A stretch of 64,000 bases of DNA, taken from the NCBI GenBank assembly GCA_016177775.1, contig JACOUQ010000029.1, forward strand, positions 1 through 64,000, read 5' to 3'. Within the stretch, counting starts at the first letter, position 1. Every line of letters starts with the position of its first letter. Made by a program: the position numbers and the translations under genes. This document shows positions 1 to 64,000 of this stretch, piece by piece. Under the pieces are notes generated by a model, which saw nothing but the letters and a program-made list of their open reading frames with translations, did no database searches and had not been told where the DNA came from. Source of the DNA: Geobacter sp. (lineage in GTDB: Bacteria > Desulfobacterota > Desulfuromonadia > Geobacterales > Geobacteraceae).

Positions 1-2
1 AC

Positions 3-71
3 CGTCTCAAGGAGAAGCGCCGAGCAGGTATCCTGGGCCAGCAACTAACAACTGTTCAAATCGACAATTGA
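3..71 (+). pseudogene. IstB-like C-terminal tail of an IS21-family element (partial)
   Basis: The first 22 codons readable at the window edge end in RLKEKRRAG-type residues before a TGA. This resembles the C-terminus of IS21 IstB helper ATPases (RLKEKRKAG-like). The rest of the gene, if present, lies outside the window, so it is partial here and its integrity is unknown. The terminal repeats that follow at 79-141 support the assignment. It would be the ATP-binding helper of the IstA transposase. Confidence 0.45.
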
Positions 72-78
72 AAGGAAG

Positions 79-141
79 GTGGGTCAATTTTCAATTTCCG
101 ATCACAGGGTAAAGTGGGTCAATTTTCGATTGCCGTTGACA
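79..141 (+). repeat. Terminal repeats and end of an IS21-like element
   Basis: Two copies of GTGGGTCAATTTTC-type sequence (about 79-94 and 113-129) sit just after the IstB-like stop codon. The block ends at GCCGTTGACA (132-141), which reads TGTCAACGGC on the other strand. IS21-family ends carry multiple internal transposase-binding repeats of this form. The outer boundary near 141 is an estimate. Confidence 0.45.
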
Positions 142-408
142 GTACAAGGACTAGATGCCCAGAGCGCCCAGGATGCCCGGCAATCGCCCCGAAGACACCG
201 ACCTAAGGCCCAACCTGACCGCCTACCGGACAGCCCGTAAAGCGGAAATTCTCGGAAGCTGTTTAGGACTCAAAATAAAGCCCCGTTGGCAGTTCCAGCG
301 AACAAGGGCCGGGGACGACCCGTAACCGCATGACCTGGACCACTAAACGGGGCAACGTGCCTACACAATAGAGCACACACCACAACCAGGGAAGGGCTAA
401 ATGCTTCC
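142..408. other. Stretch without a convincing gene
   Basis: Between the IS end and the AlpA-like gene only short ORFs occur, for example a 56-codon ORF at 155-325 (+). It has no ribosome-binding site or recognisable motif. I do not call a gene here. Confidence 0.4.
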
Positions 409-591
409 CTAAACAGACGACATCACAACAGCCCGCCCTTTTACCCACTCTTCAACTTCAGCGCGGAGCCAGCCGACGCGACCAACAGACAATTGCTTCC
501 TTGCTGGAAACTTATCTTCTTTCTCAAGCCGCCAGCAGGTAGTGTATCCAAGTCCAACAAGCTTAACCATTTCAGCGCGCTTCAGGAACAT
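409..591 (-). CDS. AlpA/excisionase-like small DNA-binding protein
   Basis: This 60-aa protein resembles the AlpA family: a winged helix-turn-helix that reads a target site (VKLVGLGYTTCWRLEKED), a basic wing with FPARKQLSVGRVGWL, and a C-terminal VEEWV helix. AlpA proteins regulate prophage/island integrase genes or act as excision directionality factors. Its start codon overlaps the stop of the small gene upstream (582-752), so the two are probably translationally coupled. Its location a few hundred bases from the P4-type integrase fits a role in controlling the mobile element. Confidence 0.65.
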   Translation of the reverse strand: MFLKRAEMVKLVGLGYTTCWRLEKEDKFPARKQLSVGRVGWLRAEVEEWVKGRAVVMSSV

Positions 592-752
592 ACACCGCCC
601 CCTTCTTCAAGTGCTTCGTCTAACGTAGCTGCTATCATTTCTGTGTAATTCGAGCAGTCTTTAAAATCATAGAAGCTAAGACAGCCTCGCTTGTCAGAGT
701 TCCCCCTAAGCAGAGAAACTATCTCGATTGCAACTTCCCTCGTACTCTTCAT
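582..752 (-). CDS. Hypothetical small island protein (56 aa)
   Basis: The ORF starts at an ATG preceded by GGGGGAA (minus strand). It encodes MKSTREVAIEIVSLL, then an acidic C-terminal half ending EEGGGVCS. Its stop overlaps the start of the AlpA-like gene. I do not recognise the family. The ribosome-binding site and the overlap are the only support for it being a real gene. Confidence 0.45.
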   Translation of the reverse strand: MKSTREVAIEIVSLLRGNSDKRGCLSFYDFKDCSNYTEMIAATLDEALEEGGGVCS

Positions 753-844
753 GCGTTCCCCCCTGTATTGATACCGCGTTGTATTATCTATAGTGCGGGT
801 TAATTGTTTCAGGTGGGTTCATGTTCACCGCCCTCTGGCTATGC

Positions 845-862
845 TGTCTCACGCGTGAGACA
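845..862. promoter_or_regulatory. 18-bp perfect palindrome, candidate operator
   Basis: TGTCTCACGCGTGAGACA is a perfect 18-bp inverted repeat in the 427-bp gap between the small upstream gene (582-752) and the gene ending at 1180. The same arms with a 4-bp spacer (TGTCTCA-N4-TGAGAC) recur upstream of the acetone carboxylase operon at 24164-24180. It probably binds a dimeric regulator; which one is unknown. Confidence 0.45.
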
Positions 863-1179
863 AGCGCGCCCTTGTTCTTTCGACAATAATCAATCCAGGT
901 TCTTTACGGACAGTCAAAATTGACAGATGCAGGAATGTGTACACACATTATCTGCCTGGATAAATTCCGAGAGTGGCGGGGTGAGTGCCCAAAGGGACAT
1001 AGTAGGGTGAGGGCCGGAGCGAGAAAGGGGCTTACAACTCAAATATGGAAGCCGGATTGCTGAGGCTAGGGAGAAGAGAGCCCCGACCGGCACCGGCGAG
1101 GGCTAGAATGTCGGAATCGGGCTTAACCGTAATTCATTCCGACACTACACTTTCTCTGTCAAGGAGCCACGCTTCTACC
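863..1179. other. Island non-coding stretch with an imperfect dyad
   Basis: No supported gene. Around 920-955 an imperfect dyad (CAGAT, then AATGTG-TACA-CACATT, then ATCTG) could be a binding site for the integrase or excisionase. The 82-codon ORF at 1045-1293 runs antisense into the gene at 1180-1449 and has no supporting signal. Confidence 0.3.
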
Positions 1180-1449
1180 TCAGAGACTAGCCAGCCCACC
1201 CGGCCCGCACCTAATCTTCGACGCTTCGGAAACTTCCCGGCTTTCTCCAAATTGAAGATGAGTAGTGTAACCCATCCCGGTAAAAGCCATTAAGCTACCA
1301 TCTGCACGTTTCAGCATGGCCCGTGCGTTCGGTGTCGTTACGAGGCTAGGGGCTGCAAGCGAGCCAAACACAACCCGCTTTAGCTGCTCGATCTTGCCGG
1401 TGTCAAAGCCTAGCTTCCTTTGTTGCTCTTCAAAGCTTGCTACGCTCAT
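1180..1449 (-). CDS. Hypothetical protein overlapping the integrase stop
   Basis: The 89-aa product starts MSVASFEEQQRKLGFDTGKIEQLKR. The start codon at 1449 overlaps the integrase stop in an ATGA arrangement, so the gene would be the second cistron of an integrase operon. No known domain is recognised. The middle has a short motif ARAMLKRADGSLMAFTGMGY that looks like folded protein. Assignment as a real gene rests on the overlap and on co-direction with the integrase. Confidence 0.45.
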   Translation of the reverse strand: MSVASFEEQQRKLGFDTGKIEQLKRVVFGSLAAPSLVTTPNARAMLKRADGSLMAFTGMGYTTHLQFGESREVSEASKIRCGPGGLASL

Positions 1450-2771
1450 CCTCTCCCCCCTCTGTTGATGGATATAACGTTTCCTGCCTGCTGTCCTGAT
1501 ACGATACCTTGCAGCTTTCTCCCCCATGCTTCAAGGGCTTGCTTCTTTTCCTTGTCGTAGTCGTGGCGGTTGTAGGTACTGATAACGCCCTTCTTAACGT
1601 GGTTCAACACGGCGTCAATGACCTCGTCCATAAACCCCATACCGCCCATGAAGGTCGCTGCCGTGCGTCTCAGGTCGTGAGGGGTGAAATGGTCTATCCC
1701 TATCTTGTTGATAGTTACGGATTTCCCGTCAGCTCCTATTAACGAGTTGCCTTTTTCATCAAGGACAGAGGAAGCAAGACCGCGACCGACAGCAACCGCT
1801 AAAGCTGTCTCGCCCATGGGGCGGTCTTTGGCCTTGTGAGGAGTCTTGAAAATATAACCCTTTGGTTTTGTTTCTCCGGTTTCTGTATCTGCTACCTCCA
1901 ACTCTCCTATTAGCTCAATGGCGGTGTCAGCAAGATAGACGCGGTGGGGCTTGCGGTCTCCTTCTTTTACCTTTGACACCTTTTGACGGGCTACAGGAAT
2001 AGTCCACCACCTATCATCAATTTCGCTTGAGTGCATGCCTATGACCTCGCCGGGGCGTTGTGCCGTGACAAGTACAAGCTTCAAGGCGCGGCGTATCTCA
2101 TCACTCATTGCGCACTGGTCAAGTGAATCCCAAGAAGTTTTGATCTCAGCTTCGGTTAAGGTGCGCTTCCTTGATTGCTTTGCGGAGGGAAGAGGTATGC
2201 CAGCGCAAGGAGTATGAGGAAGTATATCTTCTTGAACCGCCCAATTAAACATCTTGCGGACGATCTGAAAACAGTTGTTAGCCATGGCAGGCGCTCCCCT
2301 GTCAATGATACCCCTCAAAAGCAGGCTAACGTCACGTTTGACAATGTCTGCGGCCTTACGCTTTCCCCAGAGGGACACAACATCCCGGTTCAATATGGCC
2401 TCATCCTTTGCCCATGACCGTTTCTTCCTCTTGGCGTGCTGCTCTATGTAGTCAGACACCAAGTCTGCAACCGTTGGAGCTTTGCGGCGTGCATCCGCTT
2501 CTTGTTCCTTTTCTTCCATAGGGTCAAAGCCATTCTTAACCCTTGCCTTAGCGTAATTGAATCTATCCCTAGCTGTTTCAAGTGCAACATCTGGATAGCT
2601 CCCTAAGTTCATCTCGCGGCGCTTGCCATTGAAAGCATAGACATACAACCATGTCTTGACCCCGGAAGGCATGACTCGAAGGGTAAAGCCGTTACCCTCC
2701 CCCCGAACATACTTCTTGTCCGCTGGCTTCAGCTTCCTAATCATGGTGTCTGTGAATGTCGTTACCTTCAT
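1446..2771 (-). CDS. P4-type tyrosine-recombinase integrase
   Basis: This 441-aa enzyme catalyses site-specific integration and excision of an island at a tRNA gene. The N-terminus (FTDTMIRKLKPADKKYV..GNGFTLRVMPSGVKTWLY) is the arm-binding DUF4102 domain. The C-terminal catalytic domain shows the first Arg in TAQRPGEV, the HxxR in HDLRRTAATF and the nucleophile Tyr in VISTYNRHDY. The ATG at 2771, after a GGGGGG tract, is preferred over an upstream in-frame ATG because DUF4102 proteins begin here. The tRNA 3' end lies about 200 bp upstream of the start, as expected for a tRNA-targeting integrase. Confidence 0.88.
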   Translation of the reverse strand: MKVTTFTDTMIRKLKPADKKYVRGEGNGFTLRVMPSGVKTWLYVYAFNGKRREMNLGSYPDVALETARDRFNYAKARVKNGFDPMEEKEQEADARRKAPTVADLVSDYIEQHAKRKKRSWAKDEAILNRDVVSLWGKRKAADIVKRDVSLLLRGIIDRGAPAMANNCFQIVRKMFNWAVQEDILPHTPCAGIPLPSAKQSRKRTLTEAEIKTSWDSLDQCAMSDEIRRALKLVLVTAQRPGEVIGMHSSEIDDRWWTIPVARQKVSKVKEGDRKPHRVYLADTAIELIGELEVADTETGETKPKGYIFKTPHKAKDRPMGETALAVAVGRGLASSVLDEKGNSLIGADGKSVTINKIGIDHFTPHDLRRTAATFMGGMGFMDEVIDAVLNHVKKGVISTYNRHDYDKEKKQALEAWGRKLQGIVSGQQAGNVISINRGGRG

Positions 2772-2979
2772 GGATGCACCCCCCCTTGCATTCATTCCGT
2801 GCCGTAGTCGTGCCGTAATAGACTGCCGGGCTAGGGCGAAATAAGCTGAAACAACATGCATAAACAAATACAGGTAAATACTAGTAATGTCAACTGTTTA
2901 TTATCTTATTATGAACTAACATGAAGGGGATTGAAAATGGTTGAAATAGTGATACAAGGTTACTGTTAACCACCTTGTC

Positions 2980-3007
2980 CCTGGTTCGAGTCCGGGTTGG
3001 GGAGCCA
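2980..3007 (+). other. tRNA 3'-end fragment, attachment site
   Basis: The segment contains a T-arm (CCTGG-TTCGAGT-CCGGG), an acceptor strand TTGGGGA, a discriminator base and an encoded CCA. No matching 5' half (a TCCCCAA-type acceptor strand) occurs in the preceding 90 bases. So this is only the 3' end of a tRNA gene, the usual duplicate left by tRNA-targeted integration. The intact copy should lie at the other end of the island, upstream of this window. Confidence 0.7.
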
Positions 3008-3009
3008 AA
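2998..3009 (+). repeat. Direct repeat, copy 1 (candidate att core)
   Basis: TGGGGAGCCAAA, within the tRNA 3' end. An identical 12-mer in the same orientation lies at 30100-30111. Both are read by the C-terminus of a serine-recombinase relic as ...WLP. Confidence 0.5.
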
Positions 3010-3015
3010 TCTCAG

Positions 3016-3051
3016 AAAGGCCGTTTTCCGCAAGGGAGACGGCCTTTTTTC
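3016..3051 (+). terminator. Rho-independent terminator of the tRNA gene
   Basis: AAGGCCGT pairs with ACGGCCTT around a short loop and is followed by a run of T. It sits 9 bases after the encoded CCA, so it is most simply the original terminator of the interrupted tRNA transcription unit. Confidence 0.7.
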
Positions 3052-3309
3052 TTCTGTACTCTTCATTCCTAAGTGCCAAAGAATCAGAAGGTTTTTTGAG
3101 ATTGGGCACCAGTTCTCCATCGTTCCAAATGGAGTTCGAGTGCGTAAGCTGGACCAGTTTTCTTTTTTCTTCCCGATCCTGTGCAGAGTAAAGCGTGGCG
3201 GCCTTTTGCGCGAGTTCGAGTACGCGTGACACTTCCGTAACCGCCTTTGAGCATGCAGCCATCAATCCAAGCAAGCACTGACGTGTCTCAAACTGGCTGA
3301 CAGCGCTTG

Positions 3310-4140
3310 TCAATGAAATCGCGTTCTTCGCCCCCGCTTTTCAGGGACAACTAACTGCCCCCCCCCGAGCCTGAAGGAGATTTCTTCGGCAGCTTTCGTC
3401 ACAAGCGGAATCAATTCATGGTCCATGCGTTCGGCAGTTAGTCGCATGGATGGGCCAGATATGCTCACTGCTCCTACGACCTGCCTTGTATAGTCTACAA
3501 TGGGCGCACTAACGCATTTAACGCCTTCATTCAGTTCTTCATTGTCTACTGCATAACCCAGATCGGCTATGCTGCGCAGTTGATTTGCAAGTTCAGCAGG
3601 ATCGCAGATAGTATTTGGAGTGAACCTCTTCAATTCACTTGTTCGGATGTATTTTTGCAGAATTTCCTCGTTCAGACTTGCGGCAAGAACCTTGCCGGCT
3701 GCCGTGCAATAAATGGGGAGCTTTTCACCAAGAGTGGGGACAACTCGCAAGAAGAGGTCCGACTCGACGGCATCGAGGTAAACAATCTGAAAATCTTTCA
3801 TTGTCGCCAAGTAGGAAGTTTCCCTGCACTTGCGAACCAAAGCTTCCTGCACAGGCCTCGCGAGACGAATCAGCCCCATATGCCTGATTACCGCTTGCCC
3901 AAGCTCCAGATTTTTGAGCCCTAGCCGATAATTTTCTGTGGCTGTATTCTGTTCTATGTAATGACGGGATTGCAGAGTAGCCAGGAGCCTGAATACCTTG
4001 TTTTTATGAAGCTTGAGACGTCTACTCAACTCTGCGATGCCTAGTTCGTCTACATCGTCGTGAAACTGCTCCAGAAGATCAAGAGCATGCTCAACTATCT
4101 GAATCACATAACTCGATTTTTCATTTTTAACCTTATGCAT
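3310..4140 (-). CDS. IclR-family transcriptional regulator
   Basis: The 276-aa protein has an N-terminal winged helix (about residues 12-70: ALDLLEQFHDDVDELGIAELSRRLKLHKNKVFRLLATLQ) and the C-terminal IclR effector domain (..YCTAAGKVLAASLNEE..FTPNTICDPAEL..RSIADLGYAVDNEELNEGVKCVSAPIVD..VGAVSISGPSMRL). IclR proteins sense small organic acids and control catabolic operons. It is the last gene of the leftward catabolic run, so a target there is plausible. No operator was identified. The C-terminus is Arg-rich. Confidence 0.88.
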   Translation of the reverse strand: MHKVKNEKSSYVIQIVEHALDLLEQFHDDVDELGIAELSRRLKLHKNKVFRLLATLQSRHYIEQNTATENYRLGLKNLELGQAVIRHMGLIRLARPVQEALVRKCRETSYLATMKDFQIVYLDAVESDLFLRVVPTLGEKLPIYCTAAGKVLAASLNEEILQKYIRTSELKRFTPNTICDPAELANQLRSIADLGYAVDNEELNEGVKCVSAPIVDYTRQVVGAVSISGPSMRLTAERMDHELIPLVTKAAEEISFRLGGGQLVVPEKRGRRTRFH

Positions 4141-4192
4141 GTCAATATCTCACTTCTGCAATTTTACGCATGACATCATAACTTAGAGTTGA

Positions 4193-4582
4193 TCACGATT
4201 TTAACCACATTTCAGCTTCAGCCTTGTCCTTAAACAGACTTATAACGCCTTCATTGTTTTTCATATAAGATCTTTTCGCGGAAATTACACTCAAAGCGCT
4301 GGCTGGAGATTCGATCCATGCAAATTTTCTCAATCCTTCTGATATCATCAGAGGGAACCACTCTTCGGCTACCCAACTGGACGCGCCCCAGGCGCCGTTA
4401 ATTTGCGTATTGTCGTTAAGCACCAGCGATGTTTTTTTCAACAACAGTAATTTGCGTATTTCTTCACACCCTTTTTTGACACTCTCCTTAGAAGGCGTGT
4501 TACGCCAGGCAACAGATATCCAATTGTTGATCGAGTCCCAACTTACCGTAACATCATTGTCCTCATAATATTGTGTCAACAT
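4193..4582 (-). CDS. SpoIIAA/STAS-like protein
   Basis: This 129-aa soluble protein resembles the STAS-like proteins that begin with a beta-rich YYEDNDVTVSWDSINNWISVAWRN module and contain a CEEIRKLLLLKK..LVLNDNTQING segment. Such proteins often pair with two-component or phosphatase pathways. It lies immediately downstream of a histidine kinase gene. Its target is unknown. Confidence 0.5.
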   Translation of the reverse strand: MLTQYYEDNDVTVSWDSINNWISVAWRNTPSKESVKKGCEEIRKLLLLKKTSLVLNDNTQINGAWGASSWVAEEWFPLMISEGLRKFAWIESPASALSVISAKRSYMKNNEGVISLFKDKAEAEMWLKS

Positions 4583-4605
4583 GTTCTTCTCCTTCTTCCT
4601 TGAAA

Positions 4606-5595
4606 CTACTCAAGGGTAAAATAAAACGTAGCCCCTGTCCCAACACTTCCCTCGGCCCAGACCCGCCCACCATGGCGATGAATGATCCGTCTCACTGTGC
4701 ACAGACCGATGCCGATACCTTCAAATTCTTTATTCGTATGCAACCGCTGGAAAGCTCCGAACATTTTGTCCGCTTCCGATATATCAAAGCCAGCCCCATT
4801 GTCACTGACGAAATATCCAGTTTTCCCGTTGAATTCGGTAACCCCGAATTTAATCAGGGCCTCTTCCTTTTTGGCAGTGTACTTCCAGGCATTGCCCACA
4901 AGGTTCTCCATGACCACCCTCAGCAGGCTGGCATCTCCTTGCGCAGTCACTTCTTCCTCTATATTGAATTCTACCCGTCGTCGCGGCTGAGTCAACTTCA
5001 GTTCCGCGGCGATTTCTTTTGTCATTTCGCTCAGATTGACCGATTCGGGATGGGTTTCGCTGCAGGTCAGCCAGGAAAATTTCAACAGGGTGTCAATGAG
5101 GTGATTCATTTTGATGGTTCCGTCGATTATCTTGCGCAGATACCCCTTGCATTCCTCATCGAGATTGTCGCCGGACATCTCAAGTATAACCTCGCAATAG
5201 CCGTTGATGATCGTCAGCGGCACGCGTAGATCGTGAGATACCGTATAGTTAAAGATTTCCAGTTCATGGTTGGCGATCTCCAACTCGCAGGCGCGAGACG
5301 CGAGGTCTGTGTGCAGGATTTCGATCTCTTCCAGTTTCCGCTTATGTTCACTTATGCTGAATGTCATGGCTAAAGAGCCAACGAGTCCCTCGGCAGTGTC
5401 GGACACTGGGGGCGCGGCTACCTTTATCCAGATTTCCGGGTCATCCTTACGAAGTAAAGAATTTTCGTGCTTTTCCCACAACATCTTCTTCCGCACTTCC
5501 AAATTCTCAAGCAGTTTTTCCAATGCCTCCCTATCCTCGTTGGTGACCCAGACGGATATGATGCTGAACCTGGATTTTTCCTCCATTTCACCCAT
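4606..5595 (-). CDS. Cytoplasmic sensor histidine kinase
   Basis: A 329-aa kinase without membrane segments. An N-terminal degenerate PAS-like region and a short coiled coil (residues about 75-115) lead to the HisKA H-box VSHDLRVPLTIING. The ATPase domain follows, with the N-box ENLVGNAWKY, the G1 box DNGAGFDIS and the G2 box EGIGIGLCTV. It is related in sequence style to the kinase at 26779-28290. The receiver partner is not adjacent, and the gene at 4193 is a possible accessory. Confidence 0.85.
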   Translation of the reverse strand: MGEMEEKSRFSIISVWVTNEDREALEKLLENLEVRKKMLWEKHENSLLRKDDPEIWIKVAAPPVSDTAEGLVGSLAMTFSISEHKRKLEEIEILHTDLASRACELEIANHELEIFNYTVSHDLRVPLTIINGYCEVILEMSGDNLDEECKGYLRKIIDGTIKMNHLIDTLLKFSWLTCSETHPESVNLSEMTKEIAAELKLTQPRRRVEFNIEEEVTAQGDASLLRVVMENLVGNAWKYTAKKEEALIKFGVTEFNGKTGYFVSDNGAGFDISEADKMFGAFQRLHTNKEFEGIGIGLCTVRRIIHRHGGRVWAEGSVGTGATFYFTLE

Positions 5596-5618
5596 CTGGC
5601 TCTCCCGCAGAGGATAGT

Positions 5619-5771
5619 CTACCGTTTCCCACTATGAATGACGATCGCCACCCTCCCTTTAAAGGTCCAGACCGCGCCACAATGGCCACATTCGAGCAGA
5701 TTTTCCGCAAAGCCATCTGGCTTGAGATTGACTTCTATCCCTGTGATGCTTGAGCATGCCGGGCACTTCAT
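5619..5771 (-). CDS. Small zinc-ribbon protein (50 aa)
   Basis: Begins MKCPACSS with GGAGAAA seven bases upstream, preferred over the longer upstream reading. Two Cys pairs (CPAC and CGHC) form a single zinc ribbon; the C-terminus is basic. It lies next to another double-CxxC protein (5798-6025). Function unknown. Confidence 0.5.
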   Translation of the reverse strand: MKCPACSSITGIEVNLKPDGFAENLLECGHCGAVWTFKGRVAIVIHSGKR

Positions 5772-5797
5772 ACTGTTTCTCCTTTGAAACGCGACTG

Positions 5798-6025
5798 TCA
5801 GTAGCCAGTTGCGCCCAAATCGCAAAGCGGGCAGCGCCACTGTTCAAGTTCAGTGCTGTAGAAAATCGAGGATGCCATCAGCCCGAGCCCTTTCAGGTCA
5901 TAAATACCCGATTGTCCGCATGTCGGGCACAAGCCTTCGCTGCCGTGCCTTACAGAATGAGCAGTGCTCTTTTGAAGAACCTCCGCTTTTTTACTGCTTA
6001 ATAACTCATAGTCGATCGCTTTCAT
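5798..6025 (-). CDS. Zinc-ribbon protein (75 aa)
   Basis: The 75-aa protein has CPTCG (about residues 33-37) and CPLCD (about 66-70), spaced as two zinc knuckles around GIYDLKGLGLMASS. The start is supported by AAGGAG 8 bases upstream. It lies between sucD and the 50-aa zinc-ribbon gene, in the same direction. No family recognised. Confidence 0.55.
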   Translation of the reverse strand: MKAIDYELLSSKKAEVLQKSTAHSVRHGSEGLCPTCGQSGIYDLKGLGLMASSIFYSTELEQWRCPLCDLGATGY

Positions 6026-6092
6026 ATGTTGAAACTCCTTTCTGTTATGGGCCTGTCAGGTTTTATCGGCGCTGCTCATGGCCCAATTCATG

Positions 6093-6965
6093 CTACGGCT
6101 TATATATCCTCAACAGCGCCTCGGCCATTTCGGCCGGGCTGGCCGCCACGGCTATGCCGCACTCTTCGAGAACAGCCACCTTCTCGGCCGCAGTCCCCCT
6201 GCCGCCGGAGATGATGGCCCCCGCATGCCCCATGCGCTTGTCCGAGGGTGCCGTGCGGCCGGCAATAAAGGCCGCCACCGGCTTGGTCATGTGATCCCTC
6301 GCGAAACAGGCGGCCTCTTCCTCTGCGCTCCCCCCGATTTCGCCAATCATGATGACTGCCTCAGTATCAGGGTCTTCCTCGAACATCCTGAGTACATCGA
6401 TGTGATTGGTCCCGTTAACCGGGTCGCCACCGATGCCGACGCAGGTAGACTGGCCGATCCCCAGACTGCTCAACTGCCAGACCGCCTCATAGGTAAGGGT
6501 GCCACTGCGGGAAACTACCCCCACCTGACCCGGCTTGTGGATGTAGCCGGGCATGATGCCTATTTTACACTCGCCGGGGGTGATGATGCCGGGGCAGTTG
6601 GGGCCGATCAGGCGGGTTTTCTTCCCCTGCATATACTGCTTGACCTTTACCATATCCAGGACCGGAACCCCCTCGGTAATGCAGCAGACCAAATCGAGCC
6701 CGGCATCCACCGCTTCCAGGATGGCGTCAGCGGCATACGGCGGCGGCACATAGATGACAGAAGCCATGGCACCGGTTTTCTGTACAGCCTCGGCAACCGT
6801 ATCGAAGACAGGAAAGCCGTCGACCGAGGTCCCCCCTTTGCCGGGAGTGACGCCCCCCACCATGCAGGTGCCATAGTCGCGAGCCCCTTGGGCATGAAAC
6901 AGGCCGGTAGCGCCGGTGATCCCCTGGGTGATTACTTTTGTGTGCTTGTCAACCAGAATGCTCAT
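6093..6965 (-). CDS. sucD: Succinyl-CoA synthetase alpha subunit
   Basis: The 290-aa subunit binds CoA and carries the phosphohistidine. The N-terminal CoA-binding fold shows [15 protein letters not shown]. The active-site His is in [17 protein letters not shown], and [20 protein letters not shown] is typical. With SucC it interconverts succinyl-CoA and succinate with nucleotide phosphorylation. It follows sucC by 18 bases. Next to acetone genes it could regenerate succinyl-CoA for the CoA-transferase; this is inference, since the pair also serves the TCA cycle. Confidence 0.95.
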
Positions 6966-6983
6966 CTACAGATCTCCCTTTTA

Positions 6984-8147
6984 TCAGGCTGCCACAGCCC
7001 GGACTATTTTTTGCGCCGCGTCGGCCATGCCGTCGGCCGCCACGATATTGAGGCCGCTCTCGGCGAGCATCTGCTTCCCTCTGTCCACGTTGGTCCCTTC
7101 AAGGCGCACCACCAGGGGCACCTTGATGCCCACCTGTTTTGCCGCTTCGATGACGCCGGTCGCGATAATATCGCATTTCATGATGCCGCCGAAGATGTTG
7201 ACCAGTATCCCCTTGACATTATTGTCGGAGAGGATGATCTTGAACGCCTCGGTGACCCGCTCGATGGTCGCCCCGCCCCCCACATCGAGGAAGTTGGCCG
7301 GGTCGCCGCCGTAGTGTTTGATGATATCCATGGTTGCCATGGCGAGGCCCGCACCGTTTACCAGGCAGCCGATGTTGCCGGTGAGGGATATGTAGGACAG
7401 GTCGTGCTGGGAGGCTTCGACCTCATTGGGGTCTTCTTCGTCATAGTCCCTGAGATCGGCGATATTGGGATGCCTGAAAGCGGCATTGTCATCGAAGCCG
7501 AACTTGGCATCCAAGGCGAGGAGCTCGTTCTCCGTGGTCACCACGAGGGGGTTGATCTCCAGCAGAGAGCAGTCGCAGGCGATGAAGGTGGAGTAGAGCC
7601 CCTGGAGCAGGTTCACCGCCTTATTGGTCAGTTTCCCGGTCAGCCCCAGGCTGAATGCGAGTTTGCGACACTGGAAGGCAGTCAGGCCGACCAGTGGATC
7701 TATCACCTCCCGGTAGATCTTCTCGGGAGTTGTGGCAGCCACCTCCTCTATATCCATTCCCCCTTCTGTGGAGGCCATCACCGTCACCCGGGAGGTAGTC
7801 CGGTCGACGAGGAGGCTGGCATAGAGCTCCCGGGCGATCTTGCAACCGTTTTCCACGAGGACGCGAGTTACGACTTTACCGTCCGGCCCGGTCTGGTGGG
7901 TACGCAGGATCATACCGAGCATGTCCCGGGTGGTGTTGCGCACTTCATCCGGGGTCCGGGCGAGCTTCACCCCCCCACCCTTCCCACGCCCGCCGGCATG
8001 GATTTGGGCCTTTACCACCCATGGACCGTCACCCAGGCGCTTGGCCCACTCCCGGGCGCTGGCGCCGTTGTAACAGACGTGTCCGTCCGGGACCGGCACG
8101 CCGAACTTTCTCAAGATTCCCTTTGCCTGATACTCGTGGATATTCAT
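6984..8147 (-). CDS. sucC: Succinyl-CoA synthetase beta subunit
   Basis: The 387-aa subunit has an N-terminal ATP-grasp domain ([40 protein letters not shown]) and a C-terminal CoA-ligase domain ([42 protein letters not shown]). Length is normal. The order sucC-sucD is conserved. The methylmalonyl-CoA epimerase gene lies just upstream, linking the group to propionyl-CoA/succinyl-CoA flux. Confidence 0.95.
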
Positions 8148-8213
8148 GCTGCATGCTCCTCAACGTGAATTAGTTAGTATGATCAATTTCTTCAGCGAGA
8201 AACAGGCGCCGAT

Positions 8214-8618
8214 TCAGTGCCCCATCTGGCAGAGTTCGGTCAACACACCCTGACTGCTCGCAGGATGGACAAAGGCGACCCTCGCCCCATGGGCGCCCTG
8301 GCGGGGGGTCTTGTCAATCATCCTCGTGCCGTCTTCTTCGAGTTTTCTGATGGCAGCCTCGATATCCTCCACCTCGTAGGCGATATGATGGATTCCCTGC
8401 CCATTTTTCGCCAGAAATTCCGCCAGGAAGCTCTCTTTGGCAGTAGGCTCCAGGAGTTCGATCTTCGACTCGCCAATCTGGAAAAAGGCCACTCTGACCT
8501 TGAATCCGTCAACCTCCTCCACTCCCTTGAAGGTCATGCAGAGGGTGCCCCCGAAAAAGGGGATCGCCTCTTCCAGATTATGTACCGCGATTCCTATGTG
8601 GTTAATCTTTTTCAACAT
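8214..8618 (-). CDS. mce: Methylmalonyl-CoA epimerase
   Basis: The 134-aa protein is a two-module vicinal-oxygen-chelate enzyme (MLKKINHIGIAVHNLEEAIPFF ... GIHHIAYEVEDIEAAIRKLEEDG ... ARVAFVHPASSQGVLTELCQ). The metal ligands are the His of NHIGIAV, the His of HHIAYEV and the Glu of LTELCQ. The ATG at 8618, with GGAG upstream, is preferred because epimerases start here. It racemises (R)/(S)-methylmalonyl-CoA. The mutase is not in the window. Confidence 0.9.
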   Translation of the reverse strand: MLKKINHIGIAVHNLEEAIPFFGGTLCMTFKGVEEVDGFKVRVAFFQIGESKIELLEPTAKESFLAEFLAKNGQGIHHIAYEVEDIEAAIRKLEEDGTRMIDKTPRQGAHGARVAFVHPASSQGVLTELCQMGH

Positions 8619-8779
8619 ATGTGCTCCTCTCCGCGACAGCTGCGTACGCTGCCCCCCGGACTCAGCCTCAAGGTCCCTGTAAACTCCCGTTGAAGAAAAG
8701 CGAGGCAGGCCCGTCGACCTGCCCCTGACCACAACAAGAAAGGAGTACTGCGCGGACCGGACGGAACAAAGCTCTTCAT

Positions 8780-9160
8780 CTATTCCTCATCCGGCGCAGG
8801 ATGCACGAGGCAGGCGGCCGATTCCTTCTGGGCCACGTCGCCCCGCCTGATCTTCCCCTCTACGATCTCGGCTTCGAGGTAGTGCTCCCCAAGGTAGGAG
8901 AGCACCTTTATCCTGCCCACTTCGGTCCTCTTGATGGCCCCGTAGGCGTAGACCTCCCGGTAGACCGGAATCACGTCGCCAATGCAGATAACCTTTTTCA
9001 CATCCTGGGTACCGCTATGGAAGAGGCGCACCTTCTTTCCCATTTTCGTCTCCACCTCGTTCCTCAGCTCCTGCTGCTGTTTCGTGACCTGTGCGGCCAC
9101 CGGGGAGCATGCGATTATTGTTGTCGCCAGAACCAAAATAATCTTAATCAATCTTCTCAT
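8780..9160 (-). CDS. Exported hypothetical protein
   Basis: A Sec signal peptide (residues 1-23, cleavage near VAAQ) precedes about 100 residues with QQQELRNEVETKMGKKVRLFHSG and a beta-rich region (GDVIPVYREVY..EVGRIKVLSYLGEHYLEAEIVEGKIRRGDVAQ). The second half resembles small periplasmic beta-barrel modules that follow FlgT/LysM-type repeats, but I cannot name the family. It lies between mce and a ribbon-helix-helix gene. Confidence 0.6.
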   Translation of the reverse strand: MRRLIKIILVLATTIIACSPVAAQVTKQQQELRNEVETKMGKKVRLFHSGTQDVKKVICIGDVIPVYREVYAYGAIKRTEVGRIKVLSYLGEHYLEAEIVEGKIRRGDVAQKESAACLVHPAPDEE

Positions 9161-9256
9161 TTTTCCATCTCCTTTGCTGGTTTAGTGAATTAATCACAGA
9201 GATTAGCCATTTATGCACGCTCTTAGCGGTTGATTCTTATTTATGAGGCATTCCTT

Positions 9257-9454
9257 CTAAGGAATCCGAACGTGCTCTGTACTTGTAGCATTATCCGCTT
9301 CAGTACAAAGATTCGCCCTGATCATCGATAATATTTGCCGCATCAGGTCGGATACTCTGGTAATCTGTCGATTTTTCATAATATCATGGAGGCCCTCCAA
9401 CTCTTCGTCTGAGAGTCTCAGAGAAATAACATTATCTTTCCGCTTGCGACCCAT
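9257..9454 (-). CDS. Ribbon-helix-helix DNA-binding protein
   Basis: The 65-aa protein has a basic N-terminus, one beta strand (NVISLRLSDEEL) and two helices (LEGLHDIMKNRQI, RVSDLMRQILSMI), the MetJ/Arc layout. It is built like the 55-aa protein at 60609-60776 (NIISIRITDAEM..ASDLMRAAF). It may regulate neighbouring catabolic genes. It starts 26 bases after the Fe-S oxidoreductase stop. Confidence 0.7.
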   Translation of the reverse strand: MGRKRKDNVISLRLSDEELEGLHDIMKNRQITRVSDLMRQILSMIRANLCTEADNATSTEHVRIP

Positions 9455-9479
9455 GTCGTACTCCTCCTACCCCAAAATG

Positions 9480-11477
9480 CTATATGCTTACTGCTGCCGG
9501 CCGCAGTCCCTCAGCCACTACCTCGGCAATATCTTTCACCTGCGTCTGGTCGGACTGCAGGTCCTTCAGGCCATCAGTGAACATGGTCAGACAATATGGG
9601 CAACTGACGCAGAGGGTATCGGGCTTCGTGGCCAGGGCCTCTTCAATCCTGTTGAGGTTGATTCGGCTCCCCTGATGCTCTTCCATCCACATCCTGCCGC
9701 CGCCTGCCCCACAGCAGAAGGAGTTCTGGTGATTGCGCTCCAGCTCGACGGGTGCACTGCCGGTGATAGCACGTATGACCTGGCGCGGGGGCTCATACAC
9801 ATCGTTGTGCCGGCCCAGATAGCAGGAATCGTGGATGGCGATCCTGCCCAGCTCGGTTACCTGGTGGTTCAGTTTTAGTTTGCCGCTGGTGAGGAGGCTG
9901 TCGATAAACTCGCTGTGGTGGGTGACCTCCAGTTCCAGGCCGTACTGGCGGTAGTCGTTTTTCAGGGTGGTGAAGCAGTGGGGGCACTGTGTGATGATTT
10001 TGGTGATCCCCTTGTCTTTGAACAGCTTGACGTTCTGTTTCGCCATCCGGTCAAAGACGAATTCGTTGCCAAGCCGGCGCAATGAGTCGCCGCAGCAGAG
10101 CTCTTCCTTGCCCAGGATCCCCCAGGAGACGCCGGAGGCGTTCAAGATGGTGGCCAGGGCCACTGTGACATGCTTCTGCCGGGAGTCAAAGGAGCCGGCA
10201 CAGCCCACGTAGAGGAGGTATTCCGATTCGTTGGCAGCGAACGGTTTGACCTCAAGGGTGGAGTACCATTTGGTCCGGTCGGTGGGGGCAATCCCCCAGG
10301 GGTTGGATCGCCCTTCCATGTTCTCGAACAGGTTGAGTAGTTCTTCGGGGAAGCGGGCTTTCATCTGCACCAGGTGCCGGCGCATTTTAACGATCTTGGG
10401 CATCTGTTCGATAAAGACCGGACAGGCGGCCATACAGGCGCCGCAGGTGGTACACGACCAGATGGCGTCCTCGGAGACGCTCCCCTCTCCGTCGCCGATC
10501 AAAGGCTGGCCGGCCTGGAATTTCTCCTGGTCGAGCCGGCCTTTGAGCAGGTTTATCTTGATGTCATGCACAACCTGGCGGGGGTTGAGCGGCTTGCCGG
10601 TGGCAACTGCCGGACAGGCGCTCTGGCAGCGGCCGCATTCGGTGCAGGAGAAGCCGTCGAGCAGGTCTTTCCAGGCCAGTTGGTCCACACTGCCGGCGCC
10701 GAAGGTCTCTCCTCTTGCGAATTCCTCCCGCGACGCGGTGTTCGGCTTCTCCAGGCTGGCAAAGAAGCAGTTGGGGATGGCGGTTAGGATGTGCATATGT
10801 TTGCTGTGGGGCAGGTAGTTCATAAACAGCAGCAGGACGATGGCGTGGAGCCACCAGAAGAAGGAGGTGAGCGGCTGTAGGTTCTCTGCCGGGACGGCGG
10901 CCAGGATCTTGGCGGCCAGAGCGGAGACCGGCATGTAGGCGGCGGCCGGTCCTTTGCCCATGGCGATCAGGGCGCCGTGGAGGCCGAAGTAGGCGAGCAT
11001 GAGGAGTGCGATGCTGCCGAGGATCAGGAACGCCTCCAGGCTGCGGGGGCTGGCGTAGGAGGTCGCCATGTAGTCAGGGGCAAAGAAGAGCCGTCTGATT
11101 GCAGCCAGGGCCACGGCCGCCAGGGCAAGGAGCGAGACGGCGTCGAAGGCAAGCAGGAGGAGATGGTGCAGCGACTCTGGCAGTACGGCGAGGCTGACCT
11201 CGGGAAAGAGGCCGGCGAGGAGGAATTCACCATTGGCTATGAGGAGGATGACGAAGGCCCAGAAGATGATGGCATGGTTCAAGCCAAACTGCCTGGCGAT
11301 GACCCGCTTCTGGCCAAAGGCGTAGAGCAGCACGTCCAGAAGCCTTCGTCCCGGCTCCTGGAAGCGGTCTTCCGGTTTGCCGACGGCGACGAGGGAAAAT
11401 CTCCGGTAGCAGCTCCAGCTGAACAATAACAGGGATGCTATGAGCAGTGGTGCGTAGATGTTGAAATTTGGTGTCAT
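9480..11477 (-). CDS. Membrane Fe-S ETF:(mena)quinone oxidoreductase
   Basis: The 665-aa protein has five or six N-terminal membrane helices (residues about 8-250, NarI-like cytochrome b fold). Two [4Fe-4S] motifs follow (CTECGRCQSACP, CTTCGACMAACP), then two CCG domains (VGCAGSF..ELCCGD and DSCYLGRHN..FCCGAGGGRMW). This architecture matches the ETF:menaquinone oxidoreductases of anaerobes. It sits directly downstream of etfBA with the same polarity. It should pass electrons from reduced ETF to the quinone pool. No acyl-CoA dehydrogenase is present in the window. Confidence 0.85.
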   Translation of the reverse strand: MTPNFNIYAPLLIASLLLFSWSCYRRFSLVAVGKPEDRFQEPGRRLLDVLLYAFGQKRVIARQFGLNHAIIFWAFVILLIANGEFLLAGLFPEVSLAVLPESLHHLLLLAFDAVSLLALAAVALAAIRRLFFAPDYMATSYASPRSLEAFLILGSIALLMLAYFGLHGALIAMGKGPAAAYMPVSALAAKILAAVPAENLQPLTSFFWWLHAIVLLLFMNYLPHSKHMHILTAIPNCFFASLEKPNTASREEFARGETFGAGSVDQLAWKDLLDGFSCTECGRCQSACPAVATGKPLNPRQVVHDIKINLLKGRLDQEKFQAGQPLIGDGEGSVSEDAIWSCTTCGACMAACPVFIEQMPKIVKMRRHLVQMKARFPEELLNLFENMEGRSNPWGIAPTDRTKWYSTLEVKPFAANESEYLLYVGCAGSFDSRQKHVTVALATILNASGVSWGILGKEELCCGDSLRRLGNEFVFDRMAKQNVKLFKDKGITKIITQCPHCFTTLKNDYRQYGLELEVTHHSEFIDSLLTSGKLKLNHQVTELGRIAIHDSCYLGRHNDVYEPPRQVIRAITGSAPVELERNHQNSFCCGAGGGRMWMEEHQGSRINLNRIEEALATKPDTLCVSCPYCLTMFTDGLKDLQSDQTQVKDIAEVVAEGLRPAAVSI

Positions 11478-11517
11478 GGCTTAAACCTCACATAGGCTGA
11501 ATGCTAATGGTTGTTTA

Positions 11518-12834
11518 CTACAGCTGTTTCAGCTCCCGGATCCCCCGGGTGAGCTCGGGGACCACCTGGAACAGGTCGCCGACGATACCGTAATGGGCGA
11601 CTTCAAAGATGGGCGCTTCCTTGTCCCGGTTGATGGCGATGATGAGGTCCGAGTCCTGCATCCCCACCAGGTGCTGAATGGCGCCCGAGATGCCGCAGGC
11701 GATGTAGATCTTTGGCCGCACGGTTTTGCCGGTTTGCCCGACCTGACGGTCATGGGGCATCCAGCCGGCGTCGACGGCGCTCCGGGAGGCGCCGACCACG
11801 CCCCCCAGTTCGTCGGCAAGTTCTTTGAGCAGGGCGAAGTTGTCCGGTCCCATCATCCCCCGGCCGCCGGAGACGATGAATTCGGCGCCGGCCACGTCCA
11901 CGTGGTCTTTTCCCTTTTTGTCGTTGATGACGTCCAGGACCTTGGTGAGGATCTCTTTTTCCTCGACTTGGCAGGAGAACCGGACGATCTCGCCGGTTGC
12001 CCCTTCCCGCCGTTCCGGCAGCGGCATGACGTGGGGCCGGACCGTGGCCATCTGGGGCCGGAATTTGTCGCACATGATGGTGGCCATGATGTTGCCGCCA
12101 AAGGCGGGCCGGGTCTGCATGAGGTTGCGCTTGGCGTCGACGGCCAGGCCAGTGCAATCGGCGGTGAGGCCGGTGCCAACGACGGTGGCGACGGCGCCGG
12201 CCAGGTCGCGGCCGAGGCCTGTGGCGCCCATGAGGATGATCTCGGGTTTGCGACTGTCGATCAGGTAGCAGAGTGCCTTGAGGTAGGCCTCGGTGCGGTA
12301 ATGTTTGTATACCGGGGCATCGACCAGATAGGCCTTGTCGGCGCCATAGGCGAATGCCTCGTGGCAGAGCGATTCGACATTCTCTCCGAGGACGACGGCG
12401 ATCAGTTCGGCGTCGATTGCGTCGGCCAGTTCCCGCCCTTTGCCCAAGAGTTCCCACGAGACCCGGGCCGGCTCCCCTTCTGTCTGTTCGATGAAGACCC
12501 AGACCCCCCGGTAGGCGGCCAGCTTCGCCGCCATAGCCTTGGCCTCGGGGTCGTCGTCTTCCGGTTCACCGCCGGCAGTCTTCATCAGTTCATCGAGGAT
12601 CTTCTGTTCCTCCGGGGTGAAGTACAGCTCGATGGCCTGAGCCGGGCAAACCTTGACGCACTTGACGCAGCCGATGCACTTGTCGCTGGTTATGACCGGT
12701 TCGCCGGCGTCGTTCATGGCTATGATGTTTATAGGACAGGAGCTCTCGCAGCGGGCCCCGCAGGCGATACATTTTCCTTCGAGAAGCCGTACTTTGCCCC
12801 TGGGTTTCTTGATCGGTTTCTTTGCGTCAGTCAT
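11518..12834 (-). CDS. etfA: Electron transfer flavoprotein alpha subunit with N-terminal ferredoxin
   Basis: The 438-aa protein starts with a two-cluster ferredoxin module (residues about 15-75: CIACGARCESSCP, CIGCVKCVKVCPAQA). The ETF alpha fold follows (VWVFIEQTEGEPARVSWELLGKGRELAD), with the FAD-binding C-terminus (VSGGRGMMGPDNFALLKELADELGG.. GASRSAVDAGWMPHDRQVGQTGKTV.. YIACGISGAIQHLVGM). The fused ferredoxin is typical of anaerobic ETFs linked to Fe-S quinone reductases. It overlaps no neighbour and lies between etfB and the oxidoreductase gene. Confidence 0.93.
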   Translation of the reverse strand: MTDAKKPIKKPRGKVRLLEGKCIACGARCESSCPINIIAMNDAGEPVITSDKCIGCVKCVKVCPAQAIELYFTPEEQKILDELMKTAGGEPEDDDPEAKAMAAKLAAYRGVWVFIEQTEGEPARVSWELLGKGRELADAIDAELIAVVLGENVESLCHEAFAYGADKAYLVDAPVYKHYRTEAYLKALCYLIDSRKPEIILMGATGLGRDLAGAVATVVGTGLTADCTGLAVDAKRNLMQTRPAFGGNIMATIMCDKFRPQMATVRPHVMPLPERREGATGEIVRFSCQVEEKEILTKVLDVINDKKGKDHVDVAGAEFIVSGGRGMMGPDNFALLKELADELGGVVGASRSAVDAGWMPHDRQVGQTGKTVRPKIYIACGISGAIQHLVGMQDSDLIIAINRDKEAPIFEVAHYGIVGDLFQVVPELTRGIRELKQL

Positions 12835-12861
12835 GGTTCCTCGCTCCTCGTTTCTAGTTCC

Positions 12862-13674
12862 TTAGACCGGCAGCAGGTCCTTGCTCAGCAGTTTTTCCAG
12901 CAACAGCCTGGAAGTTCCCTTCGGATCGCTCAGGCCATCGCCGACGATCTCCCCCTTTTCCCGCTGCGGGGAGAATATCCGGCTTACCCAGGTGGGTGAG
13001 CCTTTGAGGCCGATGCTGTTCACGTCCAGCTTGAGGACTTCGTTGTTCCAGACCTTGACCTCCAGCTCCTCGGACTCAAGCCGTAACGGGACGGTCGGAT
13101 AGCGCGGCCTGTTCAATTCACGCACTACGGTGAGCATAGCCGGCAACGGCGCCTCGACGACCTCGTGCCGTCCTTCAAGCTTACGTCGCACCCTGATCTT
13201 TTTGTGGAGTAGGTCCACGCTCTCCACCCGGTCCACCAGGGTGAGCTGGCTGTACCGGTTGCGTGTGGCAATGCCCGGGCCGACCTGTGCCGTGTCGCCG
13301 TCGATGGTCTGCTTGCCGCACAGGACCAGACCGACCTCTTCTATCTCATGAAGCTTCTTGATCGCCGCGGACAGCACGTTGCTGGTGGCTAAGGTATCGG
13401 CACCGCCAAAGGCCCTGTCGGAAAGAAGAATCGCTTCGTCCACTCCGACCGCCAGCGCCTTCCTGAGGGTCGCCTCGGCATTCGGCGGTCCCATAGAAAT
13501 AGCAACTACGCGCATTCCGAACTTGTCTTTCATGCGCAAAGCCTCTTCCAGGGCATGGGTATCATAGGGATTGGCAATGAACGGTATTCCCTCCCGGACC
13601 AGAGTGTTGGTCACCGGGTCAATCTGAACCTGGGTCGTATCGGGCACCTGTTTGATGCAGACAACTGTGAGCAT
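12862..13674 (-). CDS. etfB: Electron transfer flavoprotein beta subunit
   Basis: The 270-aa subunit shows ETF beta motifs: VVCIKQVPDTTQVQIDP at the N-terminus, GIPFIANPYDTHALEEALRMKD and the nucleotide-contact region VLCGKQTIDGDTAQVGPGIATR. It pairs with EtfA to carry two electrons from a dehydrogenase. First of three genes etfB-etfA-oxidoreductase. Confidence 0.94.
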   Translation of the reverse strand: MLTVVCIKQVPDTTQVQIDPVTNTLVREGIPFIANPYDTHALEEALRMKDKFGMRVVAISMGPPNAEATLRKALAVGVDEAILLSDRAFGGADTLATSNVLSAAIKKLHEIEEVGLVLCGKQTIDGDTAQVGPGIATRNRYSQLTLVDRVESVDLLHKKIRVRRKLEGRHEVVEAPLPAMLTVVRELNRPRYPTVPLRLESEELEVKVWNNEVLKLDVNSIGLKGSPTWVSRIFSPQREKGEIVGDGLSDPKGTSRLLLEKLLSKDLLPV

Positions 13675-13733
13675 ACGTAACCTCGCTTGATTTCCATGAA
13701 TATTCAGGATTTTGGCTATGCAGGACCGGTTTA

Positions 13734-14621
13734 CTACCAGATGAAGGCAAATTTAAAGTTGAGCGAATTTGATACAGGTGTGTTCTTACCTTCAACACCG
13801 TAGTCATATCTTGCCGTCAGATTCATTGAATCTGTAAAGTTAAGCATCATTCCAGCACCAAGTGCTGTCTCGTTGCTGTTGGAATTAACAATTTTCTGCC
13901 CTGTGACTTCATCCTTTGAAGATCCTGTAACCTGATAGTCAACCCCAAGGAACGGTTCTAAATATTTGTGGGCGCGGTAGCCGAAACGAAGGTTTGCATG
14001 AAATGTACTGCCCGGGTCCACATCGTTCACGCCTGTTTGATGTCGGGTCGATTTGAAGATGTAACCGGTGTGTCCACAAATGTCCAAGTCGCCCAATTGA
14101 ACATCGCCTATGATCGTCGTAAGGCTCCCCCATGTCTTGTCAGACACTGCATCACTACCTACGGGAACGGACAAAAAACTCTGCAGCCCGAGTGTACTGT
14201 TCTTGCTGGGCTTTATCCAGGCAGCAAAACCGGGCAGTGGATCTCCGATGCCGGATGCGGAGAATCCAGGTTTTTGGACGCTTATTTCCGGAAGCACTAT
14301 TTCCCAGGCAAGGCCAACATCCGGCAATGATTTAACGGTGAAGAAGTGCACATATTTTGTTAAACCCACAGCAGTTGTTGTACCGGGGCCACTGCCCCTG
14401 TGACCATTATTGTCATAGGCCATATTGTCAGTCTGCAAAAAGCCATATTGTACAATCGCATTGAAAGAATCGTAATTTACCGGGAGTGCATATTCATGTG
14501 GTCCAATCACATTCAATGGGATGCCGGAGGCATTGACATTTGCTGCATGCATAAAGAAAAATAAGAAAATTGCTGCGGATACTATCGTTTTTCTGCTACC
14601 GATGTATTTTGATTTATTCAT
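13734..14621 (-). CDS. Outer-membrane channel, MetA/SphA phenol-pathway-like
   Basis: The 295-aa protein has a signal sequence (residues about 10-32) and a beta-rich body with PLNVIGPHEYALPVNYDSFNAIVQYGF, GLTKYVHFFTVKSLPDVGLAWEIVLPE and a C-terminal beta strand ending FAFIW. This resembles the transporter/MetA-pathway-of-phenol-degradation family thought to let hydrophobic substrates cross the outer membrane. The start at 14621 avoids an upstream in-frame extension. In this catabolic run it may help uptake of a ketone, alcohol or aromatic. Confidence 0.65.
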   Translation of the reverse strand: MNKSKYIGSRKTIVSAAIFLFFFMHAANVNASGIPLNVIGPHEYALPVNYDSFNAIVQYGFLQTDNMAYDNNGHRGSGPGTTTAVGLTKYVHFFTVKSLPDVGLAWEIVLPEISVQKPGFSASGIGDPLPGFAAWIKPSKNSTLGLQSFLSVPVGSDAVSDKTWGSLTTIIGDVQLGDLDICGHTGYIFKSTRHQTGVNDVDPGSTFHANLRFGYRAHKYLEPFLGVDYQVTGSSKDEVTGQKIVNSNSNETALGAGMMLNFTDSMNLTARYDYGVEGKNTPVSNSLNFKFAFIW

Positions 14622-14653
14622 GATTGAGTCCCTTTTTAGTAATAAAAACCACG

Positions 14654-14875
14654 TCATGCAAACACGTAGATGGGATTACCCATTTGATCCTCAGCAAGAA
14701 AAACCACCTCCATGCCGATTTCAATATCCGTACTTTCCGTATACCCTTCGACTCGGGCCATCCTTTTCTGCCGGTTCACCTCCACTACCGCCAAGACATA
14801 CGGGGTCTTATCCTGAAAAGCCTCAGTGCCGCTATGCACGATTGAATAGGTATATATGGTGCCGCGCCTCTCCAT
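14654..14875 (-). CDS. DUF35 OB-fold protein (thiolase partner)
   Basis: The 73-aa protein is the OB-fold half of a DUF35 protein (GTIYTYSIVHSGTEAFQDKTPYVLAVVEV...GMEVVFLAEDQMGNPIYVF). The usual N-terminal zinc ribbon is absent. It starts 5 bases after the thiolase stop. DUF35 proteins scaffold thiolases in the archaeal HMG-CoA pathway. It therefore likely supports the adjacent thiolase rather than acting as an enzyme. Confidence 0.7.
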   Translation of the reverse strand: MERRGTIYTYSIVHSGTEAFQDKTPYVLAVVEVNRQKRMARVEGYTESTDIEIGMEVVFLAEDQMGNPIYVFA

Positions 14876-14879
14876 TTCG

Positions 14880-16043
14880 CTACCTCCCCCGAAAAATGCT
14901 GACAACGCAGGTGGCGGCGGTGCCACCGATGTTGTGCGTCATGCCTATGTCCGCCTTCTTCAACTGACGTGCGCCACCATCTCCGCGCAACTGGGTGACA
15001 ATTTCGTAAATCTGACAGAGGCCCGTTGCCCCGATCGGGTGCCCTTTTGCCTTCAAGCCGCCGCTCACATTGATCGGAATCTGGCCATGCAGCGCAGTTT
15101 TCCCTTCTGCCAGGGCATATGCCCCCGCCCCTTTGGCAAAGAACCCCAAATCTTCGGAATTGATTATTTGTGTAATGGTGAAGCAGTCGTGCACCTCGGC
15201 CAGATCTATCTGAGATGGCCGCAGTCCTGCCTGTGCATATGCATTTCGTGCAGCAAGTACGGTCGCATCAAAGGTGGTCATGCTCTTTTTGGAAGCCAGG
15301 GTCAGGGTGTCGCCGGCCTGACCGCAACCGACCACTTCCACCAGCCGCTTCCGACTGACCGCTTTTGCCAGATCGGTGGCCGCCAGTACCACAAACGCGG
15401 AGCCATCCGAGACCAGAGAACAATCGAATATCGTGAAGGGAGAGGCGATCGGAACACCGTTTTTCACCTGCTCAACGGTGATCCTTTTCTGCAACTGGGC
15501 ATGGGGATTGAGCAGGGCGTTCTCGTGGTTCTGCACCGCGCACAGGGCCATTTCATGCCGCACATTGCCGAACTCGTGAAAATAGCGGTTGGCGATCATG
15601 GCAAAAATCGAAGGAAACGTAGCGCCAACTCCTGCCTCCAGATCAATGTCCGCTGCTCCGGCCAGGCCTGCTGTTACTGGCCCGGTTGATTGATGGGTCA
15701 TCTTTTCCACGCCACCGACCAGAACCACATCGTACAATCCCGTCGCTACGGCATGCAAAGCCTGACGGAACGCCAGACTCCCCGATGCGCACGCACCTTC
15801 GATTCGCAGCGTGGGGATATTGCCCAGACCGAGGGCTTCTGCAGCCAGCGGCCCCAGGTGCCCCTGGCCGGAAAAGGCTTGGGCGTTAAAGTTGCTCATG
15901 AACAGCGCTTCGACCTCTTCTCTGCCTATGCCGGCATCATCGATAGCCTTTGTACCCGCCTCCTGGATCAATTCTCTCAGTGACTTATCAGGGAAGCGGC
16001 CTATCTTCGTTTCGCCAATGCCAATGACGGATACACTACGCAT
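14880..16043 (-). CDS. Thiolase (SCP2/archaeal type), acetoacetyl-CoA cleaving
   Basis: The 387-aa thiolase fold has the nucleophilic Cys in IEGACASGSLAFRQAL (about residues 82-97) and His-containing motifs GLKAKGHPIGATGLCQIYE and MTHNIGGTAATCVVSIF. It belongs to the SCP2/DUF35-associated subgroup rather than the classic PhaA type. After the CoA-transferase step it should split acetoacetyl-CoA into two acetyl-CoA. Substrate is inferred from context; a longer 3-ketoacyl-CoA is possible. Confidence 0.85.
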   Translation of the reverse strand: MRSVSVIGIGETKIGRFPDKSLRELIQEAGTKAIDDAGIGREEVEALFMSNFNAQAFSGQGHLGPLAAEALGLGNIPTLRIEGACASGSLAFRQALHAVATGLYDVVLVGGVEKMTHQSTGPVTAGLAGAADIDLEAGVGATFPSIFAMIANRYFHEFGNVRHEMALCAVQNHENALLNPHAQLQKRITVEQVKNGVPIASPFTIFDCSLVSDGSAFVVLAATDLAKAVSRKRLVEVVGCGQAGDTLTLASKKSMTTFDATVLAARNAYAQAGLRPSQIDLAEVHDCFTITQIINSEDLGFFAKGAGAYALAEGKTALHGQIPINVSGGLKAKGHPIGATGLCQIYEIVTQLRGDGGARQLKKADIGMTHNIGGTAATCVVSIFRGR

Positions 16044-16066
16044 TTCTCACCTCTCTCCGCGTCTGT

Positions 16067-16729
16067 CTAGTGCGCTTCAATAGCCTTAAGCTGTGTATCG
16101 ATGCTCAAGGCGGGACCGGTTACGCGCTGCACATCTTCAAGCGAGTAGCCCGGGGCGACTTCCTTCAACACCAGACCGTTCTTGGTGATATCGATGACCG
16201 CCATGTCGGTGATGATGCGATGCACCACCCCTTTGCCGGTCAGCGGCAGGGAGCAGCTGTCGACGATCTTGGGCTGACCGCTCTTGCTGCAGTGCTCCAT
16301 GATCACAACGACCCGTTGCGCCCCATGCACCAGATCCATGGCGCCACCCGGCCCTTTTACCATTTTGCCGGGCACAACCCAGTTGGCCAGATCGCCACCT
16401 ACTGACACTTCCATGCCCCCCAGAATGGAGAGATTTATATGCCCGCCACGGATCATGGCAAACGACTCGGCACTGCTAAAAAGACTGGCGCCGGGAATCA
16501 TGGTGATCGTCTCCTTGCCGGCATTAATCAGTTCCGGGTCCACTTGTGCTTCCGTCGGATAGGGGCCGATGCCGAGAAGGCCGTTCTCCGACTGCAGGAC
16601 CACATGTTTGTCACCGGGGATATAGTTGGCTACCAGCGTCGGAATGCCGATCCCCAGGTTTACATAAAAGCCGCTTTCTATTTCCTGCGCGGCACGTTGT
16701 GCTATCTGCTCTCTGGTCAATGACATCAT
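16067..16729 (-). CDS. 3-oxoacid CoA-transferase subunit B
   Basis: The 220-aa subunit contains the catalytic-Glu motif [14 protein letters not shown] (about residues 47-60), with [19 protein letters not shown] at the N-terminus and [26 protein letters not shown]. It probably transfers CoA from succinyl-CoA or acetyl-CoA to acetoacetate. The ATG overlaps the stop of subunit A (ATGA), so the two are translationally coupled. Equivalent to AtoA/ScoB. Confidence 0.92.
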
Positions 16730-17427
16730 TTACCTCCCGACGGGCGAACCGTTTTGCGTTCGATGCGTTTTTCGTAACCAGAGCACTGGATGACCCGATG
16801 CACGTAAATCCCCGGGGTATGGATAAAGTTGGGATCAAGTTCTCCCACCTCCACCAACTCCTCGACTTCGGCAACTGTCACATTGCCGGCGGCAGCCATC
16901 ATCGGGTTGAAGTTGCAGGAGGTCTTGTTGTAGATGAGATTGCCCGACCGGTCCCCTTTCACTGCCTTGACAAAGGAAAAATCCGCTGTCAGCGCTGTTT
17001 CAAGCACGTATTCCTTGCCGTTGAAGATCCGCACTTCCTTACCCTCGGTGAGCTTCGTCCCTACTCCGGCCGGGGTGTAAAAAGCCGGAATACCTGCACC
17101 GCCAGCCCTGATCCGCTCTGCCAGGGTGCCTTGCGGGACAAACTCCAGCTCCAGCTCACCGGCCAGGAATTGCCGCTCAAACTCCCTGTTTTCGCCCACA
17201 TACGAGGCGATCATCTTCCGTATCTGCCTGGTGGTCAAAAGAGTCCCCAGGGCATAATCATCAATGCCACAGTTGTTGGATATGATCGTCAGATCCCTGG
17301 TCCCTTTTTTAAGCAACCCCTCGATCAGCTTCTCCGGGATGCCGACAAGACCAAAGCCACCGGCCATGATGGTTGCACCGTCCTGTATGTCATTAATGGC
17401 TTCTTCTATCGAACTTCGGACTTTCAT
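16726..17427 (-). CDS. 3-oxoacid CoA-transferase subunit A
   Basis: The 233-aa subunit has the glycine-rich CoA-binding start [42 protein letters not shown] and GLxP-type [16 protein letters not shown]. It activates acetoacetate produced by acetone carboxylase, together with subunit B. Equivalent to AtoD/ScoA. A 180-bp gap separates it from the alcohol dehydrogenase upstream. Confidence 0.92.
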
Positions 17428-17607
17428 GACTGTTCTCCTTGCAGCAAAACGCTGTAGCTGCCAACCGCATCACTCTAGTGGACAGCCTCCTGGCCTGGAA
17501 TGGGCATGACGCCCATCCCAGGCTCTTCTACGTGATCCATTACCGACAGATGGTGCTACGCTTGTACATATTTCGTCAGATTCGAAGTCTCCCCGATAAC
17601 GTATCGT

Positions 17608-18651
17608 TTACGGAGTTATGGCAACCTTCAGCACTTTATCCAGTTTATTACCGAAAATCCGGTAACCCTCCTTGATGTCTTCCAGCGCAAACTTGTGTGT
17701 AATCAGTGGTGTCAGATCTGCACGTTTGTTCTGAATGATGCTCATCAGGCGTCTCAATCGCTCGCTGCCCCCTGGGCAGAGGGAACTGACGACCCTGATA
17801 TCCGCAAGACCGGCGCCAAAGGCATCTAGCGGGATTTGCAGATTGCTCTCGTACACCCCGAGGCTGGACAGGGTGCCGCCCGGCCTGAGGGAGCGCAGGG
17901 CATTTTCGAATGTCTTGGGATGCCCCAGGGCTTCAATAGCCACGTCAACACCGCGGCCGTCGGTCCGCTTCTTGATTTCGGCGATGACGTCAACTTTTGT
18001 GTGATCCAGCACCACATCCGCTCCCATGCGCACGGCCATTTCCTGCCGCTCCGGAATCGACTCCACCGCGATGACCAGGCCTGCACCGGCGACACGAGCG
18101 CCTACGGTCGCACAAAGTCCAATAGGCCCCTGTGCAAATACAGCCACCGTATCGCCAATTTTCACCCCACCATTTTCCGATGCAGAAAATCCTGTGGTCA
18201 TGATATCCCCGACAAAGAGGACCTGTTCGTCGGACAATCCGTCCGGAATCTTGGCTAGGTTGTACTGCGCGTTAGGAACAAGGATGAATTCCGCCTGAGC
18301 GCCATTGATCGTATTGCCGAATTTCCACCCACCGAGTGCGCCTCCACACTGGGAAGACTTGCCGTTTTGGCAGTAGAAACATTGCCCGCACGGGGTGATA
18401 GCCCCAACAGCAACCCTGTCTCCCGGCTTGAACCCGGTTACGCCAGGACCAAGCGAATCGATGAGTCCGACAAATTCGTGACCGATTATCAGTCCGGGCT
18501 TTACCGGATACCCTCCGGAAAGAATGTGGATATCGGTACCGCAAATGGTCGACATGGTAACCTTGACCACAACCTCGCCAGCAGCGGGTTCAGGTTTTGG
18601 CACATTTTCGATCTTGATATCATTGGGGCCGTGGAAAACGAGTGCTTTCAT
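17608..18651 (-). CDS. Zinc-dependent secondary-alcohol dehydrogenase
   Basis: The 347-aa MDR-family enzyme has the catalytic zinc ligands in STICGTDIH and GHEFVG, and a partial structural-zinc loop CGQCFYCQNGKSSQC. Its nucleotide fold reads VFAQGPIGLCATVGARVAGAGLVIAVE. The stretches GGWKFGNTINGAQAEF, IMTTGF and LCPGGSERLRRLM resemble clostridial NADP isopropanol dehydrogenases. Next to acxABC it most likely oxidises isopropanol to acetone. Coenzyme preference cannot be read with confidence. Confidence 0.82.
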   Translation of the reverse strand: MKALVFHGPNDIKIENVPKPEPAAGEVVVKVTMSTICGTDIHILSGGYPVKPGLIIGHEFVGLIDSLGPGVTGFKPGDRVAVGAITPCGQCFYCQNGKSSQCGGALGGWKFGNTINGAQAEFILVPNAQYNLAKIPDGLSDEQVLFVGDIMTTGFSASENGGVKIGDTVAVFAQGPIGLCATVGARVAGAGLVIAVESIPERQEMAVRMGADVVLDHTKVDVIAEIKKRTDGRGVDVAIEALGHPKTFENALRSLRPGGTLSSLGVYESNLQIPLDAFGAGLADIRVVSSLCPGGSERLRRLMSIIQNKRADLTPLITHKFALEDIKEGYRIFGNKLDKVLKVAITP

Positions 18652-18718
18652 AGTTCTTCTCCTTTTCTATTGTTAAGATAGTACCCAGGCACAGCATCAA
18701 CTAACCGGCCTGACTAGG

Positions 18719-19225
18719 CTAACCAGCACGCTCCGGCACCGGCAGGTTGACCCACTCCGAGTAGAAGGCCTCGATGTCCGGCTCGAAGTCGTGAATCACC
18801 GGGTACCAGGGTGTCGGCGCCTCGACGTCGAGCATCACTCCGCACTCCGGACAGTAATACTCGCGGTAGACCTGCCACTCGGTATCGGGAGCCATGAGCG
18901 TCGGATAGACATCGCGCATGGTCTCCGGGTTATCGCGTACATAAATAGCGGCGTTAAGCTTCCAGTTTTCACGGTAGTCGCCAAACTCGTGGCCACAGTC
19001 GCACTTGGTAACCCACTGCTTGGTCTTGGCCGACTGCGCGATGTACAGATGCGGCCCCAACGGCAGCACGATCTTGTCCTTCCACGGCACCTTGGCCTGC
19101 AAAACATCCAGGTAGATGCTGAAGCGTTCGTTGTCCTTGGGCATGGACAGCATCCGCATCGTGGTATCCCAGTCCAGTTTTCCTTCGGTCAGGTTCTTGA
19201 CCTGTTGTTTGGTATAGGTCGACAT
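18719..19225 (-). CDS. acxC: Acetone carboxylase gamma subunit
   Basis: The 168-aa protein has the usual AcxC length and contains a zinc-ligand set CDCGHEFGDYRENW and YYCPECGVMLDVEAPTPWYPVIHDFEPD. The family gamma subunit completes the (alpha-beta-gamma)2 enzyme that carboxylates acetone to acetoacetate at the cost of ATP. It follows acxB by 64 bases, in the order acxA-acxB-acxC known from Xanthobacter and Aromatoleum. Confidence 0.92.
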   Translation of the reverse strand: MSTYTKQQVKNLTEGKLDWDTTMRMLSMPKDNERFSIYLDVLQAKVPWKDKIVLPLGPHLYIAQSAKTKQWVTKCDCGHEFGDYRENWKLNAAIYVRDNPETMRDVYPTLMAPDTEWQVYREYYCPECGVMLDVEAPTPWYPVIHDFEPDIEAFYSEWVNLPVPERAG

Positions 19226-19289
19226 GATGTCTCTCCTTTTGTCAATTCACCGCCTGCATCTGTCGGTGATTGGTATGTTGGCCGTCGTT

Positions 19290-21635
19290 CTATTCTTCCA
19301 CCAGCACCACGGTATGGACGTCCGGAAGCTTGGACAGATCCTCGCGATATTTGGAACCGTAGGTCGGGATGTCCAGATCCTCCTCGTTGAGGGTCCAGTC
19401 CTCGGGGAGGTTCCAGAAGGTCTTGAACTCACCCAGGAATTTCGGCGACAGCGCGAAGCTGGTTGCATACATCTGCTTGACCGCCGTAATGGCACGGCCG
19501 ATGAGGATGCGGTCGCGCTCTTTCTTCATCCACTCGCGGGTCGGCAGCGCCCTGGCAAGCCGCGCCTTGCGGTGTTCCGCGCGGTTGGCGATGGTCTTCT
19601 TCACATCGACGCTCCAGACACCCTTGTCGTCCTGCTCGATGACCGCGCCGTGGACCTTGCGAGCATACTCGGGGAGCAGCAGGTTGTTGTTGAGGTCGCG
19701 CGCGATCGCCTCGGGTTCGCGCTCGAGGGGGTCGCCGAAGCCGGGGCCGCCGCGCAGGTAGTTGAGGTAAAGATCGTAGTTCTCGTAGCAGTCCTCGGTG
19801 GTCATGCACTGCTTGTCGCGCTTTACCTTGGCCCTGACGTTGATGTGGTTTTCGTAGCCCGCCTCGGCCGGGTTGGTATCGGCACCCAGCGGGAGTGTGT
19901 CGCCGTAGGTGATGCGTTCCTTGAGACCGGTGTTGTGCGCCTCGAAGCGGTAACCAGTGGCCGACGGGTACCCGCCCATCATCCCCCAGTCGCTGTTCAT
20001 GTAACCGTTGCCCATGAAGAACATGGTCCAGTCCTGGGCGTTCCATACCATGCGCAGGGTCTCGAAACCGGTGCCGCCGCGGTACTTGCCGTAGCCGCCG
20101 GAGTTGCACTTGGCGCTGCGCCCGAGGTAGACGAGCGGTTCCGCCATCTCCCAGATCTCGATGTCGCCCATGTCCCCTTCCGGGTTCCAGATCGCCGCTG
20201 CGTGGTTCAGGCCATCCTTGATGGCTCCCGCACCGGTACCGCAGGAACTCGCCTCGAAACTGTTGACGGCATGGATCTCGCCGTCCTGGTTGATGCCGCC
20301 CCCCTGCAGCCAGTTGGAGGTGTTGGCGTTGCCGGAGTTGACCTCCTCAAGGTAGCCGCGGCTGAAATAGCTGTGGGAAAGCGCACGCCACATCGCGCTC
20401 CAGCCGGAGACCAGAAAGTGCCAGGCGTAGGCGTGGCCGGTGCGCCGGTCGTCGGGATTCATCCAGGTCCCCTTAGGGAGCCGGAATTCGGTGCCGTAGT
20501 AGGCGCCGTCATTGATGCGCTGGGTGGGGACCAGGGTCTGCGTCATCATGACCCAGATGCCGCTGGTGAAGGCGACTTGGTGCGCGTTGTAGCTGTGCCA
20601 GCCCCAACGGCTCGCCCCCTCGAAGTCGAGCCGCCACGAGCCGTCCTTGCGGATGTCGATCTCGACCGGCTGGTGCATGATGGTGTCGATCTTGGCGAAG
20701 GCGTTGGGGGTCTGGACGTCGGGGTGGGCATACGGCACGTCCACGAAGGCCGCCTTGCGGTACTTGCCGGGAATGGTCATCGCCTTGAGACGGCTTATGA
20801 GGCCGCGGCGCCCTTCCTCGATCACCTCGAAGGCGAACTTTTCGTACGCCTCCAGCCCCTCTTCGGCGACCACTTCCTCCACCAGGGTGCGGATCATGTG
20901 GCAGCCGGCGATGCGGGTCTTCTCGTCGAGGATCCAGTATTTCGGGGTACGCACCGCTCGCTGGCTTTCGTGCAGCCAGTCGCGCAGCGGCTTGTCGTTC
21001 ACCCCGGTTTTGCGGCAGGTGATCATGAAGCCGTCGCCGAAACGCTGCACCTGCCCCGTCGACATGGAGCCCGGGGTGATCGAGCCGGTATCGATGACGT
21101 GGGTCACTCCGCCGACCCAGCCAACCAGTTTGCCCTGAATGAAGATCGGGACGATGGTGGCGATGTCGCACGGGTGCACGTTGCCGATCGAGCAGTCGTT
21201 GTTGGTGAACATGTCGCCGGGATTGATGCCGGGGTTGCTCTCCCAGTCGTTCTCGATCATGTACTTGATCGCAGCCCCCATGGTCCCGACGTGGATGATG
21301 ATCCCTGTGGAGGTCAAAACGCAGTCGCCGGCGGCGTTGTAGAGGGTGAAGCAGAGTTCGCCTTCCTGCTCGACGATCGGGCTTGCGGCGATCTTCTTGG
21401 CGGTCTCGCGCGAATGGACCAGGCCGCCGCGCAGCTTGGAGAAAAGCTTTTCGTAGCGGATCGGATCGCTCTCGCGCAGGTCAAGGCGCTCCAGGCCATT
21501 GTAGAACCCGGTCGTTTTGGTGCGGTCCTGGATGGCGTCGCGATACTGCTTGAGGGTCTGGCCGTTTCCGAGCAGGCCGCCCACGAGCTCTTCAGCGGCT
21601 TTCGTCTTCTTCGATGTGCTCGCGTCAGTTTTCAT
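19290..21635 (-). CDS. acxB: Acetone carboxylase alpha subunit (hydantoinase B family)
   Basis: The 781-aa protein is close to the family's 776 aa. Hydantoinase-B motifs are visible: GDMFTNNDCSIGNVHPCDIATIVPIF, HVIDTGSITPGSMSTG, SSCGTGAGAIKDG, and a final YLRGGPGFGDPLEREPEA. In characterised enzymes this subunit holds the Mn site for carboxylation of the enol-phosphate of acetone; the DCS-x5-HPCD stretch contains candidate ligands. Acetophenone carboxylase is a less likely alternative, because that enzyme has more subunits. Confidence 0.92.
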   Translation of the reverse strand: MKTDASTSKKTKAAEELVGGLLGNGQTLKQYRDAIQDRTKTTGFYNGLERLDLRESDPIRYEKLFSKLRGGLVHSRETAKKIAASPIVEQEGELCFTLYNAAGDCVLTSTGIIIHVGTMGAAIKYMIENDWESNPGINPGDMFTNNDCSIGNVHPCDIATIVPIFIQGKLVGWVGGVTHVIDTGSITPGSMSTGQVQRFGDGFMITCRKTGVNDKPLRDWLHESQRAVRTPKYWILDEKTRIAGCHMIRTLVEEVVAEEGLEAYEKFAFEVIEEGRRGLISRLKAMTIPGKYRKAAFVDVPYAHPDVQTPNAFAKIDTIMHQPVEIDIRKDGSWRLDFEGASRWGWHSYNAHQVAFTSGIWVMMTQTLVPTQRINDGAYYGTEFRLPKGTWMNPDDRRTGHAYAWHFLVSGWSAMWRALSHSYFSRGYLEEVNSGNANTSNWLQGGGINQDGEIHAVNSFEASSCGTGAGAIKDGLNHAAAIWNPEGDMGDIEIWEMAEPLVYLGRSAKCNSGGYGKYRGGTGFETLRMVWNAQDWTMFFMGNGYMNSDWGMMGGYPSATGYRFEAHNTGLKERITYGDTLPLGADTNPAEAGYENHINVRAKVKRDKQCMTTEDCYENYDLYLNYLRGGPGFGDPLEREPEAIARDLNNNLLLPEYARKVHGAVIEQDDKGVWSVDVKKTIANRAEHRKARLARALPTREWMKKERDRILIGRAITAVKQMYATSFALSPKFLGEFKTFWNLPEDWTLNEEDLDIPTYGSKYREDLSKLPDVHTVVLVEE

Positions 21636-21651
21636 GTTGGTCTCCTTTTCG

Positions 21652-23829
21652 TTATTTCACTTCCCTGAGATGGGTTGGACGCTGTTTTACCTCTTTGAGG
21701 TGGAAAAGGCGGTGTTTATCGACGTAGGTGGCAAAACCCTCCGGCACCACGAAGGTAGTGGCGTCCGATTCGATGATGGCAGGGCCGGTAATCTCATTAC
21801 CCGGCCTGAGAGCTTCCATCTTCCAGAGCTTGGCATCGACCCACTTCTTGTGCCGGTAGAATTTACGGGTGCCCAGGAATGCGTCCTTCGGCGGGGTGGG
21901 TCCCTCTTCAGGATCTTCGGGAAGGGTGGGTTTTTGCACTGGCACGAGACCACGCATGATCGCACCGGTGACCGAAAAGCCGAGTTCGGGCGAACGTGCG
22001 GAACTCGCGTAAACCCGCGCATAGGTCTCTTCATAGGCCTCCACCATGCGGTCCCAGTCGGCGGCGGTAGCTGCCATGGTGATCGGGGAGTTGATTTCCA
22101 GGTCGTTCAGCTGCCCCATGTACTGCATGCGGAAGCCGGGCTGCAGGATCACCTCGTTGCGCTTGAAGCCGTTGATCTCGAACTCCTCGATGACTTTGGC
22201 GGCGAGTTCTTCCCAAGCGGTCTGGATGGTTCTGCAGGCTGTCACCTTGTCTACATCGCTGCCGTTTTGCGGTATCGCGACGTCCACGCTCTTGTCGTAG
22301 CGGTACTCGAAGTCGGCGCAGGCGCAGCCGAAGGCCGAGAAGCCCGCGGCCCAAGCCGGGACGATGACGTCCTTGAAGCCGGCCCCTTCGGTGTAGCCGT
22401 AGGTGTGGACCGGACCAGCCCCCCCGTATGAGAAGCAGACGAAGTCGGCGGCACTGTACCCCTTGGCGCTGATGTTGGCGCGCAGGTAGTCGCGCAGCTG
22501 CAGGTCGAGAAGCTCGATGACGCCGGCGGCCGCGTCCTCGATGGAGAGGCCGAGCGGGTCGGCGATCTGCGCCTTGATGTGCTGCCGGGCACGCTCGACG
22601 TTCAGCTTGATCGCGCCCCCCAGGAAGTTTTCCGGGTTGAGGTAGCCGAGCACCACGTGGCAGTCGGAGACGCTCACAGTGTCGAGGCCGCTTTCCGGCC
22701 AGCAGGTTCCCACGCGGTACCCCGCACTGTCCGGCCCCAGCTTGATGCCGCCGCTGTAAGGATCGATGCGCACGAAGCTCCCCGCGCCGGCCCCCACTGA
22801 GTCCATCGCCACCAGCGGCAGCGAAAGAACCAGTCGGGCCATGTCCGGGTCCGAGATGATGGAGAAGTTGCCCTTGGTGATCAGCGCCATGTCGAAGGAG
22901 GTACCGCCGATATCCGAGCAGGCGATGTTCTCGTACCCCAGCACCTCGCCGAGGAGTTTCGACCCGATGACCCCGCCGATGGGGCCGGAGACTATGGTGC
23001 GCGACAGCTCCCTGGCCTTCCACGATATGGTGCCGCCGTGAGTAGCCATGACCCGCAGGTCGAACTTGGAGCCGTGCTTCTTGAAGCGGTCGCTCACTTT
23101 CTGGAGTGTCTTCCGCGATGGCTCCGCAGCATAGGCCTCCAATATGGTGGTATTCATCCGGTGGCTTTCCTTGCGGGAAGGGTAATAATCCACCGAAGCG
23201 AACACCGGGACATCGACACCCATCTTTGACAGCTCATAGCGGCAAATATCTCTGGTACGTTTTTCGTTCGTTCCATTCTTGTGGGATTGCAGCAGGCAAA
23301 TGACGATCGCCTTTGCACCGGCATCGACCAGTTCGCGAGTAGCCTGGCGAACCTCCTGTTCTCGCAGCGGGATGACGACCGTGCCCTGCACATCGGTCCG
23401 TTCAGTCACACCGCGGGTTCGCGACAACGGCACGAGCGGTTCGTCGTAGCGATGCGTGTTGAGATGGATGCGATCTTCCAGCGCATAGCCAAGGTAGCTC
23501 TGGATCGCACGCCCCATCGAATGCACCTGCTCGAAACCCTTGTTGCAGATCAGACCGACGTCCATCCCCCGCCTTTGCACCACCCGGTTCAGCATGGCAG
23601 TGCCGGAATAGACGCATGTCAACAGCTCCGGATACACCTGATCCACGTTCCGTCCCCAGTGGGCAAGAGCATCCTCTGACGAATTGAAGATGGCAAGCGA
23701 TTCGTCCTCCGGATTGCTCTGCGCCTTGCCGACGACAAATCTTCCATCCTTACGGACGAAAAAGGTGTCGGTCATCGTACCGCCGGCATCAATACCCATT
23801 ACCTGAACTGGCGAGTTTTGAGCTTGCAT
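21652..23829 (-). CDS. acxA: Acetone carboxylase beta subunit (hydantoinase A family)
   Basis: The 725-aa ASKHA-fold ATPase subunit starts VMGIDAGGTMTDTFFV (phosphate-1 loop). It also has CSDIGGTSFDMALITKG and SYGGAGPVHTYGYTEGAG. In the enzyme family it phosphorylates acetone and bicarbonate. The ATG at 23829, with AGGAGA upstream, is chosen; the in-frame extension upstream to 23901 is basic and unlike the family. It is the promoter-proximal gene, 177 bases downstream of the -12 element of a sigma-54 promoter. Confidence 0.92.
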   Translation of the reverse strand: MQAQNSPVQVMGIDAGGTMTDTFFVRKDGRFVVGKAQSNPEDESLAIFNSSEDALAHWGRNVDQVYPELLTCVYSGTAMLNRVVQRRGMDVGLICNKGFEQVHSMGRAIQSYLGYALEDRIHLNTHRYDEPLVPLSRTRGVTERTDVQGTVVIPLREQEVRQATRELVDAGAKAIVICLLQSHKNGTNEKRTRDICRYELSKMGVDVPVFASVDYYPSRKESHRMNTTILEAYAAEPSRKTLQKVSDRFKKHGSKFDLRVMATHGGTISWKARELSRTIVSGPIGGVIGSKLLGEVLGYENIACSDIGGTSFDMALITKGNFSIISDPDMARLVLSLPLVAMDSVGAGAGSFVRIDPYSGGIKLGPDSAGYRVGTCWPESGLDTVSVSDCHVVLGYLNPENFLGGAIKLNVERARQHIKAQIADPLGLSIEDAAAGVIELLDLQLRDYLRANISAKGYSAADFVCFSYGGAGPVHTYGYTEGAGFKDVIVPAWAAGFSAFGCACADFEYRYDKSVDVAIPQNGSDVDKVTACRTIQTAWEELAAKVIEEFEINGFKRNEVILQPGFRMQYMGQLNDLEINSPITMAATAADWDRMVEAYEETYARVYASSARSPELGFSVTGAIMRGLVPVQKPTLPEDPEEGPTPPKDAFLGTRKFYRHKKWVDAKLWKMEALRPGNEITGPAIIESDATTFVVPEGFATYVDKHRLFHLKEVKQRPTHLREVK

Positions 23830-24005
23830 AGAATGTCTCCTTCTCTGATTGATTTGTTTTTCTTGTGACGGTTGCTTTCTGCGGTCATTGCTTGTTTCCA
23901 ATTAACTTTTCCCTGGTGCTCACCTCCCTCTACAGAATTCGCTTGGGATCAATCGTTCGCCATTTTCAGCGTTAAAGAACGTTGTTTTATGTTATTTATC
24001 CCTTG

Positions 24006-24021
24006 AGCAATCGCCATGCCA
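24006..24021 (-). promoter_or_regulatory. Sigma-54 promoter of the acx operon
   Basis: On the minus strand the sequence reads TGGCAT-GGCGA-TTGCT. It matches the -24/-12 consensus TGGCAC-N5-TTGCW at all but one position, with the obligatory GG-N10-GC. It is positioned upstream of acxA and next to a divergent sigma-54-dependent activator gene. Confidence 0.75.
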
Positions 24022-24540
24022 TCACATCTATCCTTTATTTTCATTATGATAAGCCCGTGACAAAGGTCCGTTTTTGTTCAGATATTCCGGTGTCACAAAG
24101 ATATCGACAACCATTACAGAGATTTAATATAACGTTGTTCTGTCGCGCATTTGGGACTTGGACTGTCTCATTTCTGAGACGGCGTGAGAGTCTGATAAAG
24201 CTATTTGGGCTCCTAAACCCTTGAATAGAAACTTTTTGCAAATGAATCCAGATGTAAGTAAAAATGGGCAGGGTATTAACTGAAGTCACTCCTGATGGCA
24301 TTTGGTAATAGGGCTTTCTCCGGAATGCGCGCTGGACGCACATGAAACTTCGGCCGGCAGATGACGTCATTCCAGCCCCGCACTCAATCCTGGTACGATG
24401 TTTGTTTATAGTTTCTCAGGCGTCCTTGTGTTTTTCCTTTCTGGTATGTTACAATATCATTTAAACATGGTTTTACTGCACGCCGGTAGAGATCCAATTT
24501 CTGACGGGCGTTAAGCAAGAGCCTTAGAAGGAGGCATCCG
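24022..24540. other. Divergent control region acxA/acxR
   Basis: About 520 bases between the acx sigma-54 promoter and the activator start, with no supported gene. It is AT-richer than its flanks and contains the inverted repeat at 24164-24180. No sigma-70 promoter for the activator could be named with confidence. Confidence 0.5.
24164..24180. promoter_or_regulatory. Candidate enhancer site for the AcoR-like activator
   Basis: TGTCTCA-TTTC-TGAGAC is an inverted repeat with 6-bp perfect arms. It lies about 145 bp upstream of the -24 element of the acx promoter, a normal distance for a sigma-54 enhancer. The same arms occur in the palindrome at 845-862. Confidence 0.5.
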
Positions 24541-26490
24541 ATGGCTCTGGTGAATCCGTACATTGCATACCCGAAAGACCGCCGCAAAATCCATAAGCTT
24601 CGCGACATATTTGAGGTTGGGCGGTTCTCAAATGACCAACTCGACCCGTATGAAAGAACGCTTATCGGGGACTGGATGCGCTGCAGAAACCTCGGCGTTA
24701 ACCCTGACATGCATGAAGGCATACTTCTTCCCGAAGATGAGTACAAGAACGCCCTCGCGACCAGCAGCTTCATCGTCGAAAAATCCGAGCCAATCATTAA
24801 GAAGGTTTCGAATCTCCTTACGGGCGTCCCGGGCATCCTCATACTCACCGACAACAAGGGGACCATTCTCTACATCATCGGTGATCCGTCCGTGCGCTTG
24901 CGGGCTGCCGAAGAATCCGGGCTTGTAGAGGGGGCACGCTGGTCGGAGTCGTTGGCGGGAACCAATGGCATAGGAACCGCCATATCCAAGAAAGAAGCGG
25001 TTCACGTTTACGCCAACGAACACTTTTGCGAAGGTTGGCACCAGTGGTCATGTGCAGCAACGCCGATCCTTGACCCCTTCACCGAAGAAATTCTCGGCGT
25101 CATCGACTTCACAACCTTTGACAAAGACTACAGAGAGGACGCGGTCGGCCTGACCTATTCACTTTCCGGCCACATCAAGGCGGAACTGAGACTGCAGCTG
25201 GAATTGGAACGCATGCAGCTGATCCATGGCTACTCTGACTATTCATCCCGCTATCCGTCTGATGGGATCGTCGTTCTGGACCGAATGGGCCGTGTCGTCA
25301 GAAGCAGTCCGGGAGTCAATCCGGGCGAATGGGATTTATTCCTGAGAGGCGGGCCTGATAAAGAACAACCCAAAAAGGTGCAGCAGATCTATCTGCCTGG
25401 TACAGAGAGGGAAATCGGCTCTCTTCTGGTGGTTCAGCGGAAGAGCTCCGCTGTTTTTTCAGTGCCGACCGGCACAACAAGATTCCTTTGCGTAGCAACG
25501 TTCGGGGAGTTTGTAACTGCCAGCGATAACCTCAAACTCATCATGGAGCGGGTTAACAAAGTCATCCCCTCGGATATCAATGTGTTGCTGATCGGAGAGA
25601 CAGGGACCGGCAAGGAGATTATTGCCAACTACATCCATACACACAGCAAGCGTCACGCGGGTCCTTTCGTAGCGGTCAACTGCGGAGCAATCAGCAAAGA
25701 ACTTTTCGAAAGCAAGTTTTTCGGCTATGAGCGCGGCGCCTTTACGGGGGCCGATCCGCGGGGCAGGAAGGGGGTTTTTGAATCCGCCAACGGCGGGACC
25801 CTTTTCCTCGACGAGGTCGGCGAGATGCCTCTGGATATTCAGGCGGCCCTCTTGCGGGTTCTGGAAACGGGTCGCTTCAGCCGCGTTGGCTCCGACAAGG
25901 AAATCTCCACAGACTGCAGGATTATCGCGGCAACAAACCGGTCCCTCTCTGACGAGATCGAGCGAGGGACCTTCAGGGCGGACTTGTACTACAGGCTCGG
26001 GGTTGCAAAGTTCGACATCCCTCCCTTGCGAGAACGACCTGAAGATATCCCTGTCCTGATTCAACACACCATGGTTTCGTTATGCCGAAAGCACGACATG
26101 ACTCCTGCGACCATTACGCCGGAGGTGATGGAACTCCTTACCGGATACAACTGGCCGGGGAACGGGCGCGAAGTCAGGAATGTCATCGAGTCGGCGATGA
26201 TTTGCGGGGGAGATGCGGTTACCGTCCAGGATTTGCCAATGAACATAAAATATTCCCAAAAGGCGCCCGTACAACCGGGGGAGAGCCGAACCGCGGCGCT
26301 TGACGCAGGCTCCAATCCTGTCGACTACAGGATCGACTCCAATATCTCACAACGCGAAGTTAATCTGATCATAGCTACACTGGAAAAATACAAGGACATA
26401 GCCCTCATCTGTGAGGCGCTTGGAGTCTCCAGGGCAACTTTCTACAGAAAGTGCAAAGCCCATGGGATCACACCGAGCGACTTCACCTAG
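24541..26490 (+). CDS. acxR: AcoR/AcxR-type sigma-54-dependent activator
   Basis: The 649-aa protein has an N-terminal GAF-type sensor region (about residues 60-220: GVPGILILTDNKGTILYIIGDPSVRLRAAEESGLVEGARWSESLAGTNGIGTAI is AcoR-like). The AAA+ domain (about 325-560) has Walker A GETGTGKE, the sigma-54 contact loop GAFTGA and Walker B GGTLFLDEVGEM. The C-terminal Fis-type helix-turn-helix reads LICEALGVSRATFYRKCKAHGI. GAAGGAGG precedes the ATG. It probably senses acetone or isopropanol and activates the divergent acx promoter. Confidence 0.9.
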   Translation: MALVNPYIAYPKDRRKIHKLRDIFEVGRFSNDQLDPYERTLIGDWMRCRNLGVNPDMHEGILLPEDEYKNALATSSFIVEKSEPIIKKVSNLLTGVPGILILTDNKGTILYIIGDPSVRLRAAEESGLVEGARWSESLAGTNGIGTAISKKEAVHVYANEHFCEGWHQWSCAATPILDPFTEEILGVIDFTTFDKDYREDAVGLTYSLSGHIKAELRLQLELERMQLIHGYSDYSSRYPSDGIVVLDRMGRVVRSSPGVNPGEWDLFLRGGPDKEQPKKVQQIYLPGTEREIGSLLVVQRKSSAVFSVPTGTTRFLCVATFGEFVTASDNLKLIMERVNKVIPSDINVLLIGETGTGKEIIANYIHTHSKRHAGPFVAVNCGAISKELFESKFFGYERGAFTGADPRGRKGVFESANGGTLFLDEVGEMPLDIQAALLRVLETGRFSRVGSDKEISTDCRIIAATNRSLSDEIERGTFRADLYYRLGVAKFDIPPLRERPEDIPVLIQHTMVSLCRKHDMTPATITPEVMELLTGYNWPGNGREVRNVIESAMICGGDAVTVQDLPMNIKYSQKAPVQPGESRTAALDAGSNPVDYRIDSNISQREVNLIIATLEKYKDIALICEALGVSRATFYRKCKAHGITPSDFT

Positions 26491-26555
26491 TACAAAACCC
26501 TGCTTGGCCGGCTACACCGATCGGTTTTCCTTATTTAATTGAAGACAAAGTTCTT

Positions 26556-26592
26556 AATCCCACCGAAATCTCGGTGGGATTTTCTTTTTTAA
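26556..26592 (+). terminator. Rho-independent terminator after acxR
   Basis: AATCCCACCGA pairs with TCGGTGGGATT around a short loop and is followed by TTCTTTTTT. It closes the single-gene acxR transcript 66 bases after its stop. Confidence 0.8.
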
Positions 26593-26778
26593 CGCCATAT
26601 TAATCGGTTGAGCTGTAAAATCAGACGGTGACAACGTAAGCCTACCTGAAGCCGTATGGATTTTGACAAGTCGTTCGTGAATGATAGGATTGCCGATAAG
26701 ATACACGAGCTAAAGTGAACAACTTCTCGATTTGGAACGAAACTGCAGAGGGATTTGGGCGCAAGGGTGGCATGCGTA

Positions 26779-28290
26779 ATGAAAGGTATCCCAAAGAAAA
26801 TTTCCAAATTTGACCTCCGTCTTTTTTTGACAACCCTCAAAAGTTCAATAACGCATTTCAGTCTTATTCTGACGCTGCTCTTTTCCCTTACAGCCATACT
26901 GATTTTTACGTATTTCATAACTTACGAGTCAGCCAAGGAACAGATATTAGATGTCGGCGGTGAAATGTTCACAAAGGTTGTGAAGGACGTCATCGGTTTC
27001 ATGGAGATGATGGACACACGCGTCAAAGCCGGTGAAATAACGCTCGCAGAGGCACAGGAGCTGGTCCGTACGTATGTTAATGGCCCAAAGAAACCGGATG
27101 GTAACCGGGACATAACAAAGTCGAAGATGTCCGTAGACGATTACATGTATGTGTGGGCTTCCTCCTATAAACATGACAGAGGCACCCTCACCATGCATCC
27201 GTTCAATGTAGAGGGAGCCAACAAGTGGAATTATCAAGTAAAAGGCCACTATACGATCCGAGAATCCTGGTCAAACCTCAATTACACCGGTCGCGTTTTT
27301 CGCCAGCTCTGGAAAAATCCGGGAGAACCCGTTTATACCTTCATTGCATATCAACAGTATTTCGAGCCATGGGACTGGATTGTGGGGTGCGGCGGAAGAG
27401 AACGGATTATATACGAACGGAGATTGGAAGGACTGCGGAGAAAGTTCCTGATTGTAGCCGCGATCTTTTTATTAATTTCTGTGATTCATGTTCATTCCTT
27501 CACCCGTGTGGAAATCGCTCGCCGACAGAGGGAAGAGGAAGTGAGGGACCTGAACAGAGAGCTGGAGCAGCGTGTGAAGGAACGAACGGCACAACTGGAA
27601 GCCACGAACAAGGAGCTCGACGCCTTTGCTTACTCCGTCTCCCATGACCTGCGGGCACCCTTGCGGGCCATTGACGGATTCAGTTCTGCACTGCTGGAGG
27701 ATTACAAAGATAAGCTGGAAAAGGAGGGCAAAACGTACCTGCGTTATCTACAGGAAGGTAGTCATGAGATGAGCGGTCTCATCGACGGGCTGTTGAAGCT
27801 TTCCCGATCCACACGGGGCGAACTGTCCCAGGAACGGACCGACCTGTCCGCGATGGCCGCGACAGTGACCGAAGAACTGCGCAAGGCTGAACCGGGACGC
27901 CAGGTCGCCATTCAGATCGCACCGGAGGCAGAGGTATTCGCCGACCCACGGCTGCTCAAGGCCGTCATGGAGAACCTCCTCGGCAATGCCTGGAAATTTA
28001 CAGGACAACGAATCGATGCCCGTATCGAGTTCGGTGTCGAACAACAGGAGGGTGAAGCCGTATACTTCGTGCGGGACAATGGGGCAGGATTCGACATGGC
28101 TTACATAGACAAGCTCTTTCTCCCCTTCCACCGGCTGCATAAGGCTGAAGAGTTTCCGGGGACCGGCATCGGCCTGGCGACTGTCCTGCGGATCATCCAG
28201 CGCCATGGAGGGCGCATCTGGGCGCAGGCGGCAATTGGTGAAGGTGCTACATTCTATTTTACTCTGGGAGAGGGAGGTAAACATTCATGA
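26779..28290 (+). CDS. Membrane sensor histidine kinase with Cache domain
   Basis: An about 503-aa kinase. One N-terminal membrane helix ([22 protein letters not shown]) is followed by a periplasmic Cache-type sensor (about residues 40-215: [49 protein letters not shown]). A second helix ([19 protein letters not shown]) and a coiled coil lead to His[18 protein letters not shown] and the ATPase boxes [18 protein letters not shown] and GTGIGLAT. The start is uncertain (a TTG at 26755 is possible). Its stop overlaps the next gene (ATGA). Confidence 0.88.
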
Positions 28291-28727
28291 AAAGTCGAAT
28301 CATTCTCCTGGTAGAAGACAACCCCAAGGATGAGTTCCTTACCCTACGGGCGCTTAATAAGTGCCGTCTGGCCAACGAAATCATTGTGGTGCGTGACGGT
28401 GTCGAAGCATTGGATTATCTGTTTGCCAAGGGTGACTACGCTGGTCGCAATGCAAACGATCTTCCCACAGTGATGCTTCTGGACCTAAAATTACCCAAGA
28501 TCGACGGTCTTGAGGTCCTGCGTCAGATACGGGCCGATGAAAGAACCCACCGATTGCCGGTGGTGATACTCACATCTTCTGACGAAGAAAAGGATATAAT
28601 TGCCGGCTATGAACTGGGGGCCAACAGCTATGTACGCAAGCCGGTCGCGTTCGATGAATTCACAAAGGCGGTCGCCGAGTTGGGACGCTACTGGCTTATC
28701 ACGAATGAGCCGCCTCCCAGGAAGTGA
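28287..28727 (+). CDS. Rcp1-like single-domain response regulator
   Basis: The 146-aa receiver has acidic residues in LVEDNPKDE, the phospho-Asp in [13 protein letters not shown] and the switch Lys in [10 protein letters not shown]. The insert [33 protein letters not shown] is typical of Rcp1-type regulators. It overlaps the kinase gene by 4 bases, so it is surely its partner. It has no output domain and presumably relays to the phosphatase downstream. Confidence 0.9.
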
Positions 28728-28740
28728 GTCTAAGGAAGAA

Positions 28741-29880
28741 ATGAGCGAGCCTCTTAACGTGCTAATCATCGATGACTCCGAGCGTGATGCCCTGCTGTTG
28801 GCCCGGTCCATGCGCAAGGAAGGGCTTGAGCTGTATTCGAAGCGTGTTGACACAGCTGAGGCCATGGAAAAAGAGATGGTCGCCCGGAAATGGGATGTGG
28901 CGATATCCGACTGCCACATGCCGGACTTCACCGTCGAAGGGGCATTGGCGATCTGGCAGAGAGATGGGAAGGATCAACCCTTCATCGTGGTTTCAGGGGC
29001 CATCGGCGAAGAGGAGGCTGTGGCGCTTTTAAAGGCCGGGGCCCACGATTTCGTTAGAAAGGACAACCTGGCCCGACTTGTGCCAGCCATTGAGCGCGAA
29101 CTGCGGGACTCGTCAGACCGACATGGCCGAAGAGAGGCTGAAGAGGCGCTGCGCCAAAGCGAATTGCGCCGCCTCCAGCTCCAGACCGAACTGAACTGCG
29201 CGGCCGAAGTGCAGAAAAAGCTGCTTCCCCGTGATCCCCTCAATCTGCCCGGCTTTGAAATCGCCGCGGTATGTAAGCCTGCTCGCCAGGTTGGAGGTGA
29301 TTTCTACGACTGGTATGAGACGGTGCCAGGTATCGTAAACCTGACCTTTGGTGATGTCATGGGGAAAGGGATGGCTGCCGCCATGCTCATGACCACGGTA
29401 CGGGCTACTCTGCGTGCGGTAACCCTGCGCGTTCAGCCATCAATAGCTGTTCAACTGGCCGAACAGTCCCTGCGTCACGATCTGAACAGCTCTGAAAGCT
29501 TTGTGACGCTTATTCTGGCACGACTCAATGTCGAGGCATCGCTTATGACTTATGTGGACTGCGGTCACGGTTTTGCCTTCCTGCGACGCCGCGACGGCAG
29601 GGTTGAAGAGATACTTCCACGGGGCCTTCCTTTGGGGATTAAGTCTGGAGAGATATATCAGGAGGGGGGATGCACTTTTCAGGAGGGAGACGCTTTGATC
29701 TTATACAGCGACGGACTGATCGACGCCCTACCGGAGCTTGGCCTCGACAATGAAGCATTGGCTGCCCGTCTGAGCGGATCATCAAATGCCAGGGAAATGG
29801 TAGATCGGATATCAGCTGTGGTACCGCCTGGAACTCCTCTACCTGATGACCTGACAGTTCTGGTAGTGCTCAAGCATTAG
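28741..29880 (+). CDS. Receiver-SpoIIE/PP2C phosphatase
   Basis: The 379-aa protein has an N-terminal receiver (LIIDDSERDALLLARSM, AISDCHMPDF with the phospho-Asp) and a coiled linker. The SpoIIE-type PP2C domain follows (AAVCKPARQVGGDFYDWYE, LTFGDVMGKGMAAAMLMTTVRA, YVDCGHGFAFLRR, LILYSDGLIDA, DDLTVLVVL). The ATG at 28741 is chosen because the receiver begins there. It should dephosphorylate an anti-sigma-antagonist; the STAS-like gene at 4193 is one candidate, but that link is speculative. Confidence 0.88.
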   Translation: MSEPLNVLIIDDSERDALLLARSMRKEGLELYSKRVDTAEAMEKEMVARKWDVAISDCHMPDFTVEGALAIWQRDGKDQPFIVVSGAIGEEEAVALLKAGAHDFVRKDNLARLVPAIERELRDSSDRHGRREAEEALRQSELRRLQLQTELNCAAEVQKKLLPRDPLNLPGFEIAAVCKPARQVGGDFYDWYETVPGIVNLTFGDVMGKGMAAAMLMTTVRATLRAVTLRVQPSIAVQLAEQSLRHDLNSSESFVTLILARLNVEASLMTYVDCGHGFAFLRRRDGRVEEILPRGLPLGIKSGEIYQEGGCTFQEGDALILYSDGLIDALPELGLDNEALAARLSGSSNAREMVDRISAVVPPGTPLPDDLTVLVVLKH

Positions 29881-30055
29881 GATGGCTAAGCTGAAACGCT
29901 CAGGTTGCTTCGGTTTTGCCATCTAGCGTGAGGATCATACGGAAAATGAGCGCTACTTGATGAGCAGCATGAAGACATTCGAGACGACGGACCCGGCCCT
30001 CGGGCCAGGTGGAACAATTTCCAGCCGTCAACATCCGAGCTGATCAACTCAGCCA

Positions 30056-30715
30056 TTACAGCGAAACCTGCTCTTCCCAGTACCCACTTTCTTCCGCGCT
30101 GGGGAGCCAAACATGAACAAAACTGGGCACATTCGGCATTTGCCCCGGTTTTGTTGACATAGAAAGTGCGCTTGCCATAGCAGCATAGCTGCCAGACAGG
30201 CGCACTTCTTTTTTGTCCACCCGGATTTCCCCCACTAGAAGTTTAAGGTATTCCTTCCCGAAGTTTGAGTCCTGATCCCGCAACTTTTCCCTGAACGCTG
30301 AGCAAAAGGCGCTGACATTCTTTTTCCCGAGCTGCGAAATGGGAAGATCCTTCTTTCTCCGCAACCCAGCCATTTCCGTCAAGATATCCCGCCTTCTCGC
30401 TTGATGCTTGTGGACTCTCTCCTGCAGTGTGCCGTCAAGGGGAAGCAGTCCTTTTTCCACTAACTCATAAAGACGGTCGTTCTGTACCTGGATTGAGTCC
30501 AACTCCTTTGCCAGTTTCCGCAGCTGCTCGTCATGTTCAGACCGGGAGTTTTTCAGGTTCTTCTGAAGCTCGTTCATCATTATTTCCACCCGCTCGGGGG
30601 TAAAACCGAAGGTAAGATAGAAAGCAATGCGTACGGATAAGGTTATTTCTACGATGGTGATTACCAGCCACCGAAGCGGGAATACTTCTTCTAAAGTCGT
30701 CGCAGGTACTCTCAT
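30056..30715 (-). pseudogene. Large serine recombinase C-terminal relic 2
   Basis: Residues about 35-200 resemble the coiled-coil and C-terminal region of a large serine recombinase: FTPERVEIMMNELQKNLKNSRSEHDEQLRKLAKELDSIQVQNDRLYELVEKGLLPLDGTLQERV.., then FGKEYLKLLVGEIRVDKKEVRLSGSYAAMASAL and NVPSFVHVWLP. The resolvase catalytic domain with its Ser, and the zinc ribbon, are missing. The 5' end is cut at the stop of the DsbA-like gene, so it cannot be functional. It shares an att-like 12-mer with relic 1. Confidence 0.7.
30100..30111 (+). repeat. Direct repeat, copy 2 (candidate att core)
   Basis: TGGGGAGCCAAA, identical to 2998-3009 and in the same orientation, 27.1 kb away. It lies inside the last codons of the second serine-recombinase relic. 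Confidence 0.5.
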
Positions 30716-31299
30716 TTCAACAGCACCGTTGCGATCGCCGTCTCGAACCCTTGCAGGCTGTGGTCCATGAGGAGCTTTCCGTTGATGTAGACGGTCGGAG
30801 TTCCCAGAATGCCGAGCTGTCTGCCATCGTCCATATCCCTGTCAATGAGTTCCTCGATTGCCGGGTCCTGGATCTTCCTCTCCAATTTTTTCATGTCCAG
30901 CTTCAACTCTCTGGCGATCACACTGACCTTCTGCGCGTTGAGAACGCTTTGATTCTCGAAGAACTTCGCATGAATCTCCCAGAACTTCCCCTGTTCTTCC
31001 GCCGCGAGAGCAGTAGTGGCCGCCTCCCTTGAAAAATCGTGGTGCGGGAAATTCTTGTGGGCCAGTTTTACCTTACCTGTGTACTTCTCCAGCACCTGCT
31101 GAAGTATCGGCTCAAGCCGCTTGCAGGCAGGTCAGAGATAGTCGGTAAAGACCACGATGGTTACCGGCGCATTCTCAGGGCCAAGGAAAGGGAGGCCGGA
31201 TATGTCCAGATTTTTTACGGCTTCCGGCTGATCCGCTGCCAGACAAAGGCCTGCGGTCAAAATGATCGCAGAAATTATCGCTGCTACTAATTGTCTCAC
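30712..31299 (-). CDS. Selenocysteine-containing DsbA-like thiol oxidoreductase
   Basis: Reading from a GTG at 31299 (GGAGG upstream) gives a Sec signal peptide (residues 1-22, ending CLAA-D) and a DsbA-like thioredoxin fold. One in-frame TGA occurs at codon 56 (31132-31134). The active site would read FTDYL-U-PAC, where family members have CPAC, and translation then continues without interruption through NFPHHDFSREAATTALAAEEQGKFW and GTPTVYINGK (cis-Pro loop) to a normal end. The protein is 195 aa with Sec. Immediately after the UGA, CCTGC can pair with GCAGG around an inner CGGC-UUGA-GCCG hairpin, a candidate bacterial SECIS. A simple nonsense mutation is the alternative. Confidence 0.78.
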
Positions 31300-31396
31300 A
31301 CTTGCCCTCCGATGACTTGAATGTGTTATTCGGCCAACATTTCCACCTTCCGGATCTGATCTGCAAACACCTTCGGATCACTGGTCGGAAGCCGGA

Positions 31397-31419
31397 GGGG
31401 GGCGCACAAGACGCCCCCC
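31397..31419 (-). terminator. GC-rich hairpin after the cytochrome gene
   Basis: GGGGGGCG and CGCCCCCC arms around a short loop, 22 bases after the stop of the multiheme cytochrome. No clear U-run follows, so termination strength is uncertain. Confidence 0.4.
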
Positions 31420-31440
31420 GTTCACAGCATTTTCAAGATT

Positions 31441-33288
31441 CTACTTGCCAGCTGCCTTCTTCAGAATTGCCCCAATTGCCTTGCGGTGTAACTCGTCGGT
31501 CGGTGCCTTGGCTTTTCCTTTAGCTTTCTTCCAGACCTTTGGATCGGCACCGTGGCAGGAAATGCAGGTGCCGGAACGATCCATTCTGTTCAGTTCCGCC
31601 TTGTTAAAGGGGCGGGCTCCCTCGTGGGCGGTCTGCTGGAGCTGCTTGCCGCTCTCGTCCACGATTCGCTCCAACTCGAATTCGATGGGGAGGCCGTTCT
31701 TCCTGGTGTCGTAGATACCAGAACCGAGGCCCAGCGCCTTCGTGTTCATGTGGCAGTCGGCGCAGCTGCGGGACTCCCTGGTGACAGTGTGAGGCTGAAT
31801 CGGGTTGGTGCCGATGCCGCTCGTGCCGTCCTTGGTGGTGTAGACCTTGTTGTTGACGATCCCCTTTTCACCCTCCACCTGGGTGAAGACCGCCTGGCAG
31901 CCGGGGATGAAGGGGCTCACCTTCCCCCTGGAGTTGATGCCGAGGACCGGGGTCTCCCAGCGCAGGTAGGAGCGGGACTCGTCCCAGTCATAGGCGGTGC
32001 CCTGCCGGTTCGCCTTGGTCCCCGCCTTGCTCGGGTCGTCGCTCTGCTTGTCGTTCAGCCAGTCGCCGCCGGACTTGCCGACGTTCTGCCTGGCGTGGCA
32101 GCCATAGCACTGGGGCGCCCATTTGGCGTGGCAGCCGTAGCACTCAACCTTGTTCATGTGGGTAGGAATCGCTACCATGGCGGCATACCCTTCGGACTTG
32201 AAGGAGATGTCGGCTATTTGGGGCACCAGATGTTTCTTGCCGGTCACTTTGGCTGTCATGACCACCTTCTTCCCCTCCTTCTTCAGGTTCGGGAAGGTGT
32301 TACCCCAGGAAGTCTTCAAATTGGAGCGCTTCTTCATGGTGCCGTGGCAGTCCTCGCAGCGGACCTCCACCGCCTGCTCCCGCTTCTCGTAAATGTTGCC
32401 GTCACCATGAAGGTCCTGTTTGGTGTGGCAATCAATGCACGCAAGCCCCTTGTCATAGTGGACATCGGCAGAGATATGGTTGTAGTTCTTGCCATGAAGT
32501 TTGCCCTGCTTGCCGCCGCTGGCGGTGTAGGGGGTGCCGTAACCGTCGCTTTCCATGTCGCCGATGTAGCTCACCCCGGTTCGACCGCCCCGGTTGTGGC
32601 AGTGTAAGCACTGGCTGACCGGAATCTTGTTGGTGATCCGGTGGAAGCGGGGGCGGTCCTTCGTTCCCTTCGGGATCGCCTTGTCGTTCCCCTCGTAAGT
32701 GCCGGCATCGGAGTAAAGGACATGGCAGGCGGCGCATCCGCTCGCCCGGTAGTCGCCGTCCTGGGGATTACCAGCGGTCCAGAGATGACAGCGGAGGCAC
32801 TGGTTGCGCAGATAGTCGTCGGATGGGGAATTTTCAGACCCCTCCGGCTTTTTCGGGTCGTAGGACGGAAGCCCCTTGAGGGCCTTCACCCCCTTCTTCG
32901 CTCCGGGGTTCTCGACCGGCTGGTTGGCGTAGATTCCCTCGCGCCCCTGGGCTCCCCAGGCGTAGCGGGTGCCGCTGATCTTGCCGGCGCTAGTGGCGTG
33001 GAGCGACTTCATGGCGTTCTCCAAGTCCTTCGGGTGGCAGGTGCCGCAGGTCTTGGCCGCTACCCGCAGGTCGCTCGGGTTTGCGTACATGCCGGCATGG
33101 GCCTGCTGTTTGTCCGCAGCGTCAGCATTCCCTCGGTGACAGCCGGTACAGGAAAGACTTCCCATCACCGGCCCGTCGGCTATCCTCTCGATCCCCTCGT
33201 GGCAGGTAAGGCACTTCTCCTGGGCTCCCGCCCATCCTGGTACGGCGAGCAGCACCATTGCCGCCAGGGTGATCATCAATCGGTTCAT
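31441..33288 (-). CDS. Exported 12-heme c-type cytochrome
   Basis: The 615-aa protein has a signal peptide (residues 1-22, ..GWAGAQ) and twelve CxxCH heme motifs: CLTCH, CTGCH, CGTCH, CLRCH, CAACH, CLHCH, CIDCH, CEDCH, CYGCH twice, CADCH and CISCH. AGGAGG precedes the ATG. No outer-membrane anchor is visible, so it is likely periplasmic or surface-bound and used in respiratory electron transfer. The Sec-DsbA gene lies downstream in the same direction and may support its cysteine chemistry; that link is inference. Confidence 0.93.
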   Translation of the reverse strand: MNRLMITLAAMVLLAVPGWAGAQEKCLTCHEGIERIADGPVMGSLSCTGCHRGNADAADKQQAHAGMYANPSDLRVAAKTCGTCHPKDLENAMKSLHATSAGKISGTRYAWGAQGREGIYANQPVENPGAKKGVKALKGLPSYDPKKPEGSENSPSDDYLRNQCLRCHLWTAGNPQDGDYRASGCAACHVLYSDAGTYEGNDKAIPKGTKDRPRFHRITNKIPVSQCLHCHNRGGRTGVSYIGDMESDGYGTPYTASGGKQGKLHGKNYNHISADVHYDKGLACIDCHTKQDLHGDGNIYEKREQAVEVRCEDCHGTMKKRSNLKTSWGNTFPNLKKEGKKVVMTAKVTGKKHLVPQIADISFKSEGYAAMVAIPTHMNKVECYGCHAKWAPQCYGCHARQNVGKSGGDWLNDKQSDDPSKAGTKANRQGTAYDWDESRSYLRWETPVLGINSRGKVSPFIPGCQAVFTQVEGEKGIVNNKVYTTKDGTSGIGTNPIQPHTVTRESRSCADCHMNTKALGLGSGIYDTRKNGLPIEFELERIVDESGKQLQQTAHEGARPFNKAELNRMDRSGTCISCHGADPKVWKKAKGKAKAPTDELHRKAIGAILKKAAGK

Positions 33289-33330
33289 CGTCTGGCCTCC
33301 TATGATTGCGGTGGTTGAATCGACACTACA

Positions 33331-33357
33331 AAAAAGCCCCCGTACAAGGGGGCTTTA
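33331..33357 (-). terminator. Rho-independent terminator upstream of the cytochrome gene
   Basis: AAAGCCCCC and GGGGGCTTT arms, with T-rich flank on the minus strand. It lies after the small broken gene (33386-33510) and before the cytochrome start, separating two leftward units. Confidence 0.7.
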
Positions 33358-33385
33358 AAAGCCGGGAGCACAGGTGCTCCGATGA

Positions 33386-33510
33386 TTACTTGATTTCCTT
33401 GATTTCGGTACCTTCATAGGTATAGCGGGGCTCGCCGTTCACCTTGTGGATCTTGGTGTCGATCACCTCCAGCTTGTCCCCCTTGGGAATCATCCAGAAG
33501 TCTTATTCAT
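33386..33510 (-). pseudogene. Small gene with an apparent frameshift near its start
   Basis: An ATG at 33510 has a strong GAGGAGG site but meets a stop after six codons (MNKTSG). Reading one frame over gives an open 35-codon tail from 33493: MIPKGDKLEVIDTKIHKVNG, then EPRYTYEGTEIKEIK. A single-base deletion after MNK would explain both. Either it is broken, there is a sequence error, or the short form from 33493 is translated alone. The family is not recognised. Confidence 0.4.
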
Positions 33511-33578
33511 GGTGCAGCCTCCTCAACCGAGAATGTCGATATTGATTCAATCTTAAAGGGGAAAAGCCGACTGTCAAA

Positions 33579-34142
33579 TTACTGTATCGAAGGACACTTC
33601 TCCGTCCCGTAGGAACAGAATACGCAACATTCCCCCGGCTTGGGGCGCAATACTGTCTTGCATTGCGTGCACTCATAGAAGAACTGGCAGGCATCGGTCG
33701 GCATGTTTTCCTCTTTCTGAAAACCGCAAACGGGGCAGGTAATCGTAGATGTTAGCTTCATGGTTTCACCCATTTTGCACCTGGTACAACGCCTGTTCTC
33801 AAGATAGTTCAAAGCCGATGCGCCGAGCAGCCCGACAAGCCCCAGGTAGTTCAACATCTCGTTGAAGCGGATGTGAAAGGCGTAGAAAATGAGCACTGCG
33901 CTCAGGATGCCTGTGACAAGCGGCGCGGCTTTGCGGTGACGCCGGAAAGATAGTACGAGCCCGACCAAAGCGACGAGAATGAAGAGCTGGTAGAGATAGA
34001 GAAACTTACCTTCGTACGGATGCAGCGCACCGAAGCCGACCACCGACCCGGCTGCGGCAAGGAGCGGGAAACATATGGGACAGGCGGCAGCGGCCAGCAT
34101 TGCACCTACGGAGCCAAGTTTGTCAAGAAAGCGGATTAGCAT
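33579..34142 (-). CDS. MerC-like membrane protein with GDCCVxC-type tail
   Basis: The 187-aa protein. Residues about 1-115 hold four membrane helices with the metal-binding CPIC motif (AAACPICFPLLAAAGSVVGFG) as in MerC mercury transporters. The C-terminal soluble part has CTRC, CPVC, CTQC, and ends PGECCVFCSYGTEKCPSIQ, the GDCCVxC signature with Glu replacing Asp. The ATG at 34142 has AGAGG upstream. It probably handles a thiophilic metal ion. The joined domains are usually separate genes. Confidence 0.75.
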   Translation of the reverse strand: MLIRFLDKLGSVGAMLAAAACPICFPLLAAAGSVVGFGALHPYEGKFLYLYQLFILVALVGLVLSFRRHRKAAPLVTGILSAVLIFYAFHIRFNEMLNYLGLVGLLGASALNYLENRRCTRCKMGETMKLTSTITCPVCGFQKEENMPTDACQFFYECTQCKTVLRPKPGECCVFCSYGTEKCPSIQ

Positions 34143-34261
34143 TCCGGCATACCTCTTTAACACGGCACTAAACCTGATCCCCAAAACTTCGCAGCTTCAT
34201 GCTCCTTAAATCATTTGTTCCATGTTACAAGGTCAGGACAAATTCGCAAATCAACGGCAAG

Positions 34262-34289
34262 TTGCTCCGGACTTTTAAACGACTATAAT
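34262..34289 (+). promoter_or_regulatory. Sigma-70-type promoter of the galT-like gene
   Basis: TTGCTC, 16 bases, TATAAT, about 40 bases before the start codon, with GGGGGAG as ribosome-binding site. Confidence 0.55.
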
Positions 34290-34329
34290 TTTCAAAAGTC
34301 AAATTGCTAGAAAAGACGGGGGAGCTAAC

Positions 34330-35346
34330 ATGTCGGAACTGAGGCAGAACCTGCTGACAGGGAACTGGACGGTCATTGCCCCGGAGCGAGGAGAAAAGCC
34401 GCGAGGGATTGGGCTCCAGCAGAAATTGGAAGCGGATCCGCTTCCTGAGCACGACCCGACGTGCCCGTTCTGCCCAGGCAATGAGGAGCGGTTTCCCCTG
34501 GAAATCATCGATGAGATAACGGATGAAAACGGCGCTTGGCTCACCAGGACCATCAACAACAAGTACAAGCTGTTCGGTGATTTTGTCACCTGCCCTGTAA
34601 ATCCTGAACCATTCAAAAAGCGCGGCATCTATACCTACTACGAAGGATGCGGCAGCCATTTTCTTGTCCTCGAAGGAAGGAGCCACAATACGCCTCTTGG
34701 AGCTAAGAGTTTAGAAGAGATTCGCAGCACTCTGGTCAGTTACCAGATGGCGTGCCTGACCCTGAAGAAAAATCCCAATAATCTCGTCACCATAATGTAC
34801 AAGAACCAAGGGGCGCGGGCCGGAGCCTCACAAGCGCATGCCCATTCGCAGATTGTCGGCAGCCGTATTGTTCCTGCTTTCATCAGGAACGCCATGCATG
34901 TGCAGGACAAGTATTTCGACGATTACGGAGCCTGTGCGCTCTGCACAATTGCGGAGCATGAACTGACTGCGCGGGAGAGGATCGTCATTGAGACTGCCCA
35001 CTGGATCGTCCTTTCTCCTTTCGCCGCCAGCACTCCCTACGAAATATGGATCGTTGCAAAACGACACTTCGCCTGCTACGAGGAGATCCTCGTCAGTGAG
35101 ATAGAGGATCTCTCAATCGCCCTCAAAAGGGTTCTAGGCGCTTACATCGCTAAACTGAACAACCCTGACTTCAACTACTTCATCCACTGCGCACCCCATC
35201 CTATGATCAACGTTCCCTTCTACCACGTTCATATCCAGATCATGCCTCGCCTTTCCGTGCCGGGCGGATTCGAGACCGGCACCCACATCCCGGTCAACAC
35301 AGTCTGGCCTGAGAATGTGCCACGACTTCTGATCGATGTTTTATGA
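34330..35346 (+). CDS. galT: Galactose-1-phosphate uridylyltransferase family protein
   Basis: The 338-aa HIT-superfamily enzyme has a zinc pair CPFCPG near residue 41-46. The nucleotide-binding motif is SQAHAHSQIVGSRIVP (HxH-x-Q around residue 171-175), followed by CALCTIAEHELTARERIVIE and a second HVHIQIMPRLS half. It transfers UMP between hexose-1-phosphates, or a related nucleotidyl transfer. Since the motif is HAH rather than HPH, an ADP-glucose-phosphorylase-like activity is possible. It stands alone between two transcription units. Confidence 0.78.
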   Translation: MSELRQNLLTGNWTVIAPERGEKPRGIGLQQKLEADPLPEHDPTCPFCPGNEERFPLEIIDEITDENGAWLTRTINNKYKLFGDFVTCPVNPEPFKKRGIYTYYEGCGSHFLVLEGRSHNTPLGAKSLEEIRSTLVSYQMACLTLKKNPNNLVTIMYKNQGARAGASQAHAHSQIVGSRIVPAFIRNAMHVQDKYFDDYGACALCTIAEHELTARERIVIETAHWIVLSPFAASTPYEIWIVAKRHFACYEEILVSEIEDLSIALKRVLGAYIAKLNNPDFNYFIHCAPHPMINVPFYHVHIQIMPRLSVPGGFETGTHIPVNTVWPENVPRLLIDVL

Positions 35347-35363
35347 CCTCCTTTCGCCTTCCC

Positions 35364-35391
35364 TTGACAAATGAACCTTAGTAGCTATAGT
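35364..35391 (+). promoter_or_regulatory. Promoter of the TetR-led operon
   Basis: TTGACA, 16 bases, TATAGT; the TetR-type operator starts at the next base. Confidence 0.65.
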
Positions 35392-35413
35392 AAACAGACC
35401 GCATGGTCGGTTT
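35392..35413. promoter_or_regulatory. TetR-type operator
   Basis: A 22-bp inverted repeat, AAAC-N-GACC-N4-GGTC-N-GTTT, lies immediately downstream of the -10 element and 13 bases before the TetR start codon. Occupancy would block transcription start, so the operon is probably autorepressed. Confidence 0.7.
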
Positions 35414-35426
35414 TGGAGATATAAAG

Positions 35427-36017
35427 ATGACAGCAAAAGGTGAGCTCGCCAGACGAAAAATAATTAAAATTGCCACCGCGATCGTCAACCGCAAAGGGTT
35501 CGGCGCAACGACCATTCAGGAGATAATCTCGGCAACGGGGATGCAAAAGGGGGGTATCTATTTTCACTTCCCGGATAAGGATGCCTTGGGCCTCGCCATC
35601 CTGGAAAAGGCGCGAGCGGATTTTCTGTTGTTTCTCGACTCCGCCCTTTCCGGAGATTCACCGGGAGCATGCCTTGAGAACTTCTTTCGATTGGCTGTCG
35701 AGAAACACCTGGCTGCCGGCTTCATTGGCGGCTGCATATTCGGCAACACGGCAATCGAATTCAGCGATACGGACAGTCGTTTTGCGGCGATCATTGAGCG
35801 GGTATTCGACGAATGGATCGAGTTGATTCGTCGTACCGTGTCCGCCGCGCAGGATGCAGGGCAAGTGAGGACAGACATTCCCGCAACTGAGCTGGCTTTG
35901 CACATTGTGGCCACCATCGAGGGAGGGATCATGCTCTCGCGCCTCAAGAAGAACGAAGAATCGATGAAGAAATGTCTCGATACCGTGCGGACGTTCCTGC
36001 ATATGAAAACTGTCTGA
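35427..36017 (+). CDS. TetR-family repressor
   Basis: The 196-aa protein has the N-terminal helix-turn-helix (RRKIIKIATAIVNRKGFGATTIQEIISATGMQKGGIYFHFPDKDALGLAIL) and a C-terminal ligand domain of the TetR_C_6/YcdC-like type. The ATG at 35427, with GGAG upstream, is preferred over 35403, which lies in the operator. It is the first gene of an eight-gene rightward operon and probably controls it. The ligand may be arsenic- or electrophile-related, judged from context only. Confidence 0.88.
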   Translation: MTAKGELARRKIIKIATAIVNRKGFGATTIQEIISATGMQKGGIYFHFPDKDALGLAILEKARADFLLFLDSALSGDSPGACLENFFRLAVEKHLAAGFIGGCIFGNTAIEFSDTDSRFAAIIERVFDEWIELIRRTVSAAQDAGQVRTDIPATELALHIVATIEGGIMLSRLKKNEESMKKCLDTVRTFLHMKTV

Positions 36018-36051
36018 CTTTACAATCGCCGTAAACGAAGGGAGAACAAGG

Positions 36052-36582
36052 ATGCCGCGAATAGACACAAAAAAACCGGTAGAAGTCCCTGAAGATGTGC
36101 AAGTGATTTTCAGGGAGATCGAGGGGGCGTTCGGGATGGTGCCGAACCTTTTCAAGACCTATGCCCACCATCTCCCCCTGCTGAGGGCCAACTGGAACAA
36201 GGTCAAGGCGGTGATGATGGAGGGGGCTCTGAGCCCCAAGGTGAAGCAGACCATCGCCGTGCTGGTCTCACGGGATAACGGCTGCGCCTACTGTGTGGCT
36301 GCCCATACCGGGGCGCTGAAGGCCATAGGTGTTTCCGATGCGGAGATAAGCCTTATTGAGCAGAACATCGAACTGGCCGACTTCAGCGAAAAGGAAAAGG
36401 CGCTCATCGGTTTCGCACGAAGCGCGAATTCCGCGCCGCTCAGGATTCCGGACGGCGAATTCGACTTCCTCCGCCGGGCCGGAGCAACGGATGCCGAGAT
36501 AGTGGAGGCGCTTGGCGTCATGGAGCTCTTTACCTCTTTCAACAAGTTTCTCGACTCCCTGCAGGTGGAAATCGATTTCTGA
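36052..36582 (+). CDS. AhpD-like peroxidase-family protein
   Basis: The 176-aa carboxymuconolactone-decarboxylase fold carries the AhpD redox motif CAYCVAAHTGALKAIG (CxxC-x3-H). Its N-terminus (AFGMVPNLFKTYAHHLPLLRANWNKVKAVMMEGALSPKVKQ) is typical of the peroxidase-related subgroup. Such proteins often accompany ArsM and DUF547 genes in arsenic-metabolism clusters. It probably acts in thiol peroxide reduction or redox handling of an arsenical. Confidence 0.8.
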   Translation: MPRIDTKKPVEVPEDVQVIFREIEGAFGMVPNLFKTYAHHLPLLRANWNKVKAVMMEGALSPKVKQTIAVLVSRDNGCAYCVAAHTGALKAIGVSDAEISLIEQNIELADFSEKEKALIGFARSANSAPLRIPDGEFDFLRRAGATDAEIVEALGVMELFTSFNKFLDSLQVEIDF

Positions 36583-36612
36583 CGGTAGAATGATAATAAA
36601 TGGGAGGAGCGG

Positions 36613-37398
36613 ATGAGCTCTGCCGAGATCGATCAGGGGAAGAATGATCCATTTAAAGGGAGCGGTGAGCTGGACCTCGCCGCCGAGGTCCAGCAGCTTC
36701 TCTTCCCCAAAAGCTCGCCGGTCTGCGACTGGTGCTGCATCGGCATCAAGAACCGCATGGCGCGGGGGCTCGGCGGCGACTACTTCGACTTTATCACTAT
36801 GCCGGACCAGTGCCAGACGTTCCTTATCGGCGATGTGACGGGCCATGGCCTTTATGCGTCCGTCGTCATGTCCCTCATCTACGGCTTCATCCACCGGGCC
36901 ACGCAGGGTGAATGCGACCCGCTGGGTCTCGTCCGCCAGGTTAACGATTTCCTGGTGGCGTTTTCCAAGCGGAGCCAGCGTTACGACCACTATTTCTCCT
37001 CCACTCTGTTCTTCAGCATCATCAATCCGGAAATGCTCATGATGCAGTATGTCAACGCCGGCCATGTTCCCCCGCTGGTGGTACGCGGTAAAACCATAAT
37101 CCCGCTGGAGACGACTGCCCCGCCGGTCGGTTACTTCGAGGCACCCGACATGGAAATGGCAACGTTCCGCTTCGAGCGAGGAGATCGCCTGCTCCTCTAT
37201 ACGGACGGCGTTACCGAGGCAAGCAACAGCCGGGGGGAGCTGTTCGGTGTCGACCGGCTCCGCGAACTTCTCATGACCGGGGCCGAGGACTATGCGACAT
37301 TCCTCGACGAACTGTTCCAGGCGCTACGGGCATTCGGGGCGGCCGAGCCGCCTCTGGACGACTGCACTGCCATGGTCGTCGATTTTCACGGCATCTGA
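36613..37398 (+). CDS. SpoIIE-type PP2C phosphatase
   Basis: The 261-aa single-domain phosphatase shows LAAEVQQLLFPKSSP (RsbU-like entry helix), metal ligands in LGGDYFDFI and LIGDVTGHGLYASVVMSLI, then YVNAGHVPPLVV, LLLYTDGVTEA and DDCTAMVVDF. It has no sensor domain. Its presence within an otherwise metabolic operon is unusual; it may link this stress response to a partner-switching sigma pathway. Confidence 0.85.
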   Translation: MSSAEIDQGKNDPFKGSGELDLAAEVQQLLFPKSSPVCDWCCIGIKNRMARGLGGDYFDFITMPDQCQTFLIGDVTGHGLYASVVMSLIYGFIHRATQGECDPLGLVRQVNDFLVAFSKRSQRYDHYFSSTLFFSIINPEMLMMQYVNAGHVPPLVVRGKTIIPLETTAPPVGYFEAPDMEMATFRFERGDRLLLYTDGVTEASNSRGELFGVDRLRELLMTGAEDYATFLDELFQALRAFGAAEPPLDDCTAMVVDFHGI

Positions 37399-37423
37399 AC
37401 ACCCCGAAACATGGAGAAAAACC

Positions 37424-38233
37424 ATGGGTGGAACAATTATCCTCAACAGCGGCCCCTTTCCCGAAACGAAACCGGAGATGGAGATCGCCGCCCATCTGCG
37501 CAGCGACATAAACCGGCTCAAGGGGGAATTCTACGATCTCGAACGGGGTCGGGTCGACTACGGGGCAATGCGGGGCTCCGACGCGTACCGGCAATATGCG
37601 GAATGCTCCCGGTTTCTGCGCGAATACGACCTGTCACGACTCGGCAGCCGCGAGGAGAGGCTCGCCTTCTGGGTCAACCTGTACAACACCCTGGTCATCC
37701 ACGGCATAATCGAACTGGGGATACGGGAAACCGTCAAGGAGGCGCCACGCTTCTTCCGTCGGATCGGTTACGAGATCGGAGGAATGGTCTTCACTCCAGA
37801 CGAAATCGAGCACGGCATCTTGCGGGGAAACCGTCGCCCATTCCTCAAGCTGTTTCGCCCCTTCTCGGGATCTGATCCCAGGCTGGCCCATATCATAACC
37901 CCTCCCGACCCGCGCATCCATTTCACCCTCGTCTGCGGCAGTTCCTCCTGTCCCCCCATCAACTTCTATACCCCGGAGCGGATCGAGCAGCAATTGGATA
38001 TCGCGGCGGCAGGCTTCATCAACGGCCCAGAGGTGGAGATCCTGCCGGAGCGGAACCTCCTGCAACTCTCACCCATCTTTCGATGGTATAACCCCGACTT
38101 CGGGGGGCACAGGGGGATTGTAGAAACCCTGCTCCGCTACCTGGATCAGGGAAATGGCAAGGATTTTCTCATTGCCAATGGGACAACTGCAAGGATCGAA
38201 TGGAAGTATTACGACTGGCACCTTAACCGCTGA
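37424..38233 (+). CDS. DUF547 protein (cytoplasmic)
   Basis: The 269-aa protein has the DUF547 core: REERLAFWVNLYNTLVIHGIIELG, PDEIEHGILRGNRRPF, DPRIHFTLVCGSSSCPPINFYTPERIEQQLD and ISPIFRWYNPDFGG-like residues. No signal peptide. The invariant CGSSSCPP motif suggests a thiol-based active or metal site. A second, exported DUF547 protein lies at 40079. Function of the family is not established. Confidence 0.8.
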   Translation: MGGTIILNSGPFPETKPEMEIAAHLRSDINRLKGEFYDLERGRVDYGAMRGSDAYRQYAECSRFLREYDLSRLGSREERLAFWVNLYNTLVIHGIIELGIRETVKEAPRFFRRIGYEIGGMVFTPDEIEHGILRGNRRPFLKLFRPFSGSDPRLAHIITPPDPRIHFTLVCGSSSCPPINFYTPERIEQQLDIAAAGFINGPEVEILPERNLLQLSPIFRWYNPDFGGHRGIVETLLRYLDQGNGKDFLIANGTTARIEWKYYDWHLNR

Positions 38234-38260
38234 TCACGATAGACCAACAGGAGGTTTTCT

Positions 38261-39322
38261 TTGGAAACGGGCATAACCACGCTGCAAAACGTAAAAGAGT
38301 ACTACGGGAAGATCCTCACCGGATCAAAGGACCTGAAAACGAGCGCCTGTTGCTCCACAGAATCTCTCCCGCCACACCACCGCGAGATCCTCTCCCTCGT
38401 AGACGATGAAATCCTGGAAAAGTTCTACGGCTGCGGCTCTCCGATCCCGCCCGCCATCGAAGGGTGTACGGTGCTTGACCTCGGTTGCGGCACAGGCCGC
38501 GATGTCTACCTCGCCTCGCGCCTGGTGGGAGGGGACGGCTTCGTCATCGGCGTCGACATGACCGACGAGCAGCTGGACGTGGCCCGCCGCCACCAGGACT
38601 CCCAGATGGAGAGGTTCGGATTCGCAAGGCCCAATGTGGATTTCCGGCAGGGGTACATCGAGGACCTTGCCGCCATAGACATCAAGGACAATTCGGTAGA
38701 CCTGGTGATCTCCAACTGCGTGATCAACCTGTCCCCTGACAAGGAACGGGTTTTTGCCGAAATCTTCCGAGTCCTCAAGCCCGGTGGCGAGATCTATTTC
38801 TCCGACGTCTTTTCAGGGAGAAGAATTCCGGCAGAGCTGCGAAACGACCCTGTCCTCTACGGCGAGTGCCTCAGCGGGGCGCTTTACATTGAAGACTTCC
38901 GAAGGCTCCTGGCAAAGCTCGGCTGCCCCGATTACCGGGTTGTCTCCAAGAGGGGGATAACCCTCGGCAACCCGGAGGTCGAAGCAAAGGCGGGGATGAT
39001 CGACTTCTACTCCATGACCGTTCGCGCCTTCAAACTGGCGAGCATGGAGGACATCTGTGAGGACTACGGCCAGACCGCGACGTATCTCGGCACCATCACC
39101 GGAATGCCGCACAGCTTCCCACTCGACGATCACCACCTTTTCATTGCCGGCAAGCCGATGCTGGTCTGCGGAAACACCGCCGCAATGGTCGGCGAGACTC
39201 GATTCGCCAGGCACTTTCGAGTAACAGGTGACCGCACGGCCCACTTCGGACCGTTCGCCTGCGCGCCCGCTGCCGCAAAGGACAGGGAGGGAGACCCATG
39301 CAGTGGCGGGGCCTGCTGTTGA
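38261..39322 (+). CDS. arsM: ArsM-like arsenite S-adenosylmethionine methyltransferase
   Basis: The 353-aa protein starts at TTG with AGGAGG upstream. The SAM site is VLDLGCGTGRDVYLASRLVG, with Asp in VIGVDMTDEQLDVAR. Cysteines expected to bind As(III) appear in TSACCSTE, VISNCVINLSPDKERVFAE and VLYGECLSGAL. The C-terminal domain is ArsM-like and ends in an extra CSGGACC tail. It should methylate arsenite, giving volatile or organic arsenicals. No arsenosugar radical SAM (ArsS) gene is next to it. Confidence 0.85.
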   Translation: METGITTLQNVKEYYGKILTGSKDLKTSACCSTESLPPHHREILSLVDDEILEKFYGCGSPIPPAIEGCTVLDLGCGTGRDVYLASRLVGGDGFVIGVDMTDEQLDVARRHQDSQMERFGFARPNVDFRQGYIEDLAAIDIKDNSVDLVISNCVINLSPDKERVFAEIFRVLKPGGEIYFSDVFSGRRIPAELRNDPVLYGECLSGALYIEDFRRLLAKLGCPDYRVVSKRGITLGNPEVEAKAGMIDFYSMTVRAFKLASMEDICEDYGQTATYLGTITGMPHSFPLDDHHLFIAGKPMLVCGNTAAMVGETRFARHFRVTGDRTAHFGPFACAPAAAKDREGDPCSGGACC

Positions 39323-39347
39323 ACATCCAGTTCGGAGAAAAAATCGC

Positions 39348-40058
39348 ATGAAGGAAAAGTCGTTCTCAAAGAGTAACGGATCGAGGCTCAAGCTGCTCTT
39401 GGCAGTGGTCATCGTTGTTATTTTACTGGCCACGGCCAAGTACTTTAACGTCCAGGAACTCTTGAAAAGCGCCCTTAAATGGATTGCCGACCTCGGCATA
39501 TGGGGACCGATAATCTTCATTGCCATCTACATTCTCGCCTGTGTGCTTTTCATCCCAGGCTCGATTCTGACCCTGGGTGCCGGCGTAATATTCGGCGTTG
39601 TCAAGGGAGCAGCCATTGTCTCGATAGCCGCAACATTAGGAGCTACTTGCGCCTTTCTGGCGGGAAGGTACCTGGCCAGAGACTGGGTGGCAAAAAAGAT
39701 CGAGGGGAACCAAAGGTTCAAAGCCATTGACGAGGCGGTGGCGAGAGAGGGGTGGAAGATTGTGGGGCTCACGCGACTTTCTCCGGTCTTTCCCTTCAAC
39801 CTCCTGAACTATGCGTTCGGGCTGACTAAGGTTTCCCTGCGGGACTACTTTTTCGCCTCGTGGATCGGGATGATTCCCGGTACGGTGATGTATGTTTACA
39901 TCGGTTCACTGGCAGGTGATATTGCCACGCTCGGGGCCGGACGGCACTCTCGCACTCCCGTCGAGTGGGCTCTGTATGTGGTCGGGTTGCTGGCCACGGT
40001 CGCGGTAACGGTGTACGTGACGCGGATTGCCCGGAAGGCCCTGGAGAAGAAGGTCTGA
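39348..40058 (+). CDS. TVP38/TMEM64 (SNARE-associated/DedA) membrane protein
   Basis: The 236-aa protein has five or six membrane helices. The family motif region is ILACVLFIPGSILTLGAGVIFGVVKGAAIVSIAATLGATCAFLAGRYLARDWV, and the re-entrant loop is GLTRLSPVFPFNLLNYAFGLTKVSLRDYFFASWIGMIPGT. DedA-superfamily proteins move lipids or small solutes using the proton gradient. Here it may export a methylated arsenic compound; that is inferred from operon context only. Confidence 0.85.
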   Translation: MKEKSFSKSNGSRLKLLLAVVIVVILLATAKYFNVQELLKSALKWIADLGIWGPIIFIAIYILACVLFIPGSILTLGAGVIFGVVKGAAIVSIAATLGATCAFLAGRYLARDWVAKKIEGNQRFKAIDEAVAREGWKIVGLTRLSPVFPFNLLNYAFGLTKVSLRDYFFASWIGMIPGTVMYVYIGSLAGDIATLGAGRHSRTPVEWALYVVGLLATVAVTVYVTRIARKALEKKV

Positions 40059-40078
40059 TCATCTAAAAGGAGAAACCC

Positions 40079-40882
40079 TTGAAAAGCCTGGCAAAAATTT
40101 TCATTTGTCTGCTGCTCATTGTTCCGGTAACGGCACTGGGAGCTGATTTCAACTATACCCGTTACGAGGCGCTCCTGAAGCGGCACGTGAGATCGGGAGT
40201 GAAAATCGACGGGATCGCGGTCAATGCCGTTGATTATGCCGCCATCGTCCGTGAGGCTAAAAATCCCGATTCGTCATACAGCCTCCTCCTCAAAGGTCTT
40301 GCCTCCTTCGACCCCGCTGTCCTGAAAAGCCGGGAAGAGAAAATCGCCTTCTGGGTCAACGTCTACAACATAGGCGCACTCAAGACCATTGTCGACCACT
40401 ACCCGGTTGACAGCATCAGGAGCAGGAAGATCAACTGGCTGGGGCTACCATGGGACCGGAAGGCGATCACAGTTGGTGGGCGTGAATACTCCTTGGGAGA
40501 AATCGAGAACTCCATCCTCCTGGACACGTATCGGGACCTTCGGATTCACTTCGGCATCAACTGCGCTTCGGTGAGCTGCGCCGACATCCTTCCCGTGCCG
40601 TACCGGGCCACCAATCTCTATAGGCAGCTGGAAGAACAAGGGAGGCGACTACTGGCTGATCAACGAAAGGGACTGAAAGTCGACACGCAACGGGGAACCG
40701 TCTATCTATCCCAGATATTCAAGTTCGACAAAAAACACTTTGATGCGCTGGGCGGAGGGGCGCTCTCCTTCATCAAGCCTTATGTTCTCCCGGAAGATAG
40801 GGAGAGCATGGGACGCGGAAACCTGCATGTCGAATACCTGGACTACGACTGGAATGCGAATGACCTGAAAAACGCCCGGTGA
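40079..40882 (+). CDS. Exported DUF547 protein
   Basis: The 267-aa protein starts at a TTG with AGGAG upstream. Its signal peptide (residues 1-21, ..VTALGADF) directs it to the periplasm. The DUF547 core is SREEKIAFWVNVYNIGALKTIVDHYPV, LGEIENSILLD, DLRIHFGINCASVSCADILPVPYRATNLYRQL. It is a paralog of the cytoplasmic DUF547 protein three genes upstream, so the same chemistry may run on both sides of the membrane. Confidence 0.8.
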   Translation: MKSLAKIFICLLLIVPVTALGADFNYTRYEALLKRHVRSGVKIDGIAVNAVDYAAIVREAKNPDSSYSLLLKGLASFDPAVLKSREEKIAFWVNVYNIGALKTIVDHYPVDSIRSRKINWLGLPWDRKAITVGGREYSLGEIENSILLDTYRDLRIHFGINCASVSCADILPVPYRATNLYRQLEEQGRRLLADQRKGLKVDTQRGTVYLSQIFKFDKKHFDALGGGALSFIKPYVLPEDRESMGRGNLHVEYLDYDWNANDLKNAR

Positions 40883-40891
40883 GCAGAGGCT

Positions 40892-41749
40892 ATGGACAAT
40901 GATAAAATATACAAAGCGCAACAGCTGGTTAACCTTCACGATTTTATTGGAGAATTAATCGGCACGTTTATGCTGGTCTTTTTCGGCTGCGGTTCGGTTG
41001 CCGCAACAGTACTGTTCTCAGCCCATGTGGGGCTTTTTCAGGTGGCAATTCTTTGGGGGATTGGCGTGAGTCTATCAATTTACGCAACACGCCATCTTTC
41101 CTGCGCCCACCTGAATCCCGCCGTCAGTGTTGCAATGGTAGTCGGTGGAAGGATGGCTCTGTCGAAATTGCCCGGTTATATTATTGCGCAGTTTGTAGGC
41201 GCGTTTTTCGCTGCCATTATGCTCTATCTCCTGTTTTCCGACTCAATCATCCAGTATGAGGCTCTTCACGGCATTCTACGCGGCTCTCCGTCGTCAGTCA
41301 AAACGGCAATGATATTTGGCGAATTCTATCCCAATCCGGGCGCGGGACCATTTGCGTCGGTCTCAACCCTTTCGGCGTTTCTTGCTGAAGCTTGCGGTAC
41401 CTTTGTCCTCGTATTTTTGATATTTGCCCTCACCGACGGCTGCAACCTCGGAAGACCGGATGATGCCCTTGCGCCGCTCTTTGTTGGGCTGGCCGTCACA
41501 GCCATAATCTCAGTCATAGCACCCCTTACTCAGGCTGGCCTCAATCCCGCTCGTGATTTATCGCCGAGATTGTTCGCCATTCTTGCAGGTTGGAGTAGTG
41601 CCGCCTTGCCAGATAAGCAATACGGTTTTCTGACCGTCTATGTCCTTGGACCAATCACAGGAGGAGTACTTGCATCACTAATGTTCACCCATATTCTCGC
41701 CCCATTTATGAAAGCAAAAGAGGACTGTAATAATTGCAAATGTAAATGA
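40892..41749 (+). CDS. MIP-family aquaporin/aquaglyceroporin
   Basis: The 285-aa channel has the two half-helix motifs HLNPAVSVAMVV and GLNPARDLSPRLF and six membrane spans. The N-terminal signature ELIGTFMLVFFGCGSVAAT is MIP-like. The Asp after the second NPAR favours a glyceroporin. In an operon with ArsM it could pass arsenite or methylarsenicals, as known for some ars-linked aquaporins. The C-terminus CNNCKCK could bind a metalloid. Confidence 0.88.
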   Translation: MDNDKIYKAQQLVNLHDFIGELIGTFMLVFFGCGSVAATVLFSAHVGLFQVAILWGIGVSLSIYATRHLSCAHLNPAVSVAMVVGGRMALSKLPGYIIAQFVGAFFAAIMLYLLFSDSIIQYEALHGILRGSPSSVKTAMIFGEFYPNPGAGPFASVSTLSAFLAEACGTFVLVFLIFALTDGCNLGRPDDALAPLFVGLAVTAIISVIAPLTQAGLNPARDLSPRLFAILAGWSSAALPDKQYGFLTVYVLGPITGGVLASLMFTHILAPFMKAKEDCNNCKCK

Positions 41750-41768
41750 CTCTGAACGTATGGGCTGG

Positions 41769-41801
41769 GTGCCGTAATGCCGCAACCCTTTTTCTTTTTA
41801 T
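41769..41801 (+). terminator. Candidate terminator between convergent operons
   Basis: A GGGTGC/GCAACCC hairpin (one bulge) is followed by TTTTTCTTTTT. It lies 20 bases after the aquaporin stop, before the convergent mog gene. Confidence 0.6.
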
Positions 41802-41819
41802 CATCGGTGTCCTCGTACG

Positions 41820-42305
41820 CTACTGAGCACACTCCGCCTGGTCCCCCTGGAGCTTGGCCACGGCATGTGGGACAGCCGGCCAAACCGCTTCCAGGTTTTC
41901 CACTGCCCCTTTGGGGCTGCCGGGCAGGTTGATTATGAGACTCCTCCCCCTGATTCCGGCGATGGCGCGGGAGATCATGGCGTGGGGGGTCTTGGCCATG
42001 CTCTTCATCCGCATCATTTCGCCGAAGCCGGGAATGACCCGTTCCACTACCCGTTCCGTGGCGTCGGGGGTGACGTCACGGGGGGAGACGCCGGTGCCGC
42101 CGGTGGTAAGGATGAGGTCGTAGAGCCCGGAATCGGCCCATTCCACGAGCCGCTCAGAGATAAGCTCCGCCTCGTCCGGGATGATGTCGGTCCGGGCGGT
42201 TTCCACACCCCGCTCCGCCAGCCACTTTTCCAGGGCGGGTCCGCTCGCGTCGGCCCGTTCGCCGCGACTCCCCTTGTCGCTCAATGTCAGAATTGCTGCT
42301 TTCAT
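41820..42305 (-). CDS. mog: Molybdopterin adenylyltransferase (MogA/MoaB family)
   Basis: The 161-aa protein has [18 protein letters not shown] at the N-terminus and the molybdopterin-binding [17 protein letters not shown], then [18 protein letters not shown]. It adenylates molybdopterin before metal insertion by MoeA. It is the last gene of the leftward cofactor run; moaC lies 93 bases upstream, with a REP-like element between. Confidence 0.92.
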
Positions 42306-42325
42306 GATTGAATTTCCTTGCATGG

Positions 42326-42405
42326 TAGGGGCAGACCCGTGTGTCTGCCCGGTTTACATTCTTCAGGCAAGGGCGCACACGCAGGTGCGCCCCTACCGTC
42401 ATTCC
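42326..42405. repeat. REP/BIME-like inverted repeat pair, copy 1
   Basis: TAGGGGCAGAC...GTCTGCCC hairpin followed by a GGGCGCACAC...GCGCCCCTA hairpin. A near-identical paired arrangement lies at 45660-45722. Confidence 0.65.
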
Positions 42406-42872
42406 TCCCGCCGGAAAACGCCGCTCTTGCCACCCTCCTTGTAGAGAAGAGCGACCTCGCCGATGACAATCCCCTTGTCCACACCCTTGCACATGTCATA
42501 AACCGCGAGGGCCGCCACGGAGGCAGCGGTCATGGCTTCCATCTCGACGCCGGTCCGCTCGAAGGCCCTGACGGTCGCCTCGATCGTGACGATGCCGGCG
42601 GCGGGGTCGGTCGCAAACTCGATCGCCACATGATGGATAGCCAGTGGGTGAGAGAGGGGGATCAGTTCCGGCGTCTTCTTGGCCGCGGCTATCCCTGCCA
42701 GGCGGGCAACGGCCAGGACATCACCCTTGGCGGCCCTCCCCTCCTCCACCATGGCCAGGGTCTCCGGTTTCATCCGGACCGTGGCGGTCGCAATCGCGGT
42801 CCGCATGGTGGGCTGTTTCTGGCTGACGTCCACCATGATGGCGTCGCCCTTTGTGTCGAAATGGTTGAACAT
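42399..42872 (-). CDS. moaC: Cyclic pyranopterin monophosphate synthase MoaC
   Basis: The 157-aa protein shows MVDVSQKQPTMRTAIATATVRM, KGDVLAVARLAGIAAAKKTPELIPLSHPLAIHHV and TGVEMEAMTAASVAALAVYDMCKGVDKG. All are MoaC signatures, including the catalytic Lys/Asp region. With MoaA it forms cPMP from GTP. The start MFNHFD at 42872 follows a GAGGTTTCC stretch. Confidence 0.93.
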   Translation of the reverse strand: MFNHFDTKGDAIMVDVSQKQPTMRTAIATATVRMKPETLAMVEEGRAAKGDVLAVARLAGIAAAKKTPELIPLSHPLAIHHVAIEFATDPAAGIVTIEATVRAFERTGVEMEAMTAASVAALAVYDMCKGVDKGIVIGEVALLYKEGGKSGVFRREE

Positions 42873-42879
42873 TGGAAAC

Positions 42880-42970
42880 CTCGTGAATGGTGAATTGTGA
42901 ATTGTGAATGGTGTAAAAAGAGAAGCTCCATGTTTTCGGCTTTCACCTTTCACCATTCACTCTTCACAGT
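42880..42970. repeat. GTGAAT/ATTCAC simple repeat cluster
   Basis: Short repeats GTGAATGGTGAATTGTGAATTGTGAAT are followed by the complementary TTCACCATTCACTCTTCAC. Together they form a long imperfect hairpin between moeA and moaC. Confidence 0.6.
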
Positions 42971-42971
42971 T

Positions 42972-44192
42972 TTAGAACTCCATCATCTCCACGTCGCTCC
43001 CGAGCAGGTGGAGGTCCACCTCTGTCCCGGCGGGGACGAACGACGTCTCCCGCGGCAAAACCGCAAGGGCGTTGGCCCGGACCATGGTCCTGAGCATGGC
43101 GGTGTGCTGGTTGCCTGATGTGGATGCCACGTATCGCCCGTTCTCTACCGTGATGCTGACCCGGATAAAATTGAGCTTACCCGCCTTCTTCCGGACGTCC
43201 TCCTTGAGAATACCCTTCACGAAGGACCTGATCACCCGCCTGTGCCCCATCATCCTGAGGAGCGCGGGTTTGACGAATTCCTCGAAAGTGACCATGGTGG
43301 AAACCGGGTTGCCGGGGAGGGAGAAGACCGGCCTGTTGCCGTACACGCCGAAGGCGGTCGGCCCCCCCGGCTTGATGTCCACCTTCCAGAAGCGCTGCTC
43401 CACCCCCAGCTCGGCCAGGACCTCGCGCACGAAGTCCCGGTCCCCGGCGGAGACGCCGGCTGAGGTGATGAGGGCATCGCACTTCAACCCTTCCGCCATC
43501 TTTTCCATGTGGCTCTCCCGGTTGTCCCTGGCAATCCCGAGGATTACCGGTTCGGCGCCCAGTTCCTTCAGGGATGCGGCCAGCGACAGGGCGTTGGAGT
43601 TGACTATCTTCCCCGGAAGCGGGGTTTCCCCCAGCTCCATCAGCTCGTCGCCGGTGGAGAGGACCGCCACCCGCGCCCTGCGGAATACCGGCACGATCGC
43701 CTTGCCAAAGGAGGCGAGCATGCTCACTTCCGGCGGCCGGATGATGGTGCCGGCCTGGATCACCAGATCACCGGCAGACACGTCCGCGCCCCGGAAGCGG
43801 ATATGCTGGCGGAGTTCCACCGGCCCCATTACCGTCACGGTTTCCCCGGCGCCGCCGTCGGTCTCCTCGATGGGGACAATGGCGTCGCAGCCGGGAGGGA
43901 CAGGCGCTCCGGTCATGATCCTGATGGCGCATCCCGGCTCCACCGAACCGGCAACTTCGCCCCCCGCCGGGATGTAGCCGGTCACCCGCAAGGTGGCGGG
44001 GATAGCGGCGCAGTCGGCCGCGCGTACGGCAAAGCCGTCCATGGCCGAGTTGTCGCAGAGCGGCATGTCCCAAGGGGCCGTGATATCTTCGGCGATCACC
44101 CTCCCGACGGCGTCGAGAAGCGATACCCGCTCGACCCCAAGGGGGGATACGCTGTCCAGGATGATTTTTCTGGCTTCTTCAAAGGTTGGCAT
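42972..44192 (-). CDS. moeA: Molybdopterin molybdotransferase MoeA
   Basis: The 406-aa four-domain enzyme has VGRVIAEDITAPWDMPLCDNSAMDGFAVRAAD, GAPVPPGCDAIVPIEET, VLSTGDELMELGETPLPGKIVNSNALSLAA, TSAGVSAGDRDFV and VFSLPGNPVSTMVTFEEFV. It inserts molybdate or tungstate into adenylated molybdopterin. In this locus, with tungstate transport and AOR, tungsten insertion is likely. Confidence 0.94.
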   Translation of the reverse strand: MPTFEEARKIILDSVSPLGVERVSLLDAVGRVIAEDITAPWDMPLCDNSAMDGFAVRAADCAAIPATLRVTGYIPAGGEVAGSVEPGCAIRIMTGAPVPPGCDAIVPIEETDGGAGETVTVMGPVELRQHIRFRGADVSAGDLVIQAGTIIRPPEVSMLASFGKAIVPVFRRARVAVLSTGDELMELGETPLPGKIVNSNALSLAASLKELGAEPVILGIARDNRESHMEKMAEGLKCDALITSAGVSAGDRDFVREVLAELGVEQRFWKVDIKPGGPTAFGVYGNRPVFSLPGNPVSTMVTFEEFVKPALLRMMGHRRVIRSFVKGILKEDVRKKAGKLNFIRVSITVENGRYVASTSGNQHTAMLRTMVRANALAVLPRETSFVPAGTEVDLHLLGSDVEMMEF

Positions 44193-44215
44193 GGTTCGAA
44201 AATCCTTAAACGCTA

Positions 44216-44887
44216 CTACGCAGCCGCGGGAAGCGGCCCGGCCAATTCCCCGGCAACGAGGTGGATCAGCTCGCCCCCGAGACGGTCGGGATGCTCCGGG
44301 TCGTGCGTGGTCATGATTACCGTGGTCCCCCGGCCGGGGAGGGAGACGACCAGTTCTTCCAGCAGGGCGGAGGTGTCCCTATCCACATTGGCGAAGGGCT
44401 CGTCCAGGAGCAGGACGCGCGGCCCGAGGGCAAGCGCCCTGGCCATGGCCACCCGCTGGGCCTCGCCGCCGGAGAGTTCCCTGGCCCGTCGATGCTCGAA
44501 ACCGGCAAGACCCACCATCATAAGCGCTTCCTCCACGCGGCGGTGCTGTTCGTCCCCGCGAATCGCCCGCAGCTTCAGGCCGTAGGCGACATTGGAGAAT
44601 ACACTCCCGTTGAACAGGTAAGGTGACTGGTGCAGAAGGGTCACCGCCCGGCGCAGCGGCAGGAGCGCGGCGTTATTCCAGCGGACCGGCGCTCCGCCGA
44701 AGAAAAGCTCCCCCGAAGCGGGAGGAGACAGAAATGCCAGGATGGAGAGCAGGGTGCTCTTCCCCGATCCGTTGGCCCCGGTAAGAGTGTACAGCGTCCC
44801 GGGCCGCAGGACAAGTTCATTGATGGCGAGCACCGTGCGCTGGCCATAGGATTTGCGGATATTGCTCAGGCGGTAGAGAGTCTCCAT
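44216..44887 (-). CDS. tupC: Tungstate ABC transporter ATPase TupC
   Basis: The 223-aa ABC ATPase has Walker A GANGSGKST, Q-loop LLHQSPYLFNGS, signature LSGGEAQRVAMARAL and Walker B VLLLDEPFANVD. It lies 6 bases after the permease stop. The set with TupA and TupB defines a high-affinity tungstate importer. Confidence 0.92.
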   Translation of the reverse strand: METLYRLSNIRKSYGQRTVLAINELVLRPGTLYTLTGANGSGKSTLLSILAFLSPPASGELFFGGAPVRWNNAALLPLRRAVTLLHQSPYLFNGSVFSNVAYGLKLRAIRGDEQHRRVEEALMMVGLAGFEHRRARELSGGEAQRVAMARALALGPRVLLLDEPFANVDRDTSALLEELVVSLPGRGTTVIMTTHDPEHPDRLGGELIHLVAGELAGPLPAAA

Positions 44888-44893
44888 GAACGG

Positions 44894-45580
44894 TTACCTC
44901 TGCTGCAAAAAGTTGAGAAACAAGTTAACGATCAGCGCCACCGTCATCAGGATAAGCCCAAGTGCGAGCCCCAGGGCGAACTCACCCTTGCCGGTCTCCA
45001 TGGCGATGGCCGTGGTCATGGTCCGGGTGTACCCCCGGATGTTCCCGCCGAGCATCATGGCGACCCCCACCTCGGCAATGACCCGGCCGAATCCGGCGAT
45101 GACCGCGGCCATGATGCCGAAGCGGAGCTCGATCACCAGCCGGCGCACGCTGGCGAATGGCCCGGCCCCCAGCGTCAGGGCCGTGGGGATGATGCGCGGG
45201 TCGGCCCCCTTGATGGCGCTCAAGGTGAAATTGGCCATTATCGGCACGGCAAGAACCGTCTGGCCGATGACCATGGCCGAAGGGGTAAAGAGGAGCCCCA
45301 TCCCGCCGAGCGGCCCCTGGCGGCTGATGATGCTGTAGACGAAGAGCCCCACCACCACCGTCGGCAGAGCCATGAGCGTGTTGAGAAGCGTCACGGCCCA
45401 GCGCTTCCCCGGAAACTCGGACACCCCCAGCGCCACGCCGGCCGGGATCCCGGCGAGCGCGGCAAAGAGCGTGGACCAGAGGGAAACGACGATCGACACG
45501 GTCACCGCGCTGACCACGTCAGGGTCGCGGGCCGCGATGAGGTCGAGGGCGGTGTGGAATGATTCGGTGAAGAAATCCAT
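44894..45580 (-). CDS. tupB: Tungstate ABC transporter permease TupB
   Basis: The 228-aa permease has five or six helices and the TupB/CysW-like EAA loop AGFGRVIAEVGVAMMLGGNIRGYTRTMTTAIAMETGKGEFALGLALGLILM. The ATG at 45580 with MDFFTESFHTALDLI is the family start; the upstream extension reads through a REP element. Confidence 0.92.
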   Translation of the reverse strand: MDFFTESFHTALDLIAARDPDVVSAVTVSIVVSLWSTLFAALAGIPAGVALGVSEFPGKRWAVTLLNTLMALPTVVVGLFVYSIISRQGPLGGMGLLFTPSAMVIGQTVLAVPIMANFTLSAIKGADPRIIPTALTLGAGPFASVRRLVIELRFGIMAAVIAGFGRVIAEVGVAMMLGGNIRGYTRTMTTAIAMETGKGEFALGLALGLILMTVALIVNLFLNFLQQR

Positions 45581-45659
45581 TGAAACCTCGGGAAGCGGGA
45601 AACAAATTCCCCTCCCCCTTGACGTACCCGAAGGGCATAAAGGGTGGGGGCGACAATGG

Positions 45660-45722
45660 TTTTGTAGGGGCAGACCTGTGTGTCTGCCCGCTGTCAGGGC
45701 GAACACATAGGTTCGCCCCTAC
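45660..45722. repeat. REP/BIME-like inverted repeat pair, copy 2
   Basis: GTAGGGGCAGACCTGTGTGT then CTGCCC, followed by GGGCGAACACATAGGTTCGC then CCCTAC. Same design as 42326-42405, here between tupA and tupB. Confidence 0.65.
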
Positions 45723-45769
45723 CTCCCTCACCCTCACCCTCCCGCCAGGGGAGGGGAGAAATACGGGCA

Positions 45770-46579
45770 TTACTTCTTGTAAATAAAAAACACCGGCTCG
45801 CCGTGCTGCTTGTACTCGGCGATGATCTTCTGCCCCTCGGGGCCGGTGACGTAGTCGATGAACTTCATGGCCAGGTCGTACTTCACGTGGGCATGCTTCT
45901 TCGGGTTGACGGCGATGATACCGTACGGGTTGAAGAGCCCCTTCTCGCCCTGGAAGAGTATCGCGAGATCGGTCTTGGCGCCCTTGAAGGCGTTGTAGGT
46001 TCCCCGGTCAGCCAAGGTGTACCCCTGCCGCTCGGTGGCCATGGTGATGACCGGGCCCATCCCCTGCCCTGCCTCCACATACCATGCACCCTTCGGCTCC
46101 ACGCCGGCCGCCTGCCACAGCTCCTTCTCCTTGATGTGGGTCCCGGACTTGTCGCCACGGGAGATGAAGGTGGAAGCCTTGGCTGCGATCATCTTCAGGG
46201 CCTCGGCGGCGGTCTTTGCCTTGGCGATGCCGGCCGGGTCGTTTTTCGGGCCGATGACCACGAAGTCGTTGTACATCACGTCCTTGCGGTTCACACCGAA
46301 GCCGTCGGCAACGAACTTGTCCTCCAGCTTGCGGGCATGGACGAAGACCACGTCCACGTCCCCGGCCTCGCCGATTTTGAGGGACTGGCCGGTGCCGACC
46401 GCGATCACGTCCACCTTGCAGTTGTTCTTCTGCTCGAACGGCGGGAGGAGGACCTTCAGAAGTCCCGAGTCCTGGGTCGAGGTGGTGGTGGACATCTTCA
46501 GCCGCTCCTCGGCAGAAACAGCGGTGCAAAGGACGAGGAGGGCGGTAATGGAAAGCAGCAACCTGTTCATCAATTTCAT
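45770..46579 (-). CDS. tupA: Tungstate-binding protein TupA
   Basis: The 269-aa periplasmic protein has a signal peptide (residues 1-23). The oxyanion-binding motifs are MSTTTSTQDSGLLKVLLP (TTTS), GDVDVVFVHARKLEDKFVADGFGVNRKDVMYNDFVVIGP, and FISRGDKSGTHIKE (SRGDxSGTH). These are diagnostic of TupA rather than ModA. It captures tungstate for TupBC. Confidence 0.95.
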   Translation of the reverse strand: MKLMNRLLLSITALLVLCTAVSAEERLKMSTTTSTQDSGLLKVLLPPFEQKNNCKVDVIAVGTGQSLKIGEAGDVDVVFVHARKLEDKFVADGFGVNRKDVMYNDFVVIGPKNDPAGIAKAKTAAEALKMIAAKASTFISRGDKSGTHIKEKELWQAAGVEPKGAWYVEAGQGMGPVITMATERQGYTLADRGTYNAFKGAKTDLAILFQGEKGLFNPYGIIAVNPKKHAHVKYDLAMKFIDYVTGPEGQKIIAEYKQHGEPVFFIYKK

Positions 46580-46588
46580 TTGATCCTC

Positions 46589-46972
46589 CTATTTTGAATA
46601 CATCTCCTGCTTCTTGATGGTAGTCATCTTCTTCATCCGGCTGATGCCGTATTTGCACGCCTCGAATGCGTCCTCGCTGTTGGGAGAGCTGGCGGCCACC
46701 AGCGAAATGATGTCGCCCACATCGAGGCAACCGGTGCGGCGGACCAGAAGCACGTCCTCCAGGCTCCACTTCGCCGTCAGGTCATCGGCAATCCTGGCCA
46801 GCTCTCCCTCGGTGTCCCCTTCGGAGCGGTAGTCGATGCAGGTGGTGAGCTTTTCGACCCCCATGTTTTCCTTGACCACGGCGTAGTGGAGGACTACTGA
46901 GCCGGAGACCTTCTTTGCGATCAGGCCGTATGCTTCGGACGGATTGATCGGTTCATTTGTGACCGTTACCAT
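46589..46972 (-). CDS. moaE: MoaE-like molybdopterin synthase large subunit
   Basis: The 127-aa protein is shorter than usual but has the MoaE core: CIDYRSEGDTEGELARIADDLTAKWSLEDVLLVRRTGCLDVGDIISLVAASSPNSEDAFEACKYGISRMKKMTTIKKQE. This includes the C-terminal active-site Lys region. The usual VRxxxxG segment is weak. With MoaD (55005) it adds sulfur to cPMP. GGAGG lies upstream of ATG 46972. A Moco-type riboswitch with its own terminator controls it and tupABC. Confidence 0.85.
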   Translation of the reverse strand: MVTVTNEPINPSEAYGLIAKKVSGSVVLHYAVVKENMGVEKLTTCIDYRSEGDTEGELARIADDLTAKWSLEDVLLVRRTGCLDVGDIISLVAASSPNSEDAFEACKYGISRMKKMTTIKKQEMYSK

Positions 46973-47005
46973 TTCATGCCTCCATTCCACTGTAAAATAA
47001 GAAAA

Positions 47006-47158
47006 GGGCCTCTCCCGTAACGGAAAAGGCCCCCTATCACCTTGAGCGGTGGATCTGCGGGTCTCCTTTCCTGAAGGGAGGCGCTGCCGTTTCCGGCGGC
47101 ACCCGTTGGCCGTGCGCCATGAGATATCTCTCTTTTAGGCGTGGCGGCTCGGAGAATA
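47006..47158 (-). promoter_or_regulatory. Moco/Tuco riboswitch 1 with intrinsic terminator
   Basis: The minus strand has the conserved Moco-RNA blocks: CTCCGAGCC (47154-47146), CGCCT, CTCATGG, GGCCAACGGGTGCC, GCCGGAAACGGC, GCGCCTCCC and AAAGGAG. A strong hairpin follows (47006-47033, GGCCTTTTCC and GGGAGAGGCC, then TTTTCTT). Cofactor binding would presumably stop transcription into moaE-tupABC. Confidence 0.9.
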
Positions 47159-47220
47159 TATGCGTTTATCTTTTTAACACATCGGGAGCGTGAAACTCCA
47201 GCGCGTATACGGCAAAAACA

Positions 47221-47248
47221 AGTATGAATCCGGGCGTTGGATTGTCAA
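47221..47248 (-). promoter_or_regulatory. Promoter for riboswitch 1 transcript
   Basis: TTGACA, 16 bases, CATACT on the minus strand, about 65 bases upstream of the aptamer. It lies just after the tonB stop, so moaE-tupABC can be transcribed separately from the TonB/ECF operon. Confidence 0.55.
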
Positions 47249-47265
47249 CCCGCCCAAAGCTTCCC

Positions 47266-48066
47266 CTACCTCCGCAAAGTGAATGAGAGTGATACGGTGA
47301 ACGCCCCTTCCTCGCCACTGAATTCGCTCGGAAAGGGAGGGAAGCTTCCGACCGACGTCACCGCTCTGGCAGCGGCTTCGTCCAGAAAACCGTTGCCGCT
47401 GGAGCGGAGGATGGAAACACTTTTCAGATCGCCACTGCGCCGGAGAGTGAAACGGAGCAGGCAGCATCCCTCGATCATTCTCCTGCGGGCCATCAAGGGG
47501 TACTCCTTCCGCGCCTTGATGAGCTTCTTGAGATGTGCCTGGTAGTCGTCCAGCCCGGTTGCCCCTCTTCCGGCGCCCTGGCCCGGACGGAATGAAGGAG
47601 CCCCGCTGCCGGCTGTCCCGGAACCACTACCCGGCGGGGTAACTGCTGCCGTTATATTCCCGGTGCTCCCGCCTCCTCCACGCGGGACAACGGGAGAGAC
47701 CGTGGCGGCCATGGCCGGCAGGCGCTCCGCCTCCCCGGCATTCACGGCCCGGCTGGCAGGAGAAGGAGTTGGTGTCGGCGGTGGTGGTGCATCCTGTTGC
47801 GGTACTGGCGCCGAGGGGGACGCGGATGCCGGCTTCGCAGAATACCGCCCGCCGCCCGGACTCTCGTGGAGCTTCCCGGAGCGCCCGACGCCGGGCACGC
47901 AATCGACCATAATCACCTTGTTTTTATGGAGTTCCGGCTCCTCCCTGTCCACAATGGCGACAAACGTGGCCAGAAGGACAAGATGCCCCAAAAGTGACGC
48001 GGCAAGCGGGAGCGCTACAGAGCCCCGTCCGCCTTCCCGATTTTCCCCGTTACCCCTTCCGGCCAT
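47266..48066 (-). CDS. tonB: TonB-family energy transducer
   Basis: The 266-aa protein has one N-terminal membrane helix (PLAASLLGHLVLLATFVAIV), a Pro/Ser/Gly-rich periplasmic spacer (about residues 75-170) and a C-terminal TonB domain (KARKEYPLMARRRMIEGCCLLRFTLRRSGDLKSVSILRSSGNGFLDEAAARAVTSVGSFPPFP). It overlaps the upstream ECF S-component gene by 17 bases. Being last in the receptor-ECF operon, it should energise that receptor specifically. No ExbB/ExbD gene is present in the window. Confidence 0.85.
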   Translation of the reverse strand: MAGRGNGENREGGRGSVALPLAASLLGHLVLLATFVAIVDREEPELHKNKVIMVDCVPGVGRSGKLHESPGGGRYSAKPASASPSAPVPQQDAPPPPTPTPSPASRAVNAGEAERLPAMAATVSPVVPRGGGGSTGNITAAVTPPGSGSGTAGSGAPSFRPGQGAGRGATGLDDYQAHLKKLIKARKEYPLMARRRMIEGCCLLRFTLRRSGDLKSVSILRSSGNGFLDEAAARAVTSVGSFPPFPSEFSGEEGAFTVSLSFTLRR

Positions 48067-48613
48067 GGCTTATGAGCCCGTTTGCCCGGAGGCGCCGCAC
48101 GACCGGCGGCACCAGAAGGGAGCCGAGGGCACCGAAACCGGCGGTCGCAGCGGCGTTAAGAAGCGCCTTCCCCAGGATTATCTCCTCCTCCATCCCAATG
48201 AACCATTCCACGCCGGTAGTCGCCGCCACCCTGGTCGCGGCGGCAAGGACGCCGATTGTTGCGCAGGCCCACCAGCTGACAGCAAACACGGGATAGACAA
48301 ACGCGCCCGCCTCGACGATGAGCGCCGGGAGAAGGAACTTGAGCAGGACAAGCGGCCCTCCCTTCCCCATGCCGAGCAGCATCCCGGCCAGGCTCGCGAT
48401 CAGGCCCACCAGGGCGGCGGCGCCCACCTTCGGCACCCATGCCCGGGCCAGGATCAGGAAGAACATGGTGAAGAACATGACATGGCCGGGAAGGTGCAGA
48501 TGAAGCCGCAGCCCGGCCCTGGTCAGCACCACGAAGGTAGCGCAGAAGCCGAGAAGAATGGCCTCCCGCAGGGTGAAGCGGCGCCAGAGGAAGGTTGATT
48601 CGTTGGTGGTCAT
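48050..48613 (-). CDS. ECF transporter substrate-binding (S) component, unknown substrate
   Basis: This 187-aa membrane protein has about six helices (LGFCATFVVLTRAGL, HVMFFTMFFLILARAWV, VGAAALVGLIASLAGMLLGMG, LLKFLLPALIVEAGAFVYPVFA and others). Size and position between EcfT and TonB genes mark it as the S component. It overlaps the T gene by 4 bases. It lacks the N-terminal Met-His metal motif of CbiM/NikM. The His-rich loop LRLHLHLPGHVM may contact substrate. The ligand cannot be named from sequence. Confidence 0.7.
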   Translation of the reverse strand: MTTNESTFLWRRFTLREAILLGFCATFVVLTRAGLRLHLHLPGHVMFFTMFFLILARAWVPKVGAAALVGLIASLAGMLLGMGKGGPLVLLKFLLPALIVEAGAFVYPVFAVSWWACATIGVLAAATRVAATTGVEWFIGMEEEIILGKALLNAAATAGFGALGSLLVPPVVRRLRANGLISHGRKG

Positions 48614-49371
48614 ATAGATATCTCCTTAATTCTCTCTCTTCGTAACCCACCCTCACCCCGACCCTCTCCCAGAGGGAGAGGGGGAATGTATTGCGTCCGC
48701 TCCTCCCGCGCCCCGAACCCCCGCGCCTCGGCAGACAGGGCCACTTCGTCGGCGGTCTTGAGTGCCCTCACCAGAAGTGGCACGAGGAGACAATCCACCA
48801 GGTCGCGCCAGTTCCGGGGGTCCATCAGCTCGCGCGGCGAGATGCGGGCGCCCCTGAGCCTCTGGGCCGCTGTCAGCTCCTTCAGCTCCCTGGCGAAAAA
48901 CGGGATGAACCTGAGGCTGACAAAGACCAGGAAGGATATCCGGTATGGGACGACCCTCCGCAGGCCGTTCATCATGTCCGTTGTCCTGGTGGTTCGGACA
49001 AGGACGACCCCCGGAAGGAAGAAGAGGATGATCTGGAGCGAAGTCCCGACTCCCCCCCGCAACCCTTCCGCCACGCCATGCCGGGCGCAGTAGAGAAAGA
49101 TCACGACTGCCGCCTGGAACATGAAGAACCGGAGATCCTGCCACAGGTCGAAGACGGTGAGCCGCGCCGCGAAGTAATACCACATGACGAGGAGAAGGAG
49201 CAACAGGAGGTAAAGCGGCTCCCGCGCCACAACCGCCGCGCCGCCGAGAGCAAAACCCAGCAGCAGCTTCCATGCCGCGCCCATTCGGTGGACCGGGGAA
49301 TCCACGGCCCGGAACTGGCAGGCATGGTCGCTCGTCCGCTTCAACTTTCTCTTGCCGGATGCGTCAGCCAA
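48610..49371 (-). CDS. ECF transporter transmembrane (T) component
   Basis: The 253-aa CbiQ/EcfT-type protein has membrane helices over residues 30-130 and the coupling motif AEARGFG at about 213 (Ala-Arg-Gly). RLRGARISPRELMDP contains the other ATPase contact helix. It overlaps the ATPase gene by 8 bases. Its last 25 or so residues (PPLPLGEGRGEGGLRR) are read from an intergenic repeat and are not part of the family fold. Confidence 0.88.
   Translation of the reverse strand: MADASGKRKLKRTSDHACQFRAVDSPVHRMGAAWKLLLGFALGGAAVVAREPLYLLLLLLLVMWYYFAARLTVFDLWQDLRFFMFQAAVVIFLYCARHGVAEGLRGGVGTSLQIILFFLPGVVLVRTTRTTDMMNGLRRVVPYRISFLVFVSLRFIPFFARELKELTAAQRLRGARISPRELMDPRNWRDLVDCLLVPLLVRALKTADEVALSAEARGFGAREERTQYIPPLPLGEGRGEGGLRRERIKEISI
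48645..48690. repeat. CCCTCTCCC-type dispersed repeat inside the EcfT gene end
   Basis: CACCCTCACCCCGACCCTCT followed by CCCAGAGGGAGAGGGGG. This is the familiar dispersed bacterial repeat whose translation gives PLPLGEGRGEG. It supplies the C-terminal tail of the T component. Confidence 0.65.
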
Positions 49372-50719
49372 TCCTTCCCTCCTTCAGGACCAGGACCCTG
49401 TCCGCCCAAGCCATGTCCGGCAGGTCGTCGTGGGAGGCGATCACGACCGATGCGCCGTAGCGCTCCGGAAGGCCGGAAAGTATCCGGAGCAGCCGGAGGC
49501 GCTGCTCCATGTCGAGCCCGCTAAAGGGTTCGTCGAGGAGAAGAACCGATGGCCGGAGGGCCAGCACCGTTGCCAGGGCGACCCGGTGCTGCTCGCCGAA
49601 GCTGAGAGCAAGCGGCGCGCGCCCCGCAAGATGCGGAATCTCGCACAGCTCCAGGGCCTCGGCCACATCCCGGTTGACCTCCTCGGGGGTACGGCCGCAC
49701 CTCTTGAGCGAGAACGCCACCTCGTCGAATACCGTATCCGCGAAGAGCTGCCGGCTCGGGTTCTGGAAAAGATAGCCCACCTTCCCCCGAACGGTCGCCG
49801 GACAGGGACCGGCAACACCAGCGATCTCCACCCTTCCGGAATCAGGGGTTTCCAGGCCGGCCAGGCAACGCAGCAGCGACGACTTCCCTGCCCCGTTATG
49901 CCCCGCGATATGGACCAGTTCCCCCTCCCCTATCTCCATGGCCACGCCGTCGAGGACGAGACCGGTCTCCGGATAGGTGAGACAAAGCTGCACTACCGAG
50001 ACGGCCGGGGTAGAAGATGCCCCGCAGCGCTTCCCCCGCGCTCCTGCATCGCGAACGGGAAACGGCAGTCGAGAAAAGAGCGGCTGGGAAGATTCCGCAA
50101 CAATGCGTCCCCCCTCCATGAGAAGGTAACGGTCTGCTATGCCGGCAACGGGCGCCAGGTCGTGCTCCGCGATAAGGAGGCCGTACCCCTGGCGCTTCAG
50201 GGAAAGAAGGAGCTCGGCCAACTCCAGTTTTCCCTTTCTGTCGAGCTGGGAGGTGGGTTCATCCAGAAGGAGCCACTGCGGTTCCATGGAAAGCACCGAC
50301 GCAATCGCCAGGCGCTGCTTCTGGCCGGCGGAAAAGCGCTCGACACTGCGCGATTCGCACCCGCCGAGCCTGACGGCGGAAAGGGAGCGCCCCACCCTGC
50401 GGCCGATCTCCTCCGGCTCGACGCAGAGGTTTTCCGGCCCGAAGGCAACCTCCTCGGCAACGGTCGTGCAGAGGATCTGGGACTCCGGGTTCTGGAAGAC
50501 GATCCCGACGCCGGATCGGGAGGGGATTTCAATGGTGCCGGTGACTGCTCCCTCCCGCAGGAGCCCCTTCATGGCCAGGAGAAGCGTCGACTTTCCGCAC
50601 CCCGAGGGTCCGGTCAGGCAGACGCATTCCCCCCGGCCGAGTGTGAATGAAACCCCGGCAAGGGCGGGGTTCGCCCCGCCGGGGTAGGTGTATGTGAGGT
50701 CGGCTACACGCACCGTCAT
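49364..50719 (-). CDS. ECF transporter double ATPase
   Basis: The 451-aa protein is a fusion of two ABC ATPases. The first half has Walker A GPSGCGKST, signature FSAGQKQRLAIA and LLLDEPTSQLD. The second has GHNGAGKSS, a degenerate signature LSFGEQHRVALA and LLLDEPFSGLD. It combines EcfA and EcfA' in one chain, as in YkoD-type systems. It starts where the receptor gene ends (shared base at 50719), so the receptor and ECF genes are co-translated. Confidence 0.9.
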   Translation of the reverse strand: MTVRVADLTYTYPGGANPALAGVSFTLGRGECVCLTGPSGCGKSTLLLAMKGLLREGAVTGTIEIPSRSGVGIVFQNPESQILCTTVAEEVAFGPENLCVEPEEIGRRVGRSLSAVRLGGCESRSVERFSAGQKQRLAIASVLSMEPQWLLLDEPTSQLDRKGKLELAELLLSLKRQGYGLLIAEHDLAPVAGIADRYLLMEGGRIVAESSQPLFSRLPFPVRDAGARGKRCGASSTPAVSVVQLCLTYPETGLVLDGVAMEIGEGELVHIAGHNGAGKSSLLRCLAGLETPDSGRVEIAGVAGPCPATVRGKVGYLFQNPSRQLFADTVFDEVAFSLKRCGRTPEEVNRDVAEALELCEIPHLAGRAPLALSFGEQHRVALATVLALRPSVLLLDEPFSGLDMEQRLRLLRILSGLPERYGASVVIASHDDLPDMAWADRVLVLKEGRIG

Positions 50720-52692
50720 CAGATCCGGAACTCCACCCCGCCATAGATGAAGCGTCCCGACTGGGGCAGGGCGTAGCTCTGCTCGTAGTTCTTGTCGAAC
50801 AGGTTGTCGGCGCCGATGTAGAGGTTCAGCTTCCCGTCCATCAGCTTCTGGTTCAGCTTCAGGTTCACCAGGACGTAGTCGTTCAGCCGCGCCTTCACCA
50901 CCGCCCCGCTCTTGGAGTAGTAATACTGGTTGGCCACGTACTGCACCGACGCATAGGGGGTGAATCCGCAGGCGAAGTCATATCTCCCCTCCAGGGTTGC
51001 CTTGTCCTTGGGGCGGTACTGGAGTTCTTCCTTTCCTTCGGTCGCGGTACGGTCCTCGGAGATCAGGAAGGAGTATGCGGCCCGCAGCAGCAGCCGCTCC
51101 ACGAAGCGGGTCTCCGCCTCGATCTCCATCCCGTGGAAACGGTACTTGGAGAAATTCTGGTTAACGTTGCTCGAATCCTTCTCGATGAAGTCATAGGCAT
51201 CCGTGCGGAACCCGGTAATGCTCATCCGGCTGTTGAGCGGCAGCTTCTGCTCTACCCCGGCCTGGTAGTGGTAGGCGCGTTCCGGCTTCAGGTTCGGGTT
51301 GCCGGCGGGCGCCGTATCGTAGAGCTGGCTGATGGATGGAAAGCGGATGTTTCTCTGGAATGCCGCCTTGAGCCGTGTCCCTGTGGTGAGGTCATAATGG
51401 ACCCCGGTCTGGACGCTGAAGTCGTTGTCGTCACGCTCCAGCCTGTCCTGCCAGTGATGGCCGTAGCCCGCGGTGACGCCGAGATTGTCGAGCGGGGAAA
51501 ACTCGTACTCCAGCTCCACGGAGTAGACGTTGAACGCCTTGGTGTCGGCCAGGCTTCGGGTCGTGGTGTTCGTCGGCTTGATGAAGCCGTCGCTCTCCCA
51601 CCGGTCCCGCTCGTAGTTGAATCCCAGGGTGACCCCGCCGGCGCGGCCCAGGTCGTATTTCGACTGCAGCGCGTAACCGTAGTTGGTGGAGGTGCTGTTC
51701 TGCCGGAAGGCGTCCTTCAGGTTCAGCGTGTTGAAATTGGCGTTGTCGTATTGGCTTTTCTGCTCGTCCAGCTGGTTGAAAAAGACCCAGGAGCGCATCT
51801 CCAGCGGACCGGGGATGTCATAGTTGGCGGCAAGCTGGGCAGCATACCCCTGGAAGTCGTCCACCCTCTGGTATTTCGGCTTAGCAATGAACGTGTCGCC
51901 GGGGGCCTTCACGATGGTGGAGGGGATACCGTACTCCCCCTCGTTGTAACTGAAGGTGAGCCCCAGGGTCAGGTCCTTGGTCGGCGCGAATCCGGCGTTG
52001 GCAAACAGGGAGTTCCGTTCCTTGTCGCTGTTGTTCCGGTAGTCCCCCCGCTGCTCCGAGGTCTGGGCAAAGTCATGGGAAAGGGGATAATTGTCCCTCT
52101 TATAGGCGCTGCCGCTCACGAAGAAATCGGCCTTTTCGCTCCCGCCGGAAACGCTGGCCTTGCCTAGCCAGGGGCGATGGTCGCCGGTCTCGCCGGCCAG
52201 CATGCCGCTGACTCCCTTTTGCCCCTTTTTGGTGATGATGTTGATGACGCCGCCGAGCCCCCCCTGGCCGTACAGAACCGAGCTGGGACCGGTGGTCAGC
52301 TTGATGGAGGCGATGTTCTCCGTGGGAATGATGGATGGGTCGAACTGCTGGTCGAACGCGTAATTGATCGGGATGCCGTCAAGAAGGAGCAGGACGTGCC
52401 GGGTCTTGAACCCCCTGATGTCGATGCGGGGAACCCCTTCGCCCGCGGTCCGGATGGATACGCCGGGGAGGAGATTGAGCGCCTCGTCCAGGGTGCGGGC
52501 GTTGCGCGCCTTGATATCCTCGGCGGTTACCTCGTGTACGGTCTGCGATGCCTCGACGCCGGCGCCGGTGCCGGAGACGACGATCTCGCCAAGTTCGTAG
52601 CTCCCTTCCGTGGCGGCAAGGGCGGGGTGCGAAAAAACAGCCGTCATCGCACCGATTACAACTGCAGAAAAAAGACTCCCTGACAACTTCAT
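50719..52692 (-). CDS. TonB-dependent outer-membrane receptor
   Basis: The 657-aa protein has a signal peptide (residues 1-27, ..HPALAATEG), a likely TonB box (ELGEIVVSG), a plug domain (NARTLDEALNLLPGVSIRTAGEGVPRIDIRGFKTRHVLLLLDGIPIN..TGPSSVLYGQGGLGGVINIITKKG) and a 22-strand barrel ending YGGVEFRI. Length and plug resemble BtuB/FepA-type receptors. AAAGGAGG precedes ATG 52692 and is part of a riboswitch-like structure. The operon continues into an ECF transporter and TonB. Confidence 0.92.
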   Translation of the reverse strand: MKLSGSLFSAVVIGAMTAVFSHPALAATEGSYELGEIVVSGTGAGVEASQTVHEVTAEDIKARNARTLDEALNLLPGVSIRTAGEGVPRIDIRGFKTRHVLLLLDGIPINYAFDQQFDPSIIPTENIASIKLTTGPSSVLYGQGGLGGVINIITKKGQKGVSGMLAGETGDHRPWLGKASVSGGSEKADFFVSGSAYKRDNYPLSHDFAQTSEQRGDYRNNSDKERNSLFANAGFAPTKDLTLGLTFSYNEGEYGIPSTIVKAPGDTFIAKPKYQRVDDFQGYAAQLAANYDIPGPLEMRSWVFFNQLDEQKSQYDNANFNTLNLKDAFRQNSTSTNYGYALQSKYDLGRAGGVTLGFNYERDRWESDGFIKPTNTTTRSLADTKAFNVYSVELEYEFSPLDNLGVTAGYGHHWQDRLERDDNDFSVQTGVHYDLTTGTRLKAAFQRNIRFPSISQLYDTAPAGNPNLKPERAYHYQAGVEQKLPLNSRMSITGFRTDAYDFIEKDSSNVNQNFSKYRFHGMEIEAETRFVERLLLRAAYSFLISEDRTATEGKEELQYRPKDKATLEGRYDFACGFTPYASVQYVANQYYYSKSGAVVKARLNDYVLVNLKLNQKLMDGKLNLYIGADNLFDKNYEQSYALPQSGRFIYGGVEFRI

Positions 52693-52701
52693 AAAATTCC
52701 A

Positions 52702-52771
52702 TTCCTCCTTTGAAATCGGGCGCTGAGGCCCATGTTTAACAATGCACGGTAGGCGGTGCGGCTCGGAGAAA
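52702..52771 (-). promoter_or_regulatory. Shortened Moco/Tuco-riboswitch relative overlapping a Shine-Dalgarno
   Basis: The minus strand reads CTCCGAGCCGCACCGCCTA, almost the same as the 5' part of riboswitch 1, then CATGGGCC. The 5' arm UUUCUCC (52771-52765) can pair with GGAGGAA (52708-52702), which is the Shine-Dalgarno of the TonB-dependent receptor. Between lie hairpins GCAC/GTGC (52759-52744) and GGGC/GCCC (52731-52718). The long 3' hairpins of the canonical motif are missing. It is either a compact variant controlling translation or an eroded copy. Confidence 0.6.
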
Positions 52772-52787
52772 GTTGCTAAAGTCAACC

Positions 52788-52863
52788 GACCACCCCCCAC
52801 CCCCCTCCTAACCAAGGAGGGGGAGTTTGCTCCCCTCCTTATTTTAGGAGGGGCTGGGGGTGG
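52788..52863. repeat. CCCCTCCT-type intergenic repeat
   Basis: ACCACCCCCCACCCCCCTCC, TAACCAAGGAGGGGGAG, then CTCCCCTCCTTATTTTAGGA and GGGGCTGGGGGTGGT form an imperfect palindrome. A related half lies at 63566-63603. Confidence 0.6.
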
Positions 52864-52920
52864 TAAGCTTTGCGAGGTTACTCTCCGTCAAAGTGCTGCC
52901 AAGGCAACGCGGAGCGCTAT

Positions 52921-53196
52921 TCAGCACCCCGACGTCCTTTCATGCATGCTGCACGTGAACGACGCGGCGGTCCAGCGCCGGTAGCGGCAGTTATAACAGG
53001 AGATGACCTCATCGGCGACCATCTCTTCCTCCACATCCGGGCGGAATAAATGACACTGCGCAGCAGCCAGGACAGCGCCGCCCCAATCCTCGCTCCCTCC
53101 AAGGAACTCTTTTTCACCGTACGCGTTGATCTGCCACATGAGCAACTCCGGGGTGTTCAGTATTTTTTCAGCAGCTGCCTGGGGCATGACTGCCAA
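52921..53196 (-). CDS. Small Cys-rich protein in the riboswitch-2 operon
   Basis: The 91-aa protein overlaps the end of the TiaS-like gene by 40 bases. The C-terminal half has CYNCRYRRWTAASFTCSMH, a CxxC plus CxxH set that could bind zinc or an Fe-S cluster, with an extra Cys in AAAQCHLFRPDVEEEMV. I do not recognise the family. The start may be the Met at 53187. Its place under a Moco/Tuco riboswitch suggests a role in cofactor handling. Confidence 0.55.
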   Translation of the reverse strand: MAVMPQAAAEKILNTPELLMWQINAYGEKEFLGGSEDWGGAVLAAAQCHLFRPDVEEEMVADEVISCYNCRYRRWTAASFTCSMHERTSGC

Positions 53197-53900
53197 TGGA
53201 CCCCATCGGCGGCCCCTTCAGCCGGGACCACAAGGAAGACCGACTTCCCATCCAGAAGAACAGTCTTCGGCTTTTCCCCCAGCTTCACCACGTCCGGCCC
53301 CTTGACCTCAGCACCGCACAGGCTCCGCACCTCGTCCACCTCGGGAAGGGCGCATATGTCGTCGACGGAAGTCATGCCATTCAAGGCCTTTATCTTGATA
53401 GCCCCTTTCAGACGGCCGTCGTTGCCGCTCAGGCGGAGGCCGATACCGGCCAGGGCGCCGATGATCCCCTGCCCGGTGCCGCCATGATCGGAAAGGTGGA
53501 TTCCCAGGTGCTCCGCCAGGTCATACGCCTCTTCCATCGTGAGCACCGACTCCTTGGCCTTCCTGCCGAAGGCAATGAGCAGGTCGGGGCTCTCCAGCCG
53601 GTCCAGGGTGACAACGCAGAGGCCGGGGTCTGAGCCCACGGCGCTCTCCCGAACCAGGAAATCCGAGGCATAGCCGATTATAGACTCCAGGTAAATATCG
53701 TCGATGTCAGCTGCAAAGCACATCGAGCTGTTGTGGGAGGTGTAGGGGATGTCCGGATGCACGAAGAGCTGGTGCCGGGTGATGAAACTGCTTTTCCCCC
53801 AGCCGTTTTCCTCCAGCTCCTCGGCCATCTGCGAGGCGAGGGCGCCGGTGCCGCGGCTTTCCAGGTTGTCGGTGTCGTCGATGCAGATCAAGATGCGCAT
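53157..53900 (-). CDS. TiaS-like ATP-dependent protein under Moco/Tuco riboswitch control
   Basis: The 247-aa protein starts LICIDDTDNLESRGTGALASQMAEEL. This matches the DDTD-containing N-terminal domain of archaeal TiaS (tRNA-Ile2 agmatidine synthase). Other family-like parts are HNSSMCFAADI, GSDPGLCVV and GLHLSDHGGTGQGIIGALAGIGLRLSG-like residues. The tRNA-binding OB and zinc domains of TiaS are absent, so agmatidine synthesis is unlikely. The ATG at 53900 is the first in-frame start after riboswitch 2. I infer an ATP-using step on a small substrate linked to the W/Mo cofactor, without direct evidence. Confidence 0.65.
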   Translation of the reverse strand: MRILICIDDTDNLESRGTGALASQMAEELEENGWGKSSFITRHQLFVHPDIPYTSHNSSMCFAADIDDIYLESIIGYASDFLVRESAVGSDPGLCVVTLDRLESPDLLIAFGRKAKESVLTMEEAYDLAEHLGIHLSDHGGTGQGIIGALAGIGLRLSGNDGRLKGAIKIKALNGMTSVDDICALPEVDEVRSLCGAEVKGPDVVKLGEKPKTVLLDGKSVFLVVPAEGAADGVHWQSCPRQLLKKY

Positions 53901-53941
53901 TAAATCCACTCCTGTAAATTGGCGATGATAACAATAAAAAA

Positions 53942-54099
53942 GGGGCCCTCTCCGATATGGAAAAGGCCCCTTCAAAACAGGATAAGATCCGGCGTTGCAG
54001 GTTTCTCCTTTCCAAAAGGGAGGCGCTGCCGTTTCCGGCAGAACCCGTTGGCCGCTCACCATGAGGAATTATCCTTTTAGGCTTTGCGGCTCGGAGAGA
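53942..54099 (-). promoter_or_regulatory. Moco/Tuco riboswitch 2 with intrinsic terminator
   Basis: The minus strand has CTCCGAGCC (54096-54088), GCCTAAAAGG, CTCATGG, GGCCAACGGGTTC, GCCGGAAACGGC, GCGCCTCCC and GGAAAGGAG. The terminator hairpin GGGGCCTTTTCC/GGAGAGGGCCCC plus TTTTTT follows at 53942-53970. It precedes the TiaS-like gene by about 40 bases. Confidence 0.9.
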
Positions 54100-54118
54100 A
54101 ATATTTCTATGTATTTAA

Positions 54119-54134
54119 CACGGCAATCGCCGTG
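54119..54134 (-). terminator. Short hairpin after the moeB/thiF-like gene
   Basis: CACGGC-GATT-GCCGTG on the minus strand followed by TTAAAT. It may weakly end the AOR operon before riboswitch 2. No strong U-run. Confidence 0.35.
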
Positions 54135-54157
54135 GTTCCAGCATGTATACCGTATGA

Positions 54158-55003
54158 CTACTCGGTGACCGCTTCCAGCAGGCGCTCGAACTTCACCTCT
54201 TCGAACTCCATGTCCAGCAGGTTCACCACCATCTTCCGGTGGCGCAGGGTCGCGCCCCTGCCGAGGATGATCTTGCAGACCTCGGCCACCTCCATGCTGG
54301 CAACGAGGGCCGGTGTAAAGGAGGGATTCCCCAGTTCCTGTTCCACCCCTTTTCCAGCGACCCAGCGGCTGTACAGCTTCTTTATCGTATCATCCCCCGG
54401 AAACTGGGTCGCCACCTGGCCGTACCAGCCGCCTATGGCGCCATGCACCATGGGGATCCCCAGTTCCGTGCAGGTTTCCGCCAGAGCGAGCCGGGTCGGG
54501 ATCGAATCGAGGGCATCCACGATCACATTGGAGCCCTTCAGGAGCTCCTCGCCGTTTTCTGAGGAGTAGGCAACCTGTAACGGGATGAGGGTCACGGCAG
54601 GGTTGATCTCCGCCACCCGCGCGGCTGCGGCCTCGGACTTGGGCCGCCCCAGCGTGGCCGGGGTCGACAGTATCTGGCGGTTCAGGTTGTGCTCTTCGAA
54701 AACGTCGGGGTCGATGGCGACGATGGTGCCGACGCCGAGACGGGCAAGTTCTTCTATGACATAACCGCCAAGGCCCCCGCAGCCGATTACGGCAACCCTG
54801 CTCCGGAATAGGGTGAGTTGCTGGCTTACGGAAATTGCCCGGCGGTTTCGTTGATAACGGGAGGGAAGAAGCCCCAGTTCCAGGGCCGTATCTTCGACTT
54901 TGCCGCAGGAAACATCGAACTTCTGCGCGGCCTCCATCTGGACCGGCCAGGGAAGGAGGTCGCCGATAGCGCTGCTCTGAAGGAATTCGTGCAAAGCTTC
55001 CAT
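54158..55003 (-). CDS. moeB: MoeB/ThiF-family sulfur-carrier adenylyltransferase
   Basis: The 281-aa protein has the E1-like nucleotide motif VAVIGCGGLGGYVIEELARLGVGTIVAIDPDVFEEHNLNRQILSTPATLG, with the Arg finger, and DALDSIPTRLALAETCTELGIPMVHGAIGGWYGQV. It lacks the CxxC zinc pairs common in MoeB. It starts one base after the moaD stop and should activate that MoaD C-terminus. An N-terminal extension (residues 1-80) is unusual. Confidence 0.85.
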   Translation of the reverse strand: MEALHEFLQSSAIGDLLPWPVQMEAAQKFDVSCGKVEDTALELGLLPSRYQRNRRAISVSQQLTLFRSRVAVIGCGGLGGYVIEELARLGVGTIVAIDPDVFEEHNLNRQILSTPATLGRPKSEAAAARVAEINPAVTLIPLQVAYSSENGEELLKGSNVIVDALDSIPTRLALAETCTELGIPMVHGAIGGWYGQVATQFPGDDTIKKLYSRWVAGKGVEQELGNPSFTPALVASMEVAEVCKIILGRGATLRHRKMVVNLLDMEFEEVKFERLLEAVTE

Positions 55004-55004
55004 G

Positions 55005-55229
55005 CTACCCGCCTCCGACGAGGGGAAAGATGGCCAGGGTGTCACCATCGTGCAATTCTTGATCGGGTTCCGCATGCCTGGCGTTGACCATGATCATGCC
55101 GATCTGCTGCTCGGGGATATTAAGCTCACTCAGGATTACGGCGATGCGGGTCCCCTCGGGGTACTCCCGCCCTTCGACGGAAAAACGCCCCTCGCGGAAA
55201 GTGGCGAAGAGTTTCACGGTGATTTGCAT
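55005..55229 (-). CDS. moaD: MoaD/ThiS-family sulfur carrier
   Basis: The 74-aa ubiquitin-like protein begins MQITVKLFATFREGRF and ends FPLVGGG, the C-terminal Gly-Gly that is adenylated and thiocarboxylated. GGAG upstream supports the ATG at 55229. It lies between aor and moeB in one leftward unit. It may serve the tungsten pterin specifically. Confidence 0.9.
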   Translation of the reverse strand: MQITVKLFATFREGRFSVEGREYPEGTRIAVILSELNIPEQQIGMIMVNARHAEPDQELHDGDTLAIFPLVGGG

Positions 55230-55249
55230 GAAATGCTCCACTTTACCTG

Positions 55250-55300
55250 TTTGACCCCTCCCCCTCGCCCCCTCCCACAGAGGGGAGGGGGTTGGAGGAA
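55250..55300. repeat. CCCCTCCCC-type intergenic repeat
   Basis: ACCCCTCCCCCTCGCCCCCTCC followed by ACAGAGGGGAGGGGG between aor and moaD. It belongs to the same class as 48645-48690. Confidence 0.55.
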
Positions 55301-55304
55301 GATA

Positions 55305-57038
55305 TTAGAAGTTCCAGAACTCGTCGATTTCCTCATCGGACATGGTCCAGGTGAGGTTATGGGGAGCGCAAGGATCTTCGCTGAAGAACTCGGGGAGACG
55401 GTCGTCCTGCTTGGTGAAGCCGGCAGCGTTGTTGAATGCGTGCTCGGTCTTCAGGACGGATTTCCCGAGGGCGATCACGTCGTCGCCGGTCAGGGTCAGG
55501 TTGTACTTCGCGTTGAGCATGTCGATGATCGCTGCCAGGGTCTCCGGTATGTCCAGAGCCGGGAAGGCGACGAAGAGGCAGAGACCGGTGGAGTCGATGG
55601 CGGCAGTGGCGATCTGGAGGTTACGGGAGAGTTCCACCTGGCCTTCATTTTTCAGCGGGTCGATGAAACCGCCGACTTTCAGGATGTTGGTGGCTACGGC
55701 GTAGCCGGCGGTGTGGTCCGCGCCCTGGGTCGAGGTAGCGTAGGTAACGCCGATACCCTTGACGGTGCGGGGATCGTATGCCGGGATGCCCTGGCCCTTG
55801 ACGACCGGAACGCGGGTGATGCCGTAGGCCTTGCCGACGGAGGCGGCGCCGTTGCCGAGGATGCGGCCGAGGGGTGAGCCGTTGCCGATCTCTTCCAGAA
55901 GCTTCAGGGTGCCGGGGCCGTCGCCGAACTCCACAATGCCGGCTTCCATGGCAACGCCGATGATGACGGCGCCTTCGATGGAGTCGATCCCGATGTCGTC
56001 CATGATCCGGTCAGCCCTGGCGATGGTGTCGAGGTCATCGATGCAGCAGTTGGCGCCGAAGCCCCAGATGGTCTCATACTCAAAGCCGGAGGTGATGTAC
56101 TCGCCCTTCTCGTCAACGTAGTGCTGGGAACACTGGATGATGCAGCCGGCGTGGCAGCCGTGCTTCGGCTTGCCGCCGCGCTTGACGATGATCTCGCGCA
56201 TGGTCTCGCCGCTGATCTTGTCGTGCCCTTCGAACTGGCCGGTGCGGAAGTTCTTGGTGGGGAGGCCGCCGGCCTCGTTCAGTACGTTCACGAGAACGTT
56301 GGTGCCGTAGGTCGGGAGGCCTTCGCCGCTGACCGGGTGCTCCAGGATCGCCTTGGCGAATGCGCGGGCAGCGCCCTTGAACTTCTCGGGATCAGCGATC
56401 GGGGTGCCGGTGCCGTTGGTATCGTCGATGGTTACGTACTTCACCTTCTTGGAGCCCATGACTGCGCCGAGGCCGCCGCGGCCGTGGCTGCGGATGTTGC
56501 CGTCCGGGTCCTTGACGGAGATATTGGCGGCTGCCATTCTCATCTCGCCAACCGGGCCGATGGTGAGGACGCCGACCTTCGGGGCGATCTGGGCGGAAAG
56601 GGTCTTGATCACTTCGTAGTTACGCTTGCCGACGAGTTCGGTGGCTTCCACGATCTTGACGCTGTCCTTGGCGATCTGGATGCCGTAGAACTTGCTGTCG
56701 TCAACCGGAGCGCCTTCGATGATCAGGGCCTTGATGGCCAGCTTGGCCAGGTTCTGGGCAGCGGTGCCGCCGGCGTTGGATTCCTTGATGCCGCCGGTCA
56801 GAGGGCTCTTGGCGCCTGCAGAGAGGCGGCCCGACTGGGCAGCCGGGGTGCCGGCCAGGAGGCCCGGGGCAAAGACCAGCTTGTTGTGCTTGCCGAGGGC
56901 GTCACAGGTCGGGGGAACTTCCTTGGCCACGATGGCCGAGGTGAGTGCCCGGCCGCCGATGCCAGCCCATTCAGACGGCACGTCTTCGAAAGCGCCGGTT
57001 AGTGTGGTCATGTTTACGCGTAGAATTTTTTCTGCCAT
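55305..57038 (-). CDS. aor: Tungsten aldehyde:ferredoxin oxidoreductase
   Basis: The 577-aa enzyme has the N-terminal AOR domain (ILRVNMTTLTGAFEDVP..GIGGRALTSAIV), cofactor-contact motifs GRLSAGAKSPLTGGIKESNAGG and HGRGGLGAVMGSKKVKYV, and the [4Fe-4S] ligands CHAGCIIQC near residue 300 with the fourth Cys in DSTGLCLF. The DxxGxD and DxxGLC pterin motifs appear as DDIGIDSIE and DSTGLC. It oxidises aldehydes to acids (or the reverse) with ferredoxin. It is controlled by riboswitch 3 and sits with an Fe-ADH, moaD and moeB. Confidence 0.93.
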   Translation of the reverse strand: MAEKILRVNMTTLTGAFEDVPSEWAGIGGRALTSAIVAKEVPPTCDALGKHNKLVFAPGLLAGTPAAQSGRLSAGAKSPLTGGIKESNAGGTAAQNLAKLAIKALIIEGAPVDDSKFYGIQIAKDSVKIVEATELVGKRNYEVIKTLSAQIAPKVGVLTIGPVGEMRMAAANISVKDPDGNIRSHGRGGLGAVMGSKKVKYVTIDDTNGTGTPIADPEKFKGAARAFAKAILEHPVSGEGLPTYGTNVLVNVLNEAGGLPTKNFRTGQFEGHDKISGETMREIIVKRGGKPKHGCHAGCIIQCSQHYVDEKGEYITSGFEYETIWGFGANCCIDDLDTIARADRIMDDIGIDSIEGAVIIGVAMEAGIVEFGDGPGTLKLLEEIGNGSPLGRILGNGAASVGKAYGITRVPVVKGQGIPAYDPRTVKGIGVTYATSTQGADHTAGYAVATNILKVGGFIDPLKNEGQVELSRNLQIATAAIDSTGLCLFVAFPALDIPETLAAIIDMLNAKYNLTLTGDDVIALGKSVLKTEHAFNNAAGFTKQDDRLPEFFSEDPCAPHNLTWTMSDEEIDEFWNF

Positions 57039-57065
57039 TGTTTTTCTCCCTTTCTTTTTGTTGAA

Positions 57066-57264
57066 AAAGACACATGAACCGCAGTGTCACGGAAAAATCA
57101 TCGAAAAGGACTGTCTGCGCAGCCTTCACTCCAAAAGGGAGCTGCAAGGTGCAAGCAATTTCCTTGCCGGTATACGGCAAGGGCCTGTTCGATAGAATGC
57201 CCGCAACCACTGTGATTCCGGGGTGAACCGCTGTTTGATGAAGATTACGGCGATTGTGCCGCGG
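57066..57264 (-). promoter_or_regulatory. aor leader after the aptamer (candidate expression platform)
   Basis: About 200 bases between aptamer 3 and aor. It holds a CCTTGCCG/CGGCAAGG hairpin (57160-57182) and a weaker GACAC/GTGTC hairpin followed by TTTTT just before the start. Either could be the switching element; the arrangement differs from riboswitches 1 and 2, which have a terminator close to the aptamer. Confidence 0.4.
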
Positions 57265-57363
57265 TGCTTTCTCCTTTCCGAAAGGGAGGCGCCGCCGTTT
57301 CCGGCGGCACCCATTGGCCTGCGGCCGTGAGGATATACCTGGTAGGCCGTTAAGCTCGGAGAC
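57265..57363 (-). promoter_or_regulatory. Moco/Tuco riboswitch 3 (aor leader)
   Basis: The minus strand has CTCCGAGC (57361-57354), GGCCTACC, ATCCTCACGGCC, AGGCCAATGGGTGCC, GCCGGAAACGGC, GGCGCCTCCC, TTTCGGAAAGGAG. It precedes the tungsten AOR gene, so tungsten cofactor may be its natural signal. It begins six bases after the terminator of the upstream Fe-ADH gene. Confidence 0.88.
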
Positions 57364-57368
57364 GGAAA

Positions 57369-57397
57369 AGCCCCCCTCGGGATTCCGAGGGGGGCAG
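57369..57397 (-). terminator. Rho-independent terminator of the Fe-ADH gene
   Basis: CCCCCCTCGG-AATC-CCGAGGGGGG, then CTTTTCC, between adh and aptamer 3. Confidence 0.8.
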
Positions 57398-57403
57398 GGG
57401 TTA

Positions 57404-58567
57404 TTACATTGCTGCCTTGAAGATGCCGATGACCTGCTCAAGAGTAGCCTTGCGCGGGTTGGTCAGCTGGCAGGCGTCCTTCTTGGCGTTTTCGGACATG
57501 ATCTTGAGGTCTTCTTCCTTGACGTTCAGCTCTTTCAGGCCTTTCGGGATGCCGATGGCAGCGGAGAGGTTGCGGATTGCATCGATGCCTTTCTGGCCGG
57601 CAGCCATCGGAGCAAGACCGGAGACGTCCTCGCCCAGGGCAACTGCGATGTCAGCAAAACGCTTCGGGCAGGCGATCAGGTTGAACTCGCACACTGCCGG
57701 GAGCAGGATGGCATTGCAGACGCCGTGCGGCAGGTTGTAGAAGCCGCCCAGCTGGTGAGCCATGGAGTGAACATAGCCGAGGCTGGCGTTGTTGAAGGCC
57801 ATACCGGCGAGGTACTCGGCATAAGCCATGGCGTCACGGGCTTCGAGGTTTTCGCCATTGGCAACAGCCGGGCTGAGGTGGTCGGCGATCAGTTTGATGG
57901 CCTGGATGGCGCAAGCGTCGGTGATCGGGGTGGCAATGATGGAAACATAAGCCTCGACAGCGTGGGTCAGGGCGTCCATGCCGGTTGCGGCAGTCAGTGC
58001 GGGAGGCTTGCCGACCATGAGGACCGGGTCGTTGATGGCGATGTTCGGAGTTACGCGCCAGTCGACGATAGCCATTTTTACATGGGTGTCGGTGTTGGTG
58101 ATGATGCAGAAGCGGGTCATTTCGGAAGCCGTGCCGGCGGTGGTGTTGATGGCGAGGAACGGAGGCATGGATTTGGTTGACTTGTTCACGCCTTCGTAGT
58201 CGCGGATGTTGCCGCCACCAGCGATGACGAGGCCAACGCCCTTGCCGCAGTCGTGTGAGCTGCCGCCGCCAAGGGAGACGATGCCGTCGCACTTGTTGTC
58301 CTGGTAGACTTTCACGCCGTCATGAACGTTCTTGTCGGTCGGGTTCGGCTCGGCGCCGTCGAAGATTACGGCCTGAAGGCCGGCTGCCTCGATGTAGCCC
58401 TTGATCTTGTCGGCTACGCCCATCTTGGCGAGGCCAGCGTCGGTCACGATCAGCAGCTTGGTAGCTCCGAGTGCCTTTGCCTGGTCGCCTGCTTCTTTGG
58501 AGCAGCCGACGCCCATCAGGGTGACGGTGGGGATGAAAAATCCGTAGGTTTGATCTGCCAGTGCCAT
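57404..58567 (-). CDS. adh: Iron-containing alcohol dehydrogenase
   Basis: The 387-aa group III ADH has the NAD motif GVGCSKEAGDQAKALG and GGGSSHDCGKGVGLVIAGGG. Metal-binding residues lie in AYAEYLAGMAFNNASLGYVHSMAHQLGGFYNLPHGVCNAILL. The ATG at 58567 with AGGAGG upstream is chosen over the upstream in-frame codons. It oxidises primary alcohols to aldehydes (ethanol or butanol likely), which AOR can then oxidise to acids. A sigma-54 promoter lies about 100 bases upstream. Confidence 0.92.
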   Translation of the reverse strand: MALADQTYGFFIPTVTLMGVGCSKEAGDQAKALGATKLLIVTDAGLAKMGVADKIKGYIEAAGLQAVIFDGAEPNPTDKNVHDGVKVYQDNKCDGIVSLGGGSSHDCGKGVGLVIAGGGNIRDYEGVNKSTKSMPPFLAINTTAGTASEMTRFCIITNTDTHVKMAIVDWRVTPNIAINDPVLMVGKPPALTAATGMDALTHAVEAYVSIIATPITDACAIQAIKLIADHLSPAVANGENLEARDAMAYAEYLAGMAFNNASLGYVHSMAHQLGGFYNLPHGVCNAILLPAVCEFNLIACPKRFADIAVALGEDVSGLAPMAAGQKGIDAIRNLSAAIGIPKGLKELNVKEEDLKIMSENAKKDACQLTNPRKATLEQVIGIFKAAM

Positions 58568-58664
58568 TGTTACTTCCTCCTCTATTTGTTGTTTTTCCTG
58601 CATAATTGGATGCGCTGGGAAGCCCATGCCGCATACAACTTCTTAAAACATGTTTTTACGTTTA

Positions 58665-58680
58665 CGCAAGCCCTGTACCA
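58665..58680 (-). promoter_or_regulatory. Sigma-54 promoter of adh
   Basis: The minus strand reads TGGTAC-AGGGC-TTGCG, with GG-N10-GC, about 98 bases upstream of the adh start. The -24 box TGGTAC is identical to that of the moaA promoter. Confidence 0.6.
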
Positions 58681-58801
58681 AATATTTCAAACCTCACCCA
58701 ACTTTTCTTACTAACCCTTGATTCATCGGCATTTGCAGGCCACTTCGCCCCCTTTCCCGTAATTTAATGAATACACCAAGCGCTAACATCGTTCGACAAT
58801 A

Positions 58802-58818
58802 GAACATTCCGACTGTTC
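58802..58818. promoter_or_regulatory. Inverted repeat GAACA-N7-TGTTC
   Basis: Five-base arms midway between the two sigma-54 promoters, at a workable enhancer distance from either. Candidate activator site. Confidence 0.35.
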
Positions 58819-58945
58819 CATTCCGGACCATCTGTAATGTTTTGGAACTGACACACTTGACCTCTCCCGAATGAGAAGAGAGAAATCCGCCCCTTTCAGC
58901 CATCCCGGCAAATCAGGCTCATCCCCTTCTGGTCAATCGTCGGCC

Positions 58946-58960
58946 GACTTGTAACAAGTC
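58946..58960. promoter_or_regulatory. Inverted repeat GACTTGT-A-ACAAGTC
   Basis: Perfect 7-bp arms around one base, flanked by GCC/GGC, 36 bases upstream of the moaA -24 element. Candidate operator for an activator or for a ribbon-helix-helix protein. Confidence 0.45.
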
Positions 58961-58995
58961 CGGCACAAACGCCTCGGAAAAATATTACAAAAAAT

Positions 58996-59011
58996 TGGTA
59001 CTGAAATTGCC
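58996..59011 (+). promoter_or_regulatory. Sigma-54 promoter of moaA operon
   Basis: TGGTAC-TGAAA-TTGCC, with GG-N10-GC, 60 bases before the moaA start. It shares the TGGTAC -24 box with the divergent adh promoter. Confidence 0.6.
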
Positions 59012-59070
59012 TTGTATACGAAAACGCTTTTCCCAGGGTCATTTATGCTCCCCTTGAAACTTACTTATAT

Positions 59071-60051
59071 ATGCAACTGATCGATTCGCACGGCAGACAT
59101 ATTAATTATCTCAGGCTCTCGGTCACGGACCGCTGCAACCTGCGCTGCAGCTACTGCATGCCGGCTGACGGAGTCCCCAAGCTCTCCCATGGCGACATGC
59201 TGAGCTACGAGGAGCTATTCCGGGTGGCGAGCGAGTCCGTGGCGCTGGGAATAGAGAAGATCCGCCTGACCGGCGGCGAGCCCCTGGTCAGGAGGGGGAT
59301 CGTCCAGTTCATCGAGCGCCTGGCCGCCATTCCGGGGCTGAAGGAACTGGTCCTCACCACCAACGGCCTCCTCCTCGCGGAGATGGCCCAATCTCTCCGC
59401 AGTGCCGGGGTAAAACGGCTCAACATCAGCCTCGATTCCCTCAAACCGGAAGTATTCGCATCGATTACCCGGGGGGGAGACCTTCAGAAGGTGCTCGACG
59501 GGATCGCCGCCGCCGGAGATGCGGGCTTCCCGCCAGTCAAGATCAACATGGTAGTCATGCGGGGGGTGAACGACGACGAGGTGCTGGACTTTGCCGCCCT
59601 GACGCTGGACAAGTCCTGCACGGTCCGCTTCATAGAGTATATGCCGACCATCCGGGAGGATGGCTGGAACTCGCGCTCCGTTCCGGGGAGCGAAATCCTG
59701 GAGCGGATCGGCAGCCGCTACCCCCTTCTTCCCCTCGTTAGCACCGAGATGGCCGGCCCGGCCAGGAACTTCAAGATCAGCGGCGCTGCCGGCGCCATCG
59801 GCATCATCACCCCCATATCCGGCCACTTCTGCGACAGCTGCAACCGGATCAGGGTAACCGCCTCCGGCATGGTGAAAGGGTGCCTCTTCTCAGGTGAAGG
59901 GGTAGACCTCAGGCAATATCTCCGCTCCCCCGACAATACAGAGCTTCGGGAAACGCTACGCCGGATCGTCACCGGCAAGCCGGTACGTCACCATCTGGCG
60001 GACGAATCCGTGGAACAGGGCTCCATAGCCATGTCGCAGATCGGCGGATAA
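59071..60051 (+). CDS. moaA: GTP 3',8-cyclase MoaA
   Basis: The 326-aa radical SAM enzyme has the N-terminal cluster motif C22-x3-C26-x2-C29 (DRCNLRCSYCMP) and the C-terminal GTP-cluster motif FCDSCNRIRVTASGMVKGCLF. The C-terminal double Gly (QIGG) is intact. It performs the first step of molybdopterin synthesis with MoaC. No clear Shine-Dalgarno precedes the ATG. It leads the rightward operon of the cofactor locus. Confidence 0.95.
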   Translation: MQLIDSHGRHINYLRLSVTDRCNLRCSYCMPADGVPKLSHGDMLSYEELFRVASESVALGIEKIRLTGGEPLVRRGIVQFIERLAAIPGLKELVLTTNGLLLAEMAQSLRSAGVKRLNISLDSLKPEVFASITRGGDLQKVLDGIAAAGDAGFPPVKINMVVMRGVNDDEVLDFAALTLDKSCTVRFIEYMPTIREDGWNSRSVPGSEILERIGSRYPLLPLVSTEMAGPARNFKISGAAGAIGIITPISGHFCDSCNRIRVTASGMVKGCLFSGEGVDLRQYLRSPDNTELRETLRRIVTGKPVRHHLADESVEQGSIAMSQIGG

Positions 60052-60060
60052 CTAAATATC

Positions 60061-60113
60061 GTAGAGACGCATAACATGCGTCTCCTGCATGCGTCTCTAG
60101 CATGCGTCTCAAC
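60061..60113. repeat. ATGCGTCTC short direct repeats
   Basis: The 9-mer ATGCGTCTC occurs three times in about 40 bases, with a reverse copy (GAGACGCAT) just before. It is an intergenic repeat between moaA and the MOSC gene. Confidence 0.55.
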
Positions 60114-60130
60114 GCAAAAGGAAATCGACC

Positions 60131-60562
60131 ATGTCAGCAAAAGTAGTTTCACTGAACATAAGCAAGGCCAAGGGTGAGCGGAAAACCCCGGTGGATTCCA
60201 TCGAACTGAAAGAAGAACACGGGATCGTCGGGGATGCCCATGCCGGCGCGTGGCACCGCCAGGTGAGCCTCCTGGCAACGGAAAGCATCCGCAAGATGCA
60301 GGAGATGGGACTGGACGTGGGGTCAGGTGACTTTGCCGAGAACATCACCACCGAGGGGATCGACCTCCCCGCCCTGCCCGTCGGCACCAGGTTCAGCATG
60401 GGAGAGACTCTCCTGGAAGTCACCCAGATCGGCAAGGAGTGCCATACCCGCTGCGCCATCTACCACCAGGCCGGCGACTGCGTCATGCCGAGGGAAGGGA
60501 TATTCGCCAGGGTCCTTCAGGGGGGGGCCGTCAGGCCCGACGATACCATCGAGTTGCTGTGA
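60131..60562 (+). CDS. MOSC-domain protein
   Basis: The 143-aa single MOSC domain has KAKGERKTPVDSIELKEEHGIVGDAHAGAWHRQVSLLA, a GSGDFAENITTEGIDL segment, and the Cys of GKECHTRCAIYHQAGDCVMPREGIFARVL. MOSC domains carry sulfur to Mo/W enzymes or bind the pterin cofactor. It is in line with moaA and the radical SAM gene. Confidence 0.88.
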   Translation: MSAKVVSLNISKAKGERKTPVDSIELKEEHGIVGDAHAGAWHRQVSLLATESIRKMQEMGLDVGSGDFAENITTEGIDLPALPVGTRFSMGETLLEVTQIGKECHTRCAIYHQAGDCVMPREGIFARVLQGGAVRPDDTIELL

Positions 60563-60608
60563 AAGACCCGCAATACGACCATACACAAAACAACGGGAGA
60601 ACCAAGCC

Positions 60609-60776
60609 ATGCGCAAGAAAGTAAAAAAACCGAACATCATCTCCATACGCATTACCGACGCCGAGATGGAGAACGTCCAGCGCCTGATGGCAGAGACCAA
60701 CACCAGGGCATCCGATCTCATGCGCGCTGCCTTCTCTCTGTACAGGAACCAGTGGGAGCAGTCCAAAGCTGCTTAG
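60609..60776 (+). CDS. Ribbon-helix-helix protein (55 aa)
   Basis: The 55-aa protein is too short for most gene finders but fits the Arc/MetJ fold: basic MRKKVKKPNIISIRITDAEM, then helices ENVQRLMAETN and ASDLMRAAFSLYRNQ. It is a possible regulator of this operon. It resembles the RHH protein at 9257 (shared ASDLMR/VSDLMR motif). Confidence 0.6.
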   Translation: MRKKVKKPNIISIRITDAEMENVQRLMAETNTRASDLMRAAFSLYRNQWEQSKAA

Positions 60777-60800
60777 TCCGAGCGTAAATCAGGAGTCTGC

Positions 60801-62138
60801 ATGACCCCGAGATCCTCAACAGCACTGGCGATGGAAGCCCTGGTTGCCCCGGCATTGCGGGAGTATCCGTCCAAGCTCTTCCTGGAGTCCACCAGCCGCT
60901 GCAACCTCAACTGCTTCATGTGCATGAAGCAGAACGCCGGAACTCGCGTGGCCGACGGCGACCTGTCTCCGGCCACCTTCGAGGCGCTGGAGTCAGCATT
61001 TCCCAACCTGGACGCGCTGGTTCTCAACGGTGTCGGCGAGCCACTCCTCAATTCCCGGCTCGAACAGTTCATCTGCCGGGCCAAGAAAATGCTTCCCTCC
61101 CATGCCTGGGTCGGCTTCCAGACCAACGGGCTGCTTCTGAACAACCTGCGGGCTCTCACCCTGGTGGACGCCGGCCTGGACCGCATCTGCCTTTCGCTCG
61201 ACGGCGTATCGCCGGACACCTTCCGCTCCATCCGCGGCGGCGGGCAGCTTAACGATGTGGAATGGGGCCTGGCCGCCCTCACCTCGGCGAAAGACACCTG
61301 CCACAGGTCCGACCTGCAAATCGGCGTGGAATTCGTGGTGATGCGCGACAACCTGCGGGAACTCCCCTCCGCGCTTCGCTGGGCCTCGGAACGCGGCGCC
61401 AACTTCGCCCTTGTCTCCCATGTTCTCCCTTACGACGAGAGCCATGCCGCCAACTGCGCCTACGAGCTCTGCACCCTGGAGGCCCACAGCCTGTTCCACA
61501 CCTGGAAGGTGAAGGCAGACCTCGCCGGAGTCCCGATCCACAGGTACTACGAGGTCCTCTGGAAATTCAGCAGGAGCCCGGAAGAGCAACGGATCATCGA
61601 CTTCGTGGAGGCAATGAAGGCGGATGCCCAACGCCACGACATCATGCTCGACCTGAAGCGGCTTTTCACCCTCAACTACCCCTGGCTCGACGAGGTGGTG
61701 GAGGTCTTCGAGGAAGCAAGGGAGACCGCCGCGCAGCTCGGCCTCGATCTGCGCCTTCCCGAAGCAGCGCCGCGGGAAACCCGCCGGTGCGACTTCGTCG
61801 AGCATGGCGGCGCGTTCGTCTCGTGGGACGGGAAGGTCCACCCCTGCTACTACCTCTGGCATCCCTGCCGCTCCTACGCCCCCGGCTGGCTCCACCCGGT
61901 GAAGCCGAAGGTCTTCGGCAGCATCATTGAGGAAGGGATCCTGGACATCTGGAACAGCCCCGCGTTCCGCTCCTACCGGGAAAACGTCATGCGGCAGGAA
62001 TATCCCTTCTGTCCCGGCTGCAACTTCGCCCCGTGTGATTACGTGCAGGCCGAGAAATTCGAGCATGACTGCTACGTGAATGCCGAGCCGTGCGGCAGCT
62101 GCCTCTGGAGTGCCGGATTGTTTCAGTGCCTGTCGTAG
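60801..62138 (+). CDS. AOR-type radical SAM/SPASM cofactor-modifying protein
   Basis: The 445-aa radical SAM enzyme has cluster Cys at 34, 38 and 41 (SRCNLNCFMCMKQ). The C-terminal SPASM-like region is Cys-rich: RRCDFVEHGG, KVHPCYYLWHPC, FCPGCNFAPCDYV, and ends EPCGSCLWSAGLFQCLS. Proteins of this type accompany tungsten AOR genes and are thought to modify the cofactor or the protein; their product is not established. Confidence 0.8.
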   Translation: MTPRSSTALAMEALVAPALREYPSKLFLESTSRCNLNCFMCMKQNAGTRVADGDLSPATFEALESAFPNLDALVLNGVGEPLLNSRLEQFICRAKKMLPSHAWVGFQTNGLLLNNLRALTLVDAGLDRICLSLDGVSPDTFRSIRGGGQLNDVEWGLAALTSAKDTCHRSDLQIGVEFVVMRDNLRELPSALRWASERGANFALVSHVLPYDESHAANCAYELCTLEAHSLFHTWKVKADLAGVPIHRYYEVLWKFSRSPEEQRIIDFVEAMKADAQRHDIMLDLKRLFTLNYPWLDEVVEVFEEARETAAQLGLDLRLPEAAPRETRRCDFVEHGGAFVSWDGKVHPCYYLWHPCRSYAPGWLHPVKPKVFGSIIEEGILDIWNSPAFRSYRENVMRQEYPFCPGCNFAPCDYVQAEKFEHDCYVNAEPCGSCLWSAGLFQCLS

Positions 62139-62150
62139 CGGACTATTAAA

Positions 62151-62178
62151 GAGGGAGGTGATTCCCCCGTATTTTTTA
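62151..62178 (+). terminator. Weak terminator after the radical SAM gene
   Basis: GGGAGG-TGATT-CCCCC followed within four bases by TTTTTT. Stem is short; low confidence. Confidence 0.35.
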
Positions 62179-62306
62179 TACCTGAAACTTAGTAAATCAT
62201 TGTTTTGTATTCACTTTTTATGAGAAAGCCATGTTTTGCAGATGTCTTGAAATTAAGCAAAAAGAGTACGAACGTTTTTTTATTTTTGAGAGGGAGGAAC
62301 GAAGTA

Positions 62307-63539
62307 ATGAAAAAAAGAAGCATTGGAGCAGTACTTTTCCTGCTGGCCCTGGGAACGGCAGTCCCCAGCCAGGCGGCATTCGTGATCGGCGGCGAGAACG
62401 GCTGGCAGCTCAGCACCGACGGCATCGTGAATGTTTTCACCGACTACCGGACCACCAGCGCACTTCCCGCAGGCAACCGCTTCATGAGCTTTCTCGGCAA
62501 TAATGACCAAGGCTTCGGGGTGGAAGTCGGACTTCTGCCGTCAGTAGTCGGCTTCAACATCAAGGCCCCCACCGTAGGCGGCGTGGACTCCACCGTCCGG
62601 ATCGGCATCTATCCCAGCATCCAGAACAACGATTCAACCGGCAGCACGCAGAACCGGTTCGAAACCAACCCCAACATCGATTTCCGCGAGATTTATTACA
62701 CCGCCAAGGGTAAATACGGCGAGCTCCTTGCCGGCCGCGCCCTCAACCTCTACCAGGGAAAAAACATCCTGACCGACATGACGCTGCTCACGGCAGGCGT
62801 AGTTCCCGGACCTTCCACCTCAACGACCCTGGGACATATCGGCTACGGCTATCTCTACACCGACTTCGGCCCCCAGATCCGCTACACCACCCCGGACATG
62901 AACGGCGTCAAGGTGGCACTGAGCGTTAATGAGCCGTACAAGGTCAGCTCAGACACCGCGAAAACCAACACGCCCCGCATCGAGACCGAAATTTCCTACG
63001 CAACCGTGCTGAGCGGCGGGACCACCTTTCAGACCTGGGCTTCCGGCCTCTACCAGTCTGCTACCCGCAGCGCCACCGCCGCAGCCCGTCCCGGCGAGCA
63101 GAACCAGTCCATAGGTGGCGCGGCCGGCGTGGAAGTCGGCTGCAAAAAGGCCAGCGTACTGGCTTCCGGCTATTACGGCCAGGGACTCGGCATGATCAGC
63201 GCACAGGACGGCGACGCCTTCGGCTCCTCATCCACCGACGGAGCCGGCGAGGAGAGGACCCAATGGGGTTTCCTGGCCCAGGCTTCCTACAAGCTGACTG
63301 ACGATCTCAAATTAGGCGTCAACTACGGCCAGAGCCGCCAGGAAAAGAGCGATTTCGACAAGAACTCCAGTGCCTACATCCCGATGAAGAAGCAGGAAGC
63401 CGCGGTAGTCATGGCCTCCTACAACTTCAACAAGTACATCCAGTTCATCGGCGAGTACACCTATGCCCAGAATACCTGGCATGACGGCGCCACCCAGCAC
63501 TCCAACAGCGTCGCAGTCGGTACACTGTTCTTCTGGTAA
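62307..63539 (+). CDS. Outer-membrane porin
   Basis: The 410-aa protein has a signal peptide (residues 1-23, ..PSQAAFVIGG) and a Gram-negative porin-like beta pattern: NGWQLSTDGIVNVFTDYRTTS, FGVEVGLLPSVVGFNIKAPTV, YTAKGKYGELLAGRALNLYQ, and ends GTLFFW with the expected C-terminal aromatic. Start at 62307 with GGGAGGA upstream. Substrate unknown; it is separate from the cofactor operon. Confidence 0.82.
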   Translation: MKKRSIGAVLFLLALGTAVPSQAAFVIGGENGWQLSTDGIVNVFTDYRTTSALPAGNRFMSFLGNNDQGFGVEVGLLPSVVGFNIKAPTVGGVDSTVRIGIYPSIQNNDSTGSTQNRFETNPNIDFREIYYTAKGKYGELLAGRALNLYQGKNILTDMTLLTAGVVPGPSTSTTLGHIGYGYLYTDFGPQIRYTTPDMNGVKVALSVNEPYKVSSDTAKTNTPRIETEISYATVLSGGTTFQTWASGLYQSATRSATAAARPGEQNQSIGGAAGVEVGCKKASVLASGYYGQGLGMISAQDGDAFGSSSTDGAGEERTQWGFLAQASYKLTDDLKLGVNYGQSRQEKSDFDKNSSAYIPMKKQEAAVVMASYNFNKYIQFIGEYTYAQNTWHDGATQHSNSVAVGTLFFW

Positions 63540-63565
63540 ACTTCTGAATAACTTCAACTTCATCG

Positions 63566-63603
63566 ACCACCCCCCCGCCCCCTCCTAACCAAGGAGGGGG
63601 AGA
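63566..63603. repeat. CCCCCTCCTAACCAAGGAGGGGGAG repeat element
   Basis: A palindrome-like repeat, closely related to part of 52788-52863. Confidence 0.6.
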
Positions 63604-63637
63604 GATTGGACAACAACGACACTTCGGAGGGAAGACC

Positions 63638-63919
63638 ATGAAAAGCAGAGCAATCATAGTAATCGCAGCACTGATGGCGGCAGTTGCGGTACCGGTCGTT
63701 GCCCAGCAGACCAATGAAGAGAAGGTCATCTGTCAGCTGGCGGCAAAGAATTGCCTGAACCAGGTGGATGTTCTCCAGAAGAGGGTCAAGAAGCTGAACG
63801 CGGAAATCAAGAAGGGGTCGAAGACCTATTCCGCCGAAGACATGAAAAAGCTCGAGCAGAAGCTGCAGGAAACCCAGGAGCTGCTCGACAAGGTGGAAGG
63901 GAAAGCCCCGGCGAAATAA
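63638..63919 (+). CDS. Small exported coiled-coil protein
   Basis: The 93-aa protein has a signal peptide (residues 1-22, ..VPVVAQQ) and a charged coiled coil (VDVLQKRVKKLNAEIKKG, MKKLEQKLQETQELLDKVEG). Two Cys (VICQLAAKNCLNQ) may form a disulfide. It lies downstream of the porin and could be a periplasmic partner of it. Family not recognised. Confidence 0.6.
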   Translation: MKSRAIIVIAALMAAVAVPVVAQQTNEEKVICQLAAKNCLNQVDVLQKRVKKLNAEIKKGSKTYSAEDMKKLEQKLQETQELLDKVEGKAPAK

Positions 63920-63940
63920 TGCAGAACAGCTTTAACGTTG

Positions 63941-63993
63941 TAGAATTGACGAAAGGGAGGGGGGTGCCTTGCGCCCCTTTCCCGTCAATTTCG
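63941..63993 (+). terminator. Long hairpin after the last gene
   Basis: ATTGACG/CGTCAAT outer arms with GGGAGGGG and CCCCTTTCCC inside, then TTTCGG. It is a strong stem but lacks a clean U-run. Confidence 0.4.
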
Positions 63994-64000
63994 GATGGAC

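Follow-up and report, generated by a model that had tools for sequence, protein, structure and literature searches.

A predicted DsbA-like selenoprotein in Geobacter sp. with a covarying SECIS hairpin downstream of its in-frame TGA

Introduction

Does the TGA at codon 56 of a DsbA-like gene from Geobacter sp. terminate translation, or is it read as selenocysteine (Sec) at the first active-site residue? The existence of DsbA-like UxxC selenoproteins has been recognised since 2005-2006 (PMC1088965; PMC1794560). Those listed in PMC1794560 belong to Anaeromyxobacter, Desulfovibrio and Desulfotomaculum, and a 2026 review tabulates DsbA-like protein form 1 (PMC13188914). Here we examine the gene, its homologs, the RNA downstream of the TGA and the Sec machinery of the genome. 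The window referred to throughout is the whole stretch of DNA analysed, 64,000 nucleotides in length (Table 1).

Results

The gene and its predicted product

The gene is read on the minus strand from a GTG start (31299-31297) with GGAGGG ahead of it to a natural TGA stop (30714-30712), and the only interruption of the frame is the TGA of codon 56 (31134-31132). The readthrough product matches Thioredoxin_4 (E 5e-28) and DSBA (E 2e-20), with the domain over cut-off, in agreement with the preliminary description, which had reported a continuous DsbA frame broken by one TGA at this codon. Truncation of the gene by standard annotation, also anticipated there, is what table 11 ORF calling produces: solely a 127-aa 3' piece (31095-30712), whose GTG start falls within the SECIS hairpin described below. 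The AlphaFold2 model has a DsbA fold (pLDDT 92) with residue 56 directly ahead of helix 57-72. T167-P168-T169 is the cis-Pro loop, which in thioredoxin folds lies opposite the active site.

The top Foldseek matches are the Silicibacter pomeroyi thioredoxin-like oxidoreductase (3gyk) and Bacillus subtilis BdbD (3eu3), with TM scores of 0.75-0.78 by query length and 26-30% identity; ScsC proteins were also matched. BdbD and 3gyk resemble the window protein in fold and active-site position, but have Cys where the window protein has its predicted Sec. The nearest NCBIfam model, NF041057 (Rcas_1661 thioredoxin-like (seleno)lipoprotein), describes the same fold and a family that may hold Sec, but at 88.5 bits against a cut-off of 190, and with no lipobox seen, the window protein is not a member. 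Three longer relatives (L019/L135, L020/L134, L026/L136), two of them with Sec, have a C-terminal DsbA domain 43-54% identical to it and an extra, weakly propeller-like N-terminal domain of about 120 residues, whereas the window protein and the copy in G014 stand alone.

Table 1. Positions of the gene, its elements, its neighbours and related loci.
Feature	Position	Strand	Remarks
DsbA-like selenoprotein gene (predicted)	30712..31299	minus	195 codons + stop; GTG start; predicted Sec codon 56
Signal-peptide-like N-terminus, residues 1-21	31237..31299	minus	translation by eye; cleavage between CLA and AD
In-frame TGA (predicted Sec codon 56)	31132..31134	minus	first position of U-P-A-C; homolog alignments
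Cys59 codon, second active-site cysteine	31123..31125	minus	invariant among homologs; homolog alignments
cis-Pro loop, T167-P168-T169	30793..30801	minus	alignments
Predicted SECIS hairpin	31087..31104	minus	stem CTTCAGC/GCTGGAG, 7 bp; loop AGGT (31097-31094); 34 nt past UGA; covariation
Hairpin of the preliminary description	31095..31131	minus	CCTGC/GCAGG, inner CGGC/GCCG; minimum-energy fold of window alone
Multiheme c-type cytochrome	31441-33288	minus	upstream of selenoprotein gene
Downstream ORF	30056-30715	minus	overlaps selenoprotein stop (ATGA); coiled-coil region
MerC-like membrane protein	33579-34184	minus	C-terminal GDCCVxC domain
Molybdenum/tungsten (Moco) riboswitch	53989-54108		Rfam scan
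Molybdenum/tungsten (Moco) riboswitch	57255-57373		Rfam scan
Molybdenum/tungsten (Moco) riboswitch	47047-47166	minus	Rfam scan
SelD gene L128	G000:C31:256151-257068		in-frame TGA
SelD gene L129	G000:C30:16434-17357		in-frame TGA
Sister Sec clade	L043-L046, L140-L144		SECIS apical loop about 15 nt (five codons) nearer UGA

Selenocysteine machinery

The genome holds a tRNA-Sec (76.5 bits, over cut-off; ARAGORN anticodon tca), SelB (387 bits), SelA (635 bits) and two SelD genes over cut-off. In each SelD gene the motif AG-U-AAK contains a TGA in frame, which makes both SelD proteins further predicted selenoproteins of this genome, and one of them is fused at its N-terminus to a cysteine-desulfurase-like (NifS-type) domain. 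Among 32 relatives tested, SelA was over cut-off in all 13 carriers of the TGA form. The four in which it was not (G097, G173, G182 and G190) all carry the Cys form, and the Cys relative in G097 is nested among Sec forms.

A covarying hairpin downstream of the TGA

Alignment of the 29 TGA loci in the window's part of the tree, which is free of gaps, reveals a conserved element whose columns 31-37 and 42-48 are paired in 94.1% of cells. None of 500 shuffles matched this paired fraction, and control pairings slid along the alignment reached 27-51%. Eighteen cells have changed on both sides, with two-sided changes in column pairs 34-45 (GC, CG, AU, UG), 35-44, 36-43 and 31-48, and RNAalifold independently recovers the same hairpin. 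A codon-column permutation that preserves the protein (2000 trials) gave a mean of 169.5 paired cells (sd 3.0, max 180); the real alignment has 191. The loop reads AGGT in 24 of the 29 loci and AGTT in the other 5. In Cys homologs (n=77) the same columns are paired in just 47% of cells.

The published bSECIS model calls for a loop of 3-9 nt, a stem of 4-16 bp, a G within the first two loop positions, a UGA-to-loop spacing of 16-37 nt and an energy of at most -7.5 kcal/mol (PMC13188914). The window hairpin agrees with it in every respect (loop 4 nt, stem 7 bp, G at position 2, 34 nt, -8.4 kcal/mol). Taken alone it is marginal (P 0.046 versus synonymous resampling), and folding of the first 57 nt gives a different structure as the lowest in energy; an Rfam scan of the window returned no SECIS family. 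Judged from the alignment, the conserved element is the AGGT-loop hairpin at 31104-31087, which we predict to be the SECIS.

A different hairpin had been put forward in the preliminary description, formed by CCTGC/GCAGG with an inner CGGC/GCCG stem. It does exist after the UGA, where it is the lowest-energy structure predicted for the window's 57 nt, at a z of -0.87 that is not significant, and its inner stem is paired in 70% of cells across the alignment. Its outer stem is paired in only 45%, however, giving 55.9% overall; this stem is nearly absent beyond the window, pairs 7-37 and 8-36 are almost never formed, and the count of further pair types is not above that of shuffles. It also fails the published bSECIS model. 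A selenoprotein that used this hairpin, unconserved in relatives, as its SECIS is thus very improbable. Folding of the single sequence was uninformative as a guide to the SECIS and picked the wrong hairpin.

Exchange of TGA and Cys at one codon

We searched 196 related genomes as well as GTDB genome contigs and obtained 114 distinct homologs. The codon for the first active-site residue is TGA in 39 of them (the window and 38 others) and Cys in the remaining 75, with no third state, and the TGA loci span at least two phyla. The nearest homologs, L018 (G014, 55% identity) and L020 (G028, 50%), belong to the same taxonomic family and both have TGA. Between the window and L018, differences at the three codon positions number 6/6/17 over the 28 codons aligned before the TGA and 34/36/76 over 139 codons after it. 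This third-position excess on either side argues that the frame is under selection on both sides, and we read it as purifying selection before and after the TGA.

These patterns bear on whether the TGA instead ends translation early in a Cys-type dsbA that is decaying, so that only a 127-aa 3' piece or nothing would be made. Standard annotation does see the 3' piece only, and a remnant-looking ORF with no credible family match lies directly downstream. Against this, the same TGA recurs in 38 other loci from at least two phyla, the pattern either side of it is purifying, and the covarying SECIS goes with TGA forms and not with Cys forms; we regard decay as highly unlikely. That a TGC or TGT was misread as TGA is even less credible: the genome is known from a single assembly, but the corresponding codon is also TGA in the two nearest members of the family, one of them a single-contig genome, and the window retains the full SECIS stem.

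One Cys-type homolog, L024 in the single-contig genome G164, has an in-frame TAG between AE and LGLD, which may reflect a pseudogene, an error or recoding. We rejected it as an active-site stop as it sits mid-gene.

Repeated switching between Sec and Cys

A tree built by a quick method, with the active-site column left out, requires at least 13 Sec/Cys changes by parsimony, or at least six when only well-supported branches are considered. The state thus appears to have switched repeatedly within the family. Close sister proteins can differ in state, as in L105 (Cys) and L115 (Sec), at 87% protein identity, and L054 (Cys) and L072 (Sec), at 85%. In L054 a single synonymous change, GTG to GTA, disrupts the otherwise invariant C37-G42 pair, and L019 has lost several SECIS pairs in a genome without SelA. 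Nine Sec proteins form a clade of their own (support 99), and in it the hairpin loop lies at about nt 23, versus 38 in the window's clade. This placement would fit two histories, one in which Sec was gained a second time and one in which the SECIS moved, and the parsimony counts are blind to gain versus loss.

Genomic surroundings

No conserved gene neighbourhood was found among the four relatives read, so function could not be assigned from an operon and the nearby cytochrome gives no strong clue. A sigma-70 promoter scan gave nothing above chance. The cytochrome is weakly ExtM-like (294 bits against a cut-off of 800), with partial likeness to ExtN and ExtO far below their cut-offs; ExtM, ExtN and ExtO are components of selenite/tellurite reduction operons. 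An inverted repeat, GGGGGGCG/CGCCCCCC (31392-31415), without a T run, lies between the cytochrome and selenoprotein genes. For the downstream ORF, neither Pfam nor NCBIfam nor plasmid sequences gave a credible match; our impression is that its C-terminal part is perhaps a serine recombinase remnant. The NCBIfam name of the GDCCVxC domain allows Sec, and the MerC-like protein reads GECCVFC, with Cys. The three Moco riboswitches, the only Rfam matches in the window, span 10 kb or so, and one is upstream of a putative aldehyde-ferredoxin-oxidoreductase-like gene (577 aa, 55305-57038).

Discussion

The frame, the family, the machinery, the position of TGA and Cys and the covarying hairpin were all computed directly. 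Because TGA and Cys exchange at a single codon, the Sec machinery is complete, selection is purifying and the SECIS covaries, the gene almost certainly encodes a DsbA-like selenoprotein with Sec at its first active-site residue. The prediction made in the preliminary description is borne out in this respect: the selA, selB, selC and selD search it proposed recovered tRNA-Sec, SelA, SelB and two SelD, the alignment it called for shows Cys or TGA at the codon 56 position in all 114 homologs, and the decayed frame in relatives that would have counted against it was not seen, the frame being intact and the nearest relatives being of the same family.

We are now able to propose how the gene may be expressed and used, and here Sec insertion, export, the partner and the direction of catalysis are all inferred. 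SelB with Sec-tRNA(Sec) would dock on the AGGU-loop hairpin 34 nt past UGA56, so that the ribosome puts in Sec at this codon rather than terminating. The product would be a thiol oxidoreductase of the DsbA-like (Thioredoxin_4) type, exported and standing alone, with a Sec nucleophile in the motif U56-P-A-C59. Outside the cytoplasm, the selenol at residue 56 would attack substrate disulfides, with Cys59 resolving.

The direction in which such an enzyme works is less certain. BdbD has a DsbB-like protein as its partner. In the window's genome no such partner was found: neither DsbB nor VKOR was detected, so that no reoxidase of a canonical DsbA/DsbB (or VKOR) oxidative pathway was recognised, although the genome is 85% complete and absence is no proof. 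Among twelve relatives, DsbB or VKOR was over cut-off solely in G097 (VKOR) and G161 (DsbB), and most TGA-carrier genomes examined, several of them single-contig, lacked both. The genome does encode two DsbD_TM proteins (CcdA/DsbD-like). Given that neither reoxidase was found and that the genome has membrane proteins of the CcdA/DsbD type, we lean towards a CcdA/DsbD-fed reductase or isomerase over a net oxidant. A selenoprotein acting as a net disulfide oxidant, either recharged by an unrecognised quinone-linked reoxidase or coupled to cytochromes of the periplasm, the neighbouring multiheme protein for one, is possible though rather doubtful. The DsbA/BdbD fold would suit it, as would the same-strand gene for a multiheme cytochrome that lies upstream, but the lack of detectable DsbB/VKOR extends to most carriers examined, and the cytochrome is not adjacent to the gene in relatives.

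Compared by features and not by direct alignment, the protein resembles DsbA-like form 1 (UxxC; PF01323; Sargasso Sea and Deltaproteobacteria; PMC1088965, PMC1794560, PMC13188914) in its domain, its first-position Sec, its downstream SECIS and its widespread Cys homologs, and differs in a SECIS whose spacing, at 34 nt, is close to the upper end of the 16-37 nt range. As the domain, a TGA at the CxxC Cys position, a bSECIS hairpin and selA/B/C/D are all present, the gene appears to be a well-supported added member of this known group. What is added here is the actual SECIS, its alternative position in the sister clade, and the failure to find DsbB or VKOR. More speculatively, and on balance probably not, this residue may have become Sec on two or more separate occasions, with the SECIS placed differently in each case, and these proteins may serve a DsbB/VKOR-free, CcdA-fed reductive thiol pathway in anaerobes.

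Automatic annotation strips this protein of its signal peptide and one half of its active site, and many relatives probably suffer the same loss. The absence of DsbB and VKOR prompts one to ask how anaerobes might drive a selenothiol enzyme that is exported. Finally, closely related sister proteins that differ in having Sec or Cys, and in whether the hairpin is present, constitute a natural experiment on the gain and loss of selenocysteine.
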